Origin: Dehalogenimonas formicexedens
GTDB taxonomy: Bacteria > Chloroflexota > Dehalococcoidia > Dehalococcoidales > Dehalococcoidaceae
DNA: 64,000 nt
Direction: 5' to 3'
NCBI RefSeq assembly: GCF_001953175.1
Contig: NZ_CP018258.1
Location: forward strand, 1,020,210-1,084,209
Shown here: piece by piece, positions 1 through 64,000 of the stretch
Numbering within the stretch: the first letter of the stretch is position 1
How the letters are laid out: every line of letters starts with the position of its first letter
Program-made: the position numbers and the translations under genes
Notes under the pieces: generated by a model
What the model saw: the letters and a program-made list of their open reading frames with translations, nothing else
Told to the model about the DNA's origin: nothing
Database searches by the model: none

Positions 1-384
1 CCACTTCAGGCGGTGGGGATATTGGGGGAAACTCAATCCAAAATGGTTGACACTATGGTCCGCGACGTCATAACCTTTTCGATCGGTGTATCTGACCTGT
101 CACCGGGATTGCCGGCTAAAATCGGCATGAGTCAGCCGGTTCTTACCGCCTGCAACCAGTTAAGAGATTTTTTGTTCGAGCGGGTGTACCATAACCGCGA
201 TCGCAATGCTGAGAGTGCCCGGCTAACGATGAGGAACCTGTATAATTTCTATCTGGAGTCTCCGGAGCGTCTGCCGCCGGAATTCCGTGACTTAAAAGAT
301 CCGGCTAGAGGGGTCGTCGACTACATCGCCGGAATGACCGATCAATTCGCTACTCAGACAGCCGCGTCATTTGGTCTTATCTAA
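1..384 (+). CDS. dGTPase-like HD protein, C-terminal part (5' truncated by window)
   Basis: The reading frame is open from base 1, so the gene starts outside the window; about 127 residues are visible. The tail has the layout of the C-terminus of deoxyguanosinetriphosphate triphosphohydrolase-like proteins: a segment with LRDFLFERVY, then NLYNFYLESPERLPPEF, then the closing DYIAGMTDQFA motif. Family members hydrolyse dNTPs to nucleoside plus triphosphate in the cytoplasm and influence dNTP pools. The catalytic HD residues lie upstream and cannot be checked. The stop codon directly abuts the dnaG ATG with no gap, so translation of the two genes is probably coupled. Confidence 0.85.
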   Translation, partial: PLQAVGILGETQSKMVDTMVRDVITFSIGVSDLSPGLPAKIGMSQPVLTACNQLRDFLFERVYHNRDRNAESARLTMRNLYNFYLESPERLPPEFRDLKDPARGVVDYIAGMTDQFATQTAASFGLI

Positions 385-2148
385 ATGGATGTCATTAACG
401 AAATAAAATCCCGTGCCGATATAGCGGAACTGGTCAGCCAATACACGACGTTGATCCGGTCCGGCAAATCGTTGAAAGGCCTTTGCCCGTTTCACTCGGA
501 GAAACACGGTAGTTTTTTCGTTTATCCCGAATCCGGCACCTGGCATTGTTTCGGAGCCTGCGCCACCGGCGGCGACATATTTTCATTCCTGATGAAAAAA
601 GAAGGGCTTTCATTCTCGGAAGCGCTCGAAAGGCTGGCCGAAAAATACGGCGTCCCTCTGCCTTCAAGATTCCAACCGGTCCCTGAAACCAGCCATCGGT
701 CGGATCTCTATTCGGTTAATGCAGCCGCCGCCCAATATTTTCATGGCTTACTTTTAAATACCGACGCGGCGGAAAAAGCACGTGCTTATTTACAGAAACG
801 AGGCGTCAATGCCGGATCGATAGACTCTTTCCAATTGGGCTATGCCCTACCCGAATGGCAGGCGCTTAAAGACTATCTCAATAACGCCGGCTACACCGAC
901 GAGTTGCTGACCGAGGCGGGGTTGTTGGGCAGAAGCGACTCCGGCCGTTATTACGACAGGTTCCGTGACCAGATCATGTTTCCCATAACGGATATTAAGG
1001 GGCATGTCACCGGCTTCGGGGCTCGAGTCCTGGATGATTCGCAACCAAAATATCTGAACTCACCCGAAACACCCCTGTTTTCGAAAAGTTCCACCTTGTA
1101 TGGCATCAGTCTCGCAGCTACGCCTATCCGCAACGCCGATGCCGCCATCATCGTTGAAGGGTATCTTGATACGATCATCAGTCATCAGTACGGATTCACC
1201 AATACGGTGGCATCGATGGGTACCGCCATCAATGAAAAACAGTTACACATCCTGAAAAAATTATCAGCCAATCTTATCCTGGCTCTCGATGCCGACGCGG
1301 CGGGCGAGGAAGCGATGGCACGGTGCGTCCCGTTTGAAAACCTGTTGGAACGCGAGATTAAGGTGGTGGTGGCTCCCACTGGTCAGGACCCGGACGAAGT
1401 GATTAGAGCCGATGCCGAACACTGGCGCAGGTTGCTGACTTCGGCAACACCCATGGTCGATTTCGTATTTAATAGATCCATTGAATCTGCCGACCTCCAC
1501 ACTGCCATGGGCAAATCAGACCTAGTGACCAAATTGTTACCTGTTGTCGCCGGAATCAACGACCCGGTACGGCGGACGCACTACCTGGCCCTGCTTGCCA
1601 GCCGTGTCGGAACAGCAGTATCGGACTTGCAATTCAGCCTGGCTCAACTTAAACTACCGCAGCCCGGAGTTAGAGCAACGGGACAACCTGCCAAGGCCCC
1701 TCCAATACGAAATCACCAAACAGAGAATTATTTTCTTTCGATACTCGTAAAACACCCTGAGTTAAGGTCAGTCTGCGCTGGTTTCCGCGGGGAATATCTT
1801 GAAAGCATCGAGGATCGGGAAATATACCGCCTTTGTTTGACTTGTGACGAACCCGGATTGTTTAAGACGAGACTCGATCCCGCGGTTTGGCAACGCTTGG
1901 AAATCGTGTCGGCTGGACCCGTCGCCGAAGATCGCCTGGCTGACAGGTTAACGGAGTGCGCTCTGCGCTTGGAAGAAAACTACCTGAAAGCCGCTGCCTC
2001 CAAAATCAAGGAAATTTTGAACGCCGAAGATAACAGGGGCAGCGCGTCGGAACTGCTTAGATACAAAGAACAGGGACTATCATTAGACAGCCGGCTTGCC
2101 GAGCTATATAAACGTAAAGAAGAAAGACGTCGAAGCCCCAGGAGGTAA
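385..2148 (+). CDS. dnaG: DNA primase DnaG
   Basis: A 587-residue bacterial primase that makes RNA primers for replication. The N-terminal CHC2 zinc finger is visible with C34, H37, C55 and C59; the second pair is spaced C-x3-C (CFGAC), one residue wider than the commonest form. The TOPRIM core follows with the conserved Glu in VEGYLD (about residue 258) and the DxD of ALDADAAGEEA (about 302-304). The C-terminal part is helical and matches the helicase-interaction region in position. The ATG immediately follows the stop of the dGTPase-like gene, and rpoD begins 3 bases after this stop, giving the well-known primase-sigma macromolecular synthesis arrangement. Length is normal for the family. 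Confidence 0.97.
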   Translation: MDVINEIKSRADIAELVSQYTTLIRSGKSLKGLCPFHSEKHGSFFVYPESGTWHCFGACATGGDIFSFLMKKEGLSFSEALERLAEKYGVPLPSRFQPVPETSHRSDLYSVNAAAAQYFHGLLLNTDAAEKARAYLQKRGVNAGSIDSFQLGYALPEWQALKDYLNNAGYTDELLTEAGLLGRSDSGRYYDRFRDQIMFPITDIKGHVTGFGARVLDDSQPKYLNSPETPLFSKSSTLYGISLAATPIRNADAAIIVEGYLDTIISHQYGFTNTVASMGTAINEKQLHILKKLSANLILALDADAAGEEAMARCVPFENLLEREIKVVVAPTGQDPDEVIRADAEHWRRLLTSATPMVDFVFNRSIESADLHTAMGKSDLVTKLLPVVAGINDPVRRTHYLALLASRVGTAVSDLQFSLAQLKLPQPGVRATGQPAKAPPIRNHQTENYFLSILVKHPELRSVCAGFRGEYLESIEDREIYRLCLTCDEPGLFKTRLDPAVWQRLEIVSAGPVAEDRLADRLTECALRLEENYLKAAASKIKEILNAEDNRGSASELLRYKEQGLSLDSRLAELYKRKEERRRSPRR

Positions 2149-2151
2149 TAA

Positions 2152-3666
2152 ATGGAAAAAGAACGATCTGAAAATTCGATTAACGATGAGGATCTGGAAA
2201 CCCCGGTTGCGCCGGCGGATGAAGAGGAAGAAAAGGAAGCCGAAGAGGAAACCGGTCCCTCAGGTCCCGGCGACCTTACCGCTGAAGACCTGTCAGCTGA
2301 GGCGGAGGCGGAGTCAGACACCATCCCTGAAGGAGCAGAGGCATTGCTGCCCGATTTGGAGATGCCTCTGGAGCAACTCGAGCACGGCATTGTTGACGAT
2401 CCGGTAAGAATGTATCTCCACGAGATCGGACGAGTACCGCTGCTGAACGCCGAAACAGAAAAAATGCTCGCCAAGAAAATGGAAGAGGGAAAACGCATCC
2501 GGGAGATACGGGAGCAGTGCCGCCTGAAGGATGGGCACCCCCCTACCGCGGTGGAAACAATGGTTTGCATGCTTCAAGAGCTGGTGAAGGCGGCTGTAAC
2601 CGTCAGTATGTTACAAAAACAGCTCGGACTCCCCGTTTCAACCAATTTCAAAGAAGCGGTGTTTTCCCCCAAGCTACGCGCCAGTATTGATCAGGAAATT
2701 GATCAGGAACTCACCAAAAGCATCGCTGAAGAACAGGGCGCCCCGGTTTCTCAGATCGAGCAGGCGCTGATCGACCTTTCTCTGAATAGTGACCTCTTAC
2801 CCAAAAAAGTGCTCGATGGCATTCCCTCCGACATGGAATTGGCCGACATCGATAAACTTGTCGTTGATCCGTCTTTTATCACCCGGCTGGAGCACTACGA
2901 ACATCAACTCAAAAATTATCTTGATACCGTTGAAATCGAAGCTAAAAAAGCTGAAAGGCACCTGATCCAGGCTAACCTCAGGCTGGTGGTAAGCGTCGCT
3001 AAAAAACATATCGGCCGGGGTATGCCGCTGCTCGACCTGATCCAGGAAGGCAACATAGGACTAATAAGAGCGGTCGAGAAATTTGATTTCCATCGTGGGT
3101 TCAAGTTCTCAACCTACGCCACCTGGTGGATCCGCCAGGCCATCACCCGCGCTATTGCCGACCAGGCCAGGACGATCCGTATCCCGGTTCACATGGTGGA
3201 AACGATCAACAAGCTTTTGTCGGTCTCAAGGTCTCTGTCTCAAAAACTGGGGAGAGAACCCAACCCGGAAGAAATCGCCGTAGAAATGGAACTCCCAGCC
3301 GACAAAGTCCGCGAAATCGCAAAAGTCTCCCAGTTGCCGGTGTCGCTGGAGTCTCCCATCGGGGAAGAAGAAGACTCCCACCTTGGGGACTTCATCGAAG
3401 ACCAAAATGCGCTGCCCCCGCCTGATGCCGCTTCGCGCCAATTACTCAAGGAGCAGATCGATAACGTCCTGGGCAGCCTTACTCCCCGTGAACGCAGAGT
3501 GCTGCAACTCCGATTCGGTTTAGAGGACGGCCGAAGCCGAACACTTGAGGAGGTGGGGAAAGAATTCAATGTAACGCGAGAGCGGATCCGTCAGATTGAA
3601 GCCAAGGCGCTTCGTAAGCTGAGACACCCCAGCCGAAGCCGGAAGTTGAAGGACTACCTTGAATAG
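2152..3666 (+). CDS. rpoD: Primary RNA polymerase sigma factor RpoD/SigA
   Basis: A 504-residue housekeeping sigma factor. After an acidic, low-complexity N-terminus (about residues 1-80, Glu/Ala/Pro-rich) comes region 1.2 ([17 protein letters not shown]). Region 2 holds the RNA-polymerase and -10 binding helices ([35 protein letters not shown]), and region 3 follows. Region 4 contains the -35-binding helix-turn-helix ([20 protein letters not shown]) near the end. A strong ribosome binding site, AGGAGG, lies 6 bases before the ATG and overlaps the end of dnaG. It is the last gene of the dGTPase-dnaG-rpoD operon; the next gene is convergent. The promoters seen in this window (TTGACA-like / TATAAT-like, 16-18 bp) fit recognition by such a factor. 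Confidence 0.97.
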
Positions 3667-3689
3667 TCGAACGTTACCGCGAAACGGGT

Positions 3690-4211
3690 TTATCCCAATT
3701 TTGTCGGCCAGAAACCGACGTGAACATAGCTGACGATAAGATGTCCAAGTAAAAACACAATCAGAATCAACCAGAAGTAACCGTGCCAGGCATAAAATCG
3801 ACCATAAAAACCGGTATAAGTTTTGTCTGCGCGGAATACTTTCAGAAGCGATGCAAAGGACCTGCAGTTAGCGAAGGTCGCTGTTATGGAACCAAAGGTA
3901 CCTACAGCGGCTATTAATATGGCGAGATGAATTCCCGCGTCAGGATCTCCCCGCTTGGGTAAACTGGTATGCATTATGCCAGCCATGACATGGGGAATTA
4001 GGAACAATAGGAAAACCCACCAGTATATAGAATGGTAACGGAAGAATACCTTATACGGACGGCTTGCGACCACTGCGCCAAGGTTAATCCGGTTGGCCAG
4101 AGACACAAAGGTCCGGCAGGACAAAGCGACGGCTAGAAAACTGGTAAGGGTAAGGAAACCCAAGGCAACGGCAACACGCTCTCCGAAAAGACCCAAATCT
4201 CCAGTGACCAT
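3690..4211 (-). CDS. Four-helix membrane protein, possible haem b protein
   Basis: A 173-residue integral membrane protein with about four hydrophobic segments (roughly residues 12-32, 60-80, 96-116 and 145-165). Several histidines sit in or at the ends of the helices (RYHSIYWW, IPHVMAG, GIHLAI, AWHGYFW, GHLIVSYVH). Paired intramembrane histidines of this type occur in b-type cytochromes and ferric-reductase-like proteins, so a haem b electron-transfer role is a reasonable guess. No family signature was recognised with certainty. It is the last gene of the minus-strand respiratory cluster, 5 bases downstream of a lipoprotein gene, and converges on rpoD. Confidence 0.7.
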   Translation of the reverse strand: MVTGDLGLFGERVAVALGFLTLTSFLAVALSCRTFVSLANRINLGAVVASRPYKVFFRYHSIYWWVFLLFLIPHVMAGIMHTSLPKRGDPDAGIHLAILIAAVGTFGSITATFANCRSFASLLKVFRADKTYTGFYGRFYAWHGYFWLILIVFLLGHLIVSYVHVGFWPTKLG

Positions 4212-4216
4212 GAGCT

Positions 4217-4843
4217 TCAGTCCAACAGTCCGAAACTTTCCAATACGTGTTGATAGCCATCCGTCATCGAGCTGGCAATGGTCTGATCGCAGGTCATATC
4301 GATTTCAATCGCTATTCCACTCTGGACCATGACGGTAATGTAATAATTTGCCGGGCGCGGTTGAAGCGTGGGCTGAACCGGTGCTGTCGTCGTCGGTTGA
4401 GCAGTATCCTGCGGACTGGTGGTTCCTGAGCTGTCTGCCGTAAAAAAACATTGCTGGGCGCGGATATCACCGAGCATGATGGGCTGCATGCTAACAATAC
4501 TAAAATCGGAGAGTGACGATTTGGCATTGTTGACCAGGGCAGTGATCAACTTTTCACTTGTGTTCGTGTCACTCGCCGGATACCAAACATAAATGTAGAT
4601 TTCGCTATAACCTGACGAACTGTTGAAACTGATCCCAACCTGAGAATTAACAGAATTTTCCATATTCTCCAAATTGAGGTAGATCAGTTTGTAATCCTTG
4701 GGATACTCAAAAGTAAAGTGTTGGAACCCTTCCTTGATGTTCATCGCCTGATAATCGCCGCTTGAACTGCATGCCACCGATATCGAAGCGATGATAAAAA
4801 TGGGGGAAACTATTTTTATTATTCTTCTGACACTTATTAACAA
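4217..4843 (-). CDS. Predicted lipoprotein of the oxidase cluster
   Basis: A 208-residue exported lipoprotein of unknown function. I chose the TTG at 4843 because an AAGGAGA ribosome binding site stands 5 bases before it and the product then begins with a proper lipoprotein signal: a basic N-terminus, a hydrophobic run, and the lipobox SVAC followed by a Ser/Gly linker. A longer reading frame upstream exists but crosses the intergenic hairpin at 4860-4890. The middle part alternates beta-type segments, and a Thr/Pro/Gln-rich linker lies near residue 160. There is no haem or metal motif. It resembles DcrB-like or PsbP-like small lipoproteins in size only; no family is assigned. Confidence 0.65.
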   Translation of the reverse strand: MLISVRRIIKIVSPIFIIASISVACSSSGDYQAMNIKEGFQHFTFEYPKDYKLIYLNLENMENSVNSQVGISFNSSSGYSEIYIYVWYPASDTNTSEKLITALVNNAKSSLSDFSIVSMQPIMLGDIRAQQCFFTADSSGTTSPQDTAQPTTTAPVQPTLQPRPANYYITVMVQSGIAIEIDMTCDQTIASSMTDGYQHVLESFGLLD

Positions 4844-4859
4844 GAAAATCTCCTTATAA

Positions 4860-4890
4860 GGGCTCAACCACCCGGAGGATGGTTGAGCCC
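4860..4890 (-). terminator. Intergenic hairpin after the oxidase genes
   Basis: An 11-bp perfect inverted repeat (GGGCTCAACCA / TGGTTGAGCCC) with a 9-base loop lies between the 103-residue membrane protein and the lipoprotein gene. It lacks a following T-run on either strand, so it is more likely an mRNA-stabilising or attenuating hairpin than a strong intrinsic terminator. Confidence 0.55.
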
Positions 4891-4908
4891 AGAAGTTCAT
4901 CGATACAG

Positions 4909-5220
4909 TTAGTAAGCAAACCAGATATTGAACTCTGCCGCATGTTGGAAAAAATACACGATTGACCAGATTATCATGAAGACAAAAAAGGTCCATAGGA
5001 AGACAGTCATGCCACCATGGCCTTCATATATGACTCCGCCGTATATATTCGCATGCGCTTGAGTGTCTTCTACTGTATAACCGGAACCACTCCTCATTAA
5101 CATGTAGACAGAAATCACGGTGAGGAACATCGCTGTCAGGACGACCGTCATGCTGAAATAATGAGCATAAACGTAATCCCCCAGATAAATGTTGCTTAAT
5201 AGATAAGGGTTCCAATTCAT
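4909..5220 (-). CDS. Small two-helix membrane protein in cbb3 oxidase operon
   Basis: A 103-residue protein with two predicted transmembrane helices (about residues 20-42 and 71-95), rich in Tyr, Phe and Trp. Its ATG overlaps the ccoS stop as ATGA, so the two are translationally coupled. Position suggests an accessory subunit or assembly factor of the oxidase. It does not match CcoQ or CcoH clearly enough to name; the last 15 residues are aromatic and may lie at the membrane surface. Function is inferred from context only. Confidence 0.7.
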   Translation of the reverse strand: MNWNPYLLSNIYLGDYVYAHYFSMTVVLTAMFLTVISVYMLMRSGSGYTVEDTQAHANIYGGVIYEGHGGMTVFLWTFFVFMIIWSIVYFFQHAAEFNIWFAY

Positions 5221-5405
5221 GGCTTTTCACCTTTCCCGGGAGATTGAGTGGATTTGCCATCATCTTCAGGCCGTTTGAAAATTACATACTTGGTTTGTTC
5301 AATGTTTTTGAACTGCCCGGTTTTCCAACCCCAAATGAACAAACCCCCAAATATCAGCAGCAATGATACAGTGACTATCGCTTGGGCAATTTGTGCCTCA
5401 TTCAA
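5217..5405 (-). CDS. ccoS: CcoS-like cbb3 oxidase assembly protein
   Basis: A 62-residue single-span membrane protein. One helix (about residues 9-28) is followed by the hallmark segment WGWKTGQFKNIEQTKYVIF, which matches the CcoS/FixS pattern of a Gly-Gln-Phe, an acidic/polar turn, and a hydrophobic residue before a short tail. CcoS is needed for insertion of cofactors into the catalytic subunit of cbb3-type cytochrome c oxidases. It starts 4 bases after the stop of the catalytic fusion gene and overlaps the next gene by 4 bases. The other usual maturation genes (ccoG, ccoH, ccoI) are not in this window. Confidence 0.75.
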   Translation of the reverse strand: MNEAQIAQAIVTVSLLLIFGGLFIWGWKTGQFKNIEQTKYVIFKRPEDDGKSTQSPGKGEKP

Positions 5406-5409
5406 TACT

Positions 5410-8226
5410 TTATCCCCCTTTCATTAAGTTCACAGCGAATGGATCGGTGTATAACGGCGCCCATTTGCTATTATAATCGTCCGGTTTCGAAAACGATTGT
5501 TCGTACAATATCACCTGGGCAATTTCGATGTCCGTTAAATCTTCCTTCCACGGAGGCATATTGGTCGTCTCGACACCTTCCGTTACTTTCCAAACCCAAC
5601 GACCATAGTTGGTAAAATCGCCGCCGCTTTCTTCAAAGTTTGCCGGTTCAGGTTGGATGTATCCGGTACCCGCGGTGACTATCGAAGCTGGTCCATCACC
5701 ATGGCCGTCATCTCCATGGCACTGGGCACAATAGATTGCATACAACCCTTTCCCTTTATTGAAATCCTGTTCGGTTCCCGGGATTAACGGCTTTGGATGA
5801 TGTTGGGCATCAAAATCATCGCCTTCTTGATCCGAAACGTCTCCTGACACCGTGCGTACGGCGCCGGGACCAATGACAAAACTCATCTCATAAGTCATTA
5901 TCTTGAAGATATCATCATCGCTGACAGTCCACCCCCACGGAGGCATAGCTGTCCCAGGTACTCCTTCATGGATCCTCCAGAAATGCATCGCATCCCCGCC
6001 GGCATCCGCAAACAGAGCAATGCGTTCATGCAGGTTTGCCGGATGGGCTAATGTTTGCCTCGCGTATGGTCCCATACCGTTACCGGAATCACCGTGGCAT
6101 GGCAGACATTTTTGAGCGAAAAGAGTTTTACCTTGCTCAAAGATGTCTGCCCATTGTTTGCCAAGAGACTCAGGCCCAGTGTACGTTTGGGTTTCAGGAT
6201 CATAATACGACGCAACTTGCATCATCAAAGGAACGTGCGGATTGCTTATTAATGAAAATTCATAAGGCACTGGGGCATAAAAACCCGATGGATCCAGGTC
6301 TTCTCCACCTAACGACTGCAAATAGGCGGCTAGATTATTCAGATCTGTGTCACTCATCCAGGCAAAAGACGGCATTATCGATCGAGGTGAACGGCTGCGA
6401 GGATTAATCTCGTGTTGGATATCCCACACAGTCGGTCTTTTGCCTCCGATCTGCCCGAGACTCGGCCCTGTCCGTTCGGTTCCCAGGAAATTGGGTACCG
6501 AAAAATAGAAATCGCCTGCCTGTGACGTGTAGCCCATTGCCCAATCCTGAGGCCTTATGAACTGGTTGTGACAGTATTCGCAACCGTTTGCCTTATAGAC
6601 CAGTAATCCAGCCTGCTGAGCTTCTGTCAAAGGCTGAGCCCGCATTGAGGGAGCGTCAGCTGCATACATGTACGACATTACGAGAAAGGTGAAAGACATC
6701 AACAGGAAACCCGTCAAACCACCGATAGTAATTATCGGAACGTTGATCTTTTCCTGGCTGGTATTCATCCATTTCGAATGAGATTTGGCACTGACACCCT
6801 CGATAAGTTCGGGAATTTCAGCCTTGAAGGGGACACGGCTTTTCCACCAGGTCATGAATATTGTAATCGCAAAAATATAGGCGCCAAGGATGATGATGCC
6901 GCCCCCGATCGCGCGCCAGATAAAGCTGATACGTAAAGCAGGTAATGTTTCGACCACATTCAGGTGCATCCACCAGTCGCCGCTGGCAATCAGGCCGCTG
7001 ACCACCATCGATGAGAAGAATGTGAGGAAGCCCAGAAACGCCACCCACCAGGTAGTGCGCATCGAAAGCTTGCCTCCCCACAATTGCTTACCCCAGATCT
7101 GGGGTAATAACCAGAATATACCTCCAACGCATAAGAATCCGAATCCACCGAGCAGAGCGAGGTGGTCGTGGCTTATCGTCCACTGGTTGAAGTGTAGATA
7201 AGCGTTGGTGCTACGCAGTCCCTGCAGGGTTCCCTGGATCGACGTTAATACGTACATCACAAACCCGGCAAAAATGAACTGGAGCACGGTACTCTGAGTT
7301 AGTTTGTGCCACGACCCGCGCATAGTCAGTCCTATATTAGTCATGAAAGCCAGGACGGGCACCATCATCAACACTGTCATCACTACAGAAACGGTTTTCA
7401 GCCACTCAGGTATTGGCGATTGGAGCAAATGATGGCCGCCGACGCCGGTGTAGATTAAGGCGATGCTGAAGAAACTGATGATGGAAAGCAGGTGCGAATA
7501 TAGCGGACGATTGAGCAGTCTTGGTATAAAATAGTACCAGGCGGGAATGCCCAGCGTGGTGAACCATAATCCCAAAACGTTGTGGCCGTAATACCAGTTG
7601 AAAATGCCATCCAGAGTTCCGTTCAAAGCGCCCGTTGCTGGATGCCACATGACATTGCCGACAAAATACACGATGGGGAACCACAGCGTGGTTCCCATGT
7701 AGTACCACAGAGAAACGTAGAGTTTCGGTTCTCTTCTGGTGAGTATCGTGCCCCAGATATTGTAAATGTTAAGGAAAAGGCATGCCATGACTGCAATATC
7801 GATAGCCCAGGGCAACTCGGCGTATTCTCGTCCCTGGCTGCCGCCTAACATGATCCAGATAATTCCGGCCAGGATTCCGAAGTTCCAGAGAAATGGCGTA
7901 AACATCGCGACCTTGGCTTTGTAGAGGCCGCGCGCGCACATGCGAGGTACTGTCCAGAACATAATTCCTAGCAACCCGGAAGAAAGAAAACCGAACAGGA
8001 CGCCGTTTACGTGGGATGGCCTGATGCGCCCAAACGTATCCCAAGCTGATTCGCTCAGGAAGTCGGGAAAGAAAAATTTAATCGCAAGAAGCAGGCCGAA
8101 GGATGTGAAAAATGGGAACCACAGGGTGGCAAATATAAACCATATCTTGGCGACCTTATCGGTTTCTTTGAATTCGCTTTCGGGGGGAACGGCGACCTGT
8201 TTGACCTCTTCTGCGTGCGCGCTCAT
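5410..8226 (-). CDS. Fused cbb3-type cytochrome c oxidase CcoN-CcoO-CcoP-like
   Basis: A 938-residue fusion of proteins that are normally separate. Residues about 25-500 are the 12-helix CcoN haem-copper subunit: RPSHVNGVLFGF (haem ligand), WYYGHN and GGHHLL (CuB ligands), and TISHDHLALLGG (haem ligands). A Tyr sits six residues before the HH pair, where cbb3 oxidases carry the cross-linked Tyr. After another helix comes a CcoO-like mono-haem domain with CEYCH at about 549, followed by FIRPQDW. Two further cytochrome c domains, as in CcoP, carry CLPCH (about 707) and CAQCH (about 833). The product would hold two b-type and three c-type haems and reduce oxygen at high affinity at the membrane. 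The reading frame is unbroken, and ccoS follows. Confidence 0.93.
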   Translation of the reverse strand: MSAHAEEVKQVAVPPESEFKETDKVAKIWFIFATLWFPFFTSFGLLLAIKFFFPDFLSESAWDTFGRIRPSHVNGVLFGFLSSGLLGIMFWTVPRMCARGLYKAKVAMFTPFLWNFGILAGIIWIMLGGSQGREYAELPWAIDIAVMACLFLNIYNIWGTILTRREPKLYVSLWYYMGTTLWFPIVYFVGNVMWHPATGALNGTLDGIFNWYYGHNVLGLWFTTLGIPAWYYFIPRLLNRPLYSHLLSIISFFSIALIYTGVGGHHLLQSPIPEWLKTVSVVMTVLMMVPVLAFMTNIGLTMRGSWHKLTQSTVLQFIFAGFVMYVLTSIQGTLQGLRSTNAYLHFNQWTISHDHLALLGGFGFLCVGGIFWLLPQIWGKQLWGGKLSMRTTWWVAFLGFLTFFSSMVVSGLIASGDWWMHLNVVETLPALRISFIWRAIGGGIIILGAYIFAITIFMTWWKSRVPFKAEIPELIEGVSAKSHSKWMNTSQEKINVPIITIGGLTGFLLMSFTFLVMSYMYAADAPSMRAQPLTEAQQAGLLVYKANGCEYCHNQFIRPQDWAMGYTSQAGDFYFSVPNFLGTERTGPSLGQIGGKRPTVWDIQHEINPRSRSPRSIMPSFAWMSDTDLNNLAAYLQSLGGEDLDPSGFYAPVPYEFSLISNPHVPLMMQVASYYDPETQTYTGPESLGKQWADIFEQGKTLFAQKCLPCHGDSGNGMGPYARQTLAHPANLHERIALFADAGGDAMHFWRIHEGVPGTAMPPWGWTVSDDDIFKIMTYEMSFVIGPGAVRTVSGDVSDQEGDDFDAQHHPKPLIPGTEQDFNKGKGLYAIYCAQCHGDDGHGDGPASIVTAGTGYIQPEPANFEESGGDFTNYGRWVWKVTEGVETTNMPPWKEDLTDIEIAQVILYEQSFSKPDDYNSKWAPLYTDPFAVNLMKGG

Positions 8227-8248
8227 ATCGTTTCAATCTCCCCTTAAT

Positions 8249-8686
8249 TCACTTGACAGTTATCGTTATCCATACTGCCGAGTAATTTTCCATTGGTGTG
8301 TTGTCATTGTTAACCACTTGAACCGCCAATATATGTTCTCCAGGCTGGACATTTAACCAAATGTAGGATAACTGTGAGGAAGTTGCGTATTGTCCAGAAC
8401 CTGGGATAGCCGCAGCAGACGTGACAACGGGCGGCATTACATCTAGGTAATAAATGAGGTGTCCTTCGCCGGGCACGTTTTCCTGACCCACTTTATCGAC
8501 CAAATCAACGGATTCGACATAGGCTTTGATCGTGATGTCGCCGCTAGCCAATACTGATCCATAGGCTGGAGAGAGCAACAATACTTGAGGTTGTATTGGA
8601 TATAAAGGCTCAGTCGGCTGGCACGAACACAGAGGCACAGCAGCTAAAAAAAGGACTCCAATCAGGATCACGAATACCTTCCTCAT
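8249..8686 (-). CDS. Small exported lipoprotein at head of oxidase operon
   Basis: A 145-residue protein with a signal sequence and lipoprotein-type cysteines at residues 20 and 22 (PLCSCQ). The mature part is beta-rich. It carries the pattern LASGDITIKAYVE, then VPGEGHLIYYLDV, then PGEHILAVQVVNNDNTP, closing with a Val/Ile/Thr strand. The same pattern recurs in the C-terminal domain of the surface protein at 43231-44673, and a His/Tyr-containing EGH..YYLD motif resembles DUF4399-type exported domains. It precedes the oxidase gene by 22 bases and has a strong GGAGG ribosome binding site. A role in copper or haem handling is conceivable but not shown. Confidence 0.7.
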   Translation of the reverse strand: MRKVFVILIGVLFLAAVPLCSCQPTEPLYPIQPQVLLLSPAYGSVLASGDITIKAYVESVDLVDKVGQENVPGEGHLIYYLDVMPPVVTSAAAIPGSGQYATSSQLSYIWLNVQPGEHILAVQVVNNDNTPMENYSAVWITITVK

Positions 8687-8719
8687 CCGCTCCCTCCTAC
8701 GGCAAGTTGAGTTATCATC

Positions 8720-8747
8720 ATTCTAAATCGTTTGAATCGAAGTGCAA
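8720..8747 (-). promoter_or_regulatory. Predicted promoter of the oxidase operon
   Basis: On the minus strand TTGCAC (8747-8742) is followed after 16 bp by TAGAAT (8725-8720), ahead of the lipoprotein gene that opens the operon. Match to the sigma-70 consensus is moderate. Confidence 0.45.
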
Positions 8748-8961
8748 TTAGTACAATTACGTAATTGGGGATGCGTGAAAGTACGTATTTGAAGGTAGGT
8801 AGTTAAATCTTCGATTCATTCATAAGACCATTTTATAAATATTCAGCAAATTGACCGAACCCGATTGTTTATCTGGTTCCTTTGCGCCTCCCTGCGAATG
8901 ATATCAATGGTGGTTGTAACCGGCAGGCCCATGCTAAAATCACTCACGAGGTATATACGCG

Positions 8962-11556
8962 TTGATTCCAGTCCGTCTTAAAATGCGAAATTTCCTCCCG
9001 TACCGCGGGGATTTAGCCAGTATTTCCTTTGACGGCATCCATTTGGCATGTATAACCGGCGACAATGGGTCTGGAAAATCTTCGATAATCGATGCCATGA
9101 CCTGGGCTCTCTGGGGAAAATCCCGGCTTCGAAGTAAAACCACGTCAGATGATGATCTGATAACCCAGGGAGAGACCGAAACTGAGATCACGTTTGATTT
9201 CCGCACCGGCGATGGCCAGATCTACAGGGTCGCGCGGCGGAGGGCTAAACCGAAAAAGCCTGGCACCTCAGGTCAGAGCACCTTGAACTTATTCCTTGGT
9301 CCTCAGGAAGGCTTTAGAAATATCTCCGGCAATACGATTTCTGAAACCGAAGAAAAGATTAATAATATCCTTCACCTTGAGTACGAAACATTTGTGAGCA
9401 GCGCCTATCTCAAACAGGGCGAAGCTGATCATTTCACCGAACTTCGGCCTAACGAACGCAAAGATATTCTCGTCGGTATTCTCGGTTTGGACATCTACGA
9501 TGACCTGTCACAAAAAGCCAGGGACAAGGCAAATGAAGCGACGGCTGCCAAAAACATGATAGGCACCGGCATCGAACTTGAGCAAAAGCAGCTTGAGCGT
9601 AAGCCGGAACTGGAATCCGCTTTAAGCTCCACTCAAAAACGCCTTTCGGAGACGAACAGATTGTTATCCGAAGCTCGTCTAACCCTGGATAGTTTAAGAT
9701 CATCCTGGCAATTGATCCAAACCCGAGAACAAATGCTGCGTCAAGCCGATTTAGCGGTAAGAGATATTGAAACCGACTTAAAGTTGAGAAACAATGATCT
9801 GTTGGAGATAGAAAAACGGATCAAAATTCATCAGGCGATTGCCGATGGCAAGCCTGAGGTCATTGAAGGTTATTCCCGGCTTCAATCGGCGCGCCAGGCG
9901 AACGAGGACAATCACCGGAAACTCACTGAATTACGAGCCCTTGAGCAACAACTCCGTAAACTTGAGCAACAGATCTCCGAATCCCGTCACCTTCTTGTAA
10001 ACAAACAATCGGCGTGGCAGGCGAAGTTCGACGAGTTGTCAGCCAAGGCGATCAAATCGAGCGTGTTAAAGCGTTCGCTGGATGACATTAAATTGGAACT
10101 TGAGAAACTTAAAACGAGGGAAATTCAATTCGAGAATGAGACCATTCGCCTTCAAGCAATCAAGATCGAGTTGGCTGCGCTTGATGCTGAAGAGGAAGGC
10201 GAGGTCCGCCGATTGGCAGAAATAGCGGAAAAAACCGGGCTGCTCGCTACGGCAGGTGAACCAGCGGCATGCCCGTTGTGTGAAGCTGAACTCCGTGAAG
10301 AACGATTGGAAATGGTGCGATCAAAATTCTCTGACGAACGCAAAGCTGCGCAAGCTGCGTTAGCCCGGCTGGCCGATGCAAAAAGCGATAAATCCAGGGA
10401 GTTGACTGAACTGGAGCACCACCTCTCCTCGGAATCGTCCGTAAAGTCTGAGTTTGTACGGCTGAGCCGGCTCGAAGCACAGTTACAGGCAGAACTGTCG
10501 GAGGCGGAATCAGCTTCAAAACGCCTTCCTGAGGGTGAAAAACAGATCGCCGCTATCAGGCTGCAGATCGAAAAAGGTGATTTCGCCTCTGAGGAACGCA
10601 AGACGCTGGAAGTCATAGAGCAAAAGATCCTGGGGATCGGTTATGACGCCCAGGCGCACCTCCTAATCCAGGCACAAGTTAAAGAACTTGAACCTTTCGA
10701 AAATCGTCATCAAGAGTTGAAGCAAGCCGAGAACCTTCTTGTTCAAGAGACAGCCGATCTGGACAAAGGCACCGGCGCCGTAATTGAACTCGAACGGAGA
10801 CTCGCAAAGCGCATCCTAGAAGCTGATGAACAAAGGCAGTTGCTGGCTCAGACTCCGTCGGTCAAGGCCCAGGAAATAACTGACGCCGAAGAGTCTGTAA
10901 AATCCCTGGTGGCGTCAGTAAACGCTGAATCTGAAAGAGTGGGGAGTCTGAAGCAAGCTCTGGAGCATCTTGCCAGCCTGGAAATATCTCTCACCCGGAA
11001 AGCTGCCGAACTGAAGCAATACGCTGCTGATGAATCTATCTACAAAGAACTTCAGACTTCATTCGGGAAGAACGGTATTCAAGCCGCCCTGATCGAGAGC
11101 GCCGTCCCGGAAATGGAATCAGAGGCCAACCGGTTGCTGGCAAAAATGACTGATAACCGGATGAGTTTGAAACTCGAAATGCAACGTTCCACCAAAAAGG
11201 GAGAGATAGCCGAAACCTTTGATATCAAAATAGCGGATGAGCTCGGTACCCGGGATTATGATCTTTTCAGCGGCGGGGAAGCCTTCCGTATTAATTTCGC
11301 CCTCAGGCTCGCTTTATCAAAATTACTGGCTCACCGCGCGGGCGCCCCACTCCGGACTCTAATCATCGACGAGGGTTTCGGTACCCAGGACGCTGCGGGC
11401 ATTGAAAAATTGAAAGAAGCTATCGCTTCGATCCAGGATCAATTTGATTGTGTTCTGGTCATCACCCATATCGAAGAATTCAAGGATGCGTTCCCGGCGC
11501 GGATCGAAGTTTTCAAGACCGCTGACGGGAGCGATCTCCGGATCAATTACAATTAG
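8962..11556 (+). CDS. sbcC: SbcC/Rad50-like SMC ATPase
   Basis: An 864-residue chromosome-repair ATPase. The N-terminal Walker A (GDNGSGKSS, about residue 33) and the C-terminal ABC signature (FSGGEAFRINF) and Walker B (LIIDEGFGTQD) bracket a very long coiled coil. The CxxC zinc hook, CPLC, is at about residue 437, in the middle. Such proteins dimerise through the hook and, with the Mre11/SbcD nuclease, process hairpins and double-strand ends. No sbcD gene flanks it here, which is unusual since the two are commonly adjacent. The start is a TTG (8962) giving MIPVRLKMRNFLPY, the expected N-terminus. The gene overlaps the next, convergent gene by 4 bases. Confidence 0.93.
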   Translation: MIPVRLKMRNFLPYRGDLASISFDGIHLACITGDNGSGKSSIIDAMTWALWGKSRLRSKTTSDDDLITQGETETEITFDFRTGDGQIYRVARRRAKPKKPGTSGQSTLNLFLGPQEGFRNISGNTISETEEKINNILHLEYETFVSSAYLKQGEADHFTELRPNERKDILVGILGLDIYDDLSQKARDKANEATAAKNMIGTGIELEQKQLERKPELESALSSTQKRLSETNRLLSEARLTLDSLRSSWQLIQTREQMLRQADLAVRDIETDLKLRNNDLLEIEKRIKIHQAIADGKPEVIEGYSRLQSARQANEDNHRKLTELRALEQQLRKLEQQISESRHLLVNKQSAWQAKFDELSAKAIKSSVLKRSLDDIKLELEKLKTREIQFENETIRLQAIKIELAALDAEEEGEVRRLAEIAEKTGLLATAGEPAACPLCEAELREERLEMVRSKFSDERKAAQAALARLADAKSDKSRELTELEHHLSSESSVKSEFVRLSRLEAQLQAELSEAESASKRLPEGEKQIAAIRLQIEKGDFASEERKTLEVIEQKILGIGYDAQAHLLIQAQVKELEPFENRHQELKQAENLLVQETADLDKGTGAVIELERRLAKRILEADEQRQLLAQTPSVKAQEITDAEESVKSLVASVNAESERVGSLKQALEHLASLEISLTRKAAELKQYAADESIYKELQTSFGKNGIQAALIESAVPEMESEANRLLAKMTDNRMSLKLEMQRSTKKGEIAETFDIKIADELGTRDYDLFSGGEAFRINFALRLALSKLLAHRAGAPLRTLIIDEGFGTQDAAGIEKLKEAIASIQDQFDCVLVITHIEEFKDAFPARIEVFKTADGSDLRINYN

Positions 11557-12101
11557 AGTCCCAGGTCATCGGATATCGTTTGCATCGCCTTGAGGGACAA
11601 GGTGATGAATTCTTCCAGTGTTATCCCAATTTCGGAGCAGGTGGCGATCTGTTCACGATTGGCGCCGGCGGCAAAGCTTTTTTCTTTAAATCTTTTTAAG
11701 ATCGATTTGGCTTCGACGGCCGATAGTCTTTTCTCTGGCCGGATGAGGGCGCCGGCGGTTATCAACCCCGTTACCGGATCGGCACAATATAGGGCCTTGT
11801 CCATTAGACTCGTGCAGGGTTCCCCGAGCATCCCGTGACAAAGAATAGCATGACAAACGGAAACGGATGCCCCCATGCTTTCCGCTATCTCCGCGGATAG
11901 TCTCCCATGGACCGACATATCCCCTTTACAGTCATCAAGATCTATATCGTGCAGTAGCCCGGCAAGTCCCCATTCATCAACGTCCTGACCAAATTTCTCG
12001 GCCAGAGCCCTCATGACGGCTTCAGTTGCCAGCATGTGTTTGACCAGGTTGGAATTCCCGATTCTACTTTGTACCGCCGCCATGGCCTGTTCTCGTTTCA
12101 T
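11553..12101 (-). CDS. HD-domain phosphohydrolase
   Basis: A 182-residue protein of the HD/HDIG superfamily of metal-dependent phosphohydrolases. The motif order is an early conserved His (LVKHMLATEAVM), the HD doublet in GLLHDIDLDD, a second His in VHGRLSAEI, and a later CHAILCHG segment with further His residues. This matches the single-domain HD hydrolases that act on small phosphorylated molecules; the substrate cannot be read from sequence. I place the start at the ATG at 12101, 6 bases after GAGGTG, rather than at the GTG nine bases upstream that is part of this ribosome binding site. It converges with sbcC and diverges from the hydrolase gene. Confidence 0.85.
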   Translation of the reverse strand: MKREQAMAAVQSRIGNSNLVKHMLATEAVMRALAEKFGQDVDEWGLAGLLHDIDLDDCKGDMSVHGRLSAEIAESMGASVSVCHAILCHGMLGEPCTSLMDKALYCADPVTGLITAGALIRPEKRLSAVEAKSILKRFKEKSFAAGANREQIATCSEIGITLEEFITLSLKAMQTISDDLGL

Positions 12102-12141
12102 CAATAACACCTCGGCTTATCTTAAAAAACCATTGTCCGCG

Positions 12142-12170
12142 TTGTCAAAAAGTGGATTAGCTGTTAACAT
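12142..12170 (+). promoter_or_regulatory. Promoter giving a nearly leaderless mRNA
   Basis: TTGTCA (12142-12147), a 17-bp spacer and TAACAT (12165-12170) end only 9 bases before the ATG at 12180. No Shine-Dalgarno sequence precedes the ATG. Transcription should begin at or within a few bases of the start codon. Confidence 0.5.
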
Positions 12171-12179
12171 GTCAAGTTA

Positions 12180-13019
12180 ATGACCCATCTCGAGGGAAAA
12201 TTCCAGGTTGCCAGGCATCTGTCCCTTTTTTATCAGGCATGGCTGCCTGACAACCGTCAGAAAGCCATCATCATCCTGGTGCACGGCCTCGCGGATCATT
12301 CAGGCCGGTATCGAAACGTAGTAAACCACCTGTTGCCGCGCGGTTATGCCATCTGGACTTACGATCAACGGGGGCACGGTCAATCGCCGGGTCCGCGGTG
12401 CTACGTCAACCATTTTGCCGATCTGATTGATGACCTCAAGGATTTTACCTCTTTCGTCGCTTCACAGAACCCGGGGGCACCTATATTTGTTGTCGGGCAC
12501 AGCATGGGCGCCTTGGAGAGTATCTCCCTTGCCACCGGGAATCCGCAGTCTATTGCCGGATATGCCCTGTCCGGGTTGCTTCTGAAAACAGGCCAGAACA
12601 TCCCTAAATTACTGATGTCGGCATCCCGCGGTCTTTCTACCCTGCTTCCCCATCTTGGCGTTCAAACCATCGAATGCGAAGCTATCAGCCGCGATGAATC
12701 GGTAGTAAAAGCCTATATCTCCGATCCCCTGGTTTACACAGGGAAGGTGCCTGCTAGAATGGGCGCCGAACTGATCACCTTTATGGCAACGGTGCAGACA
12801 AAACTCTCTGAGGTCAGATCCCCGATCCTGTTGCTCCACGGCAGCGCCGACCGGCTGGCCAGCGCATCAAGCAGCCAGATGGCTTACGATACGGTTTTAT
12901 CCGCGGACAAGGAACTCCACATTTTCCCGGGTTGTTATCACGAGATATTCAACGAGCCCTGCCACGACTTTGTCCTGGGTACGTTAACTAAATGGCTCGA
13001 TAGGCACCTGCCAGCCTAA
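12180..13019 (+). CDS. Alpha/beta hydrolase, monoacylglycerol lipase-like
   Basis: A 279-residue serine hydrolase of the lysophospholipase/monoglyceride lipase group. Visible elements are the oxyanion loop VHGLADHSGRY, the YDQRGHGQSPG turn, the nucleophile elbow GHSMGA (Ser about residue 108), the acid residue in HGSADRL and the catalytic His in GCYHEIFNE. It probably hydrolyses short glycerides or other esters in the cytoplasm; there is no signal peptide. Its start lacks a ribosome binding site but has a promoter right upstream, consistent with a leaderless transcript. The tail overlaps the convergent uvrA gene by 4 bases. Confidence 0.9.
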   Translation: MTHLEGKFQVARHLSLFYQAWLPDNRQKAIIILVHGLADHSGRYRNVVNHLLPRGYAIWTYDQRGHGQSPGPRCYVNHFADLIDDLKDFTSFVASQNPGAPIFVVGHSMGALESISLATGNPQSIAGYALSGLLLKTGQNIPKLLMSASRGLSTLLPHLGVQTIECEAISRDESVVKAYISDPLVYTGKVPARMGAELITFMATVQTKLSEVRSPILLLHGSADRLASASSSQMAYDTVLSADKELHIFPGCYHEIFNEPCHDFVLGTLTKWLDRHLPA

Positions 13020-15844
13020 ACCGGCAGTACTTTTTTCAGGTATTCCCCTGTTGCCGATCCCTGCTTTGCGGCGACCTGTTCCGGGGTCCCCACTGCCACA
13101 ATTTGACCGCCTCGATGACCCGCGCCAGGTCCAAGGTCGATAACCCAATCGGCATTTTTTATAATGTCTAGCTGGTGCTCGATGACTACCACCGAGTTCC
13201 CCGCGGTTACAAGGCGCTGCATCACTTTCAAGAGCGCTGCCACATCATCAAAAGAAAGCCCGGTTGTGGGCTCATCGAGAATGTAAAGGGTGTGCCCGAC
13301 GGCGCGCCGGGCCAATTCTGAGGCGAGTTTGATCCGCTGGGCTTCACCGCCGGACAATGTCGGCGCGGGCTGGCCCAAACGGATATAACCCAAACCGACA
13401 TCGTGCATGCTTTTCAACTTCGATTTGATTGCCGGAAAGTGGTCGAAGAAATCGAGGGCATGGTCTACGGTCATGTCGAGCACTTCGGCGATGTTTTTAT
13501 CCTTGAACTTGATGTCTAGTACCTCGCGGGAATAGCGTTGGCCGTGGCATACGTCGCAGGGCACGGTGACATCGGGCAAAAATTGCATCTCGATCTCGAT
13601 GTAGCCTTCGCCGTGGCAAGCTTCGCAACGGCCGCCTTTGATATTGAAGGAAAAACGGCCGGAATTGTAGCCTCGGACACGGGCTTCCGGGACGGTGGCA
13701 AATAAGTCACGAATAGGAGTGAAGGCGCCGGTGTATGTTGCCGGGTTGCTCCGCGGCGTCCGCCCTATCGGGGACTGGTCAATGGCGATGACTTTATCGA
13801 TGTATTCCAGCCCGTCGATGCCGTCATGGTCGCCGGGTTTCTCGCGGGAACCGTTGAAGACCTGGGCCAGTTTTTTAAACAAAATCTCGTTCACCAGCGT
13901 GCTCTTTCCTGACCCCGAGACGCCAGAAATACAAACGAGCTTCCCGAGCGGAATGTGAACATCGATATTTTTAAGATTGTTCTGGCGCGCGCCCCGAATA
14001 ACCATTTCTTTGCCCATCCCCGGCCGTCTATGCTCGGGCAATGGTATGAACTTGCGCCCGGAAAGGTATTGCCCGGTTATCGAATGACGGCAATCCAGGA
14101 CTTCATCGAGAGGCCCGGAGACGATGATGTGCCCCCCGTGCTCACCGGCGCCGGGACCCAGGTCGACAATCCAGTCGGCAGCGCGCATCATGGCTTCATC
14201 ATGTTCAACGACAATGATCGAATTGCCGAGGTCGCGCAATCGTTTCAAGGTGTCGATGAGGCGGGAATCATCGGCGGGATGAAGACCCACCGTTGGCTCG
14301 TCGCAGATGTAAAGAACGCCCATGAGGCCCGAACCGATCTGGGTCGCCAACCTGATACGCTGCGATTCGCCACCCGACAGTGTCGCCGAACCCCTGTCCA
14401 CCGACAAATAGTCGAGCCCGACATCTTCGAGAAATCCCAATCTCGATTTCAATTCTTTCAATATCTGATTGGCGATGAGTTGCTCGCGCTCGGACAGCGG
14501 TGTCCTGGCATCGGCAAGGCGGTTGACCCATTGCAGGCTATCGACCACCGACAACGCGGAGATCTCGGCGATATTTTTGCCGTCGATCAGGACCGACAGT
14601 GCCTCGGGCTTGAGCCGTTTGCCGCCGCAGGTAGGGCATGGAGTAGCCATCATGTAACGCTCGATACCCGCCCTCACCTGTTCCGATTCGGAATCCTTGT
14701 AAAGTCTTTCCAATCTAGGGATGACTCCCTCGAACCCTGAGGTGTATTCCCTGGTCCTGCCGAACCGGTTCTTGTATTTGATCCGGCTGCCGCCCTCGCC
14801 GTAAAGGACAACCTCCATTTGTTCCGGCGTCAGGCGCTCCACCGGCGCGTTAAGGCTAAAATTAAAGCGGCGGGCAATATCTTCGAGTTGTGAAAAGTAC
14901 CAGGTCTGCCACTGGTAGGGATGGATGGCGCCTTCGGCGAGCGATAACTTTTTGTTCGGGATCACCAGGTCGGGATCGAACTCCATTTTAATCCCGAGGC
15001 CGGTGCAATCCGGACAGGCGCCGTGGGGTGAATTGAAACTGAAACTTCGCGGTTCGATCTCGCCCAGCGAAATACCGCAATCGGCACAGGCGAACTTCTC
15101 GGAAAATAGATGTTCCTGGCCGTCGATTATCGAAACGACTACCACTCCGTCGCCCAGCTTCAGAGCTGTCTCGATCGAGTCAGCCAACCGACTCTGGGTA
15201 TCTGACTGGCCGATGACCAGGCGGTCGACGACGACTTCGATTTTGTGTTTCTTCTTTTTGTCGAGTTCGATGTCATCCGCCAGGTCTATCACCGTGCCGT
15301 CTATGCGGACACGGGCGTAACCGGACTTGCGGAGTTCCTTGAACATCGCCTGGTGTTCGCCTTTCCGGTCTTTGACCAGTGGCGCGAGAACCAGGATACG
15401 GGACTCTGCCGGAAGCGCCTTTACGGTGTCCACGATCTGCTCGACCGCCTGCATGGCGATCTCCCGTCCGCAGCCCGGGCAATGCGGATGGCCGACGCGG
15501 GCAAAGAGCAGGCGCAGGTAATCATAGATCTCGGTGGTCGTCCCTACCGTTGAACGGGGGTTCCTCGAAGCGCCCTTTTGATCAATTGAAATCGCCGGAG
15601 ACAAGCCCTCGATGTAATCCACATCCGGTTTTTCCATGCGGCCAAGGAACTGCCGCGCGTAGGCTGACAGGGATTCCATGTACCGCCGCTGGCCTTCAGC
15701 GTAGATGGTGTCGAAGGCAAGCGAACTCTTCCCCGACCCCGACGCCCCGGTGATTACTACCAGTTTGTCCCTGGGGATGGTAACGTCAATATTTTTGAGG
15801 TTGTGCTCGCGGGCACCTTTTACAACAATGTTATCTAAAGGCAT
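13016..15844 (-). CDS. uvrA: Excinuclease ABC subunit A
   Basis: A 942-residue DNA-damage recognition subunit of nucleotide excision repair, of normal length. Two ABC ATPase modules are visible: Walker A GASGSGKSSL near residue 32 and GVSGSGKSTL near 640, with signatures LSGGESQRIRLA and LSGGEAQRIKLA. Zinc-binding cysteine clusters are present (CPGCGREI, CADCGISL/CPDCTGLG, and CEACHGEGY/CDVCHGQRY). The gene stands alone on its strand; uvrB and uvrC are not in the window. The upstream gap of about 535 bp holds a candidate promoter with an imperfect SOS-box-like sequence. Confidence 0.97.
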   Translation of the reverse strand: MPLDNIVVKGAREHNLKNIDVTIPRDKLVVITGASGSGKSSLAFDTIYAEGQRRYMESLSAYARQFLGRMEKPDVDYIEGLSPAISIDQKGASRNPRSTVGTTTEIYDYLRLLFARVGHPHCPGCGREIAMQAVEQIVDTVKALPAESRILVLAPLVKDRKGEHQAMFKELRKSGYARVRIDGTVIDLADDIELDKKKKHKIEVVVDRLVIGQSDTQSRLADSIETALKLGDGVVVVSIIDGQEHLFSEKFACADCGISLGEIEPRSFSFNSPHGACPDCTGLGIKMEFDPDLVIPNKKLSLAEGAIHPYQWQTWYFSQLEDIARRFNFSLNAPVERLTPEQMEVVLYGEGGSRIKYKNRFGRTREYTSGFEGVIPRLERLYKDSESEQVRAGIERYMMATPCPTCGGKRLKPEALSVLIDGKNIAEISALSVVDSLQWVNRLADARTPLSEREQLIANQILKELKSRLGFLEDVGLDYLSVDRGSATLSGGESQRIRLATQIGSGLMGVLYICDEPTVGLHPADDSRLIDTLKRLRDLGNSIIVVEHDEAMMRAADWIVDLGPGAGEHGGHIIVSGPLDEVLDCRHSITGQYLSGRKFIPLPEHRRPGMGKEMVIRGARQNNLKNIDVHIPLGKLVCISGVSGSGKSTLVNEILFKKLAQVFNGSREKPGDHDGIDGLEYIDKVIAIDQSPIGRTPRSNPATYTGAFTPIRDLFATVPEARVRGYNSGRFSFNIKGGRCEACHGEGYIEIEMQFLPDVTVPCDVCHGQRYSREVLDIKFKDKNIAEVLDMTVDHALDFFDHFPAIKSKLKSMHDVGLGYIRLGQPAPTLSGGEAQRIKLASELARRAVGHTLYILDEPTTGLSFDDVAALLKVMQRLVTAGNSVVVIEHQLDIIKNADWVIDLGPGAGHRGGQIVAVGTPEQVAAKQGSATGEYLKKVLPV

Positions 15845-16217
15845 TGTGACTCCTTGAGAATAAGAAAGGTAAAATCCTTCAAAAACAGCCTTTAATTATA
15901 CTCGCTTTATGTCAATTATGGCAATCAGGGGGTATCGGTTATAAGGTACCGGGATCGGTCCCAGCCCTTATGGAAGATTACCACTCCAACCCGGGAAAGC
16001 TATGGCGGATTTCCCTGCTTCCTGTGACATCTTAATCGATTGTTTCTCCTCAAAAAGAAGTATATTGGGGAAACAAACCTAATATTTTACACTGACAAAT
16101 CTTTGGGTTGAACGTGGATTTGTTCTGCGGCGAAAATATTGAACAATTGGCGTCATCGTAACAGCGCTGCAATGGAGCTGAATGGCGATACAATTGTGCT
16201 AATGTTCATGTACTGGT

Positions 16218-16249
16218 ATTATAGCACGCGTGTTCCTTTGGTCTGTCAA
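16218..16249 (-). promoter_or_regulatory. Candidate uvrA promoter with SOS-box-like core
   Basis: On the minus strand TTGACA (16249-16244) precedes TGCTATAAT; the spacing is 17 bp to TGCTAT or 20 bp to TATAAT, so the exact -10 is uncertain. Between the boxes lies GAAC-ACGC-GTGC, one mismatch from the GAAC-N4-GTTC core of the LexA box known from Gram-positive bacteria. The transcript would have a leader of about 360 bases before uvrA. Confidence 0.35.
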
Positions 16250-16310
16250 GCGTGTCGTGTCGTTTTTGGGGTGATAGTGAAAATATTTTCGACGGGGAAG
16301 AATTGAGATT

Positions 16311-16338
16311 CTTAGCCCCGATTTCATCGAGGGCTAAG
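16311..16338. repeat. Short inverted repeat
   Basis: CTTAGCCC (16311-16318) and GGGCTAAG (16331-16338) form an 8-bp stem with a 12-base loop. No T-run follows. Its role is unknown. Confidence 0.5.
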
Positions 16339-16359
16339 ACATACATGACTCTACGATGC

Positions 16360-16379
16360 GGGCGACCGGCCGGTCGCCC
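16360..16379. repeat. 20-bp perfect palindrome at the ROK stop codon
   Basis: The palindrome GGGCGACCGGCCGGTCGCCC touches the stop codon of the ROK gene and is flanked by CTACGATGC and CTACGG. It lacks a T-run. Its form resembles dispersed REP/MITE-like palindromes of bacterial intergenic DNA; a genome-wide count would decide. Confidence 0.6.
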
Positions 16380-17423
16380 CTACGGTTGGGGGTGTTCCAT
16401 TTGCTGCCGGGCATGAACCGCCGCCCCGATAACGCCGGATGCGGCGCCCAGTCCAGCGATTTTGAATTTCACCCGATCGAATGACTGCCGGAAAGCGCGC
16501 CTGCCGGCCTCTTCGACAGCGGGTCTAAGAAGCATATCGCCCATGTTCGAGAGCCCGCCCCCGATCACTATCAACTCCGGATTGAAAATATTGATGATGT
16601 TCGCTAATCCCACCCCCAGGTAGTAACCGGTCCGATCTATCAATTCAATGGTAAGAGGATCGCCGGATTTTGCGGCGGCATGGATAGCTTTGGCGGTGAT
16701 GTAGGCGAAAGGGTGAGAGGGAGGTCCTTCCCCTTCGCTGCGCTCTGGGTCAGGAAGACAGAAGGAGCAGATGGTCGTCACTGCCCCGCCTTCAATGCTC
16801 CGTCGGGCTTCTCTTTCCAAGGCCTTGCCCGAGGCCAGCATTTCCCAGCAACCCCGGTTGCCGCAGCTGCACAGGGGACCTTTGTCATCTATCACCATGT
16901 GGCCGATCTCTCCGCCAAAACCCTCCGAGCCCTCGTAGAGTTTGCCATCGAGGATCAATCCGCCGCCGATACCGGTGCTCACCGTTACGTAAACAAAGTG
17001 ACTGCTGCCCCGTCCAGCGCCAAAATACTGCTCGCCCACGGCGGCTGCATTAGCGTCATTGATCATAAATACCGGTTTGCCCAGGGCTTCCGCCACCCGC
17101 CTGCCAAGGGGCGCGTCCTTCCATCCGGGCAGGTTGGGGGAAGTGCGAACAATCCCTTGCTTAGAATCGATCAGACCGGCGACGGCGAGCCCGACTCCAA
17201 CAATACCTGAGGGGTCCATGACGCTCTTTTCCAAGGCTCCCCTGGCGCAACCTACGATAGACGCAACGGTCGACTCGAAACCCTCGGAAGCCCGTGTAGC
17301 GGTGGCGTGATCAGCAAGGATGTTTCCATACGCGTCGATCACAGCCGATAGAACCTTGGTGCCGCCGACGTCTATTCCCAGGACGGGAGTAATGTTCCGG
17401 TCGGCTGATATAATGCCGTTCAT
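16380..17423 (-). CDS. ROK-family sugar kinase, probable glucokinase
   Basis: A 347-residue ROK protein. The phosphate-binding DVGGTKVLSAV motif is near residue 20. The glucose-binding NDANAAAVGE segment is followed by GGLILDGKLYEGSEGFGGEIGHM, then the zinc-binding cluster CSCGNRGCWE. The late motif NPELIVIGGG precedes the C-terminus. It phosphorylates glucose (or a related hexose) with ATP, which suits a partner of glycogen breakdown. Its ATG overlaps the glgB stop as ATGA, so the two form an operon. At about residues 219-241 the chain has an insertion reading CLPDPERSEGEG, in a loop before ITAKAIHAA, that looks like a translated repeat element. The gene ends at a 20-bp palindrome. Confidence 0.9.
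   Translation of the reverse strand: MNGIISADRNITPVLGIDVGGTKVLSAVIDAYGNILADHATATRASEGFESTVASIVGCARGALEKSVMDPSGIVGVGLAVAGLIDSKQGIVRTSPNLPGWKDAPLGRRVAEALGKPVFMINDANAAAVGEQYFGAGRGSSHFVYVTVSTGIGGGLILDGKLYEGSEGFGGEIGHMVIDDKGPLCSCGNRGCWEMLASGKALEREARRSIEGGAVTTICSFCLPDPERSEGEGPPSHPFAYITAKAIHAAAKSGDPLTIELIDRTGYYLGVGLANIINIFNPELIVIGGGLSNMGDMLLRPAVEEAGRRAFRQSFDRVKFKIAGLGAASGVIGAAVHARQQMEHPQP
16701..16769 (-). repeat. Probable in-frame repeat insertion inside the ROK gene
   Basis: This stretch encodes the unusual segment DPERSEGEGPPSHPF in a loop where ROK kinases are variable in length. The DNA contains CTTCC and GGAAG arms around CCTTCGCTGCGCTCTGGGTC, a composition typical of short dispersed palindromic elements. 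It keeps the reading frame open. The limits are approximate. Confidence 0.45.
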
Positions 17424-19354
17424 TCGCTCCCTGGCTTCAAAAAAAGGATGGACAATGGGGGAAGATTCAGACTTAAAGAATGCGGGCGGCCGTGCATCGG
17501 CACAGGTCTCGATTCTATGCTTCCGAGGTTACCCCAGCCGCTGCCGCCGTAGCAATCGGCATCGCTGTTTAAAAGCTCCCGGTACCAGCCTGCTTCCGGA
17601 ACTCCGACTTTATAATTCCGCTTGGGCACCGGCGTAAAGTTGCACAGGACCAGCATTTTATTGCCGTCGCGGTCCCTGCGGATGAATGACAATGTGCTGT
17701 TTTCAGAATCGTCAGGATCGATCCATCCGAAACCATCGGCTTCGCAGTCAAGCTGATGCAGAGCCGATTCCTTCCGGTACAGCCGGTTCAAATCGGTTAT
17801 CCAGCGCGAGACGCCCTGGTGCGGAGCGTACTGCAGCAGAGACCATTCGAGCTCTCCCTCATGGTTCCATTCCCGCCGCTGGCCGAACTCGCCGCCCATA
17901 AACACCAATTTCTTCCCGGGCTGGGCGTACTGGTAACCTAACAGAAGCCGCAGGTTGGCAAATTTCTGCCAATCGTCACCGGGCATTTTTGACAGAAGAG
18001 ACGATTTACCGTGGACAACCTCGTCGTGGGATAAAGGCAAAACAAAATTCTCCGAATAGGCATATAACTTTCGGAAATTCAATTCACGCTGGTGATATTT
18101 TCGAAAAACCGGGTCTCGCGACAGGTATCTCAACGAATCGCTCATCCAACCCATATCCCATTTGTAACCAAAGCCGAGCCCGCCCAGGTATACCGGCCGG
18201 GAAACCATGGGCCATGAGGTCGATTCCTCGGCAATGGTCTGGATTCCGGGACATTCACGGTAGACTCCTTCATTGAGCTGGCGCAGGAAGTCCACCGCCT
18301 CCAGATTCTCGCGCCCGCCAAACTTGTTCGGAATCCATTCTCCCGGTTTTCTGGAGTAGTCCAGGTATAACATCGATGCCACGGCGTCCACCCGTAACCC
18401 GTCGACGTGGTATTTGTCCAACCAGTAGAGGGCACTGGATAGAAGGAAACTCTTGACCTCCTGCCTGCCATAGTTGAAAAGAAGACTTTTCCATTCCGGA
18501 TGCAGACCTTGCCTAGGGTCTTCATGTTCATATAAGTGGCTGCCGTCAAAATATGCCAATCCATGCCGGTCATCAGGGAAATGTGAAGGCACCCAATCCA
18601 GGATGACGCCGATACCGCGCTGATGGAGGTAATCTATGAGATACATCAAATCCTGCGGGGAGCCGTAGCGGCTGGTAGGCGCAAAATAGCCGGTAATCTG
18701 ATAACCCCAGGATCCATAGAAAGGGTGCTCCATCACGGGAAGCAGTTCTACATGGGTAAATCCGGTCCTGGTCACGTAATCAGCAAGTTCAGGCGCGATT
18801 TCACGATAGGTCATCCACCGGTTGCCCTGGCCCTCGGCTCTTTTCCAGGAACCGAGGTGCAATTCGTATATCGAGACCGGAGCATCGGTCTTGATCCGCG
18901 GCCCGCGGCCTTCCATCCACTCCGAATCGTGCCAATCATACCGGAGATCGCTAATTACGGAAGCGGTTTTAGGCGGGGTTTCAGCGGAAAAAGCGAAGGG
19001 GTCGGCTTTTTCAACCTCATAATCATTGATTTTAGACCTGATGTAATACTTGTACCGCGCGCCGCTAGCCGCCCGGGAAACAAATCCCTCCCAGACACCG
19101 GGGTTGTCCCGGACCTGGAGCGGGTTCGCGCTTTTGTCCCAGCCGTTGAAATCTCCAATGACCGAAACGGTTAACGCATTGGGCGCCCAAACAGCGAAAT
19201 GGGTGCCCGGAACACCACCGATGCTGCCAATATGGGCTCCAAATTTTTCATATAACCTGGCATGAGTCCCCTCGTTAAAGAGGTAAATATCCCCCTCGGT
19301 GAACCACCGATTCGAGGCAGCCTTTCCAGCCGGGGTTGATTTGCGGTTCTTTAT
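17420..19354 (-). CDS. glgB: 1,4-alpha-glucan branching enzyme, no canonical start codon
   Basis: A GH13 branching enzyme of about 644 residues that introduces alpha-1,6 branches into glycogen. The N-terminal CBM48 domain is present (GTHFAVWAPNA, VIGDFNGWD, GVWEGFV). The catalytic barrel follows with YELHLGSW, VELLPVMEHPFYGSWGYQ, GLRVDAVASM (nucleophile Asp), AEESTSWP (acid Glu) and LPLSHDEVVHGK, then a C-terminal beta domain. The first in-frame ATG (18916) would delete CBM48, yet the frame is coding back to a stop at 19355. A GGAGG ribosome binding site (19365-19361) sits 6 bases before an ATA at 19354, so I place the start there. Either ATA initiates, or the base is a mutation or error. Transcribed toward, and overlapping, the ROK kinase. 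Confidence 0.85.
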   Translation of the reverse strand: MKNRKSTPAGKAASNRWFTEGDIYLFNEGTHARLYEKFGAHIGSIGGVPGTHFAVWAPNALTVSVIGDFNGWDKSANPLQVRDNPGVWEGFVSRAASGARYKYYIRSKINDYEVEKADPFAFSAETPPKTASVISDLRYDWHDSEWMEGRGPRIKTDAPVSIYELHLGSWKRAEGQGNRWMTYREIAPELADYVTRTGFTHVELLPVMEHPFYGSWGYQITGYFAPTSRYGSPQDLMYLIDYLHQRGIGVILDWVPSHFPDDRHGLAYFDGSHLYEHEDPRQGLHPEWKSLLFNYGRQEVKSFLLSSALYWLDKYHVDGLRVDAVASMLYLDYSRKPGEWIPNKFGGRENLEAVDFLRQLNEGVYRECPGIQTIAEESTSWPMVSRPVYLGGLGFGYKWDMGWMSDSLRYLSRDPVFRKYHQRELNFRKLYAYSENFVLPLSHDEVVHGKSSLLSKMPGDDWQKFANLRLLLGYQYAQPGKKLVFMGGEFGQRREWNHEGELEWSLLQYAPHQGVSRWITDLNRLYRKESALHQLDCEADGFGWIDPDDSENSTLSFIRRDRDGNKMLVLCNFTPVPKRNYKVGVPEAGWYRELLNSDADCYGGSGWGNLGSIESRPVPMHGRPHSLSLNLPPLSILFLKPGSE

Positions 19355-19601
19355 TCAATTCCTCCGGAACCGTTTCCGCGGCAATTATACGCCGTTCGGT
19401 TTTGAATCACTTAATTCGATTTTACGGTATTCAGATATATATTCGAAACAGCCGCCTCCAAATAAATTCAAGCCCGTGAGCAAGCAAGTATTTGTTGCAG
19501 GGAAAAATGCGTAACTAAAACGACAACAATTCGTAAGGTTACCAATTACCTTATGATTGAAAGTCGGCGATAATGTTTTACAAACTACTGTGGAGAATCA
19601 G

Positions 19602-19817
19602 ATGGCACAGCTATTTAAACAGATCGATCAATCCGGGTTATCACGGCTCCGCGAACTCGAAAAGGACATGGGCGAGGGCATGAAGCTTATCGCTCTTGAG
19701 AAACGCCCTCAGCTACATGACATCAGAAGCAAGCCATTGGCTTTTCAACAGCTGGAACGCGATCTTGATACCACTTTGCTGGTGTATTTCGGCTCGGAAC
19801 AGACCGGTTGGCGCTAG
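19602..19817 (+). CDS. Small hypothetical protein
   Basis: A 71-residue cytoplasmic protein, mainly helical and charged, with no motif I recognise. I place the start at the ATG at 19602 because GGAG lies 6 bases before it; an in-frame TTG at 19557 has no ribosome binding site. It stands alone between the divergent glgB gene and the glycosyltransferase. The regular Leu and Arg/Glu pattern suggests a short coiled coil or helical bundle. Confidence 0.55.
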   Translation: MAQLFKQIDQSGLSRLRELEKDMGEGMKLIALEKRPQLHDIRSKPLAFQQLERDLDTTLLVYFGSEQTGWR

Positions 19818-20004
19818 TGGTTCTACCCTTGAGGTTCCCGGGAATCAAGTTTCCGAAATACTTAGCGAAAATTAGGTACCAACCGGGTGACCTTTAGGTA
19901 TTTGTACCAATTCCCCTGCTTTATCCGCAGGCTGGATAATACGTCTTGCCGACAGATTTCATCGGCCACAAACATCGGCGATTCATTTTTCATGGAACTC
20001 GGGA

Positions 20005-21291
20005 TTGAACACTAAATCGAAAAGCCTGAATACAACCTTTATCCTTCTTTCGTTCGAGGGACCGGACCGGTATTCGCTCGCCGGGGGCTTGGGCGCCCGC
20101 ATTTCCAACCTGAGCCACTGCCTGGGCAGAAATTATAATACCCACCTGTTTTTTATCGGCGATCCCAGGCGCCGTGGCGAAGAACCGCAGCCGGACAGCC
20201 ACCTGACGCTGCACCGGTGGTGCCAATGGATATCCGAATACAATCCCAACGGCGTTTACCAGGGAGAAAACGAAAAGGTCGAAGATTACAGCCGGTCTAT
20301 CCCCCCGTACGTTATCGAGACGATCATCCGGCCGGCAGTTGAACGCCAGGAAAACGTCGTGGTTCTTTCGGAAGAATGGCATACCGCTGAAGCTACCTGC
20401 CGCCTGGGAGAACAATTGCTTGCCGCGGGCTTGCGAAATGGTACCGAAATCCTGTGGAACGCCAACAATACCTTTGGATTTGACCGGATCGATTGGAAAA
20501 GGCTGGCGGCGAACTCCACGGTGACTACCGTCAGCAAATACATGAAGCACGTGATGAGAGAAAAGGGCATCAATTCAGTGGTGATCCCGAACGGCATTCC
20601 AGAGGCCATGGTCAGCGACGTCGACGACCGCGAATCGTCGGAACTGAGAGCCAGGTTGAAGCGGGATTTGCTGTTCACTAAAGTCGCCCGGTTCGACCCC
20701 ACCAAAGGCTGGAATGAGGCGATAGAAGCCACTGCCAGATTGAAAAGGGCCGGCAAAAAGCCCATTCTGCTGGCCCGCGGCGGCATTGAGCCATTCGGAG
20801 AAGAAGTACTTTACAACGCTCATCAGCTCGGATTAAGGGTCAAAGATGTGTTTTCTGACAGCCATAAACCTTCCGACTGTCTGAGTGCGGTTGCCCAGGG
20901 GACGCAGGACGCCGACCTGGTCAACATGAAATTCCACTGCAGCCCTCAACTTCTAAGGGTCCTGTACAATGCCTCCGACGCGGTTCTGGCCAACAGCCGC
21001 CATGAACCGTTCGGCCTGGTGGGACTGGAAGCGATGGCGGCCGGCGGCGTCGCCTTTACCGGCGGCACGGGCGAGGACTATGCCAGGCACATGGATAACG
21101 CCATCGTACTTGAATCAACCGATCCCAGGGAAATCGAAGATTATGTCACCTACCTTGATACAAATGATCCCCACGAAGACAAGATCCGCAGTTCCGCCAG
21201 GGCAACCGCTAAATCCTATACCTGGGAGGCGGTAGTCAAAGGCTTGATGGAAAAAGTCTCCGGCGACCGGGATAAATCTTACGCGGTTTAA
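20005..21291 (+). CDS. GT-B glycosyltransferase (GT4/GT5-like)
   Basis: A 428-residue retaining glycosyltransferase. The N-terminal domain opens with a glycine-rich loop (YSLAGGLGARISNL) like that of glycogen/starch synthases. The C-terminal domain has KVARFDPTKGWNEAI, and the nucleotide-sugar site NSRHEPFGLVGLEAMAAGG with the E-x7-E pattern. It may transfer glucose to a glucan or make a disaccharide; given the glycogen genes in this window and no obvious glgA, a role as glycogen synthase substitute is possible but unproven. The TTG start (20005) has only a weak ribosome binding site. There is no signal peptide or membrane helix. Confidence 0.85.
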   Translation: MNTKSKSLNTTFILLSFEGPDRYSLAGGLGARISNLSHCLGRNYNTHLFFIGDPRRRGEEPQPDSHLTLHRWCQWISEYNPNGVYQGENEKVEDYSRSIPPYVIETIIRPAVERQENVVVLSEEWHTAEATCRLGEQLLAAGLRNGTEILWNANNTFGFDRIDWKRLAANSTVTTVSKYMKHVMREKGINSVVIPNGIPEAMVSDVDDRESSELRARLKRDLLFTKVARFDPTKGWNEAIEATARLKRAGKKPILLARGGIEPFGEEVLYNAHQLGLRVKDVFSDSHKPSDCLSAVAQGTQDADLVNMKFHCSPQLLRVLYNASDAVLANSRHEPFGLVGLEAMAAGGVAFTGGTGEDYARHMDNAIVLESTDPREIEDYVTYLDTNDPHEDKIRSSARATAKSYTWEAVVKGLMEKVSGDRDKSYAV

Positions 21292-21338
21292 GCCTGAATC
21301 TGCAGAATTCCACCTCGTTGTGGTATCCTTGGGACACC

Positions 21339-21857
21339 ATGCAGGATACAAGCCACCAATTCGCCGGAAGACCTGTTCCTTTCCCTGTCCTGATTTTGGG
21401 TGTCGGCAACATCCTTTTATCGGACGAAGGCGTCGGCGTGCGGGTCGTTGAGGAATTAAAGAAACGGCCCTTGCCGGAGGGAGTCGAAGTCGTTGACGGC
21501 GCCACCCGGGCAATGGAACTCATCGACATCATACGGGGACGCGAGAAGGTCATAATCATTGATGCCCTTGATGCCGAAGCGGAGCCCGGCGCGGTATTCA
21601 AGTTCGGCGTGGAGCAATTAGTGGAAACAAGGAAGATGAGCGTCTCGGTACACGATATCGGCGTTCATGAAGCGCTGTTCCTGCTTAATCTGACCGCTGA
21701 ATTACCGGGAGACATCGTCTTTTACGGCATCCAGCCGGGCAGCCTGGAATTGCATGAAGGCCTTTCCGGGCCCGTTGAGGCGGCAGCCGGAAAAGTGCTC
21801 GAACTCGTCTTGCAAGACCTTCGGAACATAGCGCCCACGGGTGAACTGAACGCATAA
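21339..21857 (+). CDS. Hydrogenase maturation protease (HyaD/HybD/HycI family)
   Basis: A 172-residue endopeptidase of the family that trims the C-terminus of [NiFe]-hydrogenase large subunits after nickel insertion. Key features are the N-terminal LGVGNILLSDEGVGVRVVEEL, whose Glu/Asp are the metal-contact residues, the IIIDALDAEAEPG segment, and SVHDIGVHEALFL with the second conserved Asp and His. I start at the ATG at 21339; an upstream GTG adds seven unlikely residues. No hydrogenase structural gene is nearby, so its substrate must be encoded elsewhere. Just before the ATG a TGG-TATCCT sequence could be an extended -10 box. Confidence 0.85.
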   Translation: MQDTSHQFAGRPVPFPVLILGVGNILLSDEGVGVRVVEELKKRPLPEGVEVVDGATRAMELIDIIRGREKVIIIDALDAEAEPGAVFKFGVEQLVETRKMSVSVHDIGVHEALFLLNLTAELPGDIVFYGIQPGSLELHEGLSGPVEAAAGKVLELVLQDLRNIAPTGELNA

Positions 21858-21899
21858 TTTGCGCCATAACCGGATATTTTGTTACACTTCCCGATACAT

Positions 21900-21972
21900 G
21901 GGCCGCTAGCTCAGTTGGTAGAGCACCTGACTTTTAATCAGGTTGTGCTGGGTTCGAGCCCCAGGCGGCTCA
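21900..21972 (+). tRNA. tRNA-Lys (anticodon TTT)
   Basis: A complete cloverleaf can be drawn. The acceptor stem GGGCCGC pairs with GCGGCTC (one G-U pair), the D arm is GCTC..GAGC, and the anticodon stem CCTGA/TCAGG encloses loop CTTTTAA with anticodon TTT. The T arm is CTGGG-TTCGAGC-CCCAG and the discriminator base is A. CCA is not encoded. Confidence 0.96.
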
Positions 21973-21992
21973 CTCTCGAAAAACCCTTAGCA

Positions 21993-22020
21993 AAAAGGCC
22001 ATCTTTTCAGATGGCCTTTT
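21993..22020 (+). terminator. Intrinsic terminator of tRNA-Lys
   Basis: AAAAGGCCATC and GATGGCCTTTT form an 11-bp stem with a 6-base loop (TTTTCA) whose 3' arm ends in four T. It follows the tRNA by about 20 bases. Confidence 0.85.
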
Positions 22021-22053
22021 CTTGTTGTAGCCTGCCAGACCGCGGTCTGCCGC

Positions 22054-22290
22054 CTAAGATGGGTGCCCGTCCGGGAGCGATCCGCTCGGGACATACCCGT
22101 GGCAACTGATGCAATCCGTATTACCATTTGTGGTTGGTGGAATTCCATCGGTAGGCGCCAATGTGGTAATTGGAGGGGATGTCGTCACCGGCACCTCGGT
22201 ATTTTGCTGGGCGCCGGCCTTGGAGGCACAGCCTCCCAACACCACAATAACGCCAATTGCGATTATAATTCCCAGAAGCTTTGTCTTCAT
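22054..22290 (-). CDS. Tiny lipoprotein with a CXXCH haem-binding motif
   Basis: A 78-residue exported lipoprotein. The signal sequence ends in lipobox LGGC (Cys about 21), then comes a Thr/Pro-rich spacer, and a single CISCH motif lies about 15 residues from the C-terminus (DCISCHGYVPSG). CXXCH is the covalent haem c site, but the chain is far too short for a normal class I cytochrome c fold, so it is either a minimal haem carrier or a fragment of a multihaem-type repeat. It would be anchored on the outer face of the membrane. The opposite-strand tRNA terminator lies downstream of it. Confidence 0.7.
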   Translation of the reverse strand: MKTKLLGIIIAIGVIVVLGGCASKAGAQQNTEVPVTTSPPITTLAPTDGIPPTTNGNTDCISCHGYVPSGSLPDGHPS

Positions 22291-22431
22291 ACCACTCCCC
22301 TTAACCTGTTACTAATTTTAATCCTTTGGCCGCATTATGTCTAATCCTTTATATATTAGTTGGCATATTTAATATCCTAAAATCGTTTGGCCTTGATGTT
22401 ATAATAAACTCAAAATCTTTGAGGGACAGCT

Positions 22432-23232
22432 TTGACCGACATTCTTCACAATAAAAACGCTTCCACCCGATTTCAGATCCTGGTGGAAATTGCTTCAAAA
22501 GGCCCCGCCATCGAGCAGAAAGCCATCGCCGTCAACCTCAACATCACGCCGCAGGCTATCTCCGACTATTTGAAACACATGACCGCCGACGGTTTGGTGT
22601 CCTCCGAAGGGCGCTCCCGGTACCGGGTTACCACAAACGGCGTTAACTGGATGCTGAGAGAACTCCGGGCGTTGAACGATTACGTCAACCTTGCCGAGCG
22701 CGCGGTTACAGATATTGCGGTAAATGCCGCAATCGCGGAAGCCAGGATTACAGAGGGTCAGGTTGTCGGTCTGGTAATGAAAGAGGGTATCCTCTCCGCC
22801 CGGCCGGAACAGAACGGCGGAGCTTGGGGCCTGGCATCACAGAACGCCGATCCGGGAGAAGATGTGGGCGTTTCCGGCGTTAAGGGCATCATCCCGCTAA
22901 AACTAGGCAAGATCTCCCTGGCGATTGTTCCCGGCATCCTCGAGGGAGGCTCCCGAAGCACCGATCTTTCACGTTTAAAGGCACTGGTGCGTGGTAATAG
23001 GCATGTCGCCGCCGCGGGCATAGAAGCCTACGCCGCTTTGCGAAAAATCGAAGTCGAACCAAGATATTTTTACGCCGTACCCCAGGTCGCGGTTGAAGCG
23101 GTGCGCTATGGCCTTGAAGTGATCATCGTCGCAGTGGCTGAGGAGTTGCCCGCGCTGACAAAGATCTTATCCGAGGCCGAAATCAAACCGGATTTGATCG
23201 ATCTCCGGATAAAACCCAAGACCATTTCTTAA
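22432..23232 (+). CDS. Winged-helix regulator with conserved C-terminal domain
   Basis: A 266-residue protein. The N-terminal 75 residues form a MarR/ArsR-type winged helix (RFQILVEIASKG, then IAVNLNITPQAISDYLKHM as recognition helix, then DGLVSSEGRSRYRVT as wing). The remainder is an alpha/beta domain with GVKGIIPLKLGKISLAIVPGI and a late VRYGLEVIIVAVAEELP strand; it looks like the sensor domain seen in archaeal-type HTH regulators and may bind a small ligand. A TTG start (22432) follows GAGGG. It lies 66 bases before the cobyrinate amidotransferase gene on the same strand, so it might control corrinoid synthesis; this is inferred from position only. Confidence 0.7.
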   Translation: MTDILHNKNASTRFQILVEIASKGPAIEQKAIAVNLNITPQAISDYLKHMTADGLVSSEGRSRYRVTTNGVNWMLRELRALNDYVNLAERAVTDIAVNAAIAEARITEGQVVGLVMKEGILSARPEQNGGAWGLASQNADPGEDVGVSGVKGIIPLKLGKISLAIVPGILEGGSRSTDLSRLKALVRGNRHVAAAGIEAYAALRKIEVEPRYFYAVPQVAVEAVRYGLEVIIVAVAEELPALTKILSEAEIKPDLIDLRIKPKTIS

Positions 23233-23298
23233 CCGTTGACCGGTTAAACCCCACAGGATTATAATCAATTATACTTAAGTTCCCAACGAGAGGTTCGT

Positions 23299-24681
23299 TT
23301 GAATATTCCCCGTTTCGTGATTGCCGGGACCTCAAGCGGCGTCGGTAAAACGACCATTGCCACCGGAATAACCTACGCCCTCCACCGCCGCGGCCTCAAA
23401 GTCCAACCGTTCAAATGCGGGCCGGACTATATCGATCCGGGTTATCTCAGCCTGGCAACTGCCGGACACTGCCACAACCTCGATTCCTGGATGCTGCCGG
23501 AGGGTAACCTCAAAGAACTTTTCAGTTATTTCAACCGGGACAAGGATATAGCCGTTGTCGAGGGGGTCATGGGCCTATATGACGGCCACCGCAAGCCCGG
23601 GGGCGGCGGCAGCACCGCCAAAATCGCGAAAATCATTGACGCGCCGGTTATCCTGGTACTTAATATCGCCAAGATGAGCGAAAGCGCCGCAGCCATGGCC
23701 CTGGGCTATTGCACCTACGACCCTGATGTCAGGGTCTCCGGCGTCATTCTTAACCAGGTGGGCAGCCAGACACACCTTCGCTCCGCCAAAGATGCCATCG
23801 AGGAGCGCTGCGGCGTTCCGGTAATCGGCTACCTGCCGAAAACCGCTGACCTGACCCTGCCTGAAAGACACCTCGGCCTGGTACCGGTGGCGGAGCGGGG
23901 CAATGAGAAGAACTTTCTTGATGAGCTGGGTGATCTCATCGAAAAGCATATCGACCTTGACGCCCTGCTGGATTTGGCTCGAAAGGCTCCGGAGTTCGTA
24001 CTGGAACCAAGCCCCGTCCTGTTTCCCGGCGAATCCGTTCCGGCACGCTGCCGTATCGCCGTGGCCAGGGACGAGGCCTTCAATTTTTATTACGAGGCCA
24101 ATATCGAAATGCTCCGGGCGTGGGGGGCGGAAATCATCAATTTCAGCCCGGTATCGGACGCTTCCTTACCCGAGCGAACCGACGGCGTATATATAGGGGG
24201 CGGATTTCCGGAGATTTTTCTGCGGGAACTCGAAGCCAACCTGGCAATGAAGCAATCCATACGCGACGCCGTAGCGTCCGGGCGGCCGGTTTACGCCGAA
24301 TGCGGCGGCCTTATGTATCTCTCCCAGGGAATCGCCGATTTCCGGGGCAACCGCTATGAAATGGTCGGGCTGCTACCGGGTTATTGCGCAATGCAGAATA
24401 AGCTCCAGCGCCTGGGCTATACCAAAGCCCAATCGCTGAAATCAACGCCCATCGCCGAACAGGGGCAGCCTATCCGCGGCCACCTGTTCCATTGGTCGCG
24501 CCTCGACGAACCGGACCAGGCGGTAGCGGCGTACCAGGTCACCGATCCCAAAGAGCAACTCGAAGGATTCGTCCTTGGTCCCAAAAACAACCTGCTGGCC
24601 AGCTACCTCCACCTGCATTTCGGCAGCGATCCCAGGCTGGCAAAAAGGTTCATTGAGACAGCGGCGGCAGCCAAGGGTTAA
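23299..24681 (+). CDS. cbiA: Cobyrinic acid a,c-diamide synthase
   Basis: A 460-residue two-domain amidotransferase of the CobB/CbiA family, which amidates the a and c side chains of cobyrinic acid in corrinoid synthesis using ATP and glutamine. The N-terminal P-loop is GTSSGVGKTTIATG. The segment KCGPDYIDPGYL follows, then EGVMGLYDG. The glutaminase part has the nucleophile Cys in YAECGGLMYL (about residue 335) and the closing catalytic His in SYLHLHFGSD. The TTG start at 23299 is preceded by GAGAGG with 5-base spacing. No other cobalamin genes are adjacent, so it probably serves corrinoid salvage or a pathway encoded elsewhere. Confidence 0.92.
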   Translation: MNIPRFVIAGTSSGVGKTTIATGITYALHRRGLKVQPFKCGPDYIDPGYLSLATAGHCHNLDSWMLPEGNLKELFSYFNRDKDIAVVEGVMGLYDGHRKPGGGGSTAKIAKIIDAPVILVLNIAKMSESAAAMALGYCTYDPDVRVSGVILNQVGSQTHLRSAKDAIEERCGVPVIGYLPKTADLTLPERHLGLVPVAERGNEKNFLDELGDLIEKHIDLDALLDLARKAPEFVLEPSPVLFPGESVPARCRIAVARDEAFNFYYEANIEMLRAWGAEIINFSPVSDASLPERTDGVYIGGGFPEIFLRELEANLAMKQSIRDAVASGRPVYAECGGLMYLSQGIADFRGNRYEMVGLLPGYCAMQNKLQRLGYTKAQSLKSTPIAEQGQPIRGHLFHWSRLDEPDQAVAAYQVTDPKEQLEGFVLGPKNNLLASYLHLHFGSDPRLAKRFIETAAAAKG

Positions 24682-25389
24682 TTATTTTCGAGCGTCGATC
24701 CGGGCAAAGCCGTGGATCAGCGGAAAACGGGCGACTCCGAAAACTTCGTTCGACCTCAGGAATCCGAGGAAGATAATAATAATCCCGGCGAGTTCCAGAA
24801 AATAAAAGAGGGTCATATCGCCCGAAAGCCTCATGTTGGTACCCCCCATCGCCGGGAGGATGGCGCCAAACGCGATCAGGATGTTGGACGTTACGCGGTG
24901 TTTCATCAGGCGCTTCCGCCAGAAGAACCAGGCGCTGTACAGAGCGCCGCCGGCCAGCGCCAAAGTGCCGAAAATATTAAGGATAACCGTCAAAGCGACG
25001 ATGCCGCCGGGCATGATTCCGGCCTCCAGTCCGGTCATCCCGGTGACATCAATGTCAACTGTTAAGACTTTGAATGCCGCGTATACCGAGATCCCGGCCA
25101 AAATGATCATGATAACGTTCGCCGTCCCTCTTTTTAACAGCAGGTAGAGAGTGCCCATCCCCAGCCAGGCAGCCACCAGGATAGCGCCGAAAAGATACCA
25201 GGTCTTATACACTGCCTCGGTGATGCCGCTGTTGTTGGCGATAAATTCCGAGCCGGCGCTAATGGTGTACATCAGCAGACCGAGACACCATACCAGCTGA
25301 TACGGTCGCCGGTGGGCGAAAAACTGGTCTAGGACAAGAACAGCGAAAATGAGGCTGACGATGGATGTGATCAACGGAACGACAGTCAT
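24682..25389 (-). CDS. Seven-helix membrane protein of unknown function
   Basis: A 235-residue integral membrane protein with about seven hydrophobic helices, spread evenly from residue 3 to 215, linked by short polar loops. A charged patch, FWRKRLMKHRV, lies between helices five and six, and the C-terminus ends basic. The helix count and length recall sensory rhodopsin-like or DUF-type seven-helix proteins, but no retinal Lys motif is evident and I assign no family. It converges end-to-end with the amidotransferase gene, with stop codons directly adjacent. Confidence 0.7.
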   Translation of the reverse strand: MTVVPLITSIVSLIFAVLVLDQFFAHRRPYQLVWCLGLLMYTISAGSEFIANNSGITEAVYKTWYLFGAILVAAWLGMGTLYLLLKRGTANVIMIILAGISVYAAFKVLTVDIDVTGMTGLEAGIMPGGIVALTVILNIFGTLALAGGALYSAWFFWRKRLMKHRVTSNILIAFGAILPAMGGTNMRLSGDMTLFYFLELAGIIIIFLGFLRSNEVFGVARFPLIHGFARIDARK

Positions 25390-25447
25390 CTTTTACCCCC
25401 CGGTTTTCTTCATTCTACACTACCTTCAACGAAATTCGGTATAAGCT

Positions 25448-25477
25448 TTGCCGGCATTGGTCCATTTTTGAGATAAT
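25448..25477 (+). promoter_or_regulatory. Promoter giving a leaderless rlmN mRNA
   Basis: TTGCCG (25448-25453), an 18-bp spacer and GATAAT (25472-25477) end six bases before the GTG start of rlmN. Transcription should begin at or next to the start codon. Confidence 0.5.
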
Positions 25478-25483
25478 CTAGGG

Positions 25484-26572
25484 GTGAAAAATCGCGAAAC
25501 CAGCCTATTCCTCCTCGGACACGACACCAGGGAACTAATCGAATTAGCCGAATCCGAGAATATGCCGCCTTTCCGGGGCAGGCAGCTGGCCGATTGGCTC
25601 TACCGGAAGGGGGCGCGCGATTTCGATGAAATGGTCACCCTCCCCTCATCCTTCAGGGAGACTTTGAGATCCAATTACACCGTGGGACGGTCCAAGGAAA
25701 TTTCCAGGCAAAAATCCCCGGACGGCACGATCAAACTCCTGCTGGAACTGCGTGATGGGGCGCGAGTGGAAACGGTGGGCATGCCTTACGCCGAAAGGTT
25801 CAGTTGCTGCGTTTCCACCCAGGCCGGCTGTCCGGTTGGCTGCGCTTTCTGCGCCACCGGCCAGAGCGGCTTCAAGCGCAACCTGGCGCCCGGCGAAATC
25901 ATCGACCAGGTGTTAACGGTAAACGGTGCCCTAAACCACCAAGAAGCCCCCGGTGTAAAACCCAAGATCGACCATGTAACCTTCATGGGAATGGGCGAGC
26001 CGCTGCTCAACTACGATTCGATAATTAAGGCTCTGCGCCTGATGACCGGGGAGTTGGGGATAAGCGCCCGGCATCTGACCGTTTCAACCGTAGGCTACGT
26101 TCCCGGAATCCGCAGCCTGATGAAAGAAAAACTGCCGGTGACCCTGGCGGTATCCCTGCATGCTCCGAACGATGAATTGAGGCAACGTCTAATACCGGGT
26201 CTCAAAAAATGGAATGTGGCCAAGATCATTGACGCTTGCCGGGAATACTTTGCGGAGACCGGCCGGCGGATAACGATCGAATATTGCCTGATGGACAGGG
26301 TCAACGACAGCCAGGCGGAGGCAACCCAGCTCTCCGAACTGCTGCACGGTTTGAATTGCCATGTCAACCTTATCCCGTTCAACCCGGCTGACGGACTGCC
26401 GTTCAAGCCAAGCAATCCTGCGCGGGTAAAGGCGTTTTCCGTCGTATTGGCGTCTCACGGCATCCAGGTAACCCAACGGCTGCGGCGCGGAGCGGATATC
26501 GATGCCGCCTGCGGCCAGTTGCGCCGGAGGGAAGAAAAGCGCCTGTTGCCTGAAACCGGAGAGAAGCATTAG
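25484..26572 (+). CDS. rlmN: 23S rRNA A2503 / tRNA A37 C2-methyltransferase
   Basis: A 362-residue radical SAM enzyme that methylates C2 of adenine 2503 in 23S rRNA. The 4Fe-4S motif is CPVGCAFC, about residues 115-122, followed by ATGQSGFKRNL. Other family marks are the early PPFRGRQLADWLYRKG, FMGMGEPLLNY, the SLHAPNDELR motif, and IPFNP near the C-terminus. The late catalytic Cys pair member is in DAACGQL. The length fits RlmN rather than Cfr. GTG start with an adjacent promoter (leaderless). It belongs to the core gene set and its neighbours are unrelated. Confidence 0.95.
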   Translation: MKNRETSLFLLGHDTRELIELAESENMPPFRGRQLADWLYRKGARDFDEMVTLPSSFRETLRSNYTVGRSKEISRQKSPDGTIKLLLELRDGARVETVGMPYAERFSCCVSTQAGCPVGCAFCATGQSGFKRNLAPGEIIDQVLTVNGALNHQEAPGVKPKIDHVTFMGMGEPLLNYDSIIKALRLMTGELGISARHLTVSTVGYVPGIRSLMKEKLPVTLAVSLHAPNDELRQRLIPGLKKWNVAKIIDACREYFAETGRRITIEYCLMDRVNDSQAEATQLSELLHGLNCHVNLIPFNPADGLPFKPSNPARVKAFSVVLASHGIQVTQRLRRGADIDAACGQLRRREEKRLLPETGEKH

Positions 26573-26589
26573 TTAGATTTGTTTGGCAG

Positions 26590-26598
26590 TGGTATAAT
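26590..26598 (+). promoter_or_regulatory. Extended -10 promoter
   Basis: TGG-TATAAT is a perfect extended -10 element 29 bases before the start of the HNH-like miniprotein gene. A recognisable -35 box is lacking, as is usual for this promoter type. Confidence 0.5.
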
Positions 26599-26627
26599 CC
26601 GCCCGGATTCAGCGCGAGGGTAACCAG

Positions 26628-26861
26628 TTGTTCTCTAATGCGGTAGTTCAGCAAGCGTGGACCCGTTCCGGCGGGCGGTGTGAATGCGCTAATCGCAGCC
26701 ACCAGCACCCTGGCCGTTGCAACAAGGTTTTGATCTGGGAACGGCGGACCGGCGAAAACAAACCGGGCGCCTGGGTTGCCGAGAGTAAGAGCGGCAAATT
26801 CCTGCCGAACGCAGGCGACTGCGAGATCGCGTGCTGGCAGTGTAGTTCAATCGGCCGATAA
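26628..26861 (+). CDS. Small Cys-rich HNH-like protein
   Basis: A 77-residue protein resembling the small HNH-type domains of Dehalococcoidia. It has VVQQAWTRSGGRCECANRSH, then GRCNK, and a closing CEIACWQCSS. The cysteines CxC...C...CxxC look like a zinc-binding frame of the HNH fold. The central segment, where active relatives carry an AHH-type His pair, here reads AWVAESKSG, so the catalytic histidines seem lost. The TTG start (26628) has GAGGG 7 bases upstream. It could be a structural zinc-finger DNA-binding protein or a decayed endonuclease. Confidence 0.6.
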   Translation: MFSNAVVQQAWTRSGGRCECANRSHQHPGRCNKVLIWERRTGENKPGAWVAESKSGKFLPNAGDCEIACWQCSSIGR

Positions 26862-26927
26862 TCGGTTCCCGACTACCGGATCAAATGGTTCCTGTTGTCC
26901 TCAAAAACGGTCTTTACTGAGAATTAT

Positions 26928-27317
26928 ATGTCTTTGGGTTCAGAATATTTTTTGTTCGTGAGCTGCTCCGCGCTGGGTTTTATTCAGGCGGCTGCGATTG
27001 CAGGCGGTTTGAGAGGCCTGCTGTTTAGCCAGAACCGATTATTTGCCCGGCTGATAACGGGGGCTTTGATCGCCCCTGGCGCGATAATTTTCTTCACCTG
27101 GAATTACCGTAATCCTGTTGGCATTATTGAAGGTTCGCAACAGGCCGGTCTATTCAGCCTGGCGGCACTCTCGGCAATCGCCATAACCATAATTGTCAGT
27201 TCTCTTCTGAACCACTCTAGGCTGAAAACCACGGTTCCCGTTCAGAGCGGCCTCGAGGCTCTTAAAGAACGGACCTATTTTCAGGCGCTATCCGCGAGGT
27301 TGAAATGGCGGCGCTGA
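26928..27317 (+). CDS. Hypothetical four-helix membrane protein
   Basis: A 129-residue protein with about four hydrophobic segments, ending in a basic cytoplasmic tail (SARLKWRR). I start it at the ATG at 26928 (MSLGSEYF), which begins directly before the first helix. It overlaps the next gene by 13 bases, and the two probably form a translationally coupled pair. No family is recognised. Confidence 0.6.
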   Translation: MSLGSEYFLFVSCSALGFIQAAAIAGGLRGLLFSQNRLFARLITGALIAPGAIIFFTWNYRNPVGIIEGSQQAGLFSLAALSAIAITIIVSSLLNHSRLKTTVPVQSGLEALKERTYFQALSARLKWRR

Positions 27318-27895
27318 TAGTCATCGACAAAGCGCTCTCTCTGTTCATCAACAGCCTGGCGGGCAGGTGGGTTATCCTTGACGAGGTTATTAAAGGCCTG
27401 GCCAACGATTATTTTCTTATTGTCGGCGCCAGCCTCGGGTTGTTGCTGCTTTGGTTCGGCACCTCTGAAATGCGGCAACGGGATCACAACCAGGTCCTTG
27501 CCCTGCAGGCTATGGCCAGCCTGGGGATCGCTACCGGACTGGTGGCTATCATGAATGAATACCTGTTCCGGCCCCGGCCCTTCAACGAGATCGCGGTGAC
27601 GACGCTGTTGTACCAGCCTACCGATTCGTCTTTCCCCTCCAATTCCGCGGCGATCCTGTTCGGCCTCGCCTTTGCCGTCTGGCTGGGCAATAGAAAAGCG
27701 GGGAAGCTATTTTTAATCATCGCCGCCGTCCATTCCCTTTGCCGCGTCATCGCAGGGATGTATTATCCCCTGGATATCGTCGGCGGGGCGGCGGTGGGAG
27801 GCGTCGCGGCTTTATTCGTTCGCTGGCTGTTCGCCAGGCTCGATTTCTTCATCAGTTTCCTGCGCCGGGTGGCCAGGGCTTTGTTTCTCGCATGA
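27305..27895 (+). CDS. PAP2-like membrane protein lacking catalytic residues
   Basis: A 196-residue integral membrane protein of the PAP2 (undecaprenyl-pyrophosphate phosphatase/lipid phosphatase) fold. The three PAP2 motifs can be placed: EYLFRPRPF, SFPSNSAAI and CRVIAGMYYPLDIVGG. All three are altered. The Lys of KxxxxxxRP is absent, PSGH reads PSNS (residues 111-114), and the nucleophile His of SRxxxxxHxxxD is Tyr153, while Arg147 and Asp157 are kept. It is therefore probably not a phosphatase but could still bind a lipid phosphate. The ATG overlaps the upstream membrane-protein gene. Confidence 0.8.
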   Translation: MAALIVIDKALSLFINSLAGRWVILDEVIKGLANDYFLIVGASLGLLLLWFGTSEMRQRDHNQVLALQAMASLGIATGLVAIMNEYLFRPRPFNEIAVTTLLYQPTDSSFPSNSAAILFGLAFAVWLGNRKAGKLFLIIAAVHSLCRVIAGMYYPLDIVGGAAVGGVAALFVRWLFARLDFFISFLRRVARALFLA

Positions 27896-27981
27896 CCACC
27901 TGGTAACCGGACACATTTTTTCCGGTGCGTTACTTGCGCCCGCCTAAACCGCGTGTTATCATCAAATTAAGAACGCTTGAA

Positions 27982-28001
27982 CTTGACACAATGGTGTCAA
28001 G
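27982..28001. repeat. Inverted repeat, possible operator
   Basis: CTTGACAC (27982-27989) and GTGTCAAG (27994-28001) form a perfect 8-bp inverted repeat with a 4-base centre, 47 bases before the next gene. It includes a TTGACA that could be a -35 box, but no good -10 follows at the right distance. It could be a repressor site. Confidence 0.35.
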
Positions 28002-28048
28002 CCGGCGGCGAAGCGGGATAAAATTCTCCGAACAGACGGAGGTATCTG

Positions 28049-28333
28049 ATGGATATCGGCTGGTGGCGTGACCTGGTAATCGTGATCGGCGGCGTTGTTG
28101 CCATCCTGATCGGACTGGTTGTCCTGGTGCTGGTATTTTCAATCTACCGCAAAACCAACGAAGTCTACGAACGGTCGAAACACGTCATGGACTCAATTCA
28201 AAAAGCGGCTTGCAACGTTGAAAGTTTTACCGAGGTGGCATCCAAAGAACTGATTAAACCGGTCATCGAAATCGCCGCTATTTTCCATGGGCTGAAAGCC
28301 GGTCTGGGCGGTTTCTTTCGAAGGAAGGAGTAG
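28049..28333 (+). CDS. Small membrane protein, DUF948-like
   Basis: A 94-residue protein with one N-terminal transmembrane helix (about residues 8-31) followed by an amphipathic helical tail (YRKTNEVYERSKHVMDSIQ). This matches the layout of DUF948-type proteins, which are often paired with a YtxH protein, as here. CGGAGG stands before the ATG. The role is presumably envelope or stress related. Confidence 0.75.
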   Translation: MDIGWWRDLVIVIGGVVAILIGLVVLVLVFSIYRKTNEVYERSKHVMDSIQKAACNVESFTEVASKELIKPVIEIAAIFHGLKAGLGGFFRRKE

Positions 28334-28336
28334 ATT

Positions 28337-28570
28337 ATGTCCAACGATTCTTCTGGGAATTTTGCTCTGGGACTCCTCCTTGGCGTTGCCGTGGGAGTCG
28401 GCATCGGGTTACTCTATGCGCCGCAAAACGGGTCCGCGACCCGTTCGATGCTGAAAGAGAAGGCGGTCGAACTCAGCGAGCGAGCTGAGGAATTTGCGGA
28501 AAATGTCCGCGATGGCGCCGCCGCGGCAAAACGCAACCTGGAAGCGCGACTGCCCCGTGCCGAGACCTGA
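28337..28570 (+). CDS. YtxH-domain protein
   Basis: A 77-residue YtxH-like protein: a short glycine-rich membrane helix (ALGLLLGVAVGVGIGLLYAP) followed by the classic QNGSATRSMLKEKA region and a charged helical tail. The N-terminus is hydrophilic and short. YtxH proteins are general-stress envelope proteins of unknown mechanism. The gene starts three bases after the DUF948-like gene and is clearly co-transcribed with it. Confidence 0.85.
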   Translation: MSNDSSGNFALGLLLGVAVGVGIGLLYAPQNGSATRSMLKEKAVELSERAEEFAENVRDGAAAAKRNLEARLPRAET

Positions 28571-28649
28571 TTTCAGGTCTTCCGCCACGCCTGGCCGATC
28601 GAAACATTCAAGTCCAATACGCCGCCTCAGATAGGAAAAGGAATATACG

Positions 28650-29774
28650 GTGCAATTACGCCATATTCTTAGACGGCATTGGCGGTCAATCCTTTTCTTC
28701 ATTGCCTTAATTGCCTTTTCCGTGGTGGTATACAAGCTTCGAAGCGTTCTTCTCCCGTTTATGATCGGGCTCTTCATGGCTTATGTCCTCCGGCCGGTGG
28801 TGCTGTGGCTGGAAAAATACACCATCTTCCCGGCCTGGCTGCAGAAGCAAAAACGGGCGATTATCGTTCTCATTCTGTTCGTCTTCATCGCCATATTTTT
28901 GGCTATTGTTGTGACCTACGCGGTGGCTCTGACGGCCAATACGGTTTCTCAGATTTTTGCCAACGCCGGGGACATAATCAACTCCGTCACGAGCCATTTA
29001 GCCAATTGGTTAAACGGCGTGAGAGAACATCTTTCGCCCGAGATCAGGGCGCGCATCGACGATATATTCGCCGGCGCTTCGACAAATGTCAGCGACGCGG
29101 TTAAAACCACACTTCAGCGGAGTATTTCTCTGGTTCCGACGACGATCGGTTTTATCTTCGGCTTTGCCATCTTACCGGTGTTCGTCTTTTACCTGTTGAA
29201 GGACTGGGAAAAAATTCGCGATGGCATTTACCGGGAATTGCCCCAGGGGGCTTCGATTCACGCCCGGAATATATTGGGCATTATCGGGAAGGTGCTGGGG
29301 CGCTATCTTCAGGCTGAATTGATCCTGGGCAGCATCGTCGGGGGCGTTACCTTTATCGCCCTGTTGATCATGGGGGTCAATTTTCCGCTGGCGCTATTCC
29401 TGGGCTTGCTCGCGGGATTCTTTGAGGCGGTACCCACCATCGGCCCCTGGATAAGCGGCTTTTTCGCCGCGGTTCTGATCCTGGCGACATATCCGGACCT
29501 CGTATTCTGGGTTATCGGGCTATTTCTCGTCGTTCAACTGCTTGAGAACAATCTACTGGTACCGCGCATCCAGGGTAACGCTCAGCACATTCACCCGGCT
29601 GTGTCCCTCCTATTACTGATCCTGGGGGCTTATTTTGCCGGACTGTGGGGTATCATCCTGGCTATTCCGCTGACAGCCACCATTATCCGCATTTACCAGT
29701 ACACCGAAGACGCCGCCAGATTCGAAGATCATCTCCCGTTGAGACACCATGACCCCGCTATCTTTGAGAAGTAA
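28650..29774 (+). CDS. AI-2E family (PerM/YdiK-type) membrane transporter
   Basis: A 374-residue permease of the AI-2E family. There are two N-terminal helices, a long periplasmic-type helical domain (about residues 95-170), and a C-terminal set of about five helices. The family signature regions ILPVFVFYLLKDWEKIR and GLLAGFFEAVPTIGPWISG are present, as is NNLLVPRIQG near the end. Members export small molecules or act as Na+/H+ antiporters. Start is the GTG at 28650. It overlaps the next gene by 26 bases, so the two are coupled. Confidence 0.9.
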   Translation: MQLRHILRRHWRSILFFIALIAFSVVVYKLRSVLLPFMIGLFMAYVLRPVVLWLEKYTIFPAWLQKQKRAIIVLILFVFIAIFLAIVVTYAVALTANTVSQIFANAGDIINSVTSHLANWLNGVREHLSPEIRARIDDIFAGASTNVSDAVKTTLQRSISLVPTTIGFIFGFAILPVFVFYLLKDWEKIRDGIYRELPQGASIHARNILGIIGKVLGRYLQAELILGSIVGGVTFIALLIMGVNFPLALFLGLLAGFFEAVPTIGPWISGFFAAVLILATYPDLVFWVIGLFLVVQLLENNLLVPRIQGNAQHIHPAVSLLLLILGAYFAGLWGIILAIPLTATIIRIYQYTEDAARFEDHLPLRHHDPAIFEK

Positions 29775-30636
29775 CATCAACCGGCTCAAGGACCGGGTTC
29801 TGTCCTTTGTCGCCGTCAGGGTTTCCGTGGGCACGATCGAAGAACTCGGCCGCAACGACGCGTCGCACCTGGCAGCCGGAGTAGCCTATTTTGCGATTCT
29901 CTCACTGTTCCCTTTGCTGCTGGGTTTTATTTCACTTGCCGGTCTGTTTCTCCCCTCGGATTCGGTCCGGGAGGCGATCATCACCTTCATCCAACAGAAT
30001 CTCCCGATCTCACCGGACGTCGTCACCCAGAATATCGAAAACATCATCGCCGCCCGGGGCGCGGTTGGGATTTTCAGCATCGTAGCCCTGATGTGGACCA
30101 GTTCGAACATGTTCACGTCAATCGGCGTAGCCTTGAACCGGAGTTGCGGGGTCTGCGACCGGACTCCGTTTTATCTGCGTAAACCGAGAGACGTTCTTTT
30201 TGCCCTGGCGGCCGGCTTTCTGTTTTTATTATCCGGCGTGCTGCCGACTGCGTTCAGCCTGATCCCGGAGGTTTCCATCCCGTTTTTCGGTACCACTGCC
30301 AGTTTCATCCTGATCGCCGTCGGGTCGGTATTAACCTTCGTCGTGTTCATTGTCATGTACGTTTACCTGCCGGTCGTCCGAGGCAAATGGCGCCATATCT
30401 GGCCGGGAGCCCTGCTGGCGACGGTTCTTTTCGAGATTGTGCGCGTTAGCTTTATTCTCTTCGTCGCCCACTTCAACCGGTACAATGTCATATACGGCAC
30501 CATTGGCTCGGCGATCGCCCTGATGGTCTGGATCTACCTGTCGGCCTTCATACTGCTGGCAGGCAGCGCCTTCAATGACAAGCTGCGCCGGTGGCGGGAA
30601 GGCACCCTGAAACTGGACGCCGATAAACCCCTTTAA
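29749..30636 (+). CDS. YihY/BrkB-family membrane protein
   Basis: A 295-residue integral membrane protein of the YihY (formerly mis-named RNase BN) family. It has a hydrophilic N-terminus, the conserved HLAAGVAYFAILSLFPLLLG helix, SSNMFTSIGVALNRSCGV, and the late YGTIGSAIALMVWIYLSAFI motif, with about six helices. Its biochemical role is not settled in any organism. It overlaps the AI-2E gene and is followed by an 11-bp hairpin. Confidence 0.9.
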   Translation: MTPLSLRSNINRLKDRVLSFVAVRVSVGTIEELGRNDASHLAAGVAYFAILSLFPLLLGFISLAGLFLPSDSVREAIITFIQQNLPISPDVVTQNIENIIAARGAVGIFSIVALMWTSSNMFTSIGVALNRSCGVCDRTPFYLRKPRDVLFALAAGFLFLLSGVLPTAFSLIPEVSIPFFGTTASFILIAVGSVLTFVVFIVMYVYLPVVRGKWRHIWPGALLATVLFEIVRVSFILFVAHFNRYNVIYGTIGSAIALMVWIYLSAFILLAGSAFNDKLRRWREGTLKLDADKPL

Positions 30637-30641
30637 TAATC

Positions 30642-30669
30642 AGAACGCAGGTACGAAGACCTGCGTTCT
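30642..30669. terminator. Hairpin between convergent genes
   Basis: AGAACGCAGGT and ACCTGCGTTCT pair perfectly over 11 bp with a 6-base loop, between the YihY-type gene and the convergent ferredoxin gene. The T-run is poor on both strands, so its strength as a terminator is uncertain. Confidence 0.6.
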
Positions 30670-30689
30670 ATTCCTAAAGCGTTATCGAA

Positions 30690-30905
30690 TCAATCACCCG
30701 GCACCGGTTTATTAAGAACGATCTCGTAATACCAGTTAATGGCGTTTCGGCCACAGATCGATTCGCACGTCCGGCAATCCCGGCAATCCGCGGACGCGTC
30801 GGCGACGACTTTGCCGTTGCTGACGATAATGCCCCCGCTGGGGCAAGACGCTATGCACAGGTTGCAGTGATCGCACAAATTTTGATTGATTTCTATGTTA
30901 ATCAT
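30690..30905 (-). CDS. 2[4Fe-4S] ferredoxin
   Basis: A 71-residue ferredoxin with two cluster motifs, CDHCNLCIASCP and CRDCRTCESICG. The first is classical; the second ends in CG rather than CP. I start it at the ATG at 30905 (MINIEINQ); a GTG nine bases upstream is less likely because it lies in the AGGGTG ribosome binding site. It is a soluble low-potential electron carrier. It is 52 bases downstream of the Crp-type regulator gene and may be co-transcribed with it. Confidence 0.88.
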   Translation of the reverse strand: MINIEINQNLCDHCNLCIASCPSGGIIVSNGKVVADASADCRDCRTCESICGRNAINWYYEIVLNKPVPGD

Positions 30906-30956
30906 ACCGGGCACCCTAATAATACCTTGGGATAGCGAATGGTGATGTAACTTAGA

Positions 30957-31643
30957 TCATAAAGCCGTTTTTTCTAGTTCAGGTCGGTTGATGATCTCGA
31001 TCTTGTGGCGTTCTACCCTTATCAATCCTTCGTCTTCCATCCCTTTTAAGGCTCGCGCCACCACTTCACGGGCGGTCCCCGCCATGGCCGCCAGGTCGCG
31101 CTGGGTCAAATACGGCGTATTGGGTAGATCAACCTGGTTCAGCAGGATCCGGGCTAACCTGCCCGACACCGGGCGGAACGACAGATCCGACACCAGTTCC
31201 CCGAGTTGCCTGATCTTGAATCCCAGGGCGCCGATGATGTTCGCCGCCAGAGGCCCAAGACGGCAGGCGTTCTCCAAAAGCGCTTTACCGCTGATGGCAA
31301 ACACCACGAGTTGAGTGAGCGCCTGGGCGGTTGCCTGGGCTTCGCCGCCGTCGAAAGCGGCAACATCATTAAAACTATCGCCCGGCCGGGCGATAGCCAG
31401 GATCTGCTCTTTACCGTCCGCCGAAGTTCCGAATATCTTGACGGCTCCGGAGGCAACGAGATACACCTTCCGGCTCGAATCCCCTTCGGCTACGACCATG
31501 GCATCCCGATAAAAGCGCTCTTCAACGGCCATTCCCTCGATGACCGAGTACTCGACCGGGGATAATCCCGTGAAATAGGGGCTGCGCCTGATCACTGCCT
31601 GCCTGGTCAGGACGCTCAATTCAGGGATAAACGTTTCGGCCAT
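30957..31643 (-). CDS. Crp/Fnr-family transcription factor
   Basis: A 228-residue regulator with an N-terminal cyclic-nucleotide-binding beta barrel (YLVASGAVKIFGTSADGKEQILAIARPGDSF spans it; residues about 20-130), a dimerisation helix, and a C-terminal winged helix (LTQRDLAAMAGTAREVVARAL). It has no N-terminal cysteine cluster, so it is not an FNR-type oxygen sensor; the effector is unknown. I start it at the ATG at 31643 because a near-consensus promoter ends 7 bases before it, which excludes the longer frame. With the adjacent ferredoxin it may serve redox or respiratory control, an inference. Confidence 0.9.
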   Translation of the reverse strand: MAETFIPELSVLTRQAVIRRSPYFTGLSPVEYSVIEGMAVEERFYRDAMVVAEGDSSRKVYLVASGAVKIFGTSADGKEQILAIARPGDSFNDVAAFDGGEAQATAQALTQLVVFAISGKALLENACRLGPLAANIIGALGFKIRQLGELVSDLSFRPVSGRLARILLNQVDLPNTPYLTQRDLAAMAGTAREVVARALKGMEDEGLIRVERHKIEIINRPELEKTAL

Positions 31644-31650
31644 GGACCAG

Positions 31651-31679
31651 ATTATAGGCGGCGAATGTGAATGTAGCAA
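31651..31679 (-). promoter_or_regulatory. Strong promoter for a leaderless crp-type gene
   Basis: TTGCTA (31679-31674), exactly 17 bp, then a perfect TATAAT (31656-31651), then CTGGTCC and the ATG. Transcription initiating 7 bases after the -10 would begin at the ATG itself. No ribosome binding site is present. Confidence 0.65.
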
Positions 31680-31747
31680 GAACTGCTCATACCGGGCTAT
31701 ATGTTTGACTTGACGGTTTCAGCATGACTCGGCTAGCATTTAGAGAT

Positions 31748-32824
31748 ATGACTAAACCGCACCTGACCATTGTTATCCCCAGCTATAAGGAAGCGGCAAA
31801 TATGCCGCTACTGCTGGAACAAATCCATTCTGCCCTCGGGGATTACCCCTACGACGTCCTCGTCATCGATGACAACAGCCCTGACGGGACGGCGGAGACA
31901 GTCCGCAGCCTGGCTGAAAAATATCCCGTGAGCGTCACGGTCAGAAAAGACAAGCGGGGGCTGGCTTCAGCCGTCGTCGACGGCTTCAAACTGGCCGGCG
32001 GCGATATCGTGGCGGTAATGGATGCTGACCTTCAGCATCCCCCGGCTGTTCTGCCAAGATTGGTAAGGGCCATAGAAGCCGGCGCGGACCTCGCGGTTGC
32101 CAGCAGATACGTCCCGGGAGGCAGCGTCGGCAATTGGTCCGCCACCCGCCGCGTCATCTCCAGGGGAGCGGTCATCCTGTCTCATCTGCTGCTGCCCTCG
32201 ACGCGGGGCATAAAAGACCCCATGAGCGGCTACTTCATGCTTCGGAAGGACGTCATTTCGGGGATCGAGCTCAGCCCGGTCGGCTACAAGATACTGCTCG
32301 AAGTCATTTGCCTGGGGTGCCCCCACCAAGCGGTTGAAGTGCCGTTTATCTTCGAAAACCGGCGCGCCGGAGTCACCAAGCTGTCCATGGTCACTCAAAC
32401 CGATTACCTGAGGCATCTGCTGTCGTTGATGAGGCGAACCGGGGAGTTCAGGCGGATAGTGAAATTCGTCACCGTGGGCGGCACAGGCACGCTGGTCAAC
32501 CTGGGGCTGCTGGCCGTGCTCAAGGAATGGGCCGGCTTACATTATCTGGTCGCGGGGGCGGTCGCTTTCGAAGTGTCGGTGGTCTGGAATTTCCTGTTGA
32601 ACGACCGCTTCACCTTCAGGGACCGCAAACGTCCGGATGGCACTCTCCCAGGCCGTCTTTTACGCTTCAACGTTACCAGCCTCGGCGGTTTTATTATCTA
32701 TATCGCCATCCTGGCTTTGTTGACCCAGGTTTTCGGCCTGTATTACATTGTTTCGGCGGCAATCGGCATTCTGATCGGTTTCGGGTGGAACTTCATGGTC
32801 AACAGCGCCTGGACATGGCGCTGA
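31748..32824 (+). CDS. GT2 polyprenyl-phosphate glycosyltransferase fused to GtrA
   Basis: A 358-residue membrane protein. The N-terminal GT2 domain (about residues 1-230) has VIPSYKEAANM, VIDDNSPDGTAE and the DADLQHPP metal site, as in dolichol/undecaprenyl-phosphate mannosyl- or glucosyltransferases. The C-terminal part is a four-helix GtrA domain, thought to flip the lipid-linked sugar. It supplies sugars for cell-surface glycosylation. An ATG 24 bases upstream overlaps a plausible promoter (TTGACG, 18 bp, TAGCAT), so I prefer the ATG at 31748 (MTKPHLTIVIPS). Confidence 0.88.
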   Translation: MTKPHLTIVIPSYKEAANMPLLLEQIHSALGDYPYDVLVIDDNSPDGTAETVRSLAEKYPVSVTVRKDKRGLASAVVDGFKLAGGDIVAVMDADLQHPPAVLPRLVRAIEAGADLAVASRYVPGGSVGNWSATRRVISRGAVILSHLLLPSTRGIKDPMSGYFMLRKDVISGIELSPVGYKILLEVICLGCPHQAVEVPFIFENRRAGVTKLSMVTQTDYLRHLLSLMRRTGEFRRIVKFVTVGGTGTLVNLGLLAVLKEWAGLHYLVAGAVAFEVSVVWNFLLNDRFTFRDRKRPDGTLPGRLLRFNVTSLGGFIIYIAILALLTQVFGLYYIVSAAIGILIGFGWNFMVNSAWTWR

Positions 32825-32845
32825 AAAACCGGTATTTTTTCGCTC

Positions 32846-34984
32846 TCATTTACCGATCAGCGAACGGGCGATGGGCAGATACATCTGCTCAACATATTCG
32901 ATCATCATCCGGCTGGCGGAGAACTCCCACACGGTTGAAGCGATGGCCTCTCTCATAACCTTTAGCCATCGCCTTGGACTGTCGGTTACATCCCGATCAT
33001 AGTACATCGGCAAGATCTGTTCTTCCAGCAACTGGTAAAGGTCGGACGCGTCGCGACTGTCCTCATCGAGCGGGTTTTCCGGCTTTTCTTCACTGCCTAT
33101 CGCCCAGCCGTTTTTCCCGTTGAACCCTTCCTGCCACCAGCCGTCCAGGATGCTGGCGTTGGGCACGCCGTTGATGCCCGCCTTCATCCCTGAAGTCCCG
33201 CTGGCCTCCAGGAGCCGGCGGGGATTGTTGAGCCAAACATCCACTCCGGAAACCAGGTATCTGGCCAGGTGCAGGTCGTAGTCTTCAATAAAGCACACCC
33301 TGCCTTCGAATTCCCGGTCTGTCGCTTGCGAATAGACACGGTGGATTAATTCCTTGGCCATGAAATCGGCCGGATGTGATTTTCCGGCGAATATGAACTG
33401 TACCGGCCGCTGCCAGTTGCGCACGATTTTCTTTAACCTCTCGACGTCCCGGAACAGCAGTGAAGGCCGTTTGTATTCCACAAAACGCCTGACGAACCCG
33501 ATAGTCAATACGTCCGGGTCCATCAGGGCGCCGAGAGCCACCAGCCGCCGGCTGGATACTTCGGCGTTGCTCCATTCCTGGCGGGAGCGTTCGGTGATCA
33601 GGTGAATCAGACGCTGTTTCCTGAACTGGTGCGCCTGCCACAGCACTTCATCCGGGACTTTATTGAGCAAGTCCCGAAAACCGATCTCGTGGCGGCGGTC
33701 GTACCAATCATTTCCGATATATTTTTCAAAAGCCTTGGTCAGCGGTGGCGTTTCCCAGGTCGGGACGTGAATGCCGTTGGTGATGTGCCCGATGGGAACG
33801 GCGGATTCGGGAGTCGATCCATAAAGCCGGCGCCACATTTTCCGGGATACTTCGCCGTGGAGCCGGCTGACTGCGTTAGCCCGCCGGGATAACTTGAGGC
33901 CCAAAACGGTCATGTTGAAATATTCGTCAGGGCTGGCCTGGCCCAGGGACAGGAACTCGTCGCGCTCTATCTTCAGGCTATCCCAGTAACAACAAAAGTA
34001 GCGGTCCATCAGAGCCGGGTCGAAGGTATCGTGGCCTGCCGGGACGGGAGTATGGGTGGTGAACACCGCCTGATCGCGCACTTTTTCGATGGCGGATTCC
34101 AGGCTGTCCCCGGCGGTCAGACGCTCCCGGAGCAATTCCAGCAGCAGGAACGAAGTATGGCCTTCGTTGCAATGCCAGGCCACCGGGTTGATCCCGAGCG
34201 CGCGCAGCAGTCTCACGCCGCCGATGCCTAGCAGGTACTCCTGTTGCAACCGGATCTCACGGCCCGCGCTGTATAACCGGGCGGATAATTCCCGGTCGCC
34301 CGGTTCATTCTCGGGAACGTTTGTGTCCAGCAGGTAGAGCACCCCCCTGCCGACCTTTACCTCCCAGGCGGTTAAATATATATTCTTGTTTCCCAGGAGC
34401 AGACTGAGCAGGAAACGGCTGCCGTCCGGCTGGGTCACCCTGGAGATCGGGGCCAGGTCGAAATCGAGTTGCCGGTAATGCTCGATCTGCCAACCGTCTT
34501 CGCTGATGCGCTGGTGAAAATACCCTTCAGGGTACATGAACCCCACCCCGACAAACGGCAGACCGAGATCGGATGCTTCTTTGCAGATGTCGCCGGCCAG
34601 CACGCCCAGTCCGCCGGCGTACATCGGCAGGGAGTTGTGAACCGCAAACTCCATCGAAAAATAGGCCACCGGATGGTTGAAAACGCCCGGATAGGTCTTG
34701 GTCACCCAATTCTTCTCGTCGGACATGCGACGGTCGAACAGTTCGATAACGGAATCGAGTTTACCGAGAAATTCCTCATCCGCCGCGAGGCTTTCGAGAC
34801 GCCTGGGTTCAACCTCTGAAAGGAGTCTTACCGGATTGTGTCCCGATGACCGCCACAGCCGGCCGTCGATTGACTCAAAAAGCTCCCTTGCCGGTATGGT
34901 CCAGCTCCACCACAGGTTCGCCGAGAGATCCGCCAAACGTGATAAGCGTCCCGGAAGGCGGGACGCTAATTGAACCTTATCCAT
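32846..34984 (-). CDS. glgP: Alpha-glucan (glycogen) phosphorylase
   Basis: A 712-residue enzyme of the short, Thermus-type alpha-glucan phosphorylase family, which releases glucose-1-phosphate from glycogen. The N-terminal DUF3417-like region (LADLSANLWWSWTIPARELF) leads into YFSMEFAVHNSLPMYAGGLGVLAGD. The cofactor site is at EASGTSGMKAGINGVPNAS, with the PLP-binding Lys. AWHCNEGHTSFL and HTPVPAGHD are also conserved. It is divergent from the 4-alpha-glucanotransferase gene, with which it shares a 120-bp upstream region. Together they degrade stored glucan. Confidence 0.95.
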   Translation of the reverse strand: MDKVQLASRLPGRLSRLADLSANLWWSWTIPARELFESIDGRLWRSSGHNPVRLLSEVEPRRLESLAADEEFLGKLDSVIELFDRRMSDEKNWVTKTYPGVFNHPVAYFSMEFAVHNSLPMYAGGLGVLAGDICKEASDLGLPFVGVGFMYPEGYFHQRISEDGWQIEHYRQLDFDLAPISRVTQPDGSRFLLSLLLGNKNIYLTAWEVKVGRGVLYLLDTNVPENEPGDRELSARLYSAGREIRLQQEYLLGIGGVRLLRALGINPVAWHCNEGHTSFLLLELLRERLTAGDSLESAIEKVRDQAVFTTHTPVPAGHDTFDPALMDRYFCCYWDSLKIERDEFLSLGQASPDEYFNMTVLGLKLSRRANAVSRLHGEVSRKMWRRLYGSTPESAVPIGHITNGIHVPTWETPPLTKAFEKYIGNDWYDRRHEIGFRDLLNKVPDEVLWQAHQFRKQRLIHLITERSRQEWSNAEVSSRRLVALGALMDPDVLTIGFVRRFVEYKRPSLLFRDVERLKKIVRNWQRPVQFIFAGKSHPADFMAKELIHRVYSQATDREFEGRVCFIEDYDLHLARYLVSGVDVWLNNPRRLLEASGTSGMKAGINGVPNASILDGWWQEGFNGKNGWAIGSEEKPENPLDEDSRDASDLYQLLEEQILPMYYDRDVTDSPRRWLKVMREAIASTVWEFSASRMMIEYVEQMYLPIARSLIGK

Positions 34985-35106
34985 CGATTACCTCGGGGCA
35001 GATATCGTTAAACTTTTTCCATTATCCTTGCCGCTGGATGGCAAGTCAAGCTCACAAGCGGTTATAATCATTTAGATTATGCGGTGCCGAACAGGATAAC
35101 ACCGAT

Positions 35107-37218
35107 TTGAAAAACAGCCGGCAAGATAACAAGCTTAACGAATTGGCCGTAGCATGCGGTATCCAGCTGTCTTACCGGGACATGGACGGGCGGATAAAGC
35201 GGGCACCCGCCAAGACGCTGCTGGCGGCGGTGCGGGCATTGGGTGTAAATGTGGCCGGTGCGGCTGACTGTCGAGCGGCCCTCGATGAACTTCAAATAAG
35301 AAAATCCACACGAGTAATCGAGCCGGTGCTGCTGGCCTGGGAAGGCAGGCTGGGGAGTGTAAATATCCGGCTTCCCCAGCCTCTGCCATCGACGATCGAG
35401 GCGTTTCTGGAACTGGACTGCGGCGAAACCCGCTTATTCCTCTGGCCGGACCCAGCCCGATTTGAGCTACCGACGGTAACTGTAAATGCGGGGCTCATCC
35501 GTGTGCTGCGGCTACCGTTCAAATGTCGCCTGCCATTCGGTTACCACCGCCTCAGTCTCATCTTCCCCGGCAAAACGGTCAGCGCATTCATTATCTCCGC
35601 GCCCCGGAAAGCTCCCGAACTTCAGGGACCGCCGCGCCGGTGGGGCCTTTTCAGCCCGGTTTACGCTCTTCGTTCAGGGAATGACTGGGGCGCCGGCGGA
35701 TTTTCCGAATTCACCGAGTTGGCTAAATGGAGCGCCACGCTGGGCAGCGGCCTGACCGCCACACTGCCGCTGTTGCCGGCATTTTACCGCGAACATTTCA
35801 ACCCCAGTCCCTACTCCCCGGTCAGCCGCCTGTTCTGGAACGAACTATTTATCGACGTCCCGAACACCCTGGAACTGACTTTTTGTCCCGCGGCCGCGGC
35901 GCTGCTGGCCTCGAAGGAACTCCGGGATGAACTCTCAGCTCTGCGCGCGGCGCCGCTGGTGGATTATGCCGGCCTAGCCAACCTGAAACGAAAAGTTCTT
36001 GAGCTTTTGGCCGAATGCTTTTTCAACGGGCATGGATCGGAATTAAGACGGGAGTTGTTCAACACCTTCGTTGAAAAGCACCCCGAGGTGAAGGAATATG
36101 CCCGGTTCCGGGCGTATTCGGAACGGTCCAAATGCTGCTGGCGGCAATGGCCGGAGGAGATGCGGGACGGCTCAACCCAAATTCAGGGTGTCGACTTAAA
36201 CATTGAACGTTATCATCTATATGTCCAGTTTATCGCCCGGGAGCAGCTTGCGGGCATCGTAGAAAAGTCAAAAACAGACGGCCAGGCTATCTACCTTGAC
36301 CTGCCGCTGGGTTCCAATCCGGATGGTTTTGACACCTGGAAACACCGGGAAATCTTCGTCACGGGTTCGAGCGTCGGCGCGCCGCCCGATGACGCATTTC
36401 CCGGCGGCCAGGACTGGGGTTTCCCCCCGCCCCACCCGGAACGGCAGAGGGAGACCGAATATCGCTATCTCATCAGCGTGGTCCGGCACCACCTGGAGAT
36501 GGCCGGGATATTGAGGCTCGATCACATCATGGGGCTGCACCGCCTCTATTGGATTCCGGAAGGGTCGGACGCCGCCGACGGGGTCTATGTCCGTTATGCC
36601 GCCGAGGAGATGTATGCTATCCTCTGCCTGGAGGCCTTCAAGGCAAAGGCGGTGATTGTGGGCGAAGACCTGGGGCTGGTGCCGGGCGCCGTGCGGCGGG
36701 CAATGAGGCGGCACAACATCAAACGCAGTTATGTAGCCCAGTACGAGATGCTGGCCGGCAACGACACCTGCCTCGACACCATACCCGTCCAGGCTGTTGC
36801 CGCTGTCAACACCCACGATATGCATCCTTTCGCCGCTTTCTGGCAGGGGACAGACATCCCGGAAAGAGTTGCCTGCGGCGTTCTCAGCGGGCAACGGGCC
36901 TGCACGGAATCGGCGCGCCGGAGCACCGGTAAAGAGGTTCTGACCGGCTGTCTTCTCCGCCGGGGCTTGATTTCATCCCGGGCTTCTTCCCCAAAGGAGC
37001 TCTATGAAAGCATTTGCCGGGTGATGGCGTCCAGCGATGTCGAGATGATGCTGATCAGCCTTGATGACCTGGGCGGCTCAACCAAAGCCCAGAACATCCC
37101 GGGCACGTACACCGAGCATCCCAACTGGCGGCGTCGGACGCCGCTGTCACTGGAGCGGCTCAAAAATGACCAGCAAATCTGTTCCTTCCTGAAAGACATC
37201 GATAAACTCAGGAAATGA
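35107..37218 (+). CDS. malQ: 4-alpha-glucanotransferase (amylomaltase)
   Basis: A 703-residue GH77 enzyme of the longer, two-domain type with an N-terminal beta domain (about residues 60-165). The catalytic barrel is recognisable by WGLFSPVYALRS, NPSPYSPVSRLF, the nucleophile region ILRLDHIMGLHRLYWIP, the acid residue in VGEDLGLVP and NTHDMHPFAAF. It transfers maltodextrin segments during glycogen and maltodextrin turnover. The start is a TTG at 35107 with a weak AGGA 10 bases before it. It is divergent from glgP and followed 60 bases later by a GH57 gene. Confidence 0.94.
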   Translation: MKNSRQDNKLNELAVACGIQLSYRDMDGRIKRAPAKTLLAAVRALGVNVAGAADCRAALDELQIRKSTRVIEPVLLAWEGRLGSVNIRLPQPLPSTIEAFLELDCGETRLFLWPDPARFELPTVTVNAGLIRVLRLPFKCRLPFGYHRLSLIFPGKTVSAFIISAPRKAPELQGPPRRWGLFSPVYALRSGNDWGAGGFSEFTELAKWSATLGSGLTATLPLLPAFYREHFNPSPYSPVSRLFWNELFIDVPNTLELTFCPAAAALLASKELRDELSALRAAPLVDYAGLANLKRKVLELLAECFFNGHGSELRRELFNTFVEKHPEVKEYARFRAYSERSKCCWRQWPEEMRDGSTQIQGVDLNIERYHLYVQFIAREQLAGIVEKSKTDGQAIYLDLPLGSNPDGFDTWKHREIFVTGSSVGAPPDDAFPGGQDWGFPPPHPERQRETEYRYLISVVRHHLEMAGILRLDHIMGLHRLYWIPEGSDAADGVYVRYAAEEMYAILCLEAFKAKAVIVGEDLGLVPGAVRRAMRRHNIKRSYVAQYEMLAGNDTCLDTIPVQAVAAVNTHDMHPFAAFWQGTDIPERVACGVLSGQRACTESARRSTGKEVLTGCLLRRGLISSRASSPKELYESICRVMASSDVEMMLISLDDLGGSTKAQNIPGTYTEHPNWRRRTPLSLERLKNDQQICSFLKDIDKLRK

Positions 37219-37277
37219 GGCCATGACATACTTCTTAACCCGGAAAAAATCAACAGCGTGTCAGGCAGGGAGCGGCC

Positions 37278-39689
37278 GTGGTTGATTCGCCTGCCAGATT
37301 TCTTTGCGTGCACGGTCATTTCTATCAGCCGCCCAGGGAAAACCCCTGGCTGGAAGCCGTGGAGACCGAAAAATCGGCTTCCCCGTATCATGATTGGAAC
37401 GAGCGCATTACCGACGAGTGCTACGCCGTCAACCTCGCGGCCAGGATTCTCGATGGGTCCAATCAGATCGTGTCGATAGTCAACAACTACGCCAGGTTCT
37501 CCTTCAACTTCGGACCGACGCTGTTGACCTGGCTGGAAGTCAACCACCCGGAGGTCTACACGGCGATTATCGATTCCGACCGTGAGAACGCCCCTGAATA
37601 CTCAGGTCACGGCTCGGCTTTGGCACAGGCCTATAACCACCTCATCATGCCCCTGGCTAACCGCCGCGACAAGGAGACCCAGGTTGCCTGGGGTGTTTCT
37701 GATTTCCGGCGCCGTTTCGGTCGCCCGCCTGAGGGCATGTGGCTCCCGGAAACCGCGGTAGACCTTGAGACGCTCGATATTATGGCCGGCCGGGGTATCA
37801 AGTTTACCTTACTGGCGCCGCATCAGGCCGCCCGTGTGAAATCCCCGGACGGATCATGGCATCCTGCCGGAGGCGCTATCGACACCAGTCAGCCTTATGC
37901 CTGCCGCCTGCCTTCGGGCCGCTCCATATCGATTTTCTTTTATCATCCGGGGCTATCCAAAGGGGTGGCCTTCGGGTCTTTGCTCCAGAACGGAGACCAG
38001 CTCGCCGACAGCGTCCTGGCCGCCTACGCCAGGACGGCTGGCCCGTCCATAATCACCATCGCCACCGATGGCGAAACATACGGCCATCACCGGCGTTTCG
38101 GCGAAATGGCCCTGGCTTATGCCTTCGATAAGCTCGACCGCCGTGGCGTCAGGATCACCAACATGGCCGAATACCTGGCGAACCATCCCCCGGCGGCGGA
38201 AGTGGAAATCGTTGAAAACTCCTCATGGAGTTGCGACCATGACGTGGAGCGCTGGCGCAGCGGTTGTTGCTGTTCTACCGGATCCCATCCGGGCTGGAAC
38301 CAGCGCTGGCGCGCGCCGCTGAGACAGGCCATGGACCTTCTTCGCGATAACTTAAATCCATTGTTCGAACAGGCGGCCAAAGAACTCCTGACCGACCCCT
38401 GGGCCGCCCGAAACGACTACGAGGAAGTTATCGGGGACCGCAGCCCGGACGTGGTCGAGGCCTTTTTGAAGCGACACGGCTCAAGGCAGCTGACTTTCGG
38501 TGAAAAAGTCCGCGCGTTGAAGTTGCTGGAACTCCAGCGCCACCTGATGGCAATCTACACCAGCTGCGGCTGGTTTTTCGACGATATCGGCGGCCTGGAG
38601 TCTGTCCTGGTAATGAAGCAGGCAGGCAGAGCGCTGCAGCTTGCTGATCAACTTTTCGGCCAAAGCCCCGAAAGAGAATTTTTGAACATTTTGGAGACGG
38701 CTCAAAGCAACGACCGGGCTAAAGGCAGCGGTTGGGATATTTTCGAGCGGGAAGTGCGGCCCCTGATCGCCGGCCTTAAACAAGCCGCGGCCAATATCGC
38801 CATCCAGTCACTCTTCCCGGAGCCGGCATCGGAACCCGACCTGTACACCTATTCAATTAACATCAGCGACCTGAACCGGTACGGCGATGACGGCTTGCGC
38901 CTGTCATCGGGGGATATCGAAATATCTTCAACGGTGACTTTAGAAAAACAGAGGTTCGTTTTCGCGGCCATGCTCCGGGGAAGCCATGAGGTTATCGCCG
39001 GTCTGGAGGCCTATAAATCGCCCGAAGACTACGCGGGCTTGAAGTCTAAACTTGGGTCGTTCGCCGGCCCGGCTGATGGCGCCGGCTGCCGGGAATTCCT
39101 GGAGGCCAGGTTCGCTGGAAGCGTTTTTGATCTGCGGCACCTGTTCGGCGATGAACGGACGGTGGTCGTCGAGGGTATTATCGGCGGGACCTTGAAAGAG
39201 GCCGAAGCGGCGTACCGGACGATCTATTCCGGGCATCGCGAGACCATGCGGTTCCTCCGCTCCCTGGGTCAGGCCATCCCGTCCCAGTTCAAAACGGCGG
39301 CTGAATTCGTGCTTTCCACCGATCTTAAGGACATGCTTAAAGCTGACACCCTTGATCTGGAAAATGTCGAAACCCTGTTGAATGAGATGAAACTTTGGGA
39401 GATTCCGCCTGAAAAAGAGGCGGTGTCCTATTACCTGTCCGGGCAGCTGGAAAACATTTTGCTCTCGCTGATCGATGCCCCCGATGATCACGCCGCCATG
39501 TCCACGGCAATCGGGTCGCTCCAGCTGTTCAAAGATACCATCCTGTTCCCCAACCTCTGGCGGGTCCAAAACCTTTACTTCGCCATGTTCCAGAACATCT
39601 ATATCGGGCGCAAAGACAAGCCCGGTAGGGAAGACTGGCTGGCGTCATTCGTACTGCTGGGCAGGTTATTACAGATCAGAATTGATTGA
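37278..39689 (+). CDS. GH57 glycoside hydrolase with DUF3536 domain
   Basis: An 803-residue protein of glycoside hydrolase family 57. The N-terminal (beta/alpha)7 domain has FLCVHGHFYQPPRENPW, NYARFSFNFGPTLL, EGMWLPETAVD (nucleophile Glu) and IATDGETYGHHRRF (acid Asp). The C-terminal half (about residues 340-800), helical, corresponds to DUF3536. Family members are alpha-amylases, amylopullulanases or branching enzymes; exact activity is not decided by sequence. There is no signal peptide, so it acts on intracellular glucan. GTG start with GGAG 5-6 bases upstream. It likely forms an operon with malQ. Confidence 0.9.
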   Translation: MVDSPARFLCVHGHFYQPPRENPWLEAVETEKSASPYHDWNERITDECYAVNLAARILDGSNQIVSIVNNYARFSFNFGPTLLTWLEVNHPEVYTAIIDSDRENAPEYSGHGSALAQAYNHLIMPLANRRDKETQVAWGVSDFRRRFGRPPEGMWLPETAVDLETLDIMAGRGIKFTLLAPHQAARVKSPDGSWHPAGGAIDTSQPYACRLPSGRSISIFFYHPGLSKGVAFGSLLQNGDQLADSVLAAYARTAGPSIITIATDGETYGHHRRFGEMALAYAFDKLDRRGVRITNMAEYLANHPPAAEVEIVENSSWSCDHDVERWRSGCCCSTGSHPGWNQRWRAPLRQAMDLLRDNLNPLFEQAAKELLTDPWAARNDYEEVIGDRSPDVVEAFLKRHGSRQLTFGEKVRALKLLELQRHLMAIYTSCGWFFDDIGGLESVLVMKQAGRALQLADQLFGQSPEREFLNILETAQSNDRAKGSGWDIFEREVRPLIAGLKQAAANIAIQSLFPEPASEPDLYTYSINISDLNRYGDDGLRLSSGDIEISSTVTLEKQRFVFAAMLRGSHEVIAGLEAYKSPEDYAGLKSKLGSFAGPADGAGCREFLEARFAGSVFDLRHLFGDERTVVVEGIIGGTLKEAEAAYRTIYSGHRETMRFLRSLGQAIPSQFKTAAEFVLSTDLKDMLKADTLDLENVETLLNEMKLWEIPPEKEAVSYYLSGQLENILLSLIDAPDDHAAMSTAIGSLQLFKDTILFPNLWRVQNLYFAMFQNIYIGRKDKPGREDWLASFVLLGRLLQIRID

Positions 39690-39774
39690 TCCAGTACTAT
39701 TTTCCCAGCCGGATTCATTGATTTGTTATGTCAGGTTATGTTATCTTAATACGAATCTTAGTAGGGCAGGATAG

Positions 39775-40178
39775 TTGGAACAATCCCCCATAGCCCAAAA
39801 CCAGAAACCGGCGATCAAGGTGCTGGTGGTTGAAGATGAGCCCGCTATCGGCAGGTGTGTCTGCGGGTCCTCACCCCCAGGGGTTTCGATGTCGCCCTGG
39901 CTGAAGATGGCATGGCAGCCATCAGCCGATTGTCCTCAGAAAAGTTCAACCTGTGCCTGATAGACGTCAGGACGCCGAACATGAACGGCGAACAGCTTTA
40001 CTCCTGGATCCTCGAACATGATCTGCCGTTGGCCAAAGGTGTGATATTCACCACGGGTGACGTGGCCTCCGGGGAAACGGCCAGGTTTCTGGCAAGCTCC
40101 GGACGGCCGGCCCTGCCCAAGCCCTTCTCCCCGTCCGAACTTTTAGAAAAAATCCAGGAAATGGTAGCAGGATTGTAG
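39775..40178 (+). pseudogene. Response regulator receiver gene with a frameshift
   Basis: Two overlapping frames together give one CheY-type receiver domain of about 134 residues. The first frame (from TTG 39775) supplies VLVVEDEPAIGR with the acidic pocket. The second (from 39855 to the stop at 40178) supplies RVLTPRGFDVALAEDG, the phospho-acceptor region LIDVRTPNMNGE, FTTGD and the Lys in LPKPFSP. The shift lies in GCAGGTGTGT at about 39851-39860; one base is missing. It could be a real mutation or a sequencing error. The ATG of the HD-GYP gene follows the stop by one base, so the pair was an operon of receiver proteins. Confidence 0.75.
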
Positions 40179-40179
40179 G

Positions 40180-41217
40180 ATGGAAAACGCCAAAGCCAAG
40201 GAAACAATCCTGGTTGTCGATGACGAACCGATAGTCAGGCGGTTGCTGCACCAGAAACTGGCTATTGAAGGCTATGCCTGCCTTGAGGCCGGCTGCGCCG
40301 ATGAGGCCCTGGAAGTTCTCAAGCGAAATGCCGACATCGCACTTATCGTGTCGGATATGAAAATGCCCGGTAAAACCGGCATGGAACTGCTGGCAGAGGT
40401 CAGGGTGTTGTATCCGGATACGGCCATGATCATCGCCACCGCGGTTACCGAAACGGCTACAGCTATCGAATGTATGAAACAGGGCGCCTACGACTACCTG
40501 ACGAAGCCGTTCAAGCTCGACGAAGTCCTGTTCTCCATCTGGCGAGCCCTGGACAAACGCCGCCTCCAACTGGAAAACCGGGAATACCGCCAAAACCTTG
40601 AAACCAAGGTGGAATACCAGGCGCAGAAAATCCGGTCCTCATTCTTTAACGCCATCACCTCCCTGGCCTACGCTCTCGACGCCAAGGACGGCTACACCGC
40701 CGGCCACTCCGAGCGGGTTTCGGAAATTGCGGTGGGTATCGGTATCGAACTGGATCTGCCTCAGGTTGAAATGGAACGGTTGAGGCTGGCCGGCAAGGTC
40801 CACGACATCGGCAATATAGGCATCGACGGTACTATACTGCATAAACCTGGCGCTTTGGACCCTGAAGAGAGGGCTGAAATGGAACGCCACCCCGCCCTCG
40901 GGGAGCGCATCCTCCAGCCCGTGGTTGAGGACGAGGCGGTTCTTGCCATGGTGCGCAACCACCACGAGCGGTGGGACGGTCAGGGTTACCCGGATATGCT
41001 GGCGGGGGAAGGCATACCGCTGGGCGCCCGCATCCTGGCGCTGGCTGACACCTTCGATGCCATGACCTCAGCGCGGCCGTACCGGACCGCGATGACGGTG
41101 GATTTCGCCACTAACGAGATCGAACGATGCGCCGGAACCCAATTCGATCCCGCTGTGGTTAACGCCTTCAAAAATGCCCGCCGCGTCATTACCGAAGCCG
41201 TCAAGCTGACCGAATAA
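40180..41217 (+). CDS. Receiver-HD-GYP protein, c-di-GMP phosphodiesterase
   Basis: A 345-residue response regulator. The N-terminal receiver domain has ILVVDDEPIV, the phospho-acceptor Asp in IVSDMKMPGKTG and the Lys in LTKPFKLDE. After a linker helix comes the HD-GYP domain, with the first His in AGHSERV, the HD doublet in LAGKVHDIGNIG, HPALGERIL, NHHERWDGQGYPDMLAGEGIP and ADTFDAMTSARPYR. Such proteins hydrolyse cyclic di-GMP, and phosphorylation is expected to control activity. It is preceded by the frameshifted receiver gene and followed by the unassigned structured RNA and surface-protein genes, whose expression may depend on c-di-GMP. Confidence 0.93.
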   Translation: MENAKAKETILVVDDEPIVRRLLHQKLAIEGYACLEAGCADEALEVLKRNADIALIVSDMKMPGKTGMELLAEVRVLYPDTAMIIATAVTETATAIECMKQGAYDYLTKPFKLDEVLFSIWRALDKRRLQLENREYRQNLETKVEYQAQKIRSSFFNAITSLAYALDAKDGYTAGHSERVSEIAVGIGIELDLPQVEMERLRLAGKVHDIGNIGIDGTILHKPGALDPEERAEMERHPALGERILQPVVEDEAVLAMVRNHHERWDGQGYPDMLAGEGIPLGARILALADTFDAMTSARPYRTAMTVDFATNEIERCAGTQFDPAVVNAFKNARRVITEAVKLTE

Positions 41218-41325
41218 CTCACACTCATCTCGTGTTGTCGGGTGTCTCCTCTGAGCGACATAGTCACTCCGCGGCAATTTAGTGGCCTGGCCCTGCGTTA
41301 ACCTCATCTTAACTTACAATTTTCA

Positions 41326-41354
41326 TTGACAGGCCGGTAAATTTGGAACATAAT
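41326..41354 (+). promoter_or_regulatory. Strong sigma-70 promoter
   Basis: A perfect TTGACA (41326-41331), exactly 17 bp, and CATAAT (41349-41354), one mismatch from consensus. It would start RNA at about 41361. Confidence 0.7.
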
Positions 41355-41360
41355 TTGCCA

Positions 41361-41508
41361 GTTTCCAGTAACTTTCCGAAACTACTTGATGGGAAGAGGC
41401 CGACGACGGATCATGATCCTCTCAAATCTTGACCAATCCGAGATAGCATCTGGGACTCCCATCGATCAAGCTCCAAAAAACAGGCCAGCGAAAACCGCTG
41501 GTTTTTTT
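41361..41508 (+). ncRNA. Candidate structured leader RNA or small RNA, unassigned
   Basis: The predicted transcript of about 148 bases folds by eye into a three-way junction. P1 pairs CTTGATGGG (41385-41393) with CCC-ATCG-ATCAAG (41458-41470, four-base bulge). P2 pairs AGAGG (41395-41399) with CCTCT (41418-41422). P3 is TCCGAGAT (41437-41444) with ATCTGGGA (41448-41455), with one mismatch. A terminator follows at once, and 100 bases later the surface-protein gene starts. This is the layout of a riboswitch or attenuator, or of a free-standing small RNA. It does not show the conserved bases of the c-di-GMP-I class. Confidence 0.45.
41485..41508 (+). terminator. Intrinsic terminator upstream of the surface-protein gene
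   Basis: CCAGCG, loop AAAAC, CGCTGG and seven T form a textbook intrinsic terminator. It would stop any transcript from the promoter at 41326 unless relieved. Confidence 0.85.
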
Positions 41509-41608
41509 ATGCCCAAGGGACACCTCCAATTTGGGTAGGTGCCGGTCGGTCCTGGGCGTCAATAAAATAGCAGAATAGGTTACAAATAATCGACGAAGGA
41601 GAACAAAA

Positions 41609-42106
41609 TTGAAAAAAAGAATCCTTGTAATCGGGACTATTCTTTCTTTAGCAATGGTGACTGCTTCTCCGCTCAGTGTCTCTGCTGAAACCACTGTCAT
41701 TTCAGGCACTATTGCTAACACCGCGGTTTTGACGGCGCCATCAAACATAACCTTTACAAACTTCGTTGTAGGTACTAATACAGGCTCATCGACAACTCCA
41801 GGTTCGGTTGTAGCGAATGCATCTGGATGGTCCCTTGAAGTCACGGATGCAAAAGTAGAAAGTAAAGGATATATGACAAGAGCGGATGGTAATAATCTTT
41901 CCGCTCTGATTCAGGTCGGTATGACATCTGGAAGCGTGACGACTATCTCTCTTTATCAGGCCCAGCTAGTGGCTGATACTGCTCATGGATATGGTGCTGC
42001 GGGTACGTTCACGATCCCACTATACGTTAGCCAGTTGGTAGGTACAGGAGACCTTCCTGGGGCATATTCAATCACATTGACCTACACAGCGACGCCTGCA
42101 TCCTAG
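41609..42106 (+). CDS. Secreted WxL-like surface protein
   Basis: A 165-residue exported protein with a clear signal peptide (MKKRILVIGTILSLAM, cleavage near VSAETT). The mature part is a beta-sandwich rich in Thr, Ser and Gly, with the pattern FTNFVVGTNTG, ASGWSLEVTDA and late TIPLYVSQLVG...YSITLTYTA. This resembles the WxL/camelysin-type domains that attach to the cell surface. TTG start with AAGGAG 7 bases upstream. It is AT-richer than the flanking core genes. A 14-bp hairpin after the stop would allow it to be expressed above the next gene. The neighbouring DUF916-like protein is the usual partner of WxL proteins. Confidence 0.75.
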   Translation: MKKRILVIGTILSLAMVTASPLSVSAETTVISGTIANTAVLTAPSNITFTNFVVGTNTGSSTTPGSVVANASGWSLEVTDAKVESKGYMTRADGNNLSALIQVGMTSGSVTTISLYQAQLVADTAHGYGAAGTFTIPLYVSQLVGTGDLPGAYSITLTYTATPAS

Positions 42107-42113
42107 TAACCTG

Positions 42114-42143
42114 CTTGGCGGCGGCTTTCAAGCCGCCGCCAAG
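42114..42143 (+). terminator. Very stable hairpin between surface-protein genes
   Basis: CTTGGCGGCGGCTT and AAGCCGCCGCCAAG form a perfect 14-bp GC-rich inverted repeat with almost no loop. No T-run follows. It probably reduces read-through or protects the 3' end of the upstream mRNA. Confidence 0.6.
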
Positions 42144-42220
42144 TCTAGATATAGCAACGACTAAACTAGACTTGGAAAGTTCTTTTCGGTTCGAGTAAGG
42201 ATTGTGTACTGCTCAGATCA

Positions 42221-43234
42221 ATGATTAATAGACACTTCAGGTTTTTGTTGGTCACCGTAATAGTATCAATGTTGAGTCTCTTTGTTGCGCCTGGAATAGT
42301 TCGTGCAAGCACAGGTATCTCTCTAACACCTTTCGAATCTATAAAAATCGATGTATCGCCCGGGAGTACTGTTACCCATCGGATGACACTGCAACTTGGC
42401 ACCGAAAATCGGGCAATGGACGTGGCAGTTGATATCATGGGATACGGCAGCTCTCCAGACGGTTCAGTTCAAACAATTACGCCTGTTCAGGATGTGAGCC
42501 CTTACTCGGCGCGCGCTTTTATCAGGATCGACAAGCCAACATTCCATCTGGATCCGGGCGGGTCTCAGGATATTGTGGCCACAATATCGATTCCTTCCGA
42601 TATAGGCAGCGGCGGAAGATACGCCGTTATTTATATCCATGAACTGCCTCCTGCAGGAGGAACAGGAAGTCTTTCTGCCTTCAATATCCCTGTTCTTCTC
42701 ACGATTAAAGGCAGCACCCTTACCCACACGGCAACCGTAACCGAGGTCAAAGCAGGGAAAGTTGCAAGCGGTCAGCCGATCGAAATTTCCACTACCTTTC
42801 GGAACACAGGAAACCATCATTACAAGGTGACCGGCGAAATAGCGATCTCAAATTCACAGGGACTGGTGATCGATACCATTCAAATTCCTCTCTCGTCCTC
42901 ATCGATAATTCCCGGGAGCATACGCCAGATTAGCGCGCTTTATTTCCCTAAAATCACCCTCTCCCAGGGTGTTTATTCAATTAATACCAGGTTGGTTTTG
43001 GAAGATGGAACCTACTTGGTTTCTGGGAATGGCAGTTTTGAAGTCATCGGTCCCTACGCGACACCTACTTCGATTCCAACTACCTCACCCGCGTCAACCG
43101 AAATAGTTCCCTCCTCCTCTCCAACATCCGCCTCGAAAGGGATATCGGTAACGCTCCTCGCCGGGATCGCCGCCGGAGCATTACTTATCGTCATCGCCAT
43201 GTTCGCCGCGGGTAATAAAAAAGCAGCCAGATGA
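42221..43234 (+). CDS. DUF916-like cell-surface protein (WxL-interacting type)
   Basis: A 337-residue type I membrane protein: signal peptide (cleavage near IVRAST), two immunoglobulin-like beta domains (about residues 35-150 and 155-260), a Ser/Thr/Pro stalk (about 265-300), a C-terminal membrane helix and a short basic tail. The first domain has the DUF916 pattern (SLTPFESIKIDVSPGSTVTH, then ARAFIRIDKPTFHLDPGGSQ, then GRYAVIYI). In Firmicutes such proteins partner WxL surface proteins, which fits the preceding gene. It overlaps the following gene by 4 bases. Confidence 0.78.
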   Translation: MINRHFRFLLVTVIVSMLSLFVAPGIVRASTGISLTPFESIKIDVSPGSTVTHRMTLQLGTENRAMDVAVDIMGYGSSPDGSVQTITPVQDVSPYSARAFIRIDKPTFHLDPGGSQDIVATISIPSDIGSGGRYAVIYIHELPPAGGTGSLSAFNIPVLLTIKGSTLTHTATVTEVKAGKVASGQPIEISTTFRNTGNHHYKVTGEIAISNSQGLVIDTIQIPLSSSSIIPGSIRQISALYFPKITLSQGVYSINTRLVLEDGTYLVSGNGSFEVIGPYATPTSIPTTSPASTEIVPSSSPTSASKGISVTLLAGIAAGALLIVIAMFAAGNKKAAR

Positions 43235-44673
43235 AACAATCGAGAGTGATCCTGGGGGTTTTCGTAGCGGGACTGCTTTCCGCCTGTCCGGTCGCGGTCG
43301 CCGCCCAGGGCGGCACCGACATCACCGGCACTATCCCGCTGGAGACCTCCAACATCAACTCCTCGGGGCTCACGGCGTCCGGCGCGGTTATAACGTGGGA
43401 AACCAACGGCGGCGCTACCTCCCAGGTCTATTACGACACTTCATCCCATGCGGACATCAATGATTACGCTCACAGCACCGAGATCGACCTGACGCTGGTT
43501 TCCGCTCACAGCGTGACGCTCTCCGGGCTAACCGCCGGAACAACCTACCATTACCGGGTGAAGTCGGAGATCCCGGATACCGTTTTTTCGACTATTTCAG
43601 ATGACGGCACCTTCGCGACTTCCGCCTCGGGCGGCGGCGGAGGCGGCGGTGGCGGTGGCGGCTTCGGCAGCCAGCTTATCGGCATCGGGCTTTCCGGGAC
43701 GTCGCCGTTCATGGACGGCAACGGCAGGGCGATTACCGCCGGTGAGATCAAGACGGCTGACGGCAAAGTGTCTCTCTCTGTCCCCGTCGGAGTCTACATC
43801 TGGAACGCCGCCGGAGCTGCCCAGCCCTTCCTTTCAGCCCAGCCGCTCGCCAATCCGCCGCCTGCCCCGCCGGAAAACAGCCTGGTGATGGCCATTGAAA
43901 TGGGCCCTAACGGGGTCACTTTCAACCCGGCTGTCACCCTCACCTTCAATTATAAAGACAGCGACCTTCCCTCCGGCGCCCGCGAAGCCGATCTCTACAT
44001 CGCCTGGTGGGACGGCACGCAGTGGGTCAAGCTCCTCGGCACGGTGAATGCTTCAGCCAACACCGTTTCCGTCCAGGTAACCCATTTCACCAGCTATGCC
44101 CTGCTGATCCCGGCAGCGCCCCCGGTCCTCACTCCCACCCTCAAGATCGCCGGCCCGCTGACCGGGACCTCGTTCGATTCCGGCGACGTGACCATCTCCA
44201 TAAACGCGGGCAACATCAACCTGGTGGGCGATAACCGGCCTAACGCGCCTGGCGAAGGCAGGGTTGTCTACTACCTCGACGTGCCGATCCCCACGACACC
44301 AGGAGCGAGTGCGTTCAGCGCGGCGGGGACTTATAAGGAAAGCGAATCGACCACCAACGGCTGGACCGGCCTGGCGCCCGGCATCCATATCCTGGGGGTT
44401 CAGCTGGTTCAGAACGACCACACCCCCTTCAGTCCGCCCCTCTTCGCCACAGTCAGCGTCACAATCAAGGCAGCCGTGATCGCGCCGCCGACCACGACTG
44501 TTCCTATACCGACGTCAGAGTCGCCGATAATCACAACGCCTCCAACACCCGACCAAACCAAGCCCGGTTGGTTAATTCCAATTTTATTCTTTGTTGCCGC
44601 GGCAGGTGTCGCCGTTTTCATTTTCTGGAGATCACGCAGACCCGAGGCAAAGCTGAAGTACACCAACAGATAA
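43231..44673 (+). CDS. Multidomain surface protein with FN3 and TM anchor
   Basis: A 480-residue exported protein with a signal peptide (cleavage near VAVAAQ). A fibronectin type III-like domain (about residues 40-130) with GLTAGTTYHYRV is followed by an 11-glycine linker and a domain with GVTFNPAVTLTFNY and VTHFTSYALLI, as in ZU5/DUF-type surface domains. A third domain (about residues 305-410) shares the PGEGRVVYYLDV and PGIHILGVQLVQNDHTP pattern with the lipoprotein at 8249-8686. A Thr/Pro linker, a membrane helix and a basic tail close it. It is the third gene of the surface cluster. The C-terminal anchor places it on the outer face of the cell. Confidence 0.82.
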   Translation: MKQSRVILGVFVAGLLSACPVAVAAQGGTDITGTIPLETSNINSSGLTASGAVITWETNGGATSQVYYDTSSHADINDYAHSTEIDLTLVSAHSVTLSGLTAGTTYHYRVKSEIPDTVFSTISDDGTFATSASGGGGGGGGGGGFGSQLIGIGLSGTSPFMDGNGRAITAGEIKTADGKVSLSVPVGVYIWNAAGAAQPFLSAQPLANPPPAPPENSLVMAIEMGPNGVTFNPAVTLTFNYKDSDLPSGAREADLYIAWWDGTQWVKLLGTVNASANTVSVQVTHFTSYALLIPAAPPVLTPTLKIAGPLTGTSFDSGDVTISINAGNINLVGDNRPNAPGEGRVVYYLDVPIPTTPGASAFSAAGTYKESESTTNGWTGLAPGIHILGVQLVQNDHTPFSPPLFATVSVTIKAAVIAPPTTTVPIPTSESPIITTPPTPDQTKPGWLIPILFFVAAAGVAVFIFWRSRRPEAKLKYTNR

Positions 44674-44688
44674 CGACACCGGCGAGTT

Positions 44689-44725
44689 AAAGAAAAAGCC
44701 CTCGTTCTATGGGGGCTTTTTCTTT
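44689..44725. terminator. Bidirectional intrinsic terminator
   Basis: AAAGAAAAAGCCC and GGGCTTTTTCTTT are perfectly complementary around an 11-base loop, with A and T runs at both ends. It separates the convergent surface-protein and peptide-binding lipoprotein genes. Confidence 0.85.
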
Positions 44726-44740
44726 CGTTGATCCACAGAC

Positions 44741-46402
44741 CTAATGCGAAGCCACTACAACCTGGTCCAACACCAGCATCCCCATGGGATTGATCTGAAA
44801 ACCGGTAACGTAGGGTTTTACCAGAACATATTCCTGACCGAAGAACAACGGCAAGACCGCGGCATCACCGAGGATCAGCTTCTGGGCTTGCTGGTAGAGA
44901 GTGAAACTGGTGTTGGTATCGGTCGCCGCGGCGGCCTGGTCGAGCAAGGCGTCGACGGCAGTATTCGAGTATCCGCCGGAATTGAAGTCCGCACCGGTAC
45001 GGAACAGGATGTCCAGGAAGTCCTGGGGGTTGGGATAATCGGCGATCCAGCCGGAATAAAACATCTGGTCCTTTTCCTGCTTCAGGTTGTACAGAAAAAC
45101 GCTCGGCTCAAGCTGACGGACGTTGACCGTCACGCCAAGGTTGACCTGCCATTCGTTGATGATAGCCTGCAGGCCGCCGTCGATCAGCCCGCCGTAACCG
45201 GAGGTGGTGATGGTGATCGGGGGCAGGTTGGAAACAGACCCGTACTTCGACTGGGCGATGAGCGCTTTAGCCTGGGTGATATTGAAACTGAGCGCCGCCG
45301 ATGTCGAATCATATCCGGGGATGCCCGCCGGTAAAATGCCGTTGGCCTGCTTGATTGCGTCATTGAAGGTCAGGCTGATGATCTTCTTGAGATCGACCGC
45401 CATAGAAAAGGCCTTCCTTACCAGCGGGTCGTCGAACGGGGCCTTTTCGACATTGAAGCCGATGTACGACAGGCTGAGTTCAGGGACCGATTTAAGCTGG
45501 GAGGCGAAAGTCCCTGCGGGGTCCGTCGCCCGGTCGAGGTCATCGCCGCCAATGCCGGCGACGTCGATCTGGCCAGTCTCGTAAAGGTCCATCGAGCGGC
45601 CCGCCAGGAACTTGAAGACCGCCGACCCGAGTTTGACCGCGCCGCCGTAATAGTTGCGGTTCTGGGTCAGGGTGATGGAGGTGGTCTTGACCCAGCTCCC
45701 GAGCTTGAACGGCCCGGTGCCGCTGGGCGTCTCCCACCAGTTGGCGCCCGAGGCCACATTCTGCTTATCGACGGCGAAAGCGGTGACAAATGCCAGCTTG
45801 TAGATGAAATAAGATGCCGGTTTTACAAGTGTAACCTGCAGCGTGTAATCGTCGACGACCTTGACGCCAGAAAGGCTTGTGGCCCGCCCGGTGAGCATCT
45901 CTATTGCCCCGGCGATATCGGAAAGATAAGTCGCCGCGGTGGTAGAACCGACCGAAAGCGTGCAGGCGCGTTCCCAGGAGTACTTGAAGTCCGCCGCCGT
46001 CAGCCGGTGCCCGTTCTGGAAGGCCACATCGTTCCGCAGGTGGAAAGTGTAGGTCTTACCGTCGGCGCTGATGTCCCAGCCGGTGGCAATGTCCGGCAGA
46101 ACGCCGGTAGTGCCCGTCTTGACCAGGCCGCTGAAGATCTGGTTCACGAACAGGATCGAACCCGATTCCGCCGCCAGGGCCGGATCCAGGGTGTAAGGTT
46201 CGGAAGCCTCCAGGTTCAGGACGGTATTGGAGGCAGGCGCCGTGGTTACCGGCGCCGCCGTGGTCGAACCGGGGGGCGCGGTGGTCGAGCCGGGGGGCGG
46301 CGTCGTCTGGCCGTTACCGGTGCAGCCGGCGATCAGGCCAAGCAGCAAAACCAGGGCCAGGGGTATCGCCAAAAGCTTTTTGAAATTCATCTCATTCATC
46401 AT
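44741..46402 (-). CDS. Peptide/nickel ABC-type substrate-binding lipoprotein
   Basis: A 553-residue solute-binding protein of the SBP_bac_5 (DppA/OppA) family. It has a lipoprotein signal with LIAGC, a Thr/Pro-rich linker, then EPYTLDPALAAESGS, FHLRNDVAFQNGHRLTAADFKYSWE and the late region FYSGWIADYPNPQDFLDILF. It captures oligopeptides or similar ligands outside the membrane. Start at the ATG at 46402, six bases after GAGG. The usual permease and ATPase genes are not adjacent, so it works with a transporter encoded elsewhere. It follows the peptidase gene by 18 bases in the same operon, which suggests peptide scavenging. Confidence 0.92.
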   Translation of the reverse strand: MMNEMNFKKLLAIPLALVLLLGLIAGCTGNGQTTPPPGSTTAPPGSTTAAPVTTAPASNTVLNLEASEPYTLDPALAAESGSILFVNQIFSGLVKTGTTGVLPDIATGWDISADGKTYTFHLRNDVAFQNGHRLTAADFKYSWERACTLSVGSTTAATYLSDIAGAIEMLTGRATSLSGVKVVDDYTLQVTLVKPASYFIYKLAFVTAFAVDKQNVASGANWWETPSGTGPFKLGSWVKTTSITLTQNRNYYGGAVKLGSAVFKFLAGRSMDLYETGQIDVAGIGGDDLDRATDPAGTFASQLKSVPELSLSYIGFNVEKAPFDDPLVRKAFSMAVDLKKIISLTFNDAIKQANGILPAGIPGYDSTSAALSFNITQAKALIAQSKYGSVSNLPPITITTSGYGGLIDGGLQAIINEWQVNLGVTVNVRQLEPSVFLYNLKQEKDQMFYSGWIADYPNPQDFLDILFRTGADFNSGGYSNTAVDALLDQAAAATDTNTSFTLYQQAQKLILGDAAVLPLFFGQEYVLVKPYVTGFQINPMGMLVLDQVVVASH

Positions 46403-46420
46403 CAATCGCCTCTTCGCCGG

Positions 46421-47560
46421 TTATTTGCCGTAGACCGAATTCTGCCAGAGGGTGTTCAGACCGGCGATGTCGAAGCCGTAAACGGTCTTGAAAGCGTTGT
46501 CGTAGGTCGAGCCCTGGGCGAAGGTTGTCAGCAGCGAGGCAAGCTTTGACTGACCGTAGCTGTCCACCAGGAATTTGACCAGGTAATAGCTTTCGGCGTA
46601 GGAAAGGTAAGCCTTGTTCGAATCCGCGGAGAACGGGCTGTCCAGTGTCCGGACAGAGATGAGTGTCTTGCTCAGAACGGCCAGGTTGAAAACGGTGACG
46701 AAGGTCGCGTCCAGCGGACCCTCGGCATACATCGAAAGGCCCTCGTTCAACCACACCGGGATGCCGGCGTACGGGTTGTCGGTCATCTGGTTGGTCACCA
46801 GGTGGGCGAGTTCGTGTATCACCGCCCCGGTGCCCCACGCCAGGTTGTCCGTGGCGACACCGATGGTGATGATGTTGAAATCGGTAAAAGCTACGCCGCC
46901 GGTCCACTCCTGGGGGAATACCATCGCCCCCTGGAGATCGGTCGGCCCGTTGTAGATGTAGATGGTGACCGGTTTCTTCAGTTGCGCCCCGGTATCGGCG
47001 GCCAGCTTCACCAGCGCCTGCTGGGCGGTGGTCATCAGGGTCTGGGCGAACTGGGAGTTGCCCTGGTACCATTTCAGGGTCACCAGTCCCTGGGTGATGG
47101 TCTGCCAGGAATACCGGGTATCCTCGAAGCTGAAAATGGTGGTGCCGCTTTGGGTGACGTTGTTGTCGGCGTCCTTGAGCGTCCACCAGTAATCTATCTT
47201 CGTTCCCGTCGGCACGCCGCCGATGTAGCGGAGATCAAGGGTATAGCTTGAGTTGATCGATTTGGAAGGCGTGATTGTGGCGATAGCCTCGCTGGTCACC
47301 TGGGCGAAAGAAGTCCGTTCGATCCGGTAGTGGAGCCGGGCATCGACAATATTGGAAGTCCCCTGGGCGACGATGTTGAATTTGATGGTCAGGGGGAAAG
47401 AAGGCTGGACCGAGGTCGAGGTGATTGAAATTGAGCCCTGCGATTGGCTGGTACCTGTCTGCTGTGCGACCGGGGCCATCGCCGCGGCGGTTTGAGGAGC
47501 CAGCAGAATGATGACCGCCAAAATCACGGAACCAAGCGTCAATCGAAACCGTTTGAACAT
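46421..47560 (-). CDS. Peptidase MA-like gluzincin, exported
   Basis: A 379-residue exported metallopeptidase. A signal peptide (MFKRFRLTLGSVILAV, cleavage near AAAMA) is followed by a beta-sandwich domain (about residues 45-150) with LTIKFNIVAQG and IDYWWTLKD. The catalytic domain carries HELAHLV (HExxH, about residue 250) and a downstream LNEGLSMYAEG that supplies the third zinc ligand Glu. It probably degrades extracellular proteins; the gene just downstream binds peptides. It is the first gene of this operon and closest to the tRNA-Met fragment. Confidence 0.88.
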   Translation of the reverse strand: MFKRFRLTLGSVILAVIILLAPQTAAAMAPVAQQTGTSQSQGSISITSTSVQPSFPLTIKFNIVAQGTSNIVDARLHYRIERTSFAQVTSEAIATITPSKSINSSYTLDLRYIGGVPTGTKIDYWWTLKDADNNVTQSGTTIFSFEDTRYSWQTITQGLVTLKWYQGNSQFAQTLMTTAQQALVKLAADTGAQLKKPVTIYIYNGPTDLQGAMVFPQEWTGGVAFTDFNIITIGVATDNLAWGTGAVIHELAHLVTNQMTDNPYAGIPVWLNEGLSMYAEGPLDATFVTVFNLAVLSKTLISVRTLDSPFSADSNKAYLSYAESYYLVKFLVDSYGQSKLASLLTTFAQGSTYDNAFKTVYGFDIAGLNTLWQNSVYGK

Positions 47561-47629
47561 AGTCCCCCCGAGTGTGCTGCGGATAAGGGGATTATACCGT
47601 CAGAAGTAACGAAAATGAAAACTCAAGAA

Positions 47630-47657
47630 AACGAAAACCCGCCTCTTCAGACGGGTT
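47630..47657 (-). terminator. Terminator of the (disrupted) tRNA-Met
   Basis: On the minus strand AACCCG, a 10-base loop and CGGGTT, followed by TTCGTTTTC, form an intrinsic terminator that ends about 10 bases after the CCA end of the tRNA-Met remnant. Confidence 0.65.
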
Positions 47658-47667
47658 GTAGTTCATT

Positions 47668-47712
47668 TGGTAGCGGGGATAGGATTCGAACCTATGACCT
47701 TCGGGTTATGAG
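47668..47712 (-). other. tRNA-Met 3' fragment, attachment site of the island
   Basis: Read on the minus strand, this is the 3' half of an elongator-type tRNA-Met: CTCATAA anticodon loop (CAT), stem half CCCGA, variable loop, T arm ATAGG-TTCGAAT-CCTAT, acceptor half CCCCGCT, A and encoded CCA. The 5' half is missing: upstream of the loop the sequence no longer pairs. A remnant of this shape marks one end of an element integrated in the tRNA gene. Confidence 0.88.
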
Positions 47713-48008
47713 TTATGTCAAGGGCGTATTAACCATGTCATCCACTCGTAATCCTTCCTTTTAATGCCGCACAATCCAACCTTATTTTGAACATAACAGA
47801 AGAACAGGTACCAATAACAGCGGGCTGGAAAGCGTGCAAAAAAGCGTGCAATCCCCGCTGATTTTTCGCTTCGTCCGAGGTACAATAAACGATAACAGCT
47901 TAAACTTTGTCGACACCGGAAAACGGTCTTTAGCTGCTTTCTAAACGGTTTAGACGATGAACACTAAAAAGTCAGTGAATAGATAGGTACTGTTAAAGGT
48001 CGAGTACG

Positions 48009-48377
48009 ATGCCCGAAGAACTTGACAGGTTATTTCAAGAAGTGAAGCACTCCTATTTTCCTTCTTGGGATGCTAAAGAAGAATGGAAGGCTTCACTCTT
48101 TGATAATGAGATTCTTGTTGGCTATTGCGACCGTTCTAAGAAGGCAATCCTGGTGAACACCAAAAAATGGAGTAACTGTGTTAAGCGTGGCGACCACATC
48201 GGTTTAAGTGTTTTGCTAATCCATGAAATCACCCATGCTGTCGTTCGTGAACAAAGGCAGGTTGACCATGGTGATAAATTCAAAAGCCGGCTTCGAAAAG
48301 TGGCTGCTGAGGCAAGAGCCAAAGGGAACATTTACATTGCTGATAGACTCATAGCTGACCTTAGCTTCTATGAGTAG
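48009..48377 (+). CDS. SprT-like zinc metalloprotease domain protein
   Basis: A 122-residue protein with the zincin motif HEITHAV (about residues 72-78) and a likely third ligand in HGDKF about ten residues on, as in the SprT/Spartan family. The family cleaves DNA-protein cross-links in eukaryotes and is common, with unknown role, on bacterial mobile elements. The family C-terminal zinc finger is missing, so this is a minimal catalytic domain. It is the first gene inside the island. Start is the ATG at 48009. Confidence 0.75.
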   Translation: MPEELDRLFQEVKHSYFPSWDAKEEWKASLFDNEILVGYCDRSKKAILVNTKKWSNCVKRGDHIGLSVLLIHEITHAVVREQRQVDHGDKFKSRLRKVAAEARAKGNIYIADRLIADLSFYE

Positions 48378-48437
48378 TACCTCTGACGCCATCATGGCTA
48401 AACACGAACATTGGCATCACTGTTAATTGGTGCATAG

Positions 48438-48777
48438 CTATCTTTTTCGACATTTATCATGTAGGCATTTAATTACACACAAAAATCCTTTACCCGATAA
48501 ATCGTTGTAACCGGTTAGGAAGTCAATAGAGTCAATGTATGCCCCATTTGAATCTGCTTGAGGCTTAACCGACCATCCTTTAACAAACCCACAAGGAGTA
48601 TTTTGGTCATAAATCTGAATCGAGCAAACTAACAGCACAGATTCTTTGACGTGCAACAAGACTTTTTTGGCGTCCTGATAGCGCCAAGCGTACTGAGACC
48701 GGTTGTCCTTGTCTTTGATTATTATGGCGCTATTTTTAAGCGTCTCGGGAAATTCGGGGCATAACGTGCTCTTGCAT
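48438..48777 (-). pseudogene. Hypothetical gene, apparent frameshift in a C4 run
   Basis: The open frame from 48659 to 48438 (starting at a TTG with no ribosome binding site) continues upstream as plausible coding sequence without any start codon. An ATG at 48777 or 48762 opens the neighbouring frame (MQEHVMP). Deleting one C from the CCCC at 48759-48756 joins both, giving a protein of about 112 residues with MPEFPETLKNSAIIIKDKD at its start. No family is recognised. It may be a real pseudogene or a sequencing error. Confidence 0.4.
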
Positions 48778-48839
48778 AAACCTATTATAGCTTCGTGTAT
48801 TGCAATAGGAATAGGGAAAATATCTCAATACCGATTATA

Positions 48840-49583
48840 ATGCCAGCGATGATTAGGAAACCAGAAACACTTTTTCTTTCAAAGGTGATGAAACCCGAAT
48901 GCCGGATTTTCCCGGATGGCGTCATTTTGGACAATCTCGATGGGACCACTCTCAAGCAGGCAATCGTGAGAATTCTCGATGAACTCGCATCAAGCACAAG
49001 CAGACGGCAACCACGATTTTCCGAGCACGTGAAGTTTGTGGCTTTATCAAGGTACGGGCTTGATAATGGTGTCCCCAGTTCGTTTGGAGAAATAGGTAAG
49101 GCTATAGGGCTGGGTTACCACAGCACTTACCACGTCTTCCAAGTGGCAATGAGATATTTCCGCCTCCCAGTTTGCACAGAGGTACTCAGAAAATACATTA
49201 AAGATGAGCCAGTTGTAATCCCTCTCGCCGTGAAAAGGCCGCGCGGTAGACCACGCAAAACACCGACTCAGGCTCAACTAACTTCGACACGACTGAGAAA
49301 AGCAAAAGTTGCCAAGGACACTGAGGCTGACAGGAGTCTTTCGGCCAAAACTATGTCAAAGCCTGAGATTCTTTTTATGTCTGCTATTTTTCAACCGGCG
49401 TGCGTCATATTTTCAAATGAACAAATCGCTGAGGGTGTTGCTGGATTGACTCTCAACCAGGCGATAATGCTATTGTTTGATGAGCTCGCATCTTGGACTC
49501 CCACAAACACGCCCAAGTTTCGCTTCCAGGCAAAATCGGTAGTATCTCTCTATTTCGGTCTTGAAGACGGAAAACATAATTGA
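48840..49583 (+). CDS. Duplicated sigma-region-4-like protein, truncated by IS
   Basis: About 247 residues. Two copies of one module can be aligned: KPETLFLSKVMKPECRIF with KPEILFMSAIFQPACVIF, TLKQAIVRILDELAS with TLNQAIMLLFDELAS, and VALSRYGLDNG with VSLYFGLEDGK. The first module goes on into FGEIGKAIGLGYHSTYHVF, which resembles the sigma-70 region 4 helix-turn-helix. The modules are joined by an AT-hook-like KRPRGRPRKT. The second module is cut just after FGLEDGK, and the stop codon TGA is the first triplet of the inserted IS. The start is one of two ATGs (48840, 48849). It is probably a DNA-binding regulator, now incomplete. Confidence 0.6.
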   Translation: MPAMIRKPETLFLSKVMKPECRIFPDGVILDNLDGTTLKQAIVRILDELASSTSRRQPRFSEHVKFVALSRYGLDNGVPSSFGEIGKAIGLGYHSTYHVFQVAMRYFRLPVCTEVLRKYIKDEPVVIPLAVKRPRGRPRKTPTQAQLTSTRLRKAKVAKDTEADRSLSAKTMSKPEILFMSAIFQPACVIFSNEQIAEGVAGLTLNQAIMLLFDELASWTPTNTPKFRFQAKSVVSLYFGLEDGKHN

Positions 49584-49609
49584 CCTGCCCCCGATAGCGA
49601 TACCACTTC

Positions 49610-50425
49610 TTAAGTAGTTATTGCAGCTATCTTGGCCTCTGGCGCCGGTGGACGGTAGCCGAGTGAGCTGTGGGGCCGGATCTGATTGTAGTCCCTCCTC
49701 CACTGCTCAATCAATACCTTCGCCTCAGTTAACGTACTGAATATTTCCCGGTCCAGGAGTTCATCACTGAGCTTGCCATTGAAGGACTCAATGTAGCCGT
49801 TTTCCCATGGGCTCCCTGGCTCGATGAATAGCGTTTTAACTCCAATCCTGGCCAGCCATTTGCGTATCTGCCTGGCGGTGAATTCGGTTCCATTGTCGGA
49901 GCGGATGTACTCAGGTATTCCCCGGAGCACAAAGAGTTGGAAAAGCTGGTCTATGACATCATGAGAAGGGATACTGCGGGCCACCAGCAGCGCCGGGCAC
50001 TCCCTAGTGAACTCATCGATAATGGTCAGTATCCTGAAAGCCTTGCCGTTCTCTGTCCTACGTTTAACAAAGTCGTAGCTCCAAACGTGGTCCTTGTGTT
50101 CCGGCCTCAAACGGATGCACGAGTTGTCGTTAAGCCATAGTCTTTTACGCCTTGGTTGCTTCTGGGGCACCTTTAAACCTTCCTGCCGCCATATTCTTTC
50201 CACCCTCTTGTGATTTACCATCCAGCCTTCCGATTTGAGCATAGCCGTAATACGCCGGTAGCCATACCGGCCAAACTTGGTGGCCAGGGAAATGATATCG
50301 TCCGTCAGACTCTCCTCTTCGGCACTTGAGTTGTGACTCCGCCGTTGAGTAGATCTCGTCTGACCTAATACCATACATGCCCGCCTCTGGGAGATATGAA
50401 GTGCATCCGATATTCGGATAATCAC
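49610..50425 (-). CDS. IS3-family transposase OrfB (DDE integrase)
   Basis: A 271-residue catalytic part of the IS3-type transposase. HTH_21-like segment (FGRYGYRRITAMLKSEGW) precedes the rve integrase core: first Asp in WSYDFV, second in IRSDNGTEF, and the Glu in NGYIESFNGKLSDELL, so all three catalytic acids are kept. The frame continues upstream past the GTG start (SPSRRRKVIIRI), which fits the programmed -1 frameshift by which IS3 elements make an OrfAB fusion. It appears intact. Confidence 0.93.
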   Translation of the reverse strand: MIIRISDALHISQRRACMVLGQTRSTQRRSHNSSAEEESLTDDIISLATKFGRYGYRRITAMLKSEGWMVNHKRVERIWRQEGLKVPQKQPRRKRLWLNDNSCIRLRPEHKDHVWSYDFVKRRTENGKAFRILTIIDEFTRECPALLVARSIPSHDVIDQLFQLFVLRGIPEYIRSDNGTEFTARQIRKWLARIGVKTLFIEPGSPWENGYIESFNGKLSDELLDREIFSTLTEAKVLIEQWRRDYNQIRPHSSLGYRPPAPEAKIAAITT

Positions 50426-50445
50426 CTTCCTTCTCCTGGACGGGC

Positions 50446-50724
50446 TTAGGAGTTTCCCCGGGCGGCTTCGGCCAGGATGGCCTTATCGAGAGATAGATCA
50501 GCCACCAGGCGCTTCAGGCGTGCGTTCTCTTGTTCGAGTTCCTTAAGTCGTTTTGCCTGCTCGATGCGCATGCCACCGAACTCCTGGCGCCAGCGATAAT
50601 AGGTGCAGTCGCTGACTCCGATCTTCTTGAGCATTACGGAGAGGGTAGTACCTTGGCTGATAAGGACCTCAGCCTCTCGGAGCTTGTTGATGATCTGCTC
50701 TGGCGTGAAAGATTTCCTGGGCAT
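50446..50724 (-). CDS. IS3-family OrfA helix-turn-helix protein
   Basis: A 92-residue OrfA with a Tnp-1 helix-turn-helix (KSFTPEQIINKLREAEVL, then IGVSDCTYYRWRQEFGG) and a leucine zipper (KRLKELEQENARLKRLVADL). It binds the IS ends. GGGGAAGCAG precedes its ATG. The layout before orfB is that of the IS407/IS51-like groups. Confidence 0.93.
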   Translation of the reverse strand: MPRKSFTPEQIINKLREAEVLISQGTTLSVMLKKIGVSDCTYYRWRQEFGGMRIEQAKRLKELEQENARLKRLVADLSLDKAILAEAARGNS

Positions 50725-50788
50725 CTGCTTCCCCCTTTCTTATTTTCCAGTCTAACATGAAACTGGACTCGTTTTAGGGGGTCAGGTC

Positions 50789-50938
50789 AATTTCCTGCGT
50801 CCTGATTTTCGCCTGTGGGACTATTGTAGCGTGATGCTAAACCGGTTCACAAACAACTTCAATCTTCGGTACCTTGGTGTTAATATACATCAGTTGGTTG
50901 GGGAACTAGACCAACCATCAAATCCGAGTGATGGGTAA
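50789..50938 (+). pseudogene. Possible 3' remnant of a gene cut by the IS
   Basis: From the right end of the IS an open frame of about 49 codons runs to a TAA two bases before the restriction-enzyme ATG. It reads RPDFRLWDYCSVMLNRF and ends in LDQPSNPSDG, with plausible codon use, but has no start and does not match the truncated protein on the left. It could be the tail of a lost upstream gene of the restriction operon. Confidence 0.3.
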
Positions 50939-50940
50939 TT

Positions 50941-53900
50941 ATGCCTACAGAGATTCGTACGATACTTAGAGACTATGCCAATGCCGTTCGCGAGAAGTTG
51001 ACATCAGGATTGGGCGGTCAACCGGAAGACCAGCTGAAGAATCCCACGGAGAATCTAATTCGGGCTTTTGGTGAGTTGCTTAACCATATTGCCATTGCCG
51101 TTACCGAAGTCAATACTCCTGAAATAGGTCGGCCGGATATGGCGGTTGCAATAGATAGTCTCCTGGTAGGCCACATAGAACTCAAGCAGCCAGGTATTGG
51201 AGTGAATCCATCGGTCTTCACCGGACACAACTTGGACCAATGGAAAAAGTTCAAACAGCTTCCTAATTTGGTCTATTCTGATGGAAATAATTGGGCACTA
51301 TTTCGTAGCGGACAGCGAGTAGGAGAAATAATCCACCTCGGTGATATTGCAGCGAGAGGCTCGTTGGGAATCAGACCTGATGCAATAGATGCTTTTCAAT
51401 CTCTATTAACACAATACCTGTCGTGGCAACCGATTACACCTAATTCCCCCAGGGCACTCGCTGTATTATTGGCACCCCTTTGTCGTTTTCTTAGAGATGA
51501 CGTTTTGGGAGCATTGCTGAATGAAGATTCAGCATTGTCTCAATTAAGAACAGACTGGAGTACAACTCTGTTTCCCGACGCGGGCGAACGAGAATTTGCT
51601 GATGCTTATGCTCAGACATTGACGTATGCCTTACTTCTAGCCCGATTCGATGGAGCGGGTGACCTTCGTCCGAGTAGGGCAGCCGAAACGCTCAGTCATA
51701 ATCATCAACTACTTGGACAAGTTCTTAATGTTTTAACTGACCCTCAAGCTTATCAGGAAATCGGTACGGCGGTTGACGTTCTGGTGAGGGTTATAGGTGC
51801 CGTCGCCCCAAACTTACTTGTAGAACAGGACCCCGACCCATGGTTATATTTTTACGAGGACTTTTTGGCAGAGTATGACCCAGAATTGCGTGAGGAACGC
51901 GGTGTGTACTATACGCCGGTGCAGGTGGTCCAATGCCAAACCAGACTTGTAGCTGAACTTCTTAGGGAAAGATTTGGCAAGCCCCTCGCTTACGCTGATA
52001 CAGATGTTGTGCTCCTGGACCCGGCCACCGGTACAGGTACATATCCTCTTGCAGCAATAACAGAAGGGGTGGAATGTGTTCGTGAAAGATTTGGTGCCGG
52101 GGCTGTACCACATCGGGCTACAATGCTTGCGAGAAACATTCACGCATTTGAACTCCTCGTTGGTCCTTATGCAGTCGCCCACTTGAGAATAACTCAGAAA
52201 CTTCAAGAATCAGGTGCCGTACTCCCGGATGATGGAATTCATGTTTACCTCACTGATACCTTGGAATCACCTGAACCGGCACCCTCAGGGCGCCTTCCAT
52301 TATCGTTACGACCTCTGGTGGATGAACATCGGCGTGCTGGCAGGGTGAAAAGAGAGACCCGTGTCCTCGTTTGCATGGGTAATCCTCCATATTCTCGACA
52401 ATCGTTTGAAGCGAGCGAAGGAACTGATGACCGAGAAGCCAGACTTGAACGTTTATTAGGAGATTTCATTCGTCTCGCTCGCGGCAGAACGATGTTTAGT
52501 CATATAGCATCTTTATATAACTCTTATGTCTATTTCTGGCGTTGGGCTTTATGGAAGGTGTTCGATACGACTGACGGTCCCGGTATAGTCTCTTTTATTA
52601 CCTCATCAAGTTACTTGAAAGGACCGGGGTTCCTTGGAATGCGGGAGGTGATGCGAAAAACATTCGATGACCTCTGGATAATTGACCTTGAAGGCGGTTC
52701 TTCAGGGGCACGGAGAACAGAAAATGTATTTTCGATTCAAACCCCGGTTGCAATCGCGATTGGCGTTCGGAACGCCAGGCCAAATCCTGGTTCACCAGCA
52801 AATGTACACTATGTGAAAATTACTGGCCGTAGGGAAGACAAACTAACCACACTGGACACGATTCATTCGTTTGCTGATTTGCAGTGGACAGAGTGTTCAA
52901 ATGAGTGGACAGCGTCATTTATTCCGGAGGGCCAAAGCGACTTCTTTAAGTGGCCATTGGTAACTGACCTTTTCCCATGGCAGCACCCAGGAGTGAAAGT
53001 AGGGAGGACTTGGCCCATTTCTGTCACAAACGACACCGGAGTAAGACGTTGGCAGCGTCTAGTTTCTAGCTCTTTAAGTGAAAGGAGCGAATTGTTTGCT
53101 GACAGGAGTTTCGGACGCGGAACCTCTACGCGACCATCAATTGGCCTTCTACCACCTCCAGCTTCAACGCATTCGATTCGTGACCTTAATCCTAATAGCG
53201 CAGCTCCTCCAATAATCCGTTATGGTCATCGGTCTTTCGATAGAAAATGGATTATTGCCGATGGCAGGCTTTTTCGTACCCCAAGCCAACCTCTTTGGTT
53301 TACACAATCACCCAAACAAATATATATGACAAGTTTATTAACCGGGGTATTGGGGCATGGTCCAGCCGCGGTGGTAAGTGCCCTAATTCCTGACCTCCAT
53401 TTTTTCCGAGGTTCTTTTGGGGGTAAAGATGTCATTCCACTTTGGCGCGACCCCTCGGGAACCGAACCGAATATTACCCACGGATTCATTCAGTACCTTG
53501 AACGAATATATGGGACGCACATCCAACCAGAAGATATTTTTGCCTACACTTATTCCATCCTTGCAAATTCAGACTTCACTCAACATTTTGCAGAAGACCT
53601 GGCAACTTCTGCTGCACGCATACCAATCACTACCGATGTGACGCTATTTCGTAACGGTGTCGATTTAGGTCGGCGATTGATTTGGCTACATACCTATGGC
53701 GAACGCCTTGTGCCTATTGGGGAGAGAATTCATCGGGTTCCCTCAGGACGTGCCCGTGCCCTGCGGCCTATTTCATCTACGCCGGATGGTTACCCGAATG
53801 ACTTTCATTGGGATGAAGCTACCGAGACTTTGCATGTCGGGGATGGAACCTTTGCTCCTGTCACGCGAGAAGTTTGGGAATATGAAGTGTCGGGGTTGCG

Positions 53901-54198
53901 GCCTGTTCGGTCATGGTTAGGTTACAGAAAGAGAGAACCCTCTGGCCGAACCTCATCGCCATTAGATGAAATTCACCCTTTGGAATGGCCCGCAGAATTT
54001 AATGAAGAACTACTAGAATTGTTGTGGGTTCTTGAACAAACGGTAAATATGTCACCGAGTCTATCCGCATTCCTTGATGCAGTGCTACAGAGCGAAATAA
54101 TTCAAGCAACCGAACTTCCTTTTCCAACGGAGGAAGAACGAAGGCCGCCGGATTCAAGAGGGAACGATAGAGAACCGACCGAACAGTCCTCGTTCTAA
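50941..54198 (+). CDS. Single-chain nuclease-methylase restriction enzyme (type ISP/IIG-like)
   Basis: A 1,085-residue enzyme. The N-terminal nuclease domain shows PD-(D/E)XK residues D66 (GRPDMAVA), E80 and K82 (HIELKQ). A helical region follows to about residue 330. The adenine-N6 methylase domain has motif I DPATGTGTY (about 360) and motif IV GNPPYS (about 480). The remaining 550 residues hold the target-recognition part, with the terminus typical of the ISP C-terminal domain. There is no helicase motif, which classical type ISP enzymes (about 1,500 residues) have. It methylates and cuts DNA from one polypeptide. Next gene encodes an Mrr-like companion. Confidence 0.8.
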   Translation: MPTEIRTILRDYANAVREKLTSGLGGQPEDQLKNPTENLIRAFGELLNHIAIAVTEVNTPEIGRPDMAVAIDSLLVGHIELKQPGIGVNPSVFTGHNLDQWKKFKQLPNLVYSDGNNWALFRSGQRVGEIIHLGDIAARGSLGIRPDAIDAFQSLLTQYLSWQPITPNSPRALAVLLAPLCRFLRDDVLGALLNEDSALSQLRTDWSTTLFPDAGEREFADAYAQTLTYALLLARFDGAGDLRPSRAAETLSHNHQLLGQVLNVLTDPQAYQEIGTAVDVLVRVIGAVAPNLLVEQDPDPWLYFYEDFLAEYDPELREERGVYYTPVQVVQCQTRLVAELLRERFGKPLAYADTDVVLLDPATGTGTYPLAAITEGVECVRERFGAGAVPHRATMLARNIHAFELLVGPYAVAHLRITQKLQESGAVLPDDGIHVYLTDTLESPEPAPSGRLPLSLRPLVDEHRRAGRVKRETRVLVCMGNPPYSRQSFEASEGTDDREARLERLLGDFIRLARGRTMFSHIASLYNSYVYFWRWALWKVFDTTDGPGIVSFITSSSYLKGPGFLGMREVMRKTFDDLWIIDLEGGSSGARRTENVFSIQTPVAIAIGVRNARPNPGSPANVHYVKITGRREDKLTTLDTIHSFADLQWTECSNEWTASFIPEGQSDFFKWPLVTDLFPWQHPGVKVGRTWPISVTNDTGVRRWQRLVSSSLSERSELFADRSFGRGTSTRPSIGLLPPPASTHSIRDLNPNSAAPPIIRYGHRSFDRKWIIADGRLFRTPSQPLWFTQSPKQIYMTSLLTGVLGHGPAAVVSALIPDLHFFRGSFGGKDVIPLWRDPSGTEPNITHGFIQYLERIYGTHIQPEDIFAYTYSILANSDFTQHFAEDLATSAARIPITTDVTLFRNGVDLGRRLIWLHTYGERLVPIGERIHRVPSGRARALRPISSTPDGYPNDFHWDEATETLHVGDGTFAPVTREVWEYEVSGLRPVRSWLGYRKREPSGRTSSPLDEIHPLEWPAEFNEELLELLWVLEQTVNMSPSLSAFLDAVLQSEIIQATELPFPTEEERRPPDSRGNDREPTEQSSF

Positions 54199-54239
54199 TG
54201 GTGCCTTGTAAACCGGCGCAAACGAACTGTGGAGGGTGA

Positions 54240-54914
54240 ATGACGAGCCGATTAAAAGTGTCAGAGAAAACTCTTGAACTCAATATTAGTGCAGAAATCC
54301 TGCAAATGGTTCGCAGTTGGCCTGGTTGTGCCTGTGCTTTTTGGGTTGGTATGAAACAGGACCAAGAGGCGAAGAATGGTATCGACGAACTAATTCAAAA
54401 TGTCCCGAGGGGGTTTCACCTGGCACTCCAGTTTAAGGCTCCGAAAGCCACTCCACCCAACCAAATTCCGTACCGATATACGATAAATGATAGGCAGAAC
54501 GGCAACCTTCTCAGATTAGCAATAAACCGGCCAAATGCTGTCTATTATGTTTTCCCCATGTACAATACGTTCCAGAAGTTAAGGAATAATTCGCCCAATC
54601 TTCTTCAGGACACCTGGGCACTACAAGTTGCCGCAACCAAAAGCCTCCAGAAAGCTGGAAATTCCCAAGGTAGGCACGAAGTATATGCTTCGACCAACCC
54701 TCCGGGGGTTATTATATATTCAAACCCTTTCCCGGCTGATTTATCGCGTTTCTCAACAATACACGGGAACGTTTTTGAATCCCCAAGCGAGTACTTGCTC
54801 AGTCATACCGCCCTTAAAGATTGGCTTACTGAGCTGGTCAGCGGAAACCGGGTGAACCGACAGTCAGTTGGTCAACTGTTAAGGGGATTTTCTACCGTTT
54901 GCGTGCCAATTTAG
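54240..54914 (+). CDS. Putative Mrr-like nuclease next to restriction enzyme
   Basis: A 224-residue protein. After an opening TLELNISAEIL, a pattern that resembles the QxK variant of PD-(D/E)XK nucleases can be drawn: E43 (DQEAKNG), D49 (GIDELI), Q64 and K66 (ALQFKAP). The rest, with YRYTINDRQNGNLLRLA and a late HTALKDWLTELV, is not recognised. GGAGGGTGA directly before the ATG is a strong ribosome binding site. It follows the restriction enzyme by 41 bases, so the two are likely co-expressed. A nuclease activity is inferred from the pattern only. Confidence 0.55.
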   Translation: MTSRLKVSEKTLELNISAEILQMVRSWPGCACAFWVGMKQDQEAKNGIDELIQNVPRGFHLALQFKAPKATPPNQIPYRYTINDRQNGNLLRLAINRPNAVYYVFPMYNTFQKLRNNSPNLLQDTWALQVAATKSLQKAGNSQGRHEVYASTNPPGVIIYSNPFPADLSRFSTIHGNVFESPSEYLLSHTALKDWLTELVSGNRVNRQSVGQLLRGFSTVCVPI

Positions 54915-55026
54915 GTAAGGCATACCTCCCAGTGTTCAAATTATTCAGGGGCACCAGGGCGGACCGCATAATAGAACTACTAACTTCATACTCTAAGCTG
55001 TTGATTTATTTCGTTATTCCTGCCAT

Positions 55027-58000
55027 TTACGTTATGTGCATTCGTTGCCAGGCGTCAATCACCTTGAACACTTGTGGCAGAGCTAAAGGTATCAGAGTAA
55101 ACTGCCGGTCTAGATTTTTCTTTAGTCGAGGGATAATAACCCCAGGTTTCCTTGTGGACGTTAAAGTATCCAAAAGCGACAAAATCAATTGGTCTCGCTG
55201 GTGCGTTAGCATAGCTTGCTTGAATAACCCGTATATGAACGTTGTTCCGACTATCAAAGCTGAGTTCTCTTCCGAATACGCACCACCTAGCATTTTAAGA
55301 ACCGAAGTGAAAGGTGTTTTTGGTGTCCAACCCGAGCGCTTCGCTGCTTCGATTAATATGTGAGCATCTATGCTAAGGTTGCGATAGTTCAGGCTTGCCA
55401 ATTGTATGACATAGTCATTATATCTATTTCGGTCCAGCGTTCCGTCTGTCAAACATTTAATCAATAGTGCCTGTGTCCACACACCCAGGGTCTTATATTC
55501 AATTCTTCCCAAAGAACGTAAACGTTCGTCATCTGTGAACAATACCGACCCCGATTCCGAAGCAATAAGCAAAGTTTCTGTGGAGGAAGCACCTATCAAT
55601 TTTGCGAATTGTCGACGTTTTTCTCTTTTAACTGTCAATGCAGCTTTGCAGGGAATAATCTCGCAACGTTCCCCAATCCATTTGACAATACCTTCAAGGT
55701 ATTCAAGATTACGCTTGATGTCTTCAGCGCTGATATCCTGACTTATGAATTTGTCTCCCTCTTTGCCTATTACTAGAAATCCTTTTGCCTGTATTCCTTT
55801 ACGTTCGTTAATAACCTCAGAAAGTAGGTCAACAGTTGACTGAGCTAGACCAATTTTACCGAATCTTGTGACAATAAAATCTGCGGCACCGATGGCGTGG
55901 ATGGTCATTATCGATACAACATCCGCAATTAACTTCATTTCAGGGGTTATAGCGGAATTAGCGAGGCTTAGTTCTTCATAACTGCCAACGGAGGCAATGA
56001 TTCCAGGCTCAGGATTGCTTGTCAATCTATTCCAAACCTCTAGGGTGTTTCTACCAGCTAAATTTGCGAAAGCTCCGATAGTCACCTGCCCCGCTTTATA
56101 TAGCTTTTCAACCAACAGACCTCTTTCATGCTGCTGGCCGATACTATCTAATACTGCCTGAAATCCCTCAGGGGTTGCTTCGTCTTTTTGTGGGGTATCA
56201 ATTTTGACTTTCCACACACCCGTTGCATCCGGAAACCAAGTCTCAAAAGAAGCCAAACTCTCTTGAAACGCGTAAACGTACTTGCTCTTGATTTCGATAA
56301 TTTTGCCGAATATCTTCGAGTATGGGCTATCAACTAAAATAACCGAATCACCCACAGACTTCCCAAGCATATTCTTGATTAGTTGGTGGTTGAGATTTAA
56401 CTCACTCCGGTTTGCATCAGCGTCCTCGCGGTCTACTATTAGGTACCATTTTTTATGACCATCTTCTTCGATGCAGACCGCAGTATCAACCCCTACAACA
56501 GATATCTTTAGCCAGTCACCCTCGTCCTTTTCCCTTTGTAAGAACATGCCCATGTATTTCTGATGCGCCATTGGGGCATTAAAAAATGTCCTTCTTAATT
56601 CGTAAGAAACAGAAAGAGCATGGTACCCCCTATTGCGAGCCGCCAACAAGGCAGCATACTGGAGACCATGTTCCAATGTAACGGTTTTCAAATTGAATTC
56701 AGAATCTAAATACTTGTCGAGTTTCTCAAAATCATTCGACCTTAAATAGGTGACCGCCAGACGTAACTGGACGATTGAATTGGCTGGGAATTTTTCAAGG
56801 TATTCCTCACATATCGCTTTCGCGTTTGGTAGGTCTCCTATTTCTTCATAAATCGCTGATTCCATTTCTGCGGTATACTCGGTAACACCAAATTTCCGAT
56901 GCAACGTTTGACAGATATTTAGTGCTTTGCCGAGCATCCCAGCCCGGTAGTATGCGTTCAAGAGACGTCGGGAAAGTGGGGTATTCAATGACGTATCAAC
57001 AACACGTTCGTATAACAAAACAGCTTCTTCAAACTCTTGAATTTCATACAGTCCATCGGCTACTTCGAGTATTTGCGCCGGCGGAGTGGCCGCATTTATC
57101 CGGCCTTTCGCGTTCATCAATATGGAGATGGCATCACCTTTTTTGTTAGAGGCACTCTCGATTGCGGCGGAGTCAACTAAATATGCTATTTTGGAGGGAT
57201 TCTGGGCTAAGAGAATGGAAGACACTTCTCCCGCATTTTTTACGTCTCTTTGGTCAATATACAGTCGAAGAAGCAGTCTGTACCCTTCCTCTTTGGTGAC
57301 CTCATCAGAATCTCTCGCGATGAGCTTATTAATAACATCAACAGCCTGAGCGATTTCGCCTTCTCCGCGTAGAATTATTCCCAATAAAAGAGAAGCCTCG
57401 GGCAATTCGTCGGTCCCTACTAATTCTTTTAGGAGAGTTATGGCTTTCCGGTTTTCATTGTTTTCATGAAGAAGCATTGCTAAAACTTTTTTGCACGAAT
57501 TGTCAGAAGGAACGATTTCAATAGCAAGCTTCACATCGGCAATTGCCCCGTCAATGTCTCCTATTTGCGCTTTACCAAGACCTCTGTTGACAAGCCAGTC
57601 GGTACGACAATGTCTAATACTCGTTGTTGCAACCTTATCCCAAGCTGAGGTGAGTAATTGAATTGCCCGTTGTATCTCGACCCGTTTCGATTCGTTGACC
57701 TGAACTCCGGAAAATGACACTTGGTCGTCTAATATTGTTTTAATTATAATGGTGCCGAGTCCAGCTTTCAGGTCAGGCGAATCACTCGAATCATTGTTGA
57801 CTGCGATTTCAATCCACTTTTTCGACTCCCAAATATCGCCTTTCTTGTAAAATAGGTAACCAATGGCATTGGCGATTTCTGAAACTTTCCGCAAGGGTTC
57901 TGGTACCCTTTTTAACGTTTCTTCGGGATGTTCGGCATCTGGAGCACATTGAATTAGAAGTGAATGTGCAATTGTGTTGGATGGGTTCAGTTCCAACGCT

Positions 58001-58932
58001 CTTTGTAAGAGAGGCAACGCCTGTTCCGGTGAGTCCAACAAAATCTGCCCAAGCGCAGCGTTAGTGAGAGCTTTCTCATCGGTCGGATTGTATTGCAATG
58101 CTTCGATAAGTAATCTAGCACTTTCCTGACGTTCGTTAAGCATTCCTTTCGCCGAACCAATATTGGTGAGAATTCGATATTTCACAATCGGGGGAGAATT
58201 TGCCCAAATCCTGTCTTTCAACGTAGAGAGATAACTGATAGCTTCGACTGCGCCAAATGCCTTCAACAAAGCCCTTGAATGGTCTATCTCGGCCTGGTAT
58301 TCCGGAACCAGTATTGCTGATGAAATATCCACATATGAAATGCCGCTAATTAATTCGGTTTTGGGCTGTGTGAATGCCTTTGATTTAATTTCGCCCGTAT
58401 CTTCCAAAACTCTCTGAAGGTCTTCTTTGACTTCGTTAATCGCCTCTCTAAGGGGTGATTCTGGACAAAAGCCACTATAATATTTCTCAACGATATCGGG
58501 GTACTCGTCTAATTTCTCTAAGATATCGTCCCAGCTCCATACACGGAACGGAAAAAGACCTTGTAAAAGATGTTTATCGGTAATGTTTCGGCCTAGTTGT
58601 TGGATTTTTGCATCTCTTTTGCCTGACGTCGCAATCGCAAAAGATTTTAGAGAAGGCTTAAACGATTTCGCCTTCTCTACTTCACTTTCAACTTCTTCTT
58701 CGGTTAGAGATTTCTCAGCGTAGTTGTCTTTTCCTTTGCATTGAACCCCAGCCCAAGATGTTCCCTGGTTTGGTCTGCCGAAAATGTCAACACCATGTTG
58801 TGGTTGTCCCTGCCTACCGTTCTTTTGAGTATCAGGGTCTTTCCAAATCGCTCTCCAAAGGTCACAACAAAGTGATTCAAAATCCTGCCAGTTCGCAGGA
58901 GGGGGAACCTGAAAGCTGGAAAGTCTGTCCAT
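55027..58932 (-). CDS. REase-TPR-GreAB-C-PIN conflict protein
   Basis: A 1,301-residue protein built from parts seen in biological-conflict systems. The N-terminus is a restriction-endonuclease-like domain (FESLCCDLW at about 18-26, GVDIFG with D49, GVQCKGK with Q64 and K66). Residues about 190-800 are TPR-type helical repeats. At about 845-930 lies a GreA/GreB C-terminal-like domain (MLGKSVGDSVILVDSP). The C-terminal third has a PIN-like nuclease domain (TLLIASESGSVLFTDDERL, near 1130, then LGVWTQALL). This is the architecture described as TPR-GreAB-C-PIN. It is transcribed away from the DUF5677-like operon. The nucleases presumably act on nucleic acid when infection is sensed. Confidence 0.75.
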   Translation of the reverse strand: MDRLSSFQVPPPANWQDFESLCCDLWRAIWKDPDTQKNGRQGQPQHGVDIFGRPNQGTSWAGVQCKGKDNYAEKSLTEEEVESEVEKAKSFKPSLKSFAIATSGKRDAKIQQLGRNITDKHLLQGLFPFRVWSWDDILEKLDEYPDIVEKYYSGFCPESPLREAINEVKEDLQRVLEDTGEIKSKAFTQPKTELISGISYVDISSAILVPEYQAEIDHSRALLKAFGAVEAISYLSTLKDRIWANSPPIVKYRILTNIGSAKGMLNERQESARLLIEALQYNPTDEKALTNAALGQILLDSPEQALPLLQRALELNPSNTIAHSLLIQCAPDAEHPEETLKRVPEPLRKVSEIANAIGYLFYKKGDIWESKKWIEIAVNNDSSDSPDLKAGLGTIIIKTILDDQVSFSGVQVNESKRVEIQRAIQLLTSAWDKVATTSIRHCRTDWLVNRGLGKAQIGDIDGAIADVKLAIEIVPSDNSCKKVLAMLLHENNENRKAITLLKELVGTDELPEASLLLGIILRGEGEIAQAVDVINKLIARDSDEVTKEEGYRLLLRLYIDQRDVKNAGEVSSILLAQNPSKIAYLVDSAAIESASNKKGDAISILMNAKGRINAATPPAQILEVADGLYEIQEFEEAVLLYERVVDTSLNTPLSRRLLNAYYRAGMLGKALNICQTLHRKFGVTEYTAEMESAIYEEIGDLPNAKAICEEYLEKFPANSIVQLRLAVTYLRSNDFEKLDKYLDSEFNLKTVTLEHGLQYAALLAARNRGYHALSVSYELRRTFFNAPMAHQKYMGMFLQREKDEGDWLKISVVGVDTAVCIEEDGHKKWYLIVDREDADANRSELNLNHQLIKNMLGKSVGDSVILVDSPYSKIFGKIIEIKSKYVYAFQESLASFETWFPDATGVWKVKIDTPQKDEATPEGFQAVLDSIGQQHERGLLVEKLYKAGQVTIGAFANLAGRNTLEVWNRLTSNPEPGIIASVGSYEELSLANSAITPEMKLIADVVSIMTIHAIGAADFIVTRFGKIGLAQSTVDLLSEVINERKGIQAKGFLVIGKEGDKFISQDISAEDIKRNLEYLEGIVKWIGERCEIIPCKAALTVKREKRRQFAKLIGASSTETLLIASESGSVLFTDDERLRSLGRIEYKTLGVWTQALLIKCLTDGTLDRNRYNDYVIQLASLNYRNLSIDAHILIEAAKRSGWTPKTPFTSVLKMLGGAYSEENSALIVGTTFIYGLFKQAMLTHQRDQLILSLLDTLTSTRKPGVIIPRLKKNLDRQFTLIPLALPQVFKVIDAWQRMHIT

Positions 58933-59205
58933 GTAGCTCCGCTCCGAAATGCCCGTTTGCGAGTCCCAGTCTGAGTTGGAGGGGCATCATCCCCCTAAAG
59001 CCGGTATTGATGGTTGTTTCGCGCAATTCTACCACTAGACAGCAGTGCCTTAAAGGATTATCCTTTTTTGAAAATCGGTTTGTGTCACGGAACCCCGATT
59101 GAATAGTGCTGATGTACACAATGAGTAGTTGCAGTCTCACGAATATATTGGCCGGGTCGAGTTGAACCCAATCAAGAAGTTTGGATTTGGATAAAGTAAA
59201 ACGCC

Positions 59206-59943
59206 ATGCCGACAGTCCATGACTTAATATATCTAAATCGAGACTTCCGTAAATTGCTTGAAACTGGATTGGAACGAGCCAGCCCATTTCCTCCTCATTG
59301 TTGGCCGTTGTTGTATTTGGCTGTGAAAATAGCTCGACACCAAGAAGCTCTCGAAGTCCTCGCTTTGAGGGATTTTGGTAGCGAGGGTGGAATAATCCTC
59401 AGAAGTATGTTTGAAGCGGCAGCCAACATACTCTGGATATCCAAAGACCCGGCACCGCGACTCACCAGATTCGTAGCCTTTCTCGCGTTTGACTCACAGA
59501 AATATCGGGATGCCTCACAAAAATGGGACGCCATGTCTCATCTGAGCGCCAAATACCGGCAGCGAATCGAGCAAGAGTTTGAACAGCTTAAAAAAGAAGC
59601 AAAACAAATCGGAGACGAATTCGGCTTCAAGTCTTATGAACACTGGTCGGGTCTGAGCCTAAAAACCATGTGTAAAGAGATTGGATGGCTAGAACGATAC
59701 GATTTTTTATACAAAACCTACTCAGACGTCAGTCACTCGAATATTATCTCGTCCAATAAATATCTGAAATTCAGCGAATCAGGTGTCCGGCTTAACCGTG
59801 AACCGCAAGGTGATGAATGCGCGATGTGCCTGTGCGAGGCATATTATTATCTTTGGGCATCCTTCAGCTTCCTCGATATATTCCTGAACCTTGGGATGGA
59901 ATCGATGCTCGAACATGCATACAGTAGAATACCAAAGACGTAG
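59206..59943 (+). CDS. DUF5677-like all-helical protein
   Basis: A 245-residue protein, largely alpha-helical. It has the pattern of DUF5677 proteins: VLALRDFGSEGGIILRSMFEAAANILWI, a long charged helix, and YKTYSDVSHSNIISS, which places a conserved Ser/His near the C-terminus, then a helical end. The arrangement of R and H recalls HEPN-type folds, but the RxxxxH ribonuclease motif is not clear. ATG at 59206 has a weak ribosome binding site. It is the first gene of a three-gene run with the DUF429 and GHKL-nuclease genes. Confidence 0.65.
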   Translation: MPTVHDLIYLNRDFRKLLETGLERASPFPPHCWPLLYLAVKIARHQEALEVLALRDFGSEGGIILRSMFEAAANILWISKDPAPRLTRFVAFLAFDSQKYRDASQKWDAMSHLSAKYRQRIEQEFEQLKKEAKQIGDEFGFKSYEHWSGLSLKTMCKEIGWLERYDFLYKTYSDVSHSNIISSNKYLKFSESGVRLNREPQGDECAMCLCEAYYYLWASFSFLDIFLNLGMESMLEHAYSRIPKT

Positions 59944-59956
59944 AAGAAAATAGCAC

Positions 59957-60700
59957 ATGAACAGTTCGGTTGGAGTCGATGTCAGTAAAGGCCGTTGGTT
60001 GGCAGTTCAACTTTTCGACGATGCATCTTGGGACGTCGACCTGTTCCCTACCTTCACAGAACTCTGGAAAAATTACCAAGAAGCGAAATGGATTCTTGTT
60101 GATATCCCCATCGGTTTAATCGATGAAGGAGCGCAGCGGGCTTGTGATACGATGGCTCGCTCTCTCCTGGGGGACCGTCAATTCTCGGTGTTTCAGGTCC
60201 CTTGTAGGGCAGCTTTGATGGCCGACTCCTGGGGGGAGGCTTGTGAAATCAACCGTAGTAAAACCGGGCGGCGAATGTCCAAACAAACTTATGCCATTAT
60301 GCCGAAAATTCGAGAAGTCGATGAGTTCCTTCAAGCCACCGTTGAGGCTCGAAAAAAGATTTTGGAAATCCATCCCGAGCTGTGCTTCTGGGCATTAAAC
60401 AATTCCAAACCCATGGAACACAACAAGAAAACGGAGCCTGGATTCAAAGAACGCTTAAATATTTTAAAGAAACACCAACCTAAAGTCGATGACATTCTTA
60501 CCTGCGCCCTAGCTCAGCCCAACTGGAAAATCGCAAAAGATGATATCGTCGATGCTCTTGTTGGCGCTATGGTGGGTCTCCTTACTCAAGGACAACTCAC
60601 AACTTTGCCCGACGACCCAACTCTTGATTCCACGGGCCTTGCCATGCAAATGGTGATTCCTGCAAAGACCTATATGCGAGGAGAAGCAAATGAACAATGA
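59957..60700 (+). CDS. DUF429 protein, RNase H-like fold
   Basis: A 247-residue DUF429 protein. The opening GVDVSKGRWLAVQL with Asp near residue 8, ILVDIPIGL as the second acidic strand, EIHPELCFWALN and the late KDDIVDALVGAMVG reproduce the RNase H/RuvC-like core with acidic residues on strands one and four. Such proteins are predicted nucleases of unknown function. It starts 13 bases after the upstream gene and overlaps the GHKL-nuclease gene by 11 bases, so all three are translated from one mRNA. No membrane segment or signal peptide is present. Confidence 0.78.
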   Translation: MNSSVGVDVSKGRWLAVQLFDDASWDVDLFPTFTELWKNYQEAKWILVDIPIGLIDEGAQRACDTMARSLLGDRQFSVFQVPCRAALMADSWGEACEINRSKTGRRMSKQTYAIMPKIREVDEFLQATVEARKKILEIHPELCFWALNNSKPMEHNKKTEPGFKERLNILKKHQPKVDDILTCALAQPNWKIAKDDIVDALVGAMVGLLTQGQLTTLPDDPTLDSTGLAMQMVIPAKTYMRGEANEQ

Positions 60701-62612
60701 CACGAATCTTACCCTTACGTTTGATGGCTCTTTTTTGGAAGACCACGCTCGTCTCATCATGACGGATGCAAAGACGGCTTTGGTTGAGTTAATTGCAAAT
60801 TGCTGGGATGCGGGTGCAAACCGAATTGATATCGTTTGGCCTGACCCTGCGCCGGATAATCTTAAAATTAAAGACGATGGGATAGGGATGAGCCGTTCAG
60901 AATTTGAACGACGTTGGCTGAGGTTTAACTACGACAGGAAAAGAGAACAGGGAGAACAAGTCATATTTCCCGTGGGAAATATAGCTAGCCATAGGAGAGC
61001 TTTCGGTAGGAATGGCAAAGGCCGTTTTAGCATGTTTTGTTTTTCAAATGAATATTTTATCGAAACCTGGAAAGACGGAAAATCGAATACGTTTTGCGTG
61101 AAGCGAAATAACGGTTTATCCGCTCTGCCTTTTAATATCACTCATGTCAAAGAAATTGATAAACCCGGACATGGTACAGAAATATCTGGAGAACTCGTCA
61201 GGAACCACCTCTCGATTGACACAATCCGTGATTTGATTGGGTCTAAGTTCATTACCGACCCGACTTTCAATATTTATGTCAATGAAGAATTGGTAAAACT
61301 TACAGACCTTGAACATTTATTTGACAGGCAGACAATATTCGTCGCGGATGTTGGAGAAATTATAATCTCATGCATTGATAGCCATAAAGTCGGAAGAACG
61401 AGCAAACAACATGGAGTCGCTTGGTGGGTACAAAAAAGGCTCGTGGGTGAACCTTCGTGGAGAGGTTTTGATGATGATGCATATCTGGACGCTCGCTCCA
61501 CTGAAGCCAAACGTTATACTTTCGTTGTGGAAGCAGACATTTTAATCGATGATGTAAGAGAGGATTGGGGCGAATTTAAGGATACAGAAAGGTTTAGGCA
61601 AGCTAACCGCGCTGTTAGGAATGCAGTTCTTAAAAAACTTCGCGAACTTATGGTTGATGAGCACAAATCTGCCAAAATGGCCGCTGTTCGCGAAAACAGA
61701 AGGGAAATGCAAAGCCTTTCACCCGATTCAAGACTTCATGTAGGTCAATTCATTGACACTGTTCAAGCAAGAATCCCCACTATCAACCAAAAGGTGCTTT
61801 CCACCACTGTAGAAATCCTTTCAAAATTGGAACAATCTCGTTCAAAGTACGCATTGCTGGACCAATTAATGAAACTGAATCCAGATGATATCGACAATTT
61901 AAATGACATTCTTTCAAATTGGTCAGTCCAAGAAGCTAGGATTGTGCTAAATGAGCTCCAAAACAGACTAAAGTTAATTGAATCTTTAACTGGGTTGGTC
62001 GATAACCCAGCCGCCGACGAGCTACATCAAATTCATCCCCTGTTTAGTCAAGGCCTTTGGATTTTTGGACCAGAATATGAGTCCATTCAATTCATTTCAA
62101 ATGTCACGTTACTTCGAGTGATTCAAGATTTATTCCAAGATAATCAAACAGTTAAGTTGGATAATCCGAAGAGAAGGCCAGATTTCGTTATATTACCCAA
62201 TTCCACGATTGGCGTTTATGCGAGCGACGATTTCAATCGAAAGGGCGAAGTCAATGGTTTTGCCAAAGTATTAATTATCGAGCTAAAAAAAGGTGGTTCT
62301 GAAATTACTGTAAAGGAAAGGCGCCAAGCTGAAGATTACGTATTAGAATTGAGGAAAAGTGGAAAAATTCAACCAACTACTGAATTAGTCGCGGTGGTAT
62401 TGGGTAGTAGAGTGTCCGGAGATTGTACTGAAGTCAATTGGCCAGAGCAAAATACCCGAATCACCCCATATTCATATAGCGTCATTTTGAGGTTCGCTCA
62501 TGCAAGAACATTTAACTTACTTGAGAAAATAAGGAAAGCGAAAGATATCGAACTCTCCGACCCAGAAATTGACCGTGTTTTACAGGTGGAAACGCAAAGC
62601 CAATTTGTGTGA
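60690..62612 (+). CDS. GHKL ATPase fused to PD-(D/E)XK nuclease
   Basis: A 640-residue protein. The N-terminal GHKL (Hsp90/MutL/MORC-type) ATPase domain shows the N box ELIANCWDAGA (N37), KDDGIGM (G1 box, about 61-67), FGRNGKGRFSMF (about 106-117) and HGTEISG. A transducer-like beta region follows, then helices with coiled-coil character (about 310-440). The C-terminal domain has PD-(D/E)XK residues RRPD (495-498) and ELK (531-533), followed by a Gln in ERRQAEDY, as in DUF4263/Shedu-like nucleases. An ATP-gated nuclease is thus predicted. It is the last gene of the three-gene operon. Confidence 0.78.
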   Translation: MNNDTNLTLTFDGSFLEDHARLIMTDAKTALVELIANCWDAGANRIDIVWPDPAPDNLKIKDDGIGMSRSEFERRWLRFNYDRKREQGEQVIFPVGNIASHRRAFGRNGKGRFSMFCFSNEYFIETWKDGKSNTFCVKRNNGLSALPFNITHVKEIDKPGHGTEISGELVRNHLSIDTIRDLIGSKFITDPTFNIYVNEELVKLTDLEHLFDRQTIFVADVGEIIISCIDSHKVGRTSKQHGVAWWVQKRLVGEPSWRGFDDDAYLDARSTEAKRYTFVVEADILIDDVREDWGEFKDTERFRQANRAVRNAVLKKLRELMVDEHKSAKMAAVRENRREMQSLSPDSRLHVGQFIDTVQARIPTINQKVLSTTVEILSKLEQSRSKYALLDQLMKLNPDDIDNLNDILSNWSVQEARIVLNELQNRLKLIESLTGLVDNPAADELHQIHPLFSQGLWIFGPEYESIQFISNVTLLRVIQDLFQDNQTVKLDNPKRRPDFVILPNSTIGVYASDDFNRKGEVNGFAKVLIIELKKGGSEITVKERRQAEDYVLELRKSGKIQPTTELVAVVLGSRVSGDCTEVNWPEQNTRITPYSYSVILRFAHARTFNLLEKIRKAKDIELSDPEIDRVLQVETQSQFV

Positions 62613-62683
62613 GCTTGTGCGTTCGGGTGACATCTTCTTTTCACCAAGATGTTCGATATTTTAGACCAAAGTAGATTTTAGTT

Positions 62684-63166
62684 TTAGCCGTCCGCCAATA
62701 CCTCGGGATGAGTTTTAATGTATTCTATTATTTGTCGGGCTGCCACATTGCCTGGGTATTTGATGAGGGCATTGAATACATATCTTCTGACACTTTCATC
62801 CTCACGACCATCCGCCAAAACATAAGCCATTGACTTCACAGCAGTATCATCATTGATTCTGCCCAATGCCATGGCAGCAGTTATTCTTATTCGTAATTCT
62901 TGCGATTTGTTAATGAGCAACTCCAAGAGTTTTTTTGTAGCCCGCTTGTCCTCAATTTCTCCGAGTGCGAACAACAACTCACACTGGATTCGGTAATCGG
63001 CGTCGGAGGATAACGGTTGGGGTTTTAAAGCCATTAATAATGGTTCCACAGCTTTGCCATCTTTCAATTCGCCAAGTGCATGAATGGCATGCAATATTTC
63101 ACTTTCAACATTGGAATTCTGCACAATGTCGATTAGTGTATCTAAGTTGTGATTTTCTTGAACCAT
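62684..63166 (-). CDS. HEAT-repeat (PBS-lyase type) protein
   Basis: A 160-residue solenoid of about five helix-hairpin repeats, each with the pattern ALGxxxDxxAVxPLL; readable examples are AIHALGELKDGKAVEPLL, LLFALGEIEDKRATKKLL and AAMALGRINDDTAVKSMA. Such HEAT_2/PBS-lyase repeats act as protein-binding scaffolds. It stands alone and converges with the GHKL-nuclease gene. AGGA lies 7 bases before the ATG. Its partner is unknown. Confidence 0.85.
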   Translation of the reverse strand: MVQENHNLDTLIDIVQNSNVESEILHAIHALGELKDGKAVEPLLMALKPQPLSSDADYRIQCELLFALGEIEDKRATKKLLELLINKSQELRIRITAAMALGRINDDTAVKSMAYVLADGREDESVRRYVFNALIKYPGNVAARQIIEYIKTHPEVLADG

Positions 63167-63294
63167 GACGACATCCTAATAGGTTGACTTTCCGCGATAT
63201 TCTATGTCCATGTTTGAGAAGTGTCAATAAGTGTTCCAAATAGTACCAAAGTGCCACATTGTTAACCTCTGATTATTATCAGAGGAAAGTAGGA

Positions 63295-63504
63295 GTGAAA
63301 CAACAAGTGGCACGAAAAAAGATAACCGCCAACGAAGAAAACGTAGAATCGCCATTTTATACTTTCACCGAAGCCCAGCAATTCCTAAAAGTCAGCCACC
63401 AGACTATTTATAGGCTTATGCAAAAGGGGCTTCCATCACACAAAGTTGGTAACAAAAGGGTATTTATAAAAGCAGACCTGATAAAATGGGTCCAGGAGCA
63501 CTAA
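63295..63504 (+). CDS. Excisionase-family HTH DNA-binding protein
   Basis: A 69-residue protein of the helix-turn-helix 17/excisionase type: FYTFTEAQQFLKVSHQTIYRLMQKG, then LPSHKVGNKRVFIKADLIKWVQEH, which is the winged MerR-like fold with the characteristic KADLIKW finish. I start at the GTG at 63295 (GAGG 9 bases upstream) rather than at the TTG at 63259. It may regulate or direct excision of the island. Confidence 0.8.
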   Translation: MKQQVARKKITANEENVESPFYTFTEAQQFLKVSHQTIYRLMQKGLPSHKVGNKRVFIKADLIKWVQEH

Positions 63505-63549
63505 ACCCGTCTTTTAGCCCTCACAATCTATATCTGAAGATTAACGAGC

Positions 63550-64000
63550 ATGTCGGACGACTCTGAGAACGAACCTCTAGAACTCCCAGATGCGATATAT
63601 TTACCGTTTCATCAGCTACCGGGAGTAAAAATCGCCGGTTACGCATTTGCGTGTGTTGAAAGAGCCTTAAAATACTCAGAAGAATCCCGAGTCGTATATG
63701 CTGGAATTGTACAGACTTGGGATTTACCTGGGTGCCAATCGTTAATTGAAGAGATGGCAACCCCAACCGAGGATTTCAATACGTGGCAAAAGAGCCTTGA
63801 CAAAGCTACGAAGTTCGGTACCTTACTTCCTGACTGGCCAACGTCCTGGGTGGACGTCTTTGCGAAAGTCAAAGATAATTCAGGCTTTGAGGCGTTATCA
63901 GAGCAGGCTCAGTACTTCGTAATAATGGCATTCAATCGTAAAGAGGACTTGGCTAACAATAAACCCAAAGTGAAACCTTTCATTCCCGGTCAAGAACCAT
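63550..64000 (+). CDS. Unknown protein, 3' truncated by the window
   Basis: The frame from the ATG at 63550 is open to the window end (150 codons). It starts 45 bases after the excisionase-like gene. The sequence is acidic and helical, with LPGVKIAGYAFACVERALKY and LPDWPTSWVDVFAKV; no known family is recognised. Codon use fits the island genes. The end ahead, VKPFIPGQEP, suggests a proline-rich linker before a further domain. Confidence 0.65.
   Translation, partial: MSDDSENEPLELPDAIYLPFHQLPGVKIAGYAFACVERALKYSEESRVVYAGIVQTWDLPGCQSLIEEMATPTEDFNTWQKSLDKATKFGTLLPDWPTSWVDVFAKVKDNSGFEALSEQAQYFVIMAFNRKEDLANNKPKVKPFIPGQEP

Follow-up and report, generated by a model that had tools for sequence, protein, structure and literature searches.

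The c-di-GMP-I (GEMM) riboswitch (RF01051) is a short leader RNA that precedes varied genes, many of them coding for surface or exported proteins. The locus described here lies in a 64,000-nucleotide stretch of DNA (the window) and comprises a promoter-terminator unit (element A) and a conserved hairpin (element B), both located ahead of a surface-protein operon (Table 1). Element B resembles c-di-GMP-I in being a short leader before varied surface- and exported-protein genes, and an HD-GYP gene adjoins the leader in the window. It differs in that no c-di-GMP family in Rfam matches it, and in that the HD-GYP adjacency is not conserved; the conserved letters and helix layout are also different. 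Element A shares the order promoter, leader, terminator, gene with the Trp leader attenuator (RF00513), but its score for that family was 19.0 bits (gathering score, 41), gained mainly on the terminator, with no conserved leader peptide and no antiterminator seen.

Comparative genomics has provided 104 candidate structured RNA motifs, whose Chloroflexi entries include Chloroflexi-1 and pan (PMC2864571). Like such orphan motifs, element B has conserved letters, covariation, a position before genes, and no assigned ligand; it differs from them in having no Rfam match. Other strains of Dehalogenimonas are reported to have a Moco riboswitch, which precedes moaA/moaC (PMC13390414). It shares with element B the genus and the character of a cis RNA, but belongs to other strains and another locus, and element B is again set apart by its lack of an Rfam match.

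At gathering scores, Rfam 15 gave no leader match in the window (only tRNA elsewhere), no match at 10 family loci, and only tRNAs at 12 further loci. Scans at E ≤ 10 of window positions 41200-41750 and of loci L098, L099, and L120 yielded no credible match; the best was of the terminator type and scored 26.2 bits, where 51.4 is the gathering score. Known Rfam classes, including c-di-GMP-I, c-di-GMP-II, 6S, and T-box, were rejected, since none reaches its gathering score. The statement in the preliminary description that the leader fits no recognized class thus holds for Rfam, in both the gathering-score search and the regional E-value scans. Among open-licence PMC papers, none was found on Dehalogenimonas noncoding RNA or WxL and none on a GGUCGGUC riboswitch, and none of the titles listed described element B.

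Judging from the sequence comparisons presented below, element B is probably a 5′ UTR leader RNA of Dehalococcoidia exported-protein mRNAs that has no match in Rfam 15. In the window it would stand behind an extra promoter-terminator unit, and read-through would be needed for expression of the surface genes. This two-element reading is built on conservation, gene linkage, covariation above controls, and the terminator fold, from which we infer action in cis, read-through, and regulation. If it is true, the little-studied Dehalococcoidia, known for the breakdown of chlorinated pollutants, would have a leader-RNA family of their own, tied to cell-surface display, and the ca. 20 aligned copies with their covariance model would be a resource for seeking a ligand or partner. 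The target for experiments is also corrected: probing only the three pairings proposed in the preliminary description (P1-P3) would miss the conserved element B.

Table 1. Features of the leader and the surface operon, in window positions
Feature	Position	Strand	Remarks
Promoter TTGACA-17-CATAAT, sigma-70-type (element A)	41326-41354	+	11/12 consensus positions
Element A, transcribed stretch to U run	41360-41508	+	start site inferred from promoter
Conserved block GTAACTTTCCGAAAC in element A	41368-41382	+	identical in G004 (15 bases)
Conserved block CAAATCTTGACCAATCCG in element A	41423-41440	+	identical in G004 (18 bases)
Intrinsic terminator, stem 41482-41504 then U run	41482-41508	+	scan, fold, 9/12 stem pairs retained by G004
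Element B, conserved leader hairpin	41511-41557	+	41511-41515 pairs with 41553-41557 as outer stem; inner stem; GGUCGGUC in 3′ strand of internal loop
Most conserved stretch of element B, GCCGGTCGGTC	41541-41551	+	invariant but for one position in 4 genus copies
RBS-like GAAGGAG before TTG start at 41609	41595-41601	+	read from sequence
Gene 1, exported/surface-type protein, 165 aa	41609-42106	+	signal-peptide-like N terminus; homologues behind element B in G139, G296
Gene 2, exported protein, 337 aa	42221-43234	+	no Pfam family at E ≤ 0.001; 45% aa identity to G139 gene 2
Gene 3, Pur_ac_phosph_N/fn3-type surface protein	43231-44673	+	

The promoter-terminator unit and its surroundings

The genome that contains the window (G000) is a single contig of 2,092,789 bases, and was compared with seven other genomes of the genus. 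With its promoter, element A spans positions 41326-41508, i.e., the promoter, about 148 nt, and the terminator. The near-perfect promoter claimed in the preliminary description is present and is conserved in a second species (G004), where the matching position carries TTGACA-17-GATAAT. There are four sites with at least 11/12 consensus positions on both strands of the window, while order-1 Markov simulations of equal length gave a mean of 0.4 (10 simulations). The terminator, also proposed earlier, was borne out; the pair probability of its core is 1.0 in both the window and the G004 homologue. A terminator-like scan match is not rare (2 sites were found in 1600 bases vs. 1.5 expected from shuffles), and it is the conservation in the homologue (29/39 identical bases in the promoter region and 31/35 in the terminator), rather than the scan match as such, that supports the promoter and terminator. 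T's are also found beyond the terminator stem on the − strand.

In a blastn search of 101 genomes, including that of the window, G004 contained the only convincing homologue of element A (74% identity over 196 query bases). A sequence model of these two copies (R1), run on 393 genomes of the class, recovered them with E-values of 2.2e-26 (G000) and 4.6e-25 (G004) and no other convincing match; eleven further genomes, with E-values of 0.0085-0.093, were at chance level. The element A pattern is present in 2/8 genus genomes, and the conservation of promoter, body, and terminator is limited to these two species. Across wider genome contigs, the pattern had one match, in Rhodopseudomonas, that was judged to be due to chance. 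The identity between the two copies (90/122) is within the range of other intergenic stretches (42/67, 10/15, 113/152, and 128/165; 63-78%) and exceeds that at fourfold-degenerate positions in three flanking genes (0.49-0.55). The possibility that element A codes for a leader peptide was considered and rejected by eye: an ATG is followed by NLDQS in both species, and the frames diverge afterwards. This ATG-started frame (41414-41538), seen inside element A in both species, is probably not coding.

The preliminary description placed a three-way junction, P1-P3, between the promoter and the terminator. The minimum free energy (MFE) fold of positions 41360-41511 is a three-way junction (−41.2 kcal/mol, z −2.18, matched by 3 of 200 shuffles). 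For positions 41360-41475, which exclude the terminator, z was −0.61, and 49 of 200 shuffles folded as well. Element A of G004 has an MFE fold different from that of the window, and the junction is the optimal fold of a single sequence. Pairs of the window fold were kept there in the 5′ hairpin (4/6), the long closing helix (5/9), the right arm (4/7), and the terminator (9/12), but P3 kept 1/5 pairs and its upper part (tip) 0/3. The alignment suggested earlier as a check on P1-P3 thus rested on one homologue, whose retained pairs speak against them, and the three-way junction was rejected on the basis of its z without the terminator and of the pairs lost in the homologue. A P1-P3 riboswitch with the terminator as its expression platform would account for the order promoter, structure, terminator, gene, and for the z of the complete fold. 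Yet that z depends on the terminator, the homologue folds differently and has lost most of P3, and no credible Rfam match exists, and we consider such a riboswitch very unlikely. Partners competing for the element A terminator were sought by eye, and no antiterminator pairing was seen.

Upstream of the leader, positions 40180-41217 code for an HD-GYP-type response regulator (Pfam HD_5). The adjacency of a c-di-GMP phosphodiesterase gene, pointed out in the preliminary description, is therefore true of the window, but it is not conserved: in G004 the HD-GYP orthologue (93% amino acid identity) is located at 810 kb and the leader at 1,076 kb, and the gene preceding the leader is a fabF-like gene on the other strand. 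Similarity to G004 on the leader side starts at 41321, just before the promoter. Because the upstream neighbour differs between species and the HD-GYP orthologue is distant, the leader goes with the operon rather than the phosphodiesterase gene. The HD-GYP gene was rejected as a functional partner, since the adjacency is not conserved; as gene order indicates, this gene is a chance neighbour of the leader. The interval 41217-41321 spans a rearrangement breakpoint: in G004, about 265 kb separate its HD-GYP flank from its operon flank.

Amino acid identity to G004 is 25% for gene 1 and 37% for gene 2, vs. 82-91% for gene 3 and the next two genes. Genes 1-2 (41609-43234) may be a replaced or fast-changing surface cassette. 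Gene 1 is rare, being found by protein search in 3/101 genomes, its own among them, and its predicted structure has a mean pLDDT of 50.1.

Element B in the genus and in the class

Element B is located between the terminator and the first surface gene and is characterized by the outer stem GCCCA/UGGGC and the conserved GGUCGRUC. The window and G004 share AGGTGCCGGTCG and TGGGC between the terminator and the start codon, and the same motif is found in the leaders of a related gene 1 in G007 and G003. The search pattern GCCC-N(10-40)-GCCGGTCGRTC-N(1-3)-GGGC had a single match in each of 4/8 genus genomes (G000, G003, G004, and G007), always before the first surface gene, while a reversed control pattern had no match in the eight. 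All 7 modelled pairs form in each of the 4 genus copies, with one outer pair being A-U in two and C-G in two. The earlier claim of a structured leader RNA between the promoter and the surface operon is supported as far as the leader RNA goes, but the conserved hairpin (41511-41557) lies past the terminator and is not P1-P3. G050 contains genes 1 and 2 with no detectable element B; in G078 the contig ends at gene 1, and the upstream sequence is absent from the assembly. A long stretch precedes gene 1 in L098 and L099, which contains a 16-bp inverted repeat beginning CAGGCTGTCCACCACG (6972-7007 and 7247-7282, respectively) and, on the other strand, a tRNA gene.

In G007 and G003, element A is absent although element B is present, and a promoter-like sequence, TTGTAA-17-TATTAT (9/12), ends about 25 nt upstream of element B. 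These genomes are consistent with element A being a small RNA gene in its own right, about 148 nt long, with the operon having its own unrecognized promoter and element B being unrelated to A. The promoter and terminator of element A, both kept in G004, and the lack of a visible antiterminator pairing point the same way. Nevertheless, element A stays beside the operon in both species despite their differing upstream neighbours, no second consensus promoter was seen before gene 1 in either the window or G004, and the element A pattern is confined to the two genomes. An independent small RNA gene is a serious contender, to which we assign somewhat less than an even chance. Under the two-element reading, since gene 1 has no further consensus promoter in view ahead of it, the majority of transcripts would end at the terminator, yielding a small RNA, and read-through transcripts would include element B and the operon. 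The promoter-terminator unit of the window would then add a read-through step ahead of element B.

A model of the four genus copies of element B (R2) was run on the 393 class genomes. At E ≤ 0.1, 33 genomes were matched: 5 of the genus (one of which, G006, was judged false from its sequence), 9/28 of family f81, and 19/357 others. Since about 0.1 matches per genome are expected by chance, only f81 stands out (Fisher test vs. others, p 5.7e-5, run with 20/357, where the match list gives 19/357); the best f81 E-values were 1.3e-4 and 6.1e-4. Matches outside f81 and the genus, other than that in G139 (family f78), were judged by eye. Two features absent from R2 are shared by most f81 copies and that of G139: a second hairpin with the sequence ACACCYY..RGGGUGGAG and, on the 5′ side, a GAUUAU box. 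The genus form has neither.

A further model (R3), built from 8 non-genus copies with no genus sequence, gave 20 matches in 15/52 f81 genomes at E ≤ 0.01, with copies outside the model build reaching 92.7 bits. On the class sample it matched 14/393 genomes at E ≤ 0.02, and there were 1 to 4 matches per genome. In the window, R3 matched 41497-41576 with 25.9 bits (next best in the window, 11.5), a score no better than those of false positives in G131 (25.9 bits) and G154 (25.8 bits); the members of R3 had been found with the genus-derived model, and the reciprocal match is not independent. Scores for the other genus copies were 20.1 bits in G004, 16.6 in G003, and 11.9 (chance level) in G007. 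The window match thus carries weight because of its position and gene linkage, not its score. R3 matches at L164, L166, and L167 were judged to be within coding sequence and dropped, and those at L156, L157, L161, and L162 (21.6-22.7 bits) are outside the 24-site count used below. Viral contigs scanned for the f81 form gave 2 and 0 matches, and R3 matched neither of the 2. A 5′ box weight matrix derived from 13 copies outside the genus (12 from f81 and 1 from f78) had its best window-leader match at 41424, which ranked 103 of 127948 in the window and is not significant.

Structure and covariation of element B

The element B family would consist of an outer stem around an asymmetric loop that carries GGUCGRUC and an inner hairpin that varies between copies; those from beyond the genus would add a second hairpin, CACCYY/RGGGUG. 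GGUCGRUC was seen by eye in 17/20 rows of an alignment of 20 copies (A6), the exceptions being L142, L150, and L122. The L154 copy has lost the second hairpin and kept the first part. Because this copy and the genus copies keep the first part without the second hairpin, the first hairpin with GGUCGRUC appears to be the common core.

In A6, which was fitted to the model and whose counts lean to it, 7/19 pairs changed on both sides vs. 3.5 in shuffled controls, and the covariation score was 0.250 vs. 0.05-0.12 in slid controls. In a structure-blind MAFFT alignment of 14 copies (A7), 3/12 pairs changed on both sides vs. 0.7 shuffled, and the covariation score was 0.210, a value reached by 12 of 500 shuffles. 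Of the A7 cells in the outer stem and second hairpin, 93.5% were paired vs. 26-52% when slid. The outer stem hardly varies; its one compensatory pair in alignment A4 was matched by 74 of 500 shuffles. Compensatory change, as estimated from these alignments, is modest, best in the inner and second hairpins and weak in the outer stem, and is above controls.

The outer arms are also an inverted repeat, and some f81 copies share a pair of 5′ boxes upstream, as might be expected of a DNA operator bound by a transcription factor rather than of an RNA. However, arm spacing varies widely, with inner hairpins that covary; sites with a called downstream ORF read towards that ORF, and where a promoter-like site is seen (G007 and G003) element B lies downstream of it. 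An operator is, in our estimate, unlikely.

Genes downstream of element B and possible modes of action

Protein matches that are independent of the RNA search tie element B to the same genes outside the genus. In G139, 36 nt separate the copy from a downstream ORF whose product has 34% identity to that of window gene 1 (E 4e-21), and the next ORF is 45% identical to window gene 2 (E 5e-77). In G296, a member of f81, the distance is 27 nt, and the ORF downstream has 37% identity to gene 1 (E 1e-21).

Twenty-four sites were listed, comprising the 20 of A6 and L098, L099, L114, and L168. A co-directional ORF of at least 100 amino acids starts within 450 nt downstream of 20 of them; at the remaining four, the ORF call runs through the element (L099), the contig ends (L158), or no such ORF was counted (L112 and L114). 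By a simple rule, 15 of these 20 ORFs have a signal-peptide-like N terminus vs. 33/176 background ORFs (p 6e-7), where the downstream counts are not independent (orthologous sites, e.g., three glutamate dehydrogenase loci, are included) and the background ORFs are mostly from the genus and not from f81. Pfam names downstream include periplasmic binding protein, beta-helix/NosD, PKD, InlB-like repeat, and lipase. The five exceptions are three glutamate dehydrogenases, one 3-hydroxyisobutyrate-dehydrogenase-like protein, and one DUF2961 protein. The glutamate dehydrogenase genes behind element B in L123, L150, and L154 are apparently orthologous loci of three f81 genomes. Element B thus stands before co-directional genes in unrelated contexts, a position that, on sequence grounds, suits a cis-regulatory leader.

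Dispersed repeats near some f81 sites raise the question of whether element B, in f81 and in the genus, is a low-copy mobile repeat whose position before genes is fortuitous. This is very unlikely, given that there are 1 to 4 matches per genome, that they are mostly co-oriented with downstream gene starts, and that they are linked to gene 1 homologues in three families.

Element B would act in cis on mRNAs of exported and surface proteins. Called start codons are found within 40 nt of the element at 8/24 sites (27-36 nt in seven and 9 nt in the eighth); for L123 and L150, the true start may lie downstream of the one picked by the ORF caller. The RBS is not in a stem of element B, no RBS masking is visible, and the close-spaced sites show no terminator or RBS-masking switch. 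Because start codons are close and there is little room for a terminator, the effect of element B would most likely come after the start of transcription, with a bound protein or ligand influencing translation or mRNA stability. A more far-reaching and tentative version of the leader reading, to which we give perhaps one chance in a few, is that element B is a new riboswitch class, so far from Dehalococcoidia only, whose ligand would set the output of surface and exported proteins (and, in one lineage, of glutamate dehydrogenase), and that in two Dehalogenimonas species it is joined with an upstream attenuator as a two-stage leader.

Several minor features were observed around f81 sites. In L145 and L160, the RNA is immediately preceded by direct repeats (GATTAACC and GATTATCC) with a spacing of about 17 nt, possibly a promoter or operator; no good −35/−10 consensus was found there. 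Dispersed repeats such as GTAGTGCGAGGC..GCCTCG and ACGACCCTGAAGGGTCG occur near sites L130, L153, and L162. At L112, the 5′ part of element B occurs a second time, as a partial copy about 650 nt upstream of the site.

Follow-up and report, generated by a model that had tools for sequence, protein, structure and literature searches.

A TPR-GreA/B-C-PIN protein with an N-terminal Mrr-like nuclease domain on an integrated element of Dehalogenimonas formicexedens

The gene and the element that carries it

The window analysed here is a stretch of 64,000 nucleotides of the Dehalogenimonas formicexedens genome (NZ_CP018258.1, positions 1,020,210 to 1,084,209). The gene under study lies on its minus strand and consists of 1301 codons, which are open throughout from an ATG start, and the coordinates given in a preliminary description of this DNA were exact (Table 1). 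Homologues of near-equal length and with the same domain order were found in Chloroflexota, cyanobacteria and Poribacteria and on proteobacterial plasmids. Since they keep almost the same length and domain order, the 1301-residue frame is not a product of chance. The gene is the only copy in the host genome (2,092,789 bp).

Table 1. Positions in the window of the gene, its domains and the attachment site of the element
Feature	Coordinates	Strand	Evidence
REase-TPR-GreA/B-C-PIN protein, 1301 aa	55027..58932	(-)	Uninterrupted ORF; PF20698 E=6.2e-30; full-length homologues
Mrr-like PD-(D/E)XK nuclease domain (REase), residues 1-160	58453..58932	(-)	15-homologue alignment; model and fold search; phrog_8991 E=4e-24
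TPR array, residues ~226-770	56623..58257	(-)	TPR Pfam matches; per-domain identity
GreA/GreB C-terminal-like domain (GreA/B-C), residues ~805-890	56263..56520	(-)	GreB profile match 5.6e-6; model VIA Z 9-10
PIN-like domain, residues ~1000-1150	55483..55935	(-)	PF20698; alignment counts; Foldseek VapC matches
C-terminal helical region, residues 1151-1301	55030..55482	(-)	Conserved W-x-Q motif and helices (alignment, model)
attL of a ~23-kb element: 46-bp copy of the 3' part of tRNA-Met	47667..47712	(.)	Identical repeat; integrase; intact tRNA-Met; empty site

The gene is carried on a mobile element integrated in a tRNA-Met gene. About 22.9 kb away and beyond the window, at G000:1090801-1090846, lies the second copy of the 46-bp repeat with the intact tRNA-Met gene. 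A tyrosine integrase is encoded at this end of the element (L036:5558-6733). In a sister genome (G004) the site is empty, and the two flanks join at the same 50 bp. The same element encodes a restriction-modification enzyme of type IIG/ISP (50941-54198). It also carries a DUF5677-DUF429 pair, a GHKL ATPase that is akin to restriction enzymes of the BbrUII type, and a DnaB-like protein. The gene was absent from seven sister species, and of 400 Chloroflexota genomes, 10 contained a match to the family above its cut-off.

Domains of the protein

The preliminary description had read four parts in this protein, namely an Mrr-like nuclease, TPRs, a GreA/B-C domain and a PIN domain, and this composition was upheld by profiles and structural models. 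The segment limits it gave were approximately correct; the GreA/B-C domain begins slightly earlier, and the PIN domain is followed by a helical C-terminal region. Two AlphaFold models were used, one of the N-terminal part and one of the core (mean pLDDT 58 and 57), each built from a four-row alignment of the window protein and homologue loci found here. PADLOC had no model covering the protein.

Pfam recognized the N-terminal nuclease domain weakly when the window protein was searched alone (Mrr_cat and Mrr_cat_2, E ~0.03; Mrr_cat at residues 14-103). The Mrr_cat score was 14.4 bits against a cut-off of 21, and one homologue (L040) scored 21.5. The profile of the domain retrieved nothing at E<=1 among the sequences of solved structures. 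D49 and Q64 are invariant in 15 of 15 N-terminal domains, and K66 is Lys in 13 of them and Arg in two. These residues lie in the motif GRxGQxQxGVD...GIQCK and form a D-(x)n-[E/Q]xK arrangement on an alpha-beta core, with the predicted order of elements alpha-beta-beta-beta-alpha-beta-alpha-beta. As judged from the alignment, D49/Q64/K66 makes up the D-QxK active site that an Mrr-like nuclease should have. According to the model, the nearest solved fold is that of the Avs4 effector nuclease (8dgf), with a VIA Z of 10.4 over 141 residues, and AF1548 (1y88, Z 10.3) and the AspBHI and MspJI nucleases (Z 9.3) were also matched. The domain is also found without the core, in a 302-aa protein of Erwinia pyri and as phrog_8991, for example in a 386-aa gene among P2-like tail genes on a viral contig (L046).

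Between residues ~254 and 737, many TPR models of Pfam matched the protein. The REase was the best-conserved domain in all four per-domain identity comparisons (72, 47, 37 and 76%), and the lowest identities were those of the linker before the TPR array and of the middle TPR repeats. This pattern fits a constrained, probably catalytic effector together with a diversifying region that may serve in recognition.

The GreA_GreB match of Pfam was likewise weak by itself (E=0.016, residues 812-882). A profile of 16 homologous cores compared with solved structures detected GreB (2p4v) at the E-value given in Table 1 and GreA (1grj) at 4e-4. The core model was nearest to GreA and to RNA polymerase-bound Gfh1 over ~75 residues, with residues 36-115 of the model corresponding to residues ~805-884 of the protein. 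The protein lacks the coiled coil that forms the N-terminal part of Gre factors. When the 16 divergent cores were aligned, no stretch was conserved enough to scan with.

The PIN domain was identified by the PIN-TPR-GreABC family (PF20698) at residues 1002-1143, with 104.7 bits compared with a curated cut-off of 27.8. Foldseek matched this part of the core model to VapC proteins with probabilities up to 0.96, in a low-confidence region where pLDDT is largely below 60. Among 25 PIN domains, the Asp of motif I (D1004) is present in all and that of motif IV (D1135) in 24, with Glu in the remaining one. The motif III column (1119) contains Asp in 17 and Glu in two, and the window protein has E1119. 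At motif II, whose column (1036) was assigned by eye against an annotated VapC of one locus (L026), Glu is found in 15 of 25, and the window protein has Leu (L1036), as do three others; the relatives L037 and L015 have Leu in place of this Glu. D1035, one position before, is well conserved. An hhalign comparison of the PIN alignment with two VapC sequences was uninformative; the two-sequence alignment was poor.

The preliminary description had made both nuclease assignments depend on their catalytic acids. Those of the REase are all present, and the PIN domain has acids at three of four motifs, with the motif II Glu replaced by Leu and an Asp adjacent. Some PIN nucleases, such as SMG6, work with three acids. 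Since motif II is altered but three-acid PIN nucleases exist, the PIN nuclease activity of the window protein is in doubt, yet possible.

Relatives and neighbouring genes

The closest relative (67% over the core) is encoded on a Chloroflexota contig assembled from a metagenome (L037), and a single in-frame stop interrupts its gene. A Ktedonosporobacter homologue (34% over the full length) also has the REase, and the REase form is found on many alphaproteobacterial plasmids. The Nostoc homologue has a PNP_UDP_1 domain in the place of the REase, and the homologues of Poribacteria and several Chloroflexota have other N-termini. The REase was carried by 16 of the 26 homologues collected, a sample that came partly from a full-length search, which favours REase-bearing relatives. 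On the tree of the 26 cores, the REase label changed five times, and at least three of these changes were forced by well-supported branches. Viral contigs yielded no relatives of the full protein and none of the core; the REase domain alone was found in one phage-like contig.

A partner gene had been suggested as something to look for near close homologues. Across 24 homologues, no neighbour from the window was shared except an IS3 transposase, and the genes that recurred beside them were other defence genes and recombinases. An upstream pair of an HTH and an Abi_2-like gene was confined to one alphaproteobacterial clade (L016, L018 and L020).

The divergent region upstream of the gene, which had been given as 274 bp and proposed to co-regulate both neighbours, exists and measures 273 bp (58933-59205). 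The DUF5677-DUF429 pair occurs a second time at G000:764992-766624, together with ~180 bp of its upstream DNA and at 88% identity, and there its neighbour is another large gene. The similarity between the two copies breaks at 59023, and because this point falls inside the gap, its two sides appear to be separate units. A promoter scan of the gap yielded promoter-like sites no more often than expected by chance. Since the DUF5677-DUF429 cassette is found elsewhere in the genome without this gene, and the neighbours are absent near the 24 homologues, co-regulation with the divergent genes is unlikely.

Proposed function and comparison with known systems

The TPR-GreA/B-C-PIN conflict system was described by Kaur, Iyer, Burroughs and Aravind (eLife 2021;10:e70394; PMC8195603; Pfam PF20698), who named REase among 13 interchangeable N-terminal effectors and found the genes to be mostly stand-alone, with few conserved neighbours. 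Every feature of the class that can be tested in a sequence was found here: a PF20698 PIN domain over the cut-off, TPRs before the GreA/B-C domain, a variable N-terminal effector and a stand-alone gene. By these features, the window protein is a further member of the published class and not a different kind of protein. The N-terminal nuclease had been taken for a novel addition; the fused REase is already in the published description and is present in 16 of the 26 homologues, and the protein is therefore not new in kind. The preliminary description had also called the design known from computation with few experiments, which agrees with the 2021 paper, and no experimental study of any member was found in the literature searched. 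For the family as a whole, action on RNA polymerase and defence against invaders are predicted.

We propose, with about even confidence, that the window protein, a horizontally acquired member of the TPR-GreA/B-C-PIN class, acts against invaders without a partner gene. The REase would be its main effector, and the GreA/B-C-PIN end would serve in recognition and regulation, or in first-line cleavage of transcripts. We infer from the fold alone that the GreA/B-C domain would bind RNA polymerase. It may dock on the beta-prime coiled coil at the secondary channel, or it may sense a phage-modified polymerase. The fast-evolving TPR array would recognize a signal derived from the invader or from host damage and would keep the effector idle. 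Once triggered, the REase would probably cleave DNA of any sequence and sacrifice the cell in doing so, and the PIN domain, if active, would cut RNA at the polymerase. We take the REase as the probable main effector because it is the most conserved part and because PIN motif II is altered. The points for this explanation are the PF20698 match and domain order, the published description with its polymerase model, the kept REase residues, the nearness of the REase fold to the Avs4 effector nuclease, the high conservation of the REase beside the low conservation of linker and middle TPRs, the lack of a partner gene, the defence genes and recombinases beside homologues, the exchange of effectors, the mobile carriage and the closeness of GreA/B-C to RNA polymerase-bound Gfh1. 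Points against it are the Leu at PIN motif II, the modest confidence of the structural models and the bias of the homologue sample towards REase forms.

A tentative alternative, which we consider possible, is that the protein follows the logic of Avs4 without its NTPase: the TPR array would bind a conserved phage protein, clustering would activate the REase, and the GreA/B-C and PIN domains would be dimerisation or regulatory modules, non-catalytic at RNA polymerase. A similar way of working is suggested because the REase resembles the Avs4 nuclease, its top structural match. As in Avs proteins, the effector also precedes a sensor made of helical repeats. Diversification is fastest in the middle TPRs, and the window protein and some of its relatives have lost PIN motif II. 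However, the STAND NTPase is absent, and GreA/B-C and PIN are kept alongside different effectors with nearly invariant Asp residues in motifs I and IV, which points to a catalytic or metal-binding role.

The proposal of Kaur et al. (PMC8195603) is that GreA/B-C engages the beta-prime coiled coil of the polymerase, the PIN domain cuts the extruded transcript, and cell death through the N-terminal effector serves as a back-up. In the window protein, GreA/B-C would cause a polymerase taken over by a phage to extrude its RNA for cleavage by the PIN domain, and the REase would be held in reserve as a suicide effector. This reading is published and is consistent with the GreA/B-C fold, the PIN fold and the acids in three of four motifs. 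It appears doubtful for this protein, whose motif II Glu is Leu and in which the coiled coil used by Gre factors to reach into the active site of the polymerase is missing.

It is also conceivable, but regarded as unlikely, that the protein guards RNA polymerase as a sensor. Here the docking of GreA/B-C on the host enzyme would be disturbed, for example by a phage protein that occupies or reshapes the secondary channel, the disturbance would pass through the TPR array and the REase would fire, the PIN domain having turned structural or RNA-binding in this clade. If true, the protein would be an NTPase-free immune sensor that detects hijacked transcription.

A type IV (modification-dependent) restriction enzyme merely bearing extra domains is very improbable: the REase fold is near those of MspJI and AspBHI, which cut modified DNA, but a modification-reading domain such as SRA was not detected by Pfam and the effector slot is swapped for non-nuclease domains such as the PNP of Nostoc. 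It is hardly credible that the gene forms one larger system with the divergent DUF5677-DUF429-ATPase genes under shared control from the gap: the genes are adjacent on the same element, but they are found near none of the 24 homologues, the cassette with its upstream DNA stands at another locus beside a different gene, and the gap holds no excess of promoter-like sites.

Like Avs4 (AVAST type 4), the window protein begins with an Mrr-like effector nuclease, and a sensor region of helical repeats comes after it. It has GreA/B-C and PIN in place of a STAND NTPase, and no NTPase was found by Pfam, NCBIfam and PADLOC scans. The missing NTPase rules out membership of the Avs group; a similar way of working is still compatible. 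With GreA, GreB and Gfh1, it shares the C-terminal FKBP-like domain; it lacks their N-terminal coiled coil and is therefore not expected to stimulate cleavage by the polymerase itself as Gre factors do. MspJI and AspBHI have the same PD-(D/E)XK fold in their catalytic domain, whereas no modification-reading domain was detected in the window protein. VapC-type ribonuclease toxins share the PIN fold and the motif I and IV Asp, whereas the PIN of the window protein has an altered motif II and lies within a 1301-aa chain. A VapBC toxin-antitoxin was rejected, as the chain is not a small PIN protein and no antitoxin-like gene adjoins it or is conserved near the homologues.

The TPR-GreA/B-C-PIN system itself is the same in its constant TPR, GreA/B-C and PIN core, its listed REase effector and its lack of a conserved partner. 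The window protein differs in the Leu of PIN motif II and in its carriage on a tRNA-Met-integrated element, and is otherwise the same in kind. The additions made here are one further member, the mobile element that carries it and some measures of how such proteins evolve. For a class that was predicted in 2021, this copy offers a single gene in which the active site of the DNase is intact and that of the PIN domain varies naturally. It is suited to finding out which of the two nucleases is important and whether the protein senses RNA polymerase.

Integrative element and its gene content

The gene for the 1301-aa protein is carried by an integrative element that also bears a tyrosine integrase, a DnaB-like protein and several defence genes. 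In the sister genome G004 the tRNA-Met site of this element is empty.

Positions of the element and of genes near the 1301-aa protein
Feature	Position	Remark
Integrative element, ~22.9 kb	47667 to beyond 64000; far end G000 (host genome):1090801-1090846	Seated in tRNA-Met gene 3' end
IS3-family transposase	49610-50724	
Type IIG/ISP-like restriction-methylation enzyme, then 224-aa gene	50941-54914 (224-aa gene, 54240-54914)	PADLOC REase_MTase_IIG, 1124 bits; Type_ISP_C, E = 2e-77
DUF5677-DUF429 cassette, two genes	59206-60700	
GHKL ATPase protein	60690-62612	Distant kin of BbrUII/HgiDII restriction enzymes, under curated cut-off

Because its copies at G000:1887514-1888725 and in the sister genome G007 are 100% identical to it, the IS3-family transposase appears to have moved recently by transposition. 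The 224-aa gene matched no family, and the GHKL ATPase gene may serve restriction or defence in its own right. A second copy of the DUF5677-DUF429 cassette (G000:764992-766624, 88% identical) adjoins a different type IIG-like enzyme; the cassette seems to move as a unit of its own, placed divergently beside large defence genes.

Homologue loci

A single in-frame stop (L037:4786-4788) breaks the nearest homologue (67%), on a metagenome Chloroflexota contig of low coverage, and reflects either a pseudogene or a sequencing error. At three loci (L016, L018 and L020), two genes lie upstream of the homologue, at ~5.7-7.0 kb of each locus: one encodes an HTH protein (DnaD_N-like), and the other, Abi_2/HEPN-like, ends ~10 bp before the homologue starts. 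This arrangement is confined to one alphaproteobacterial plasmid clade, and the two genes are possibly a clade-specific partner pair.

REase module in phage-like DNA

A phage-like contig that also has P2-like tail genes encodes a 386-aa protein (L046:3400-4560). Since the N-terminal part of this protein (phrog_8991) shares 56% identity with the REase domain of the 1301-aa protein, the REase effector module would circulate alone in phages.
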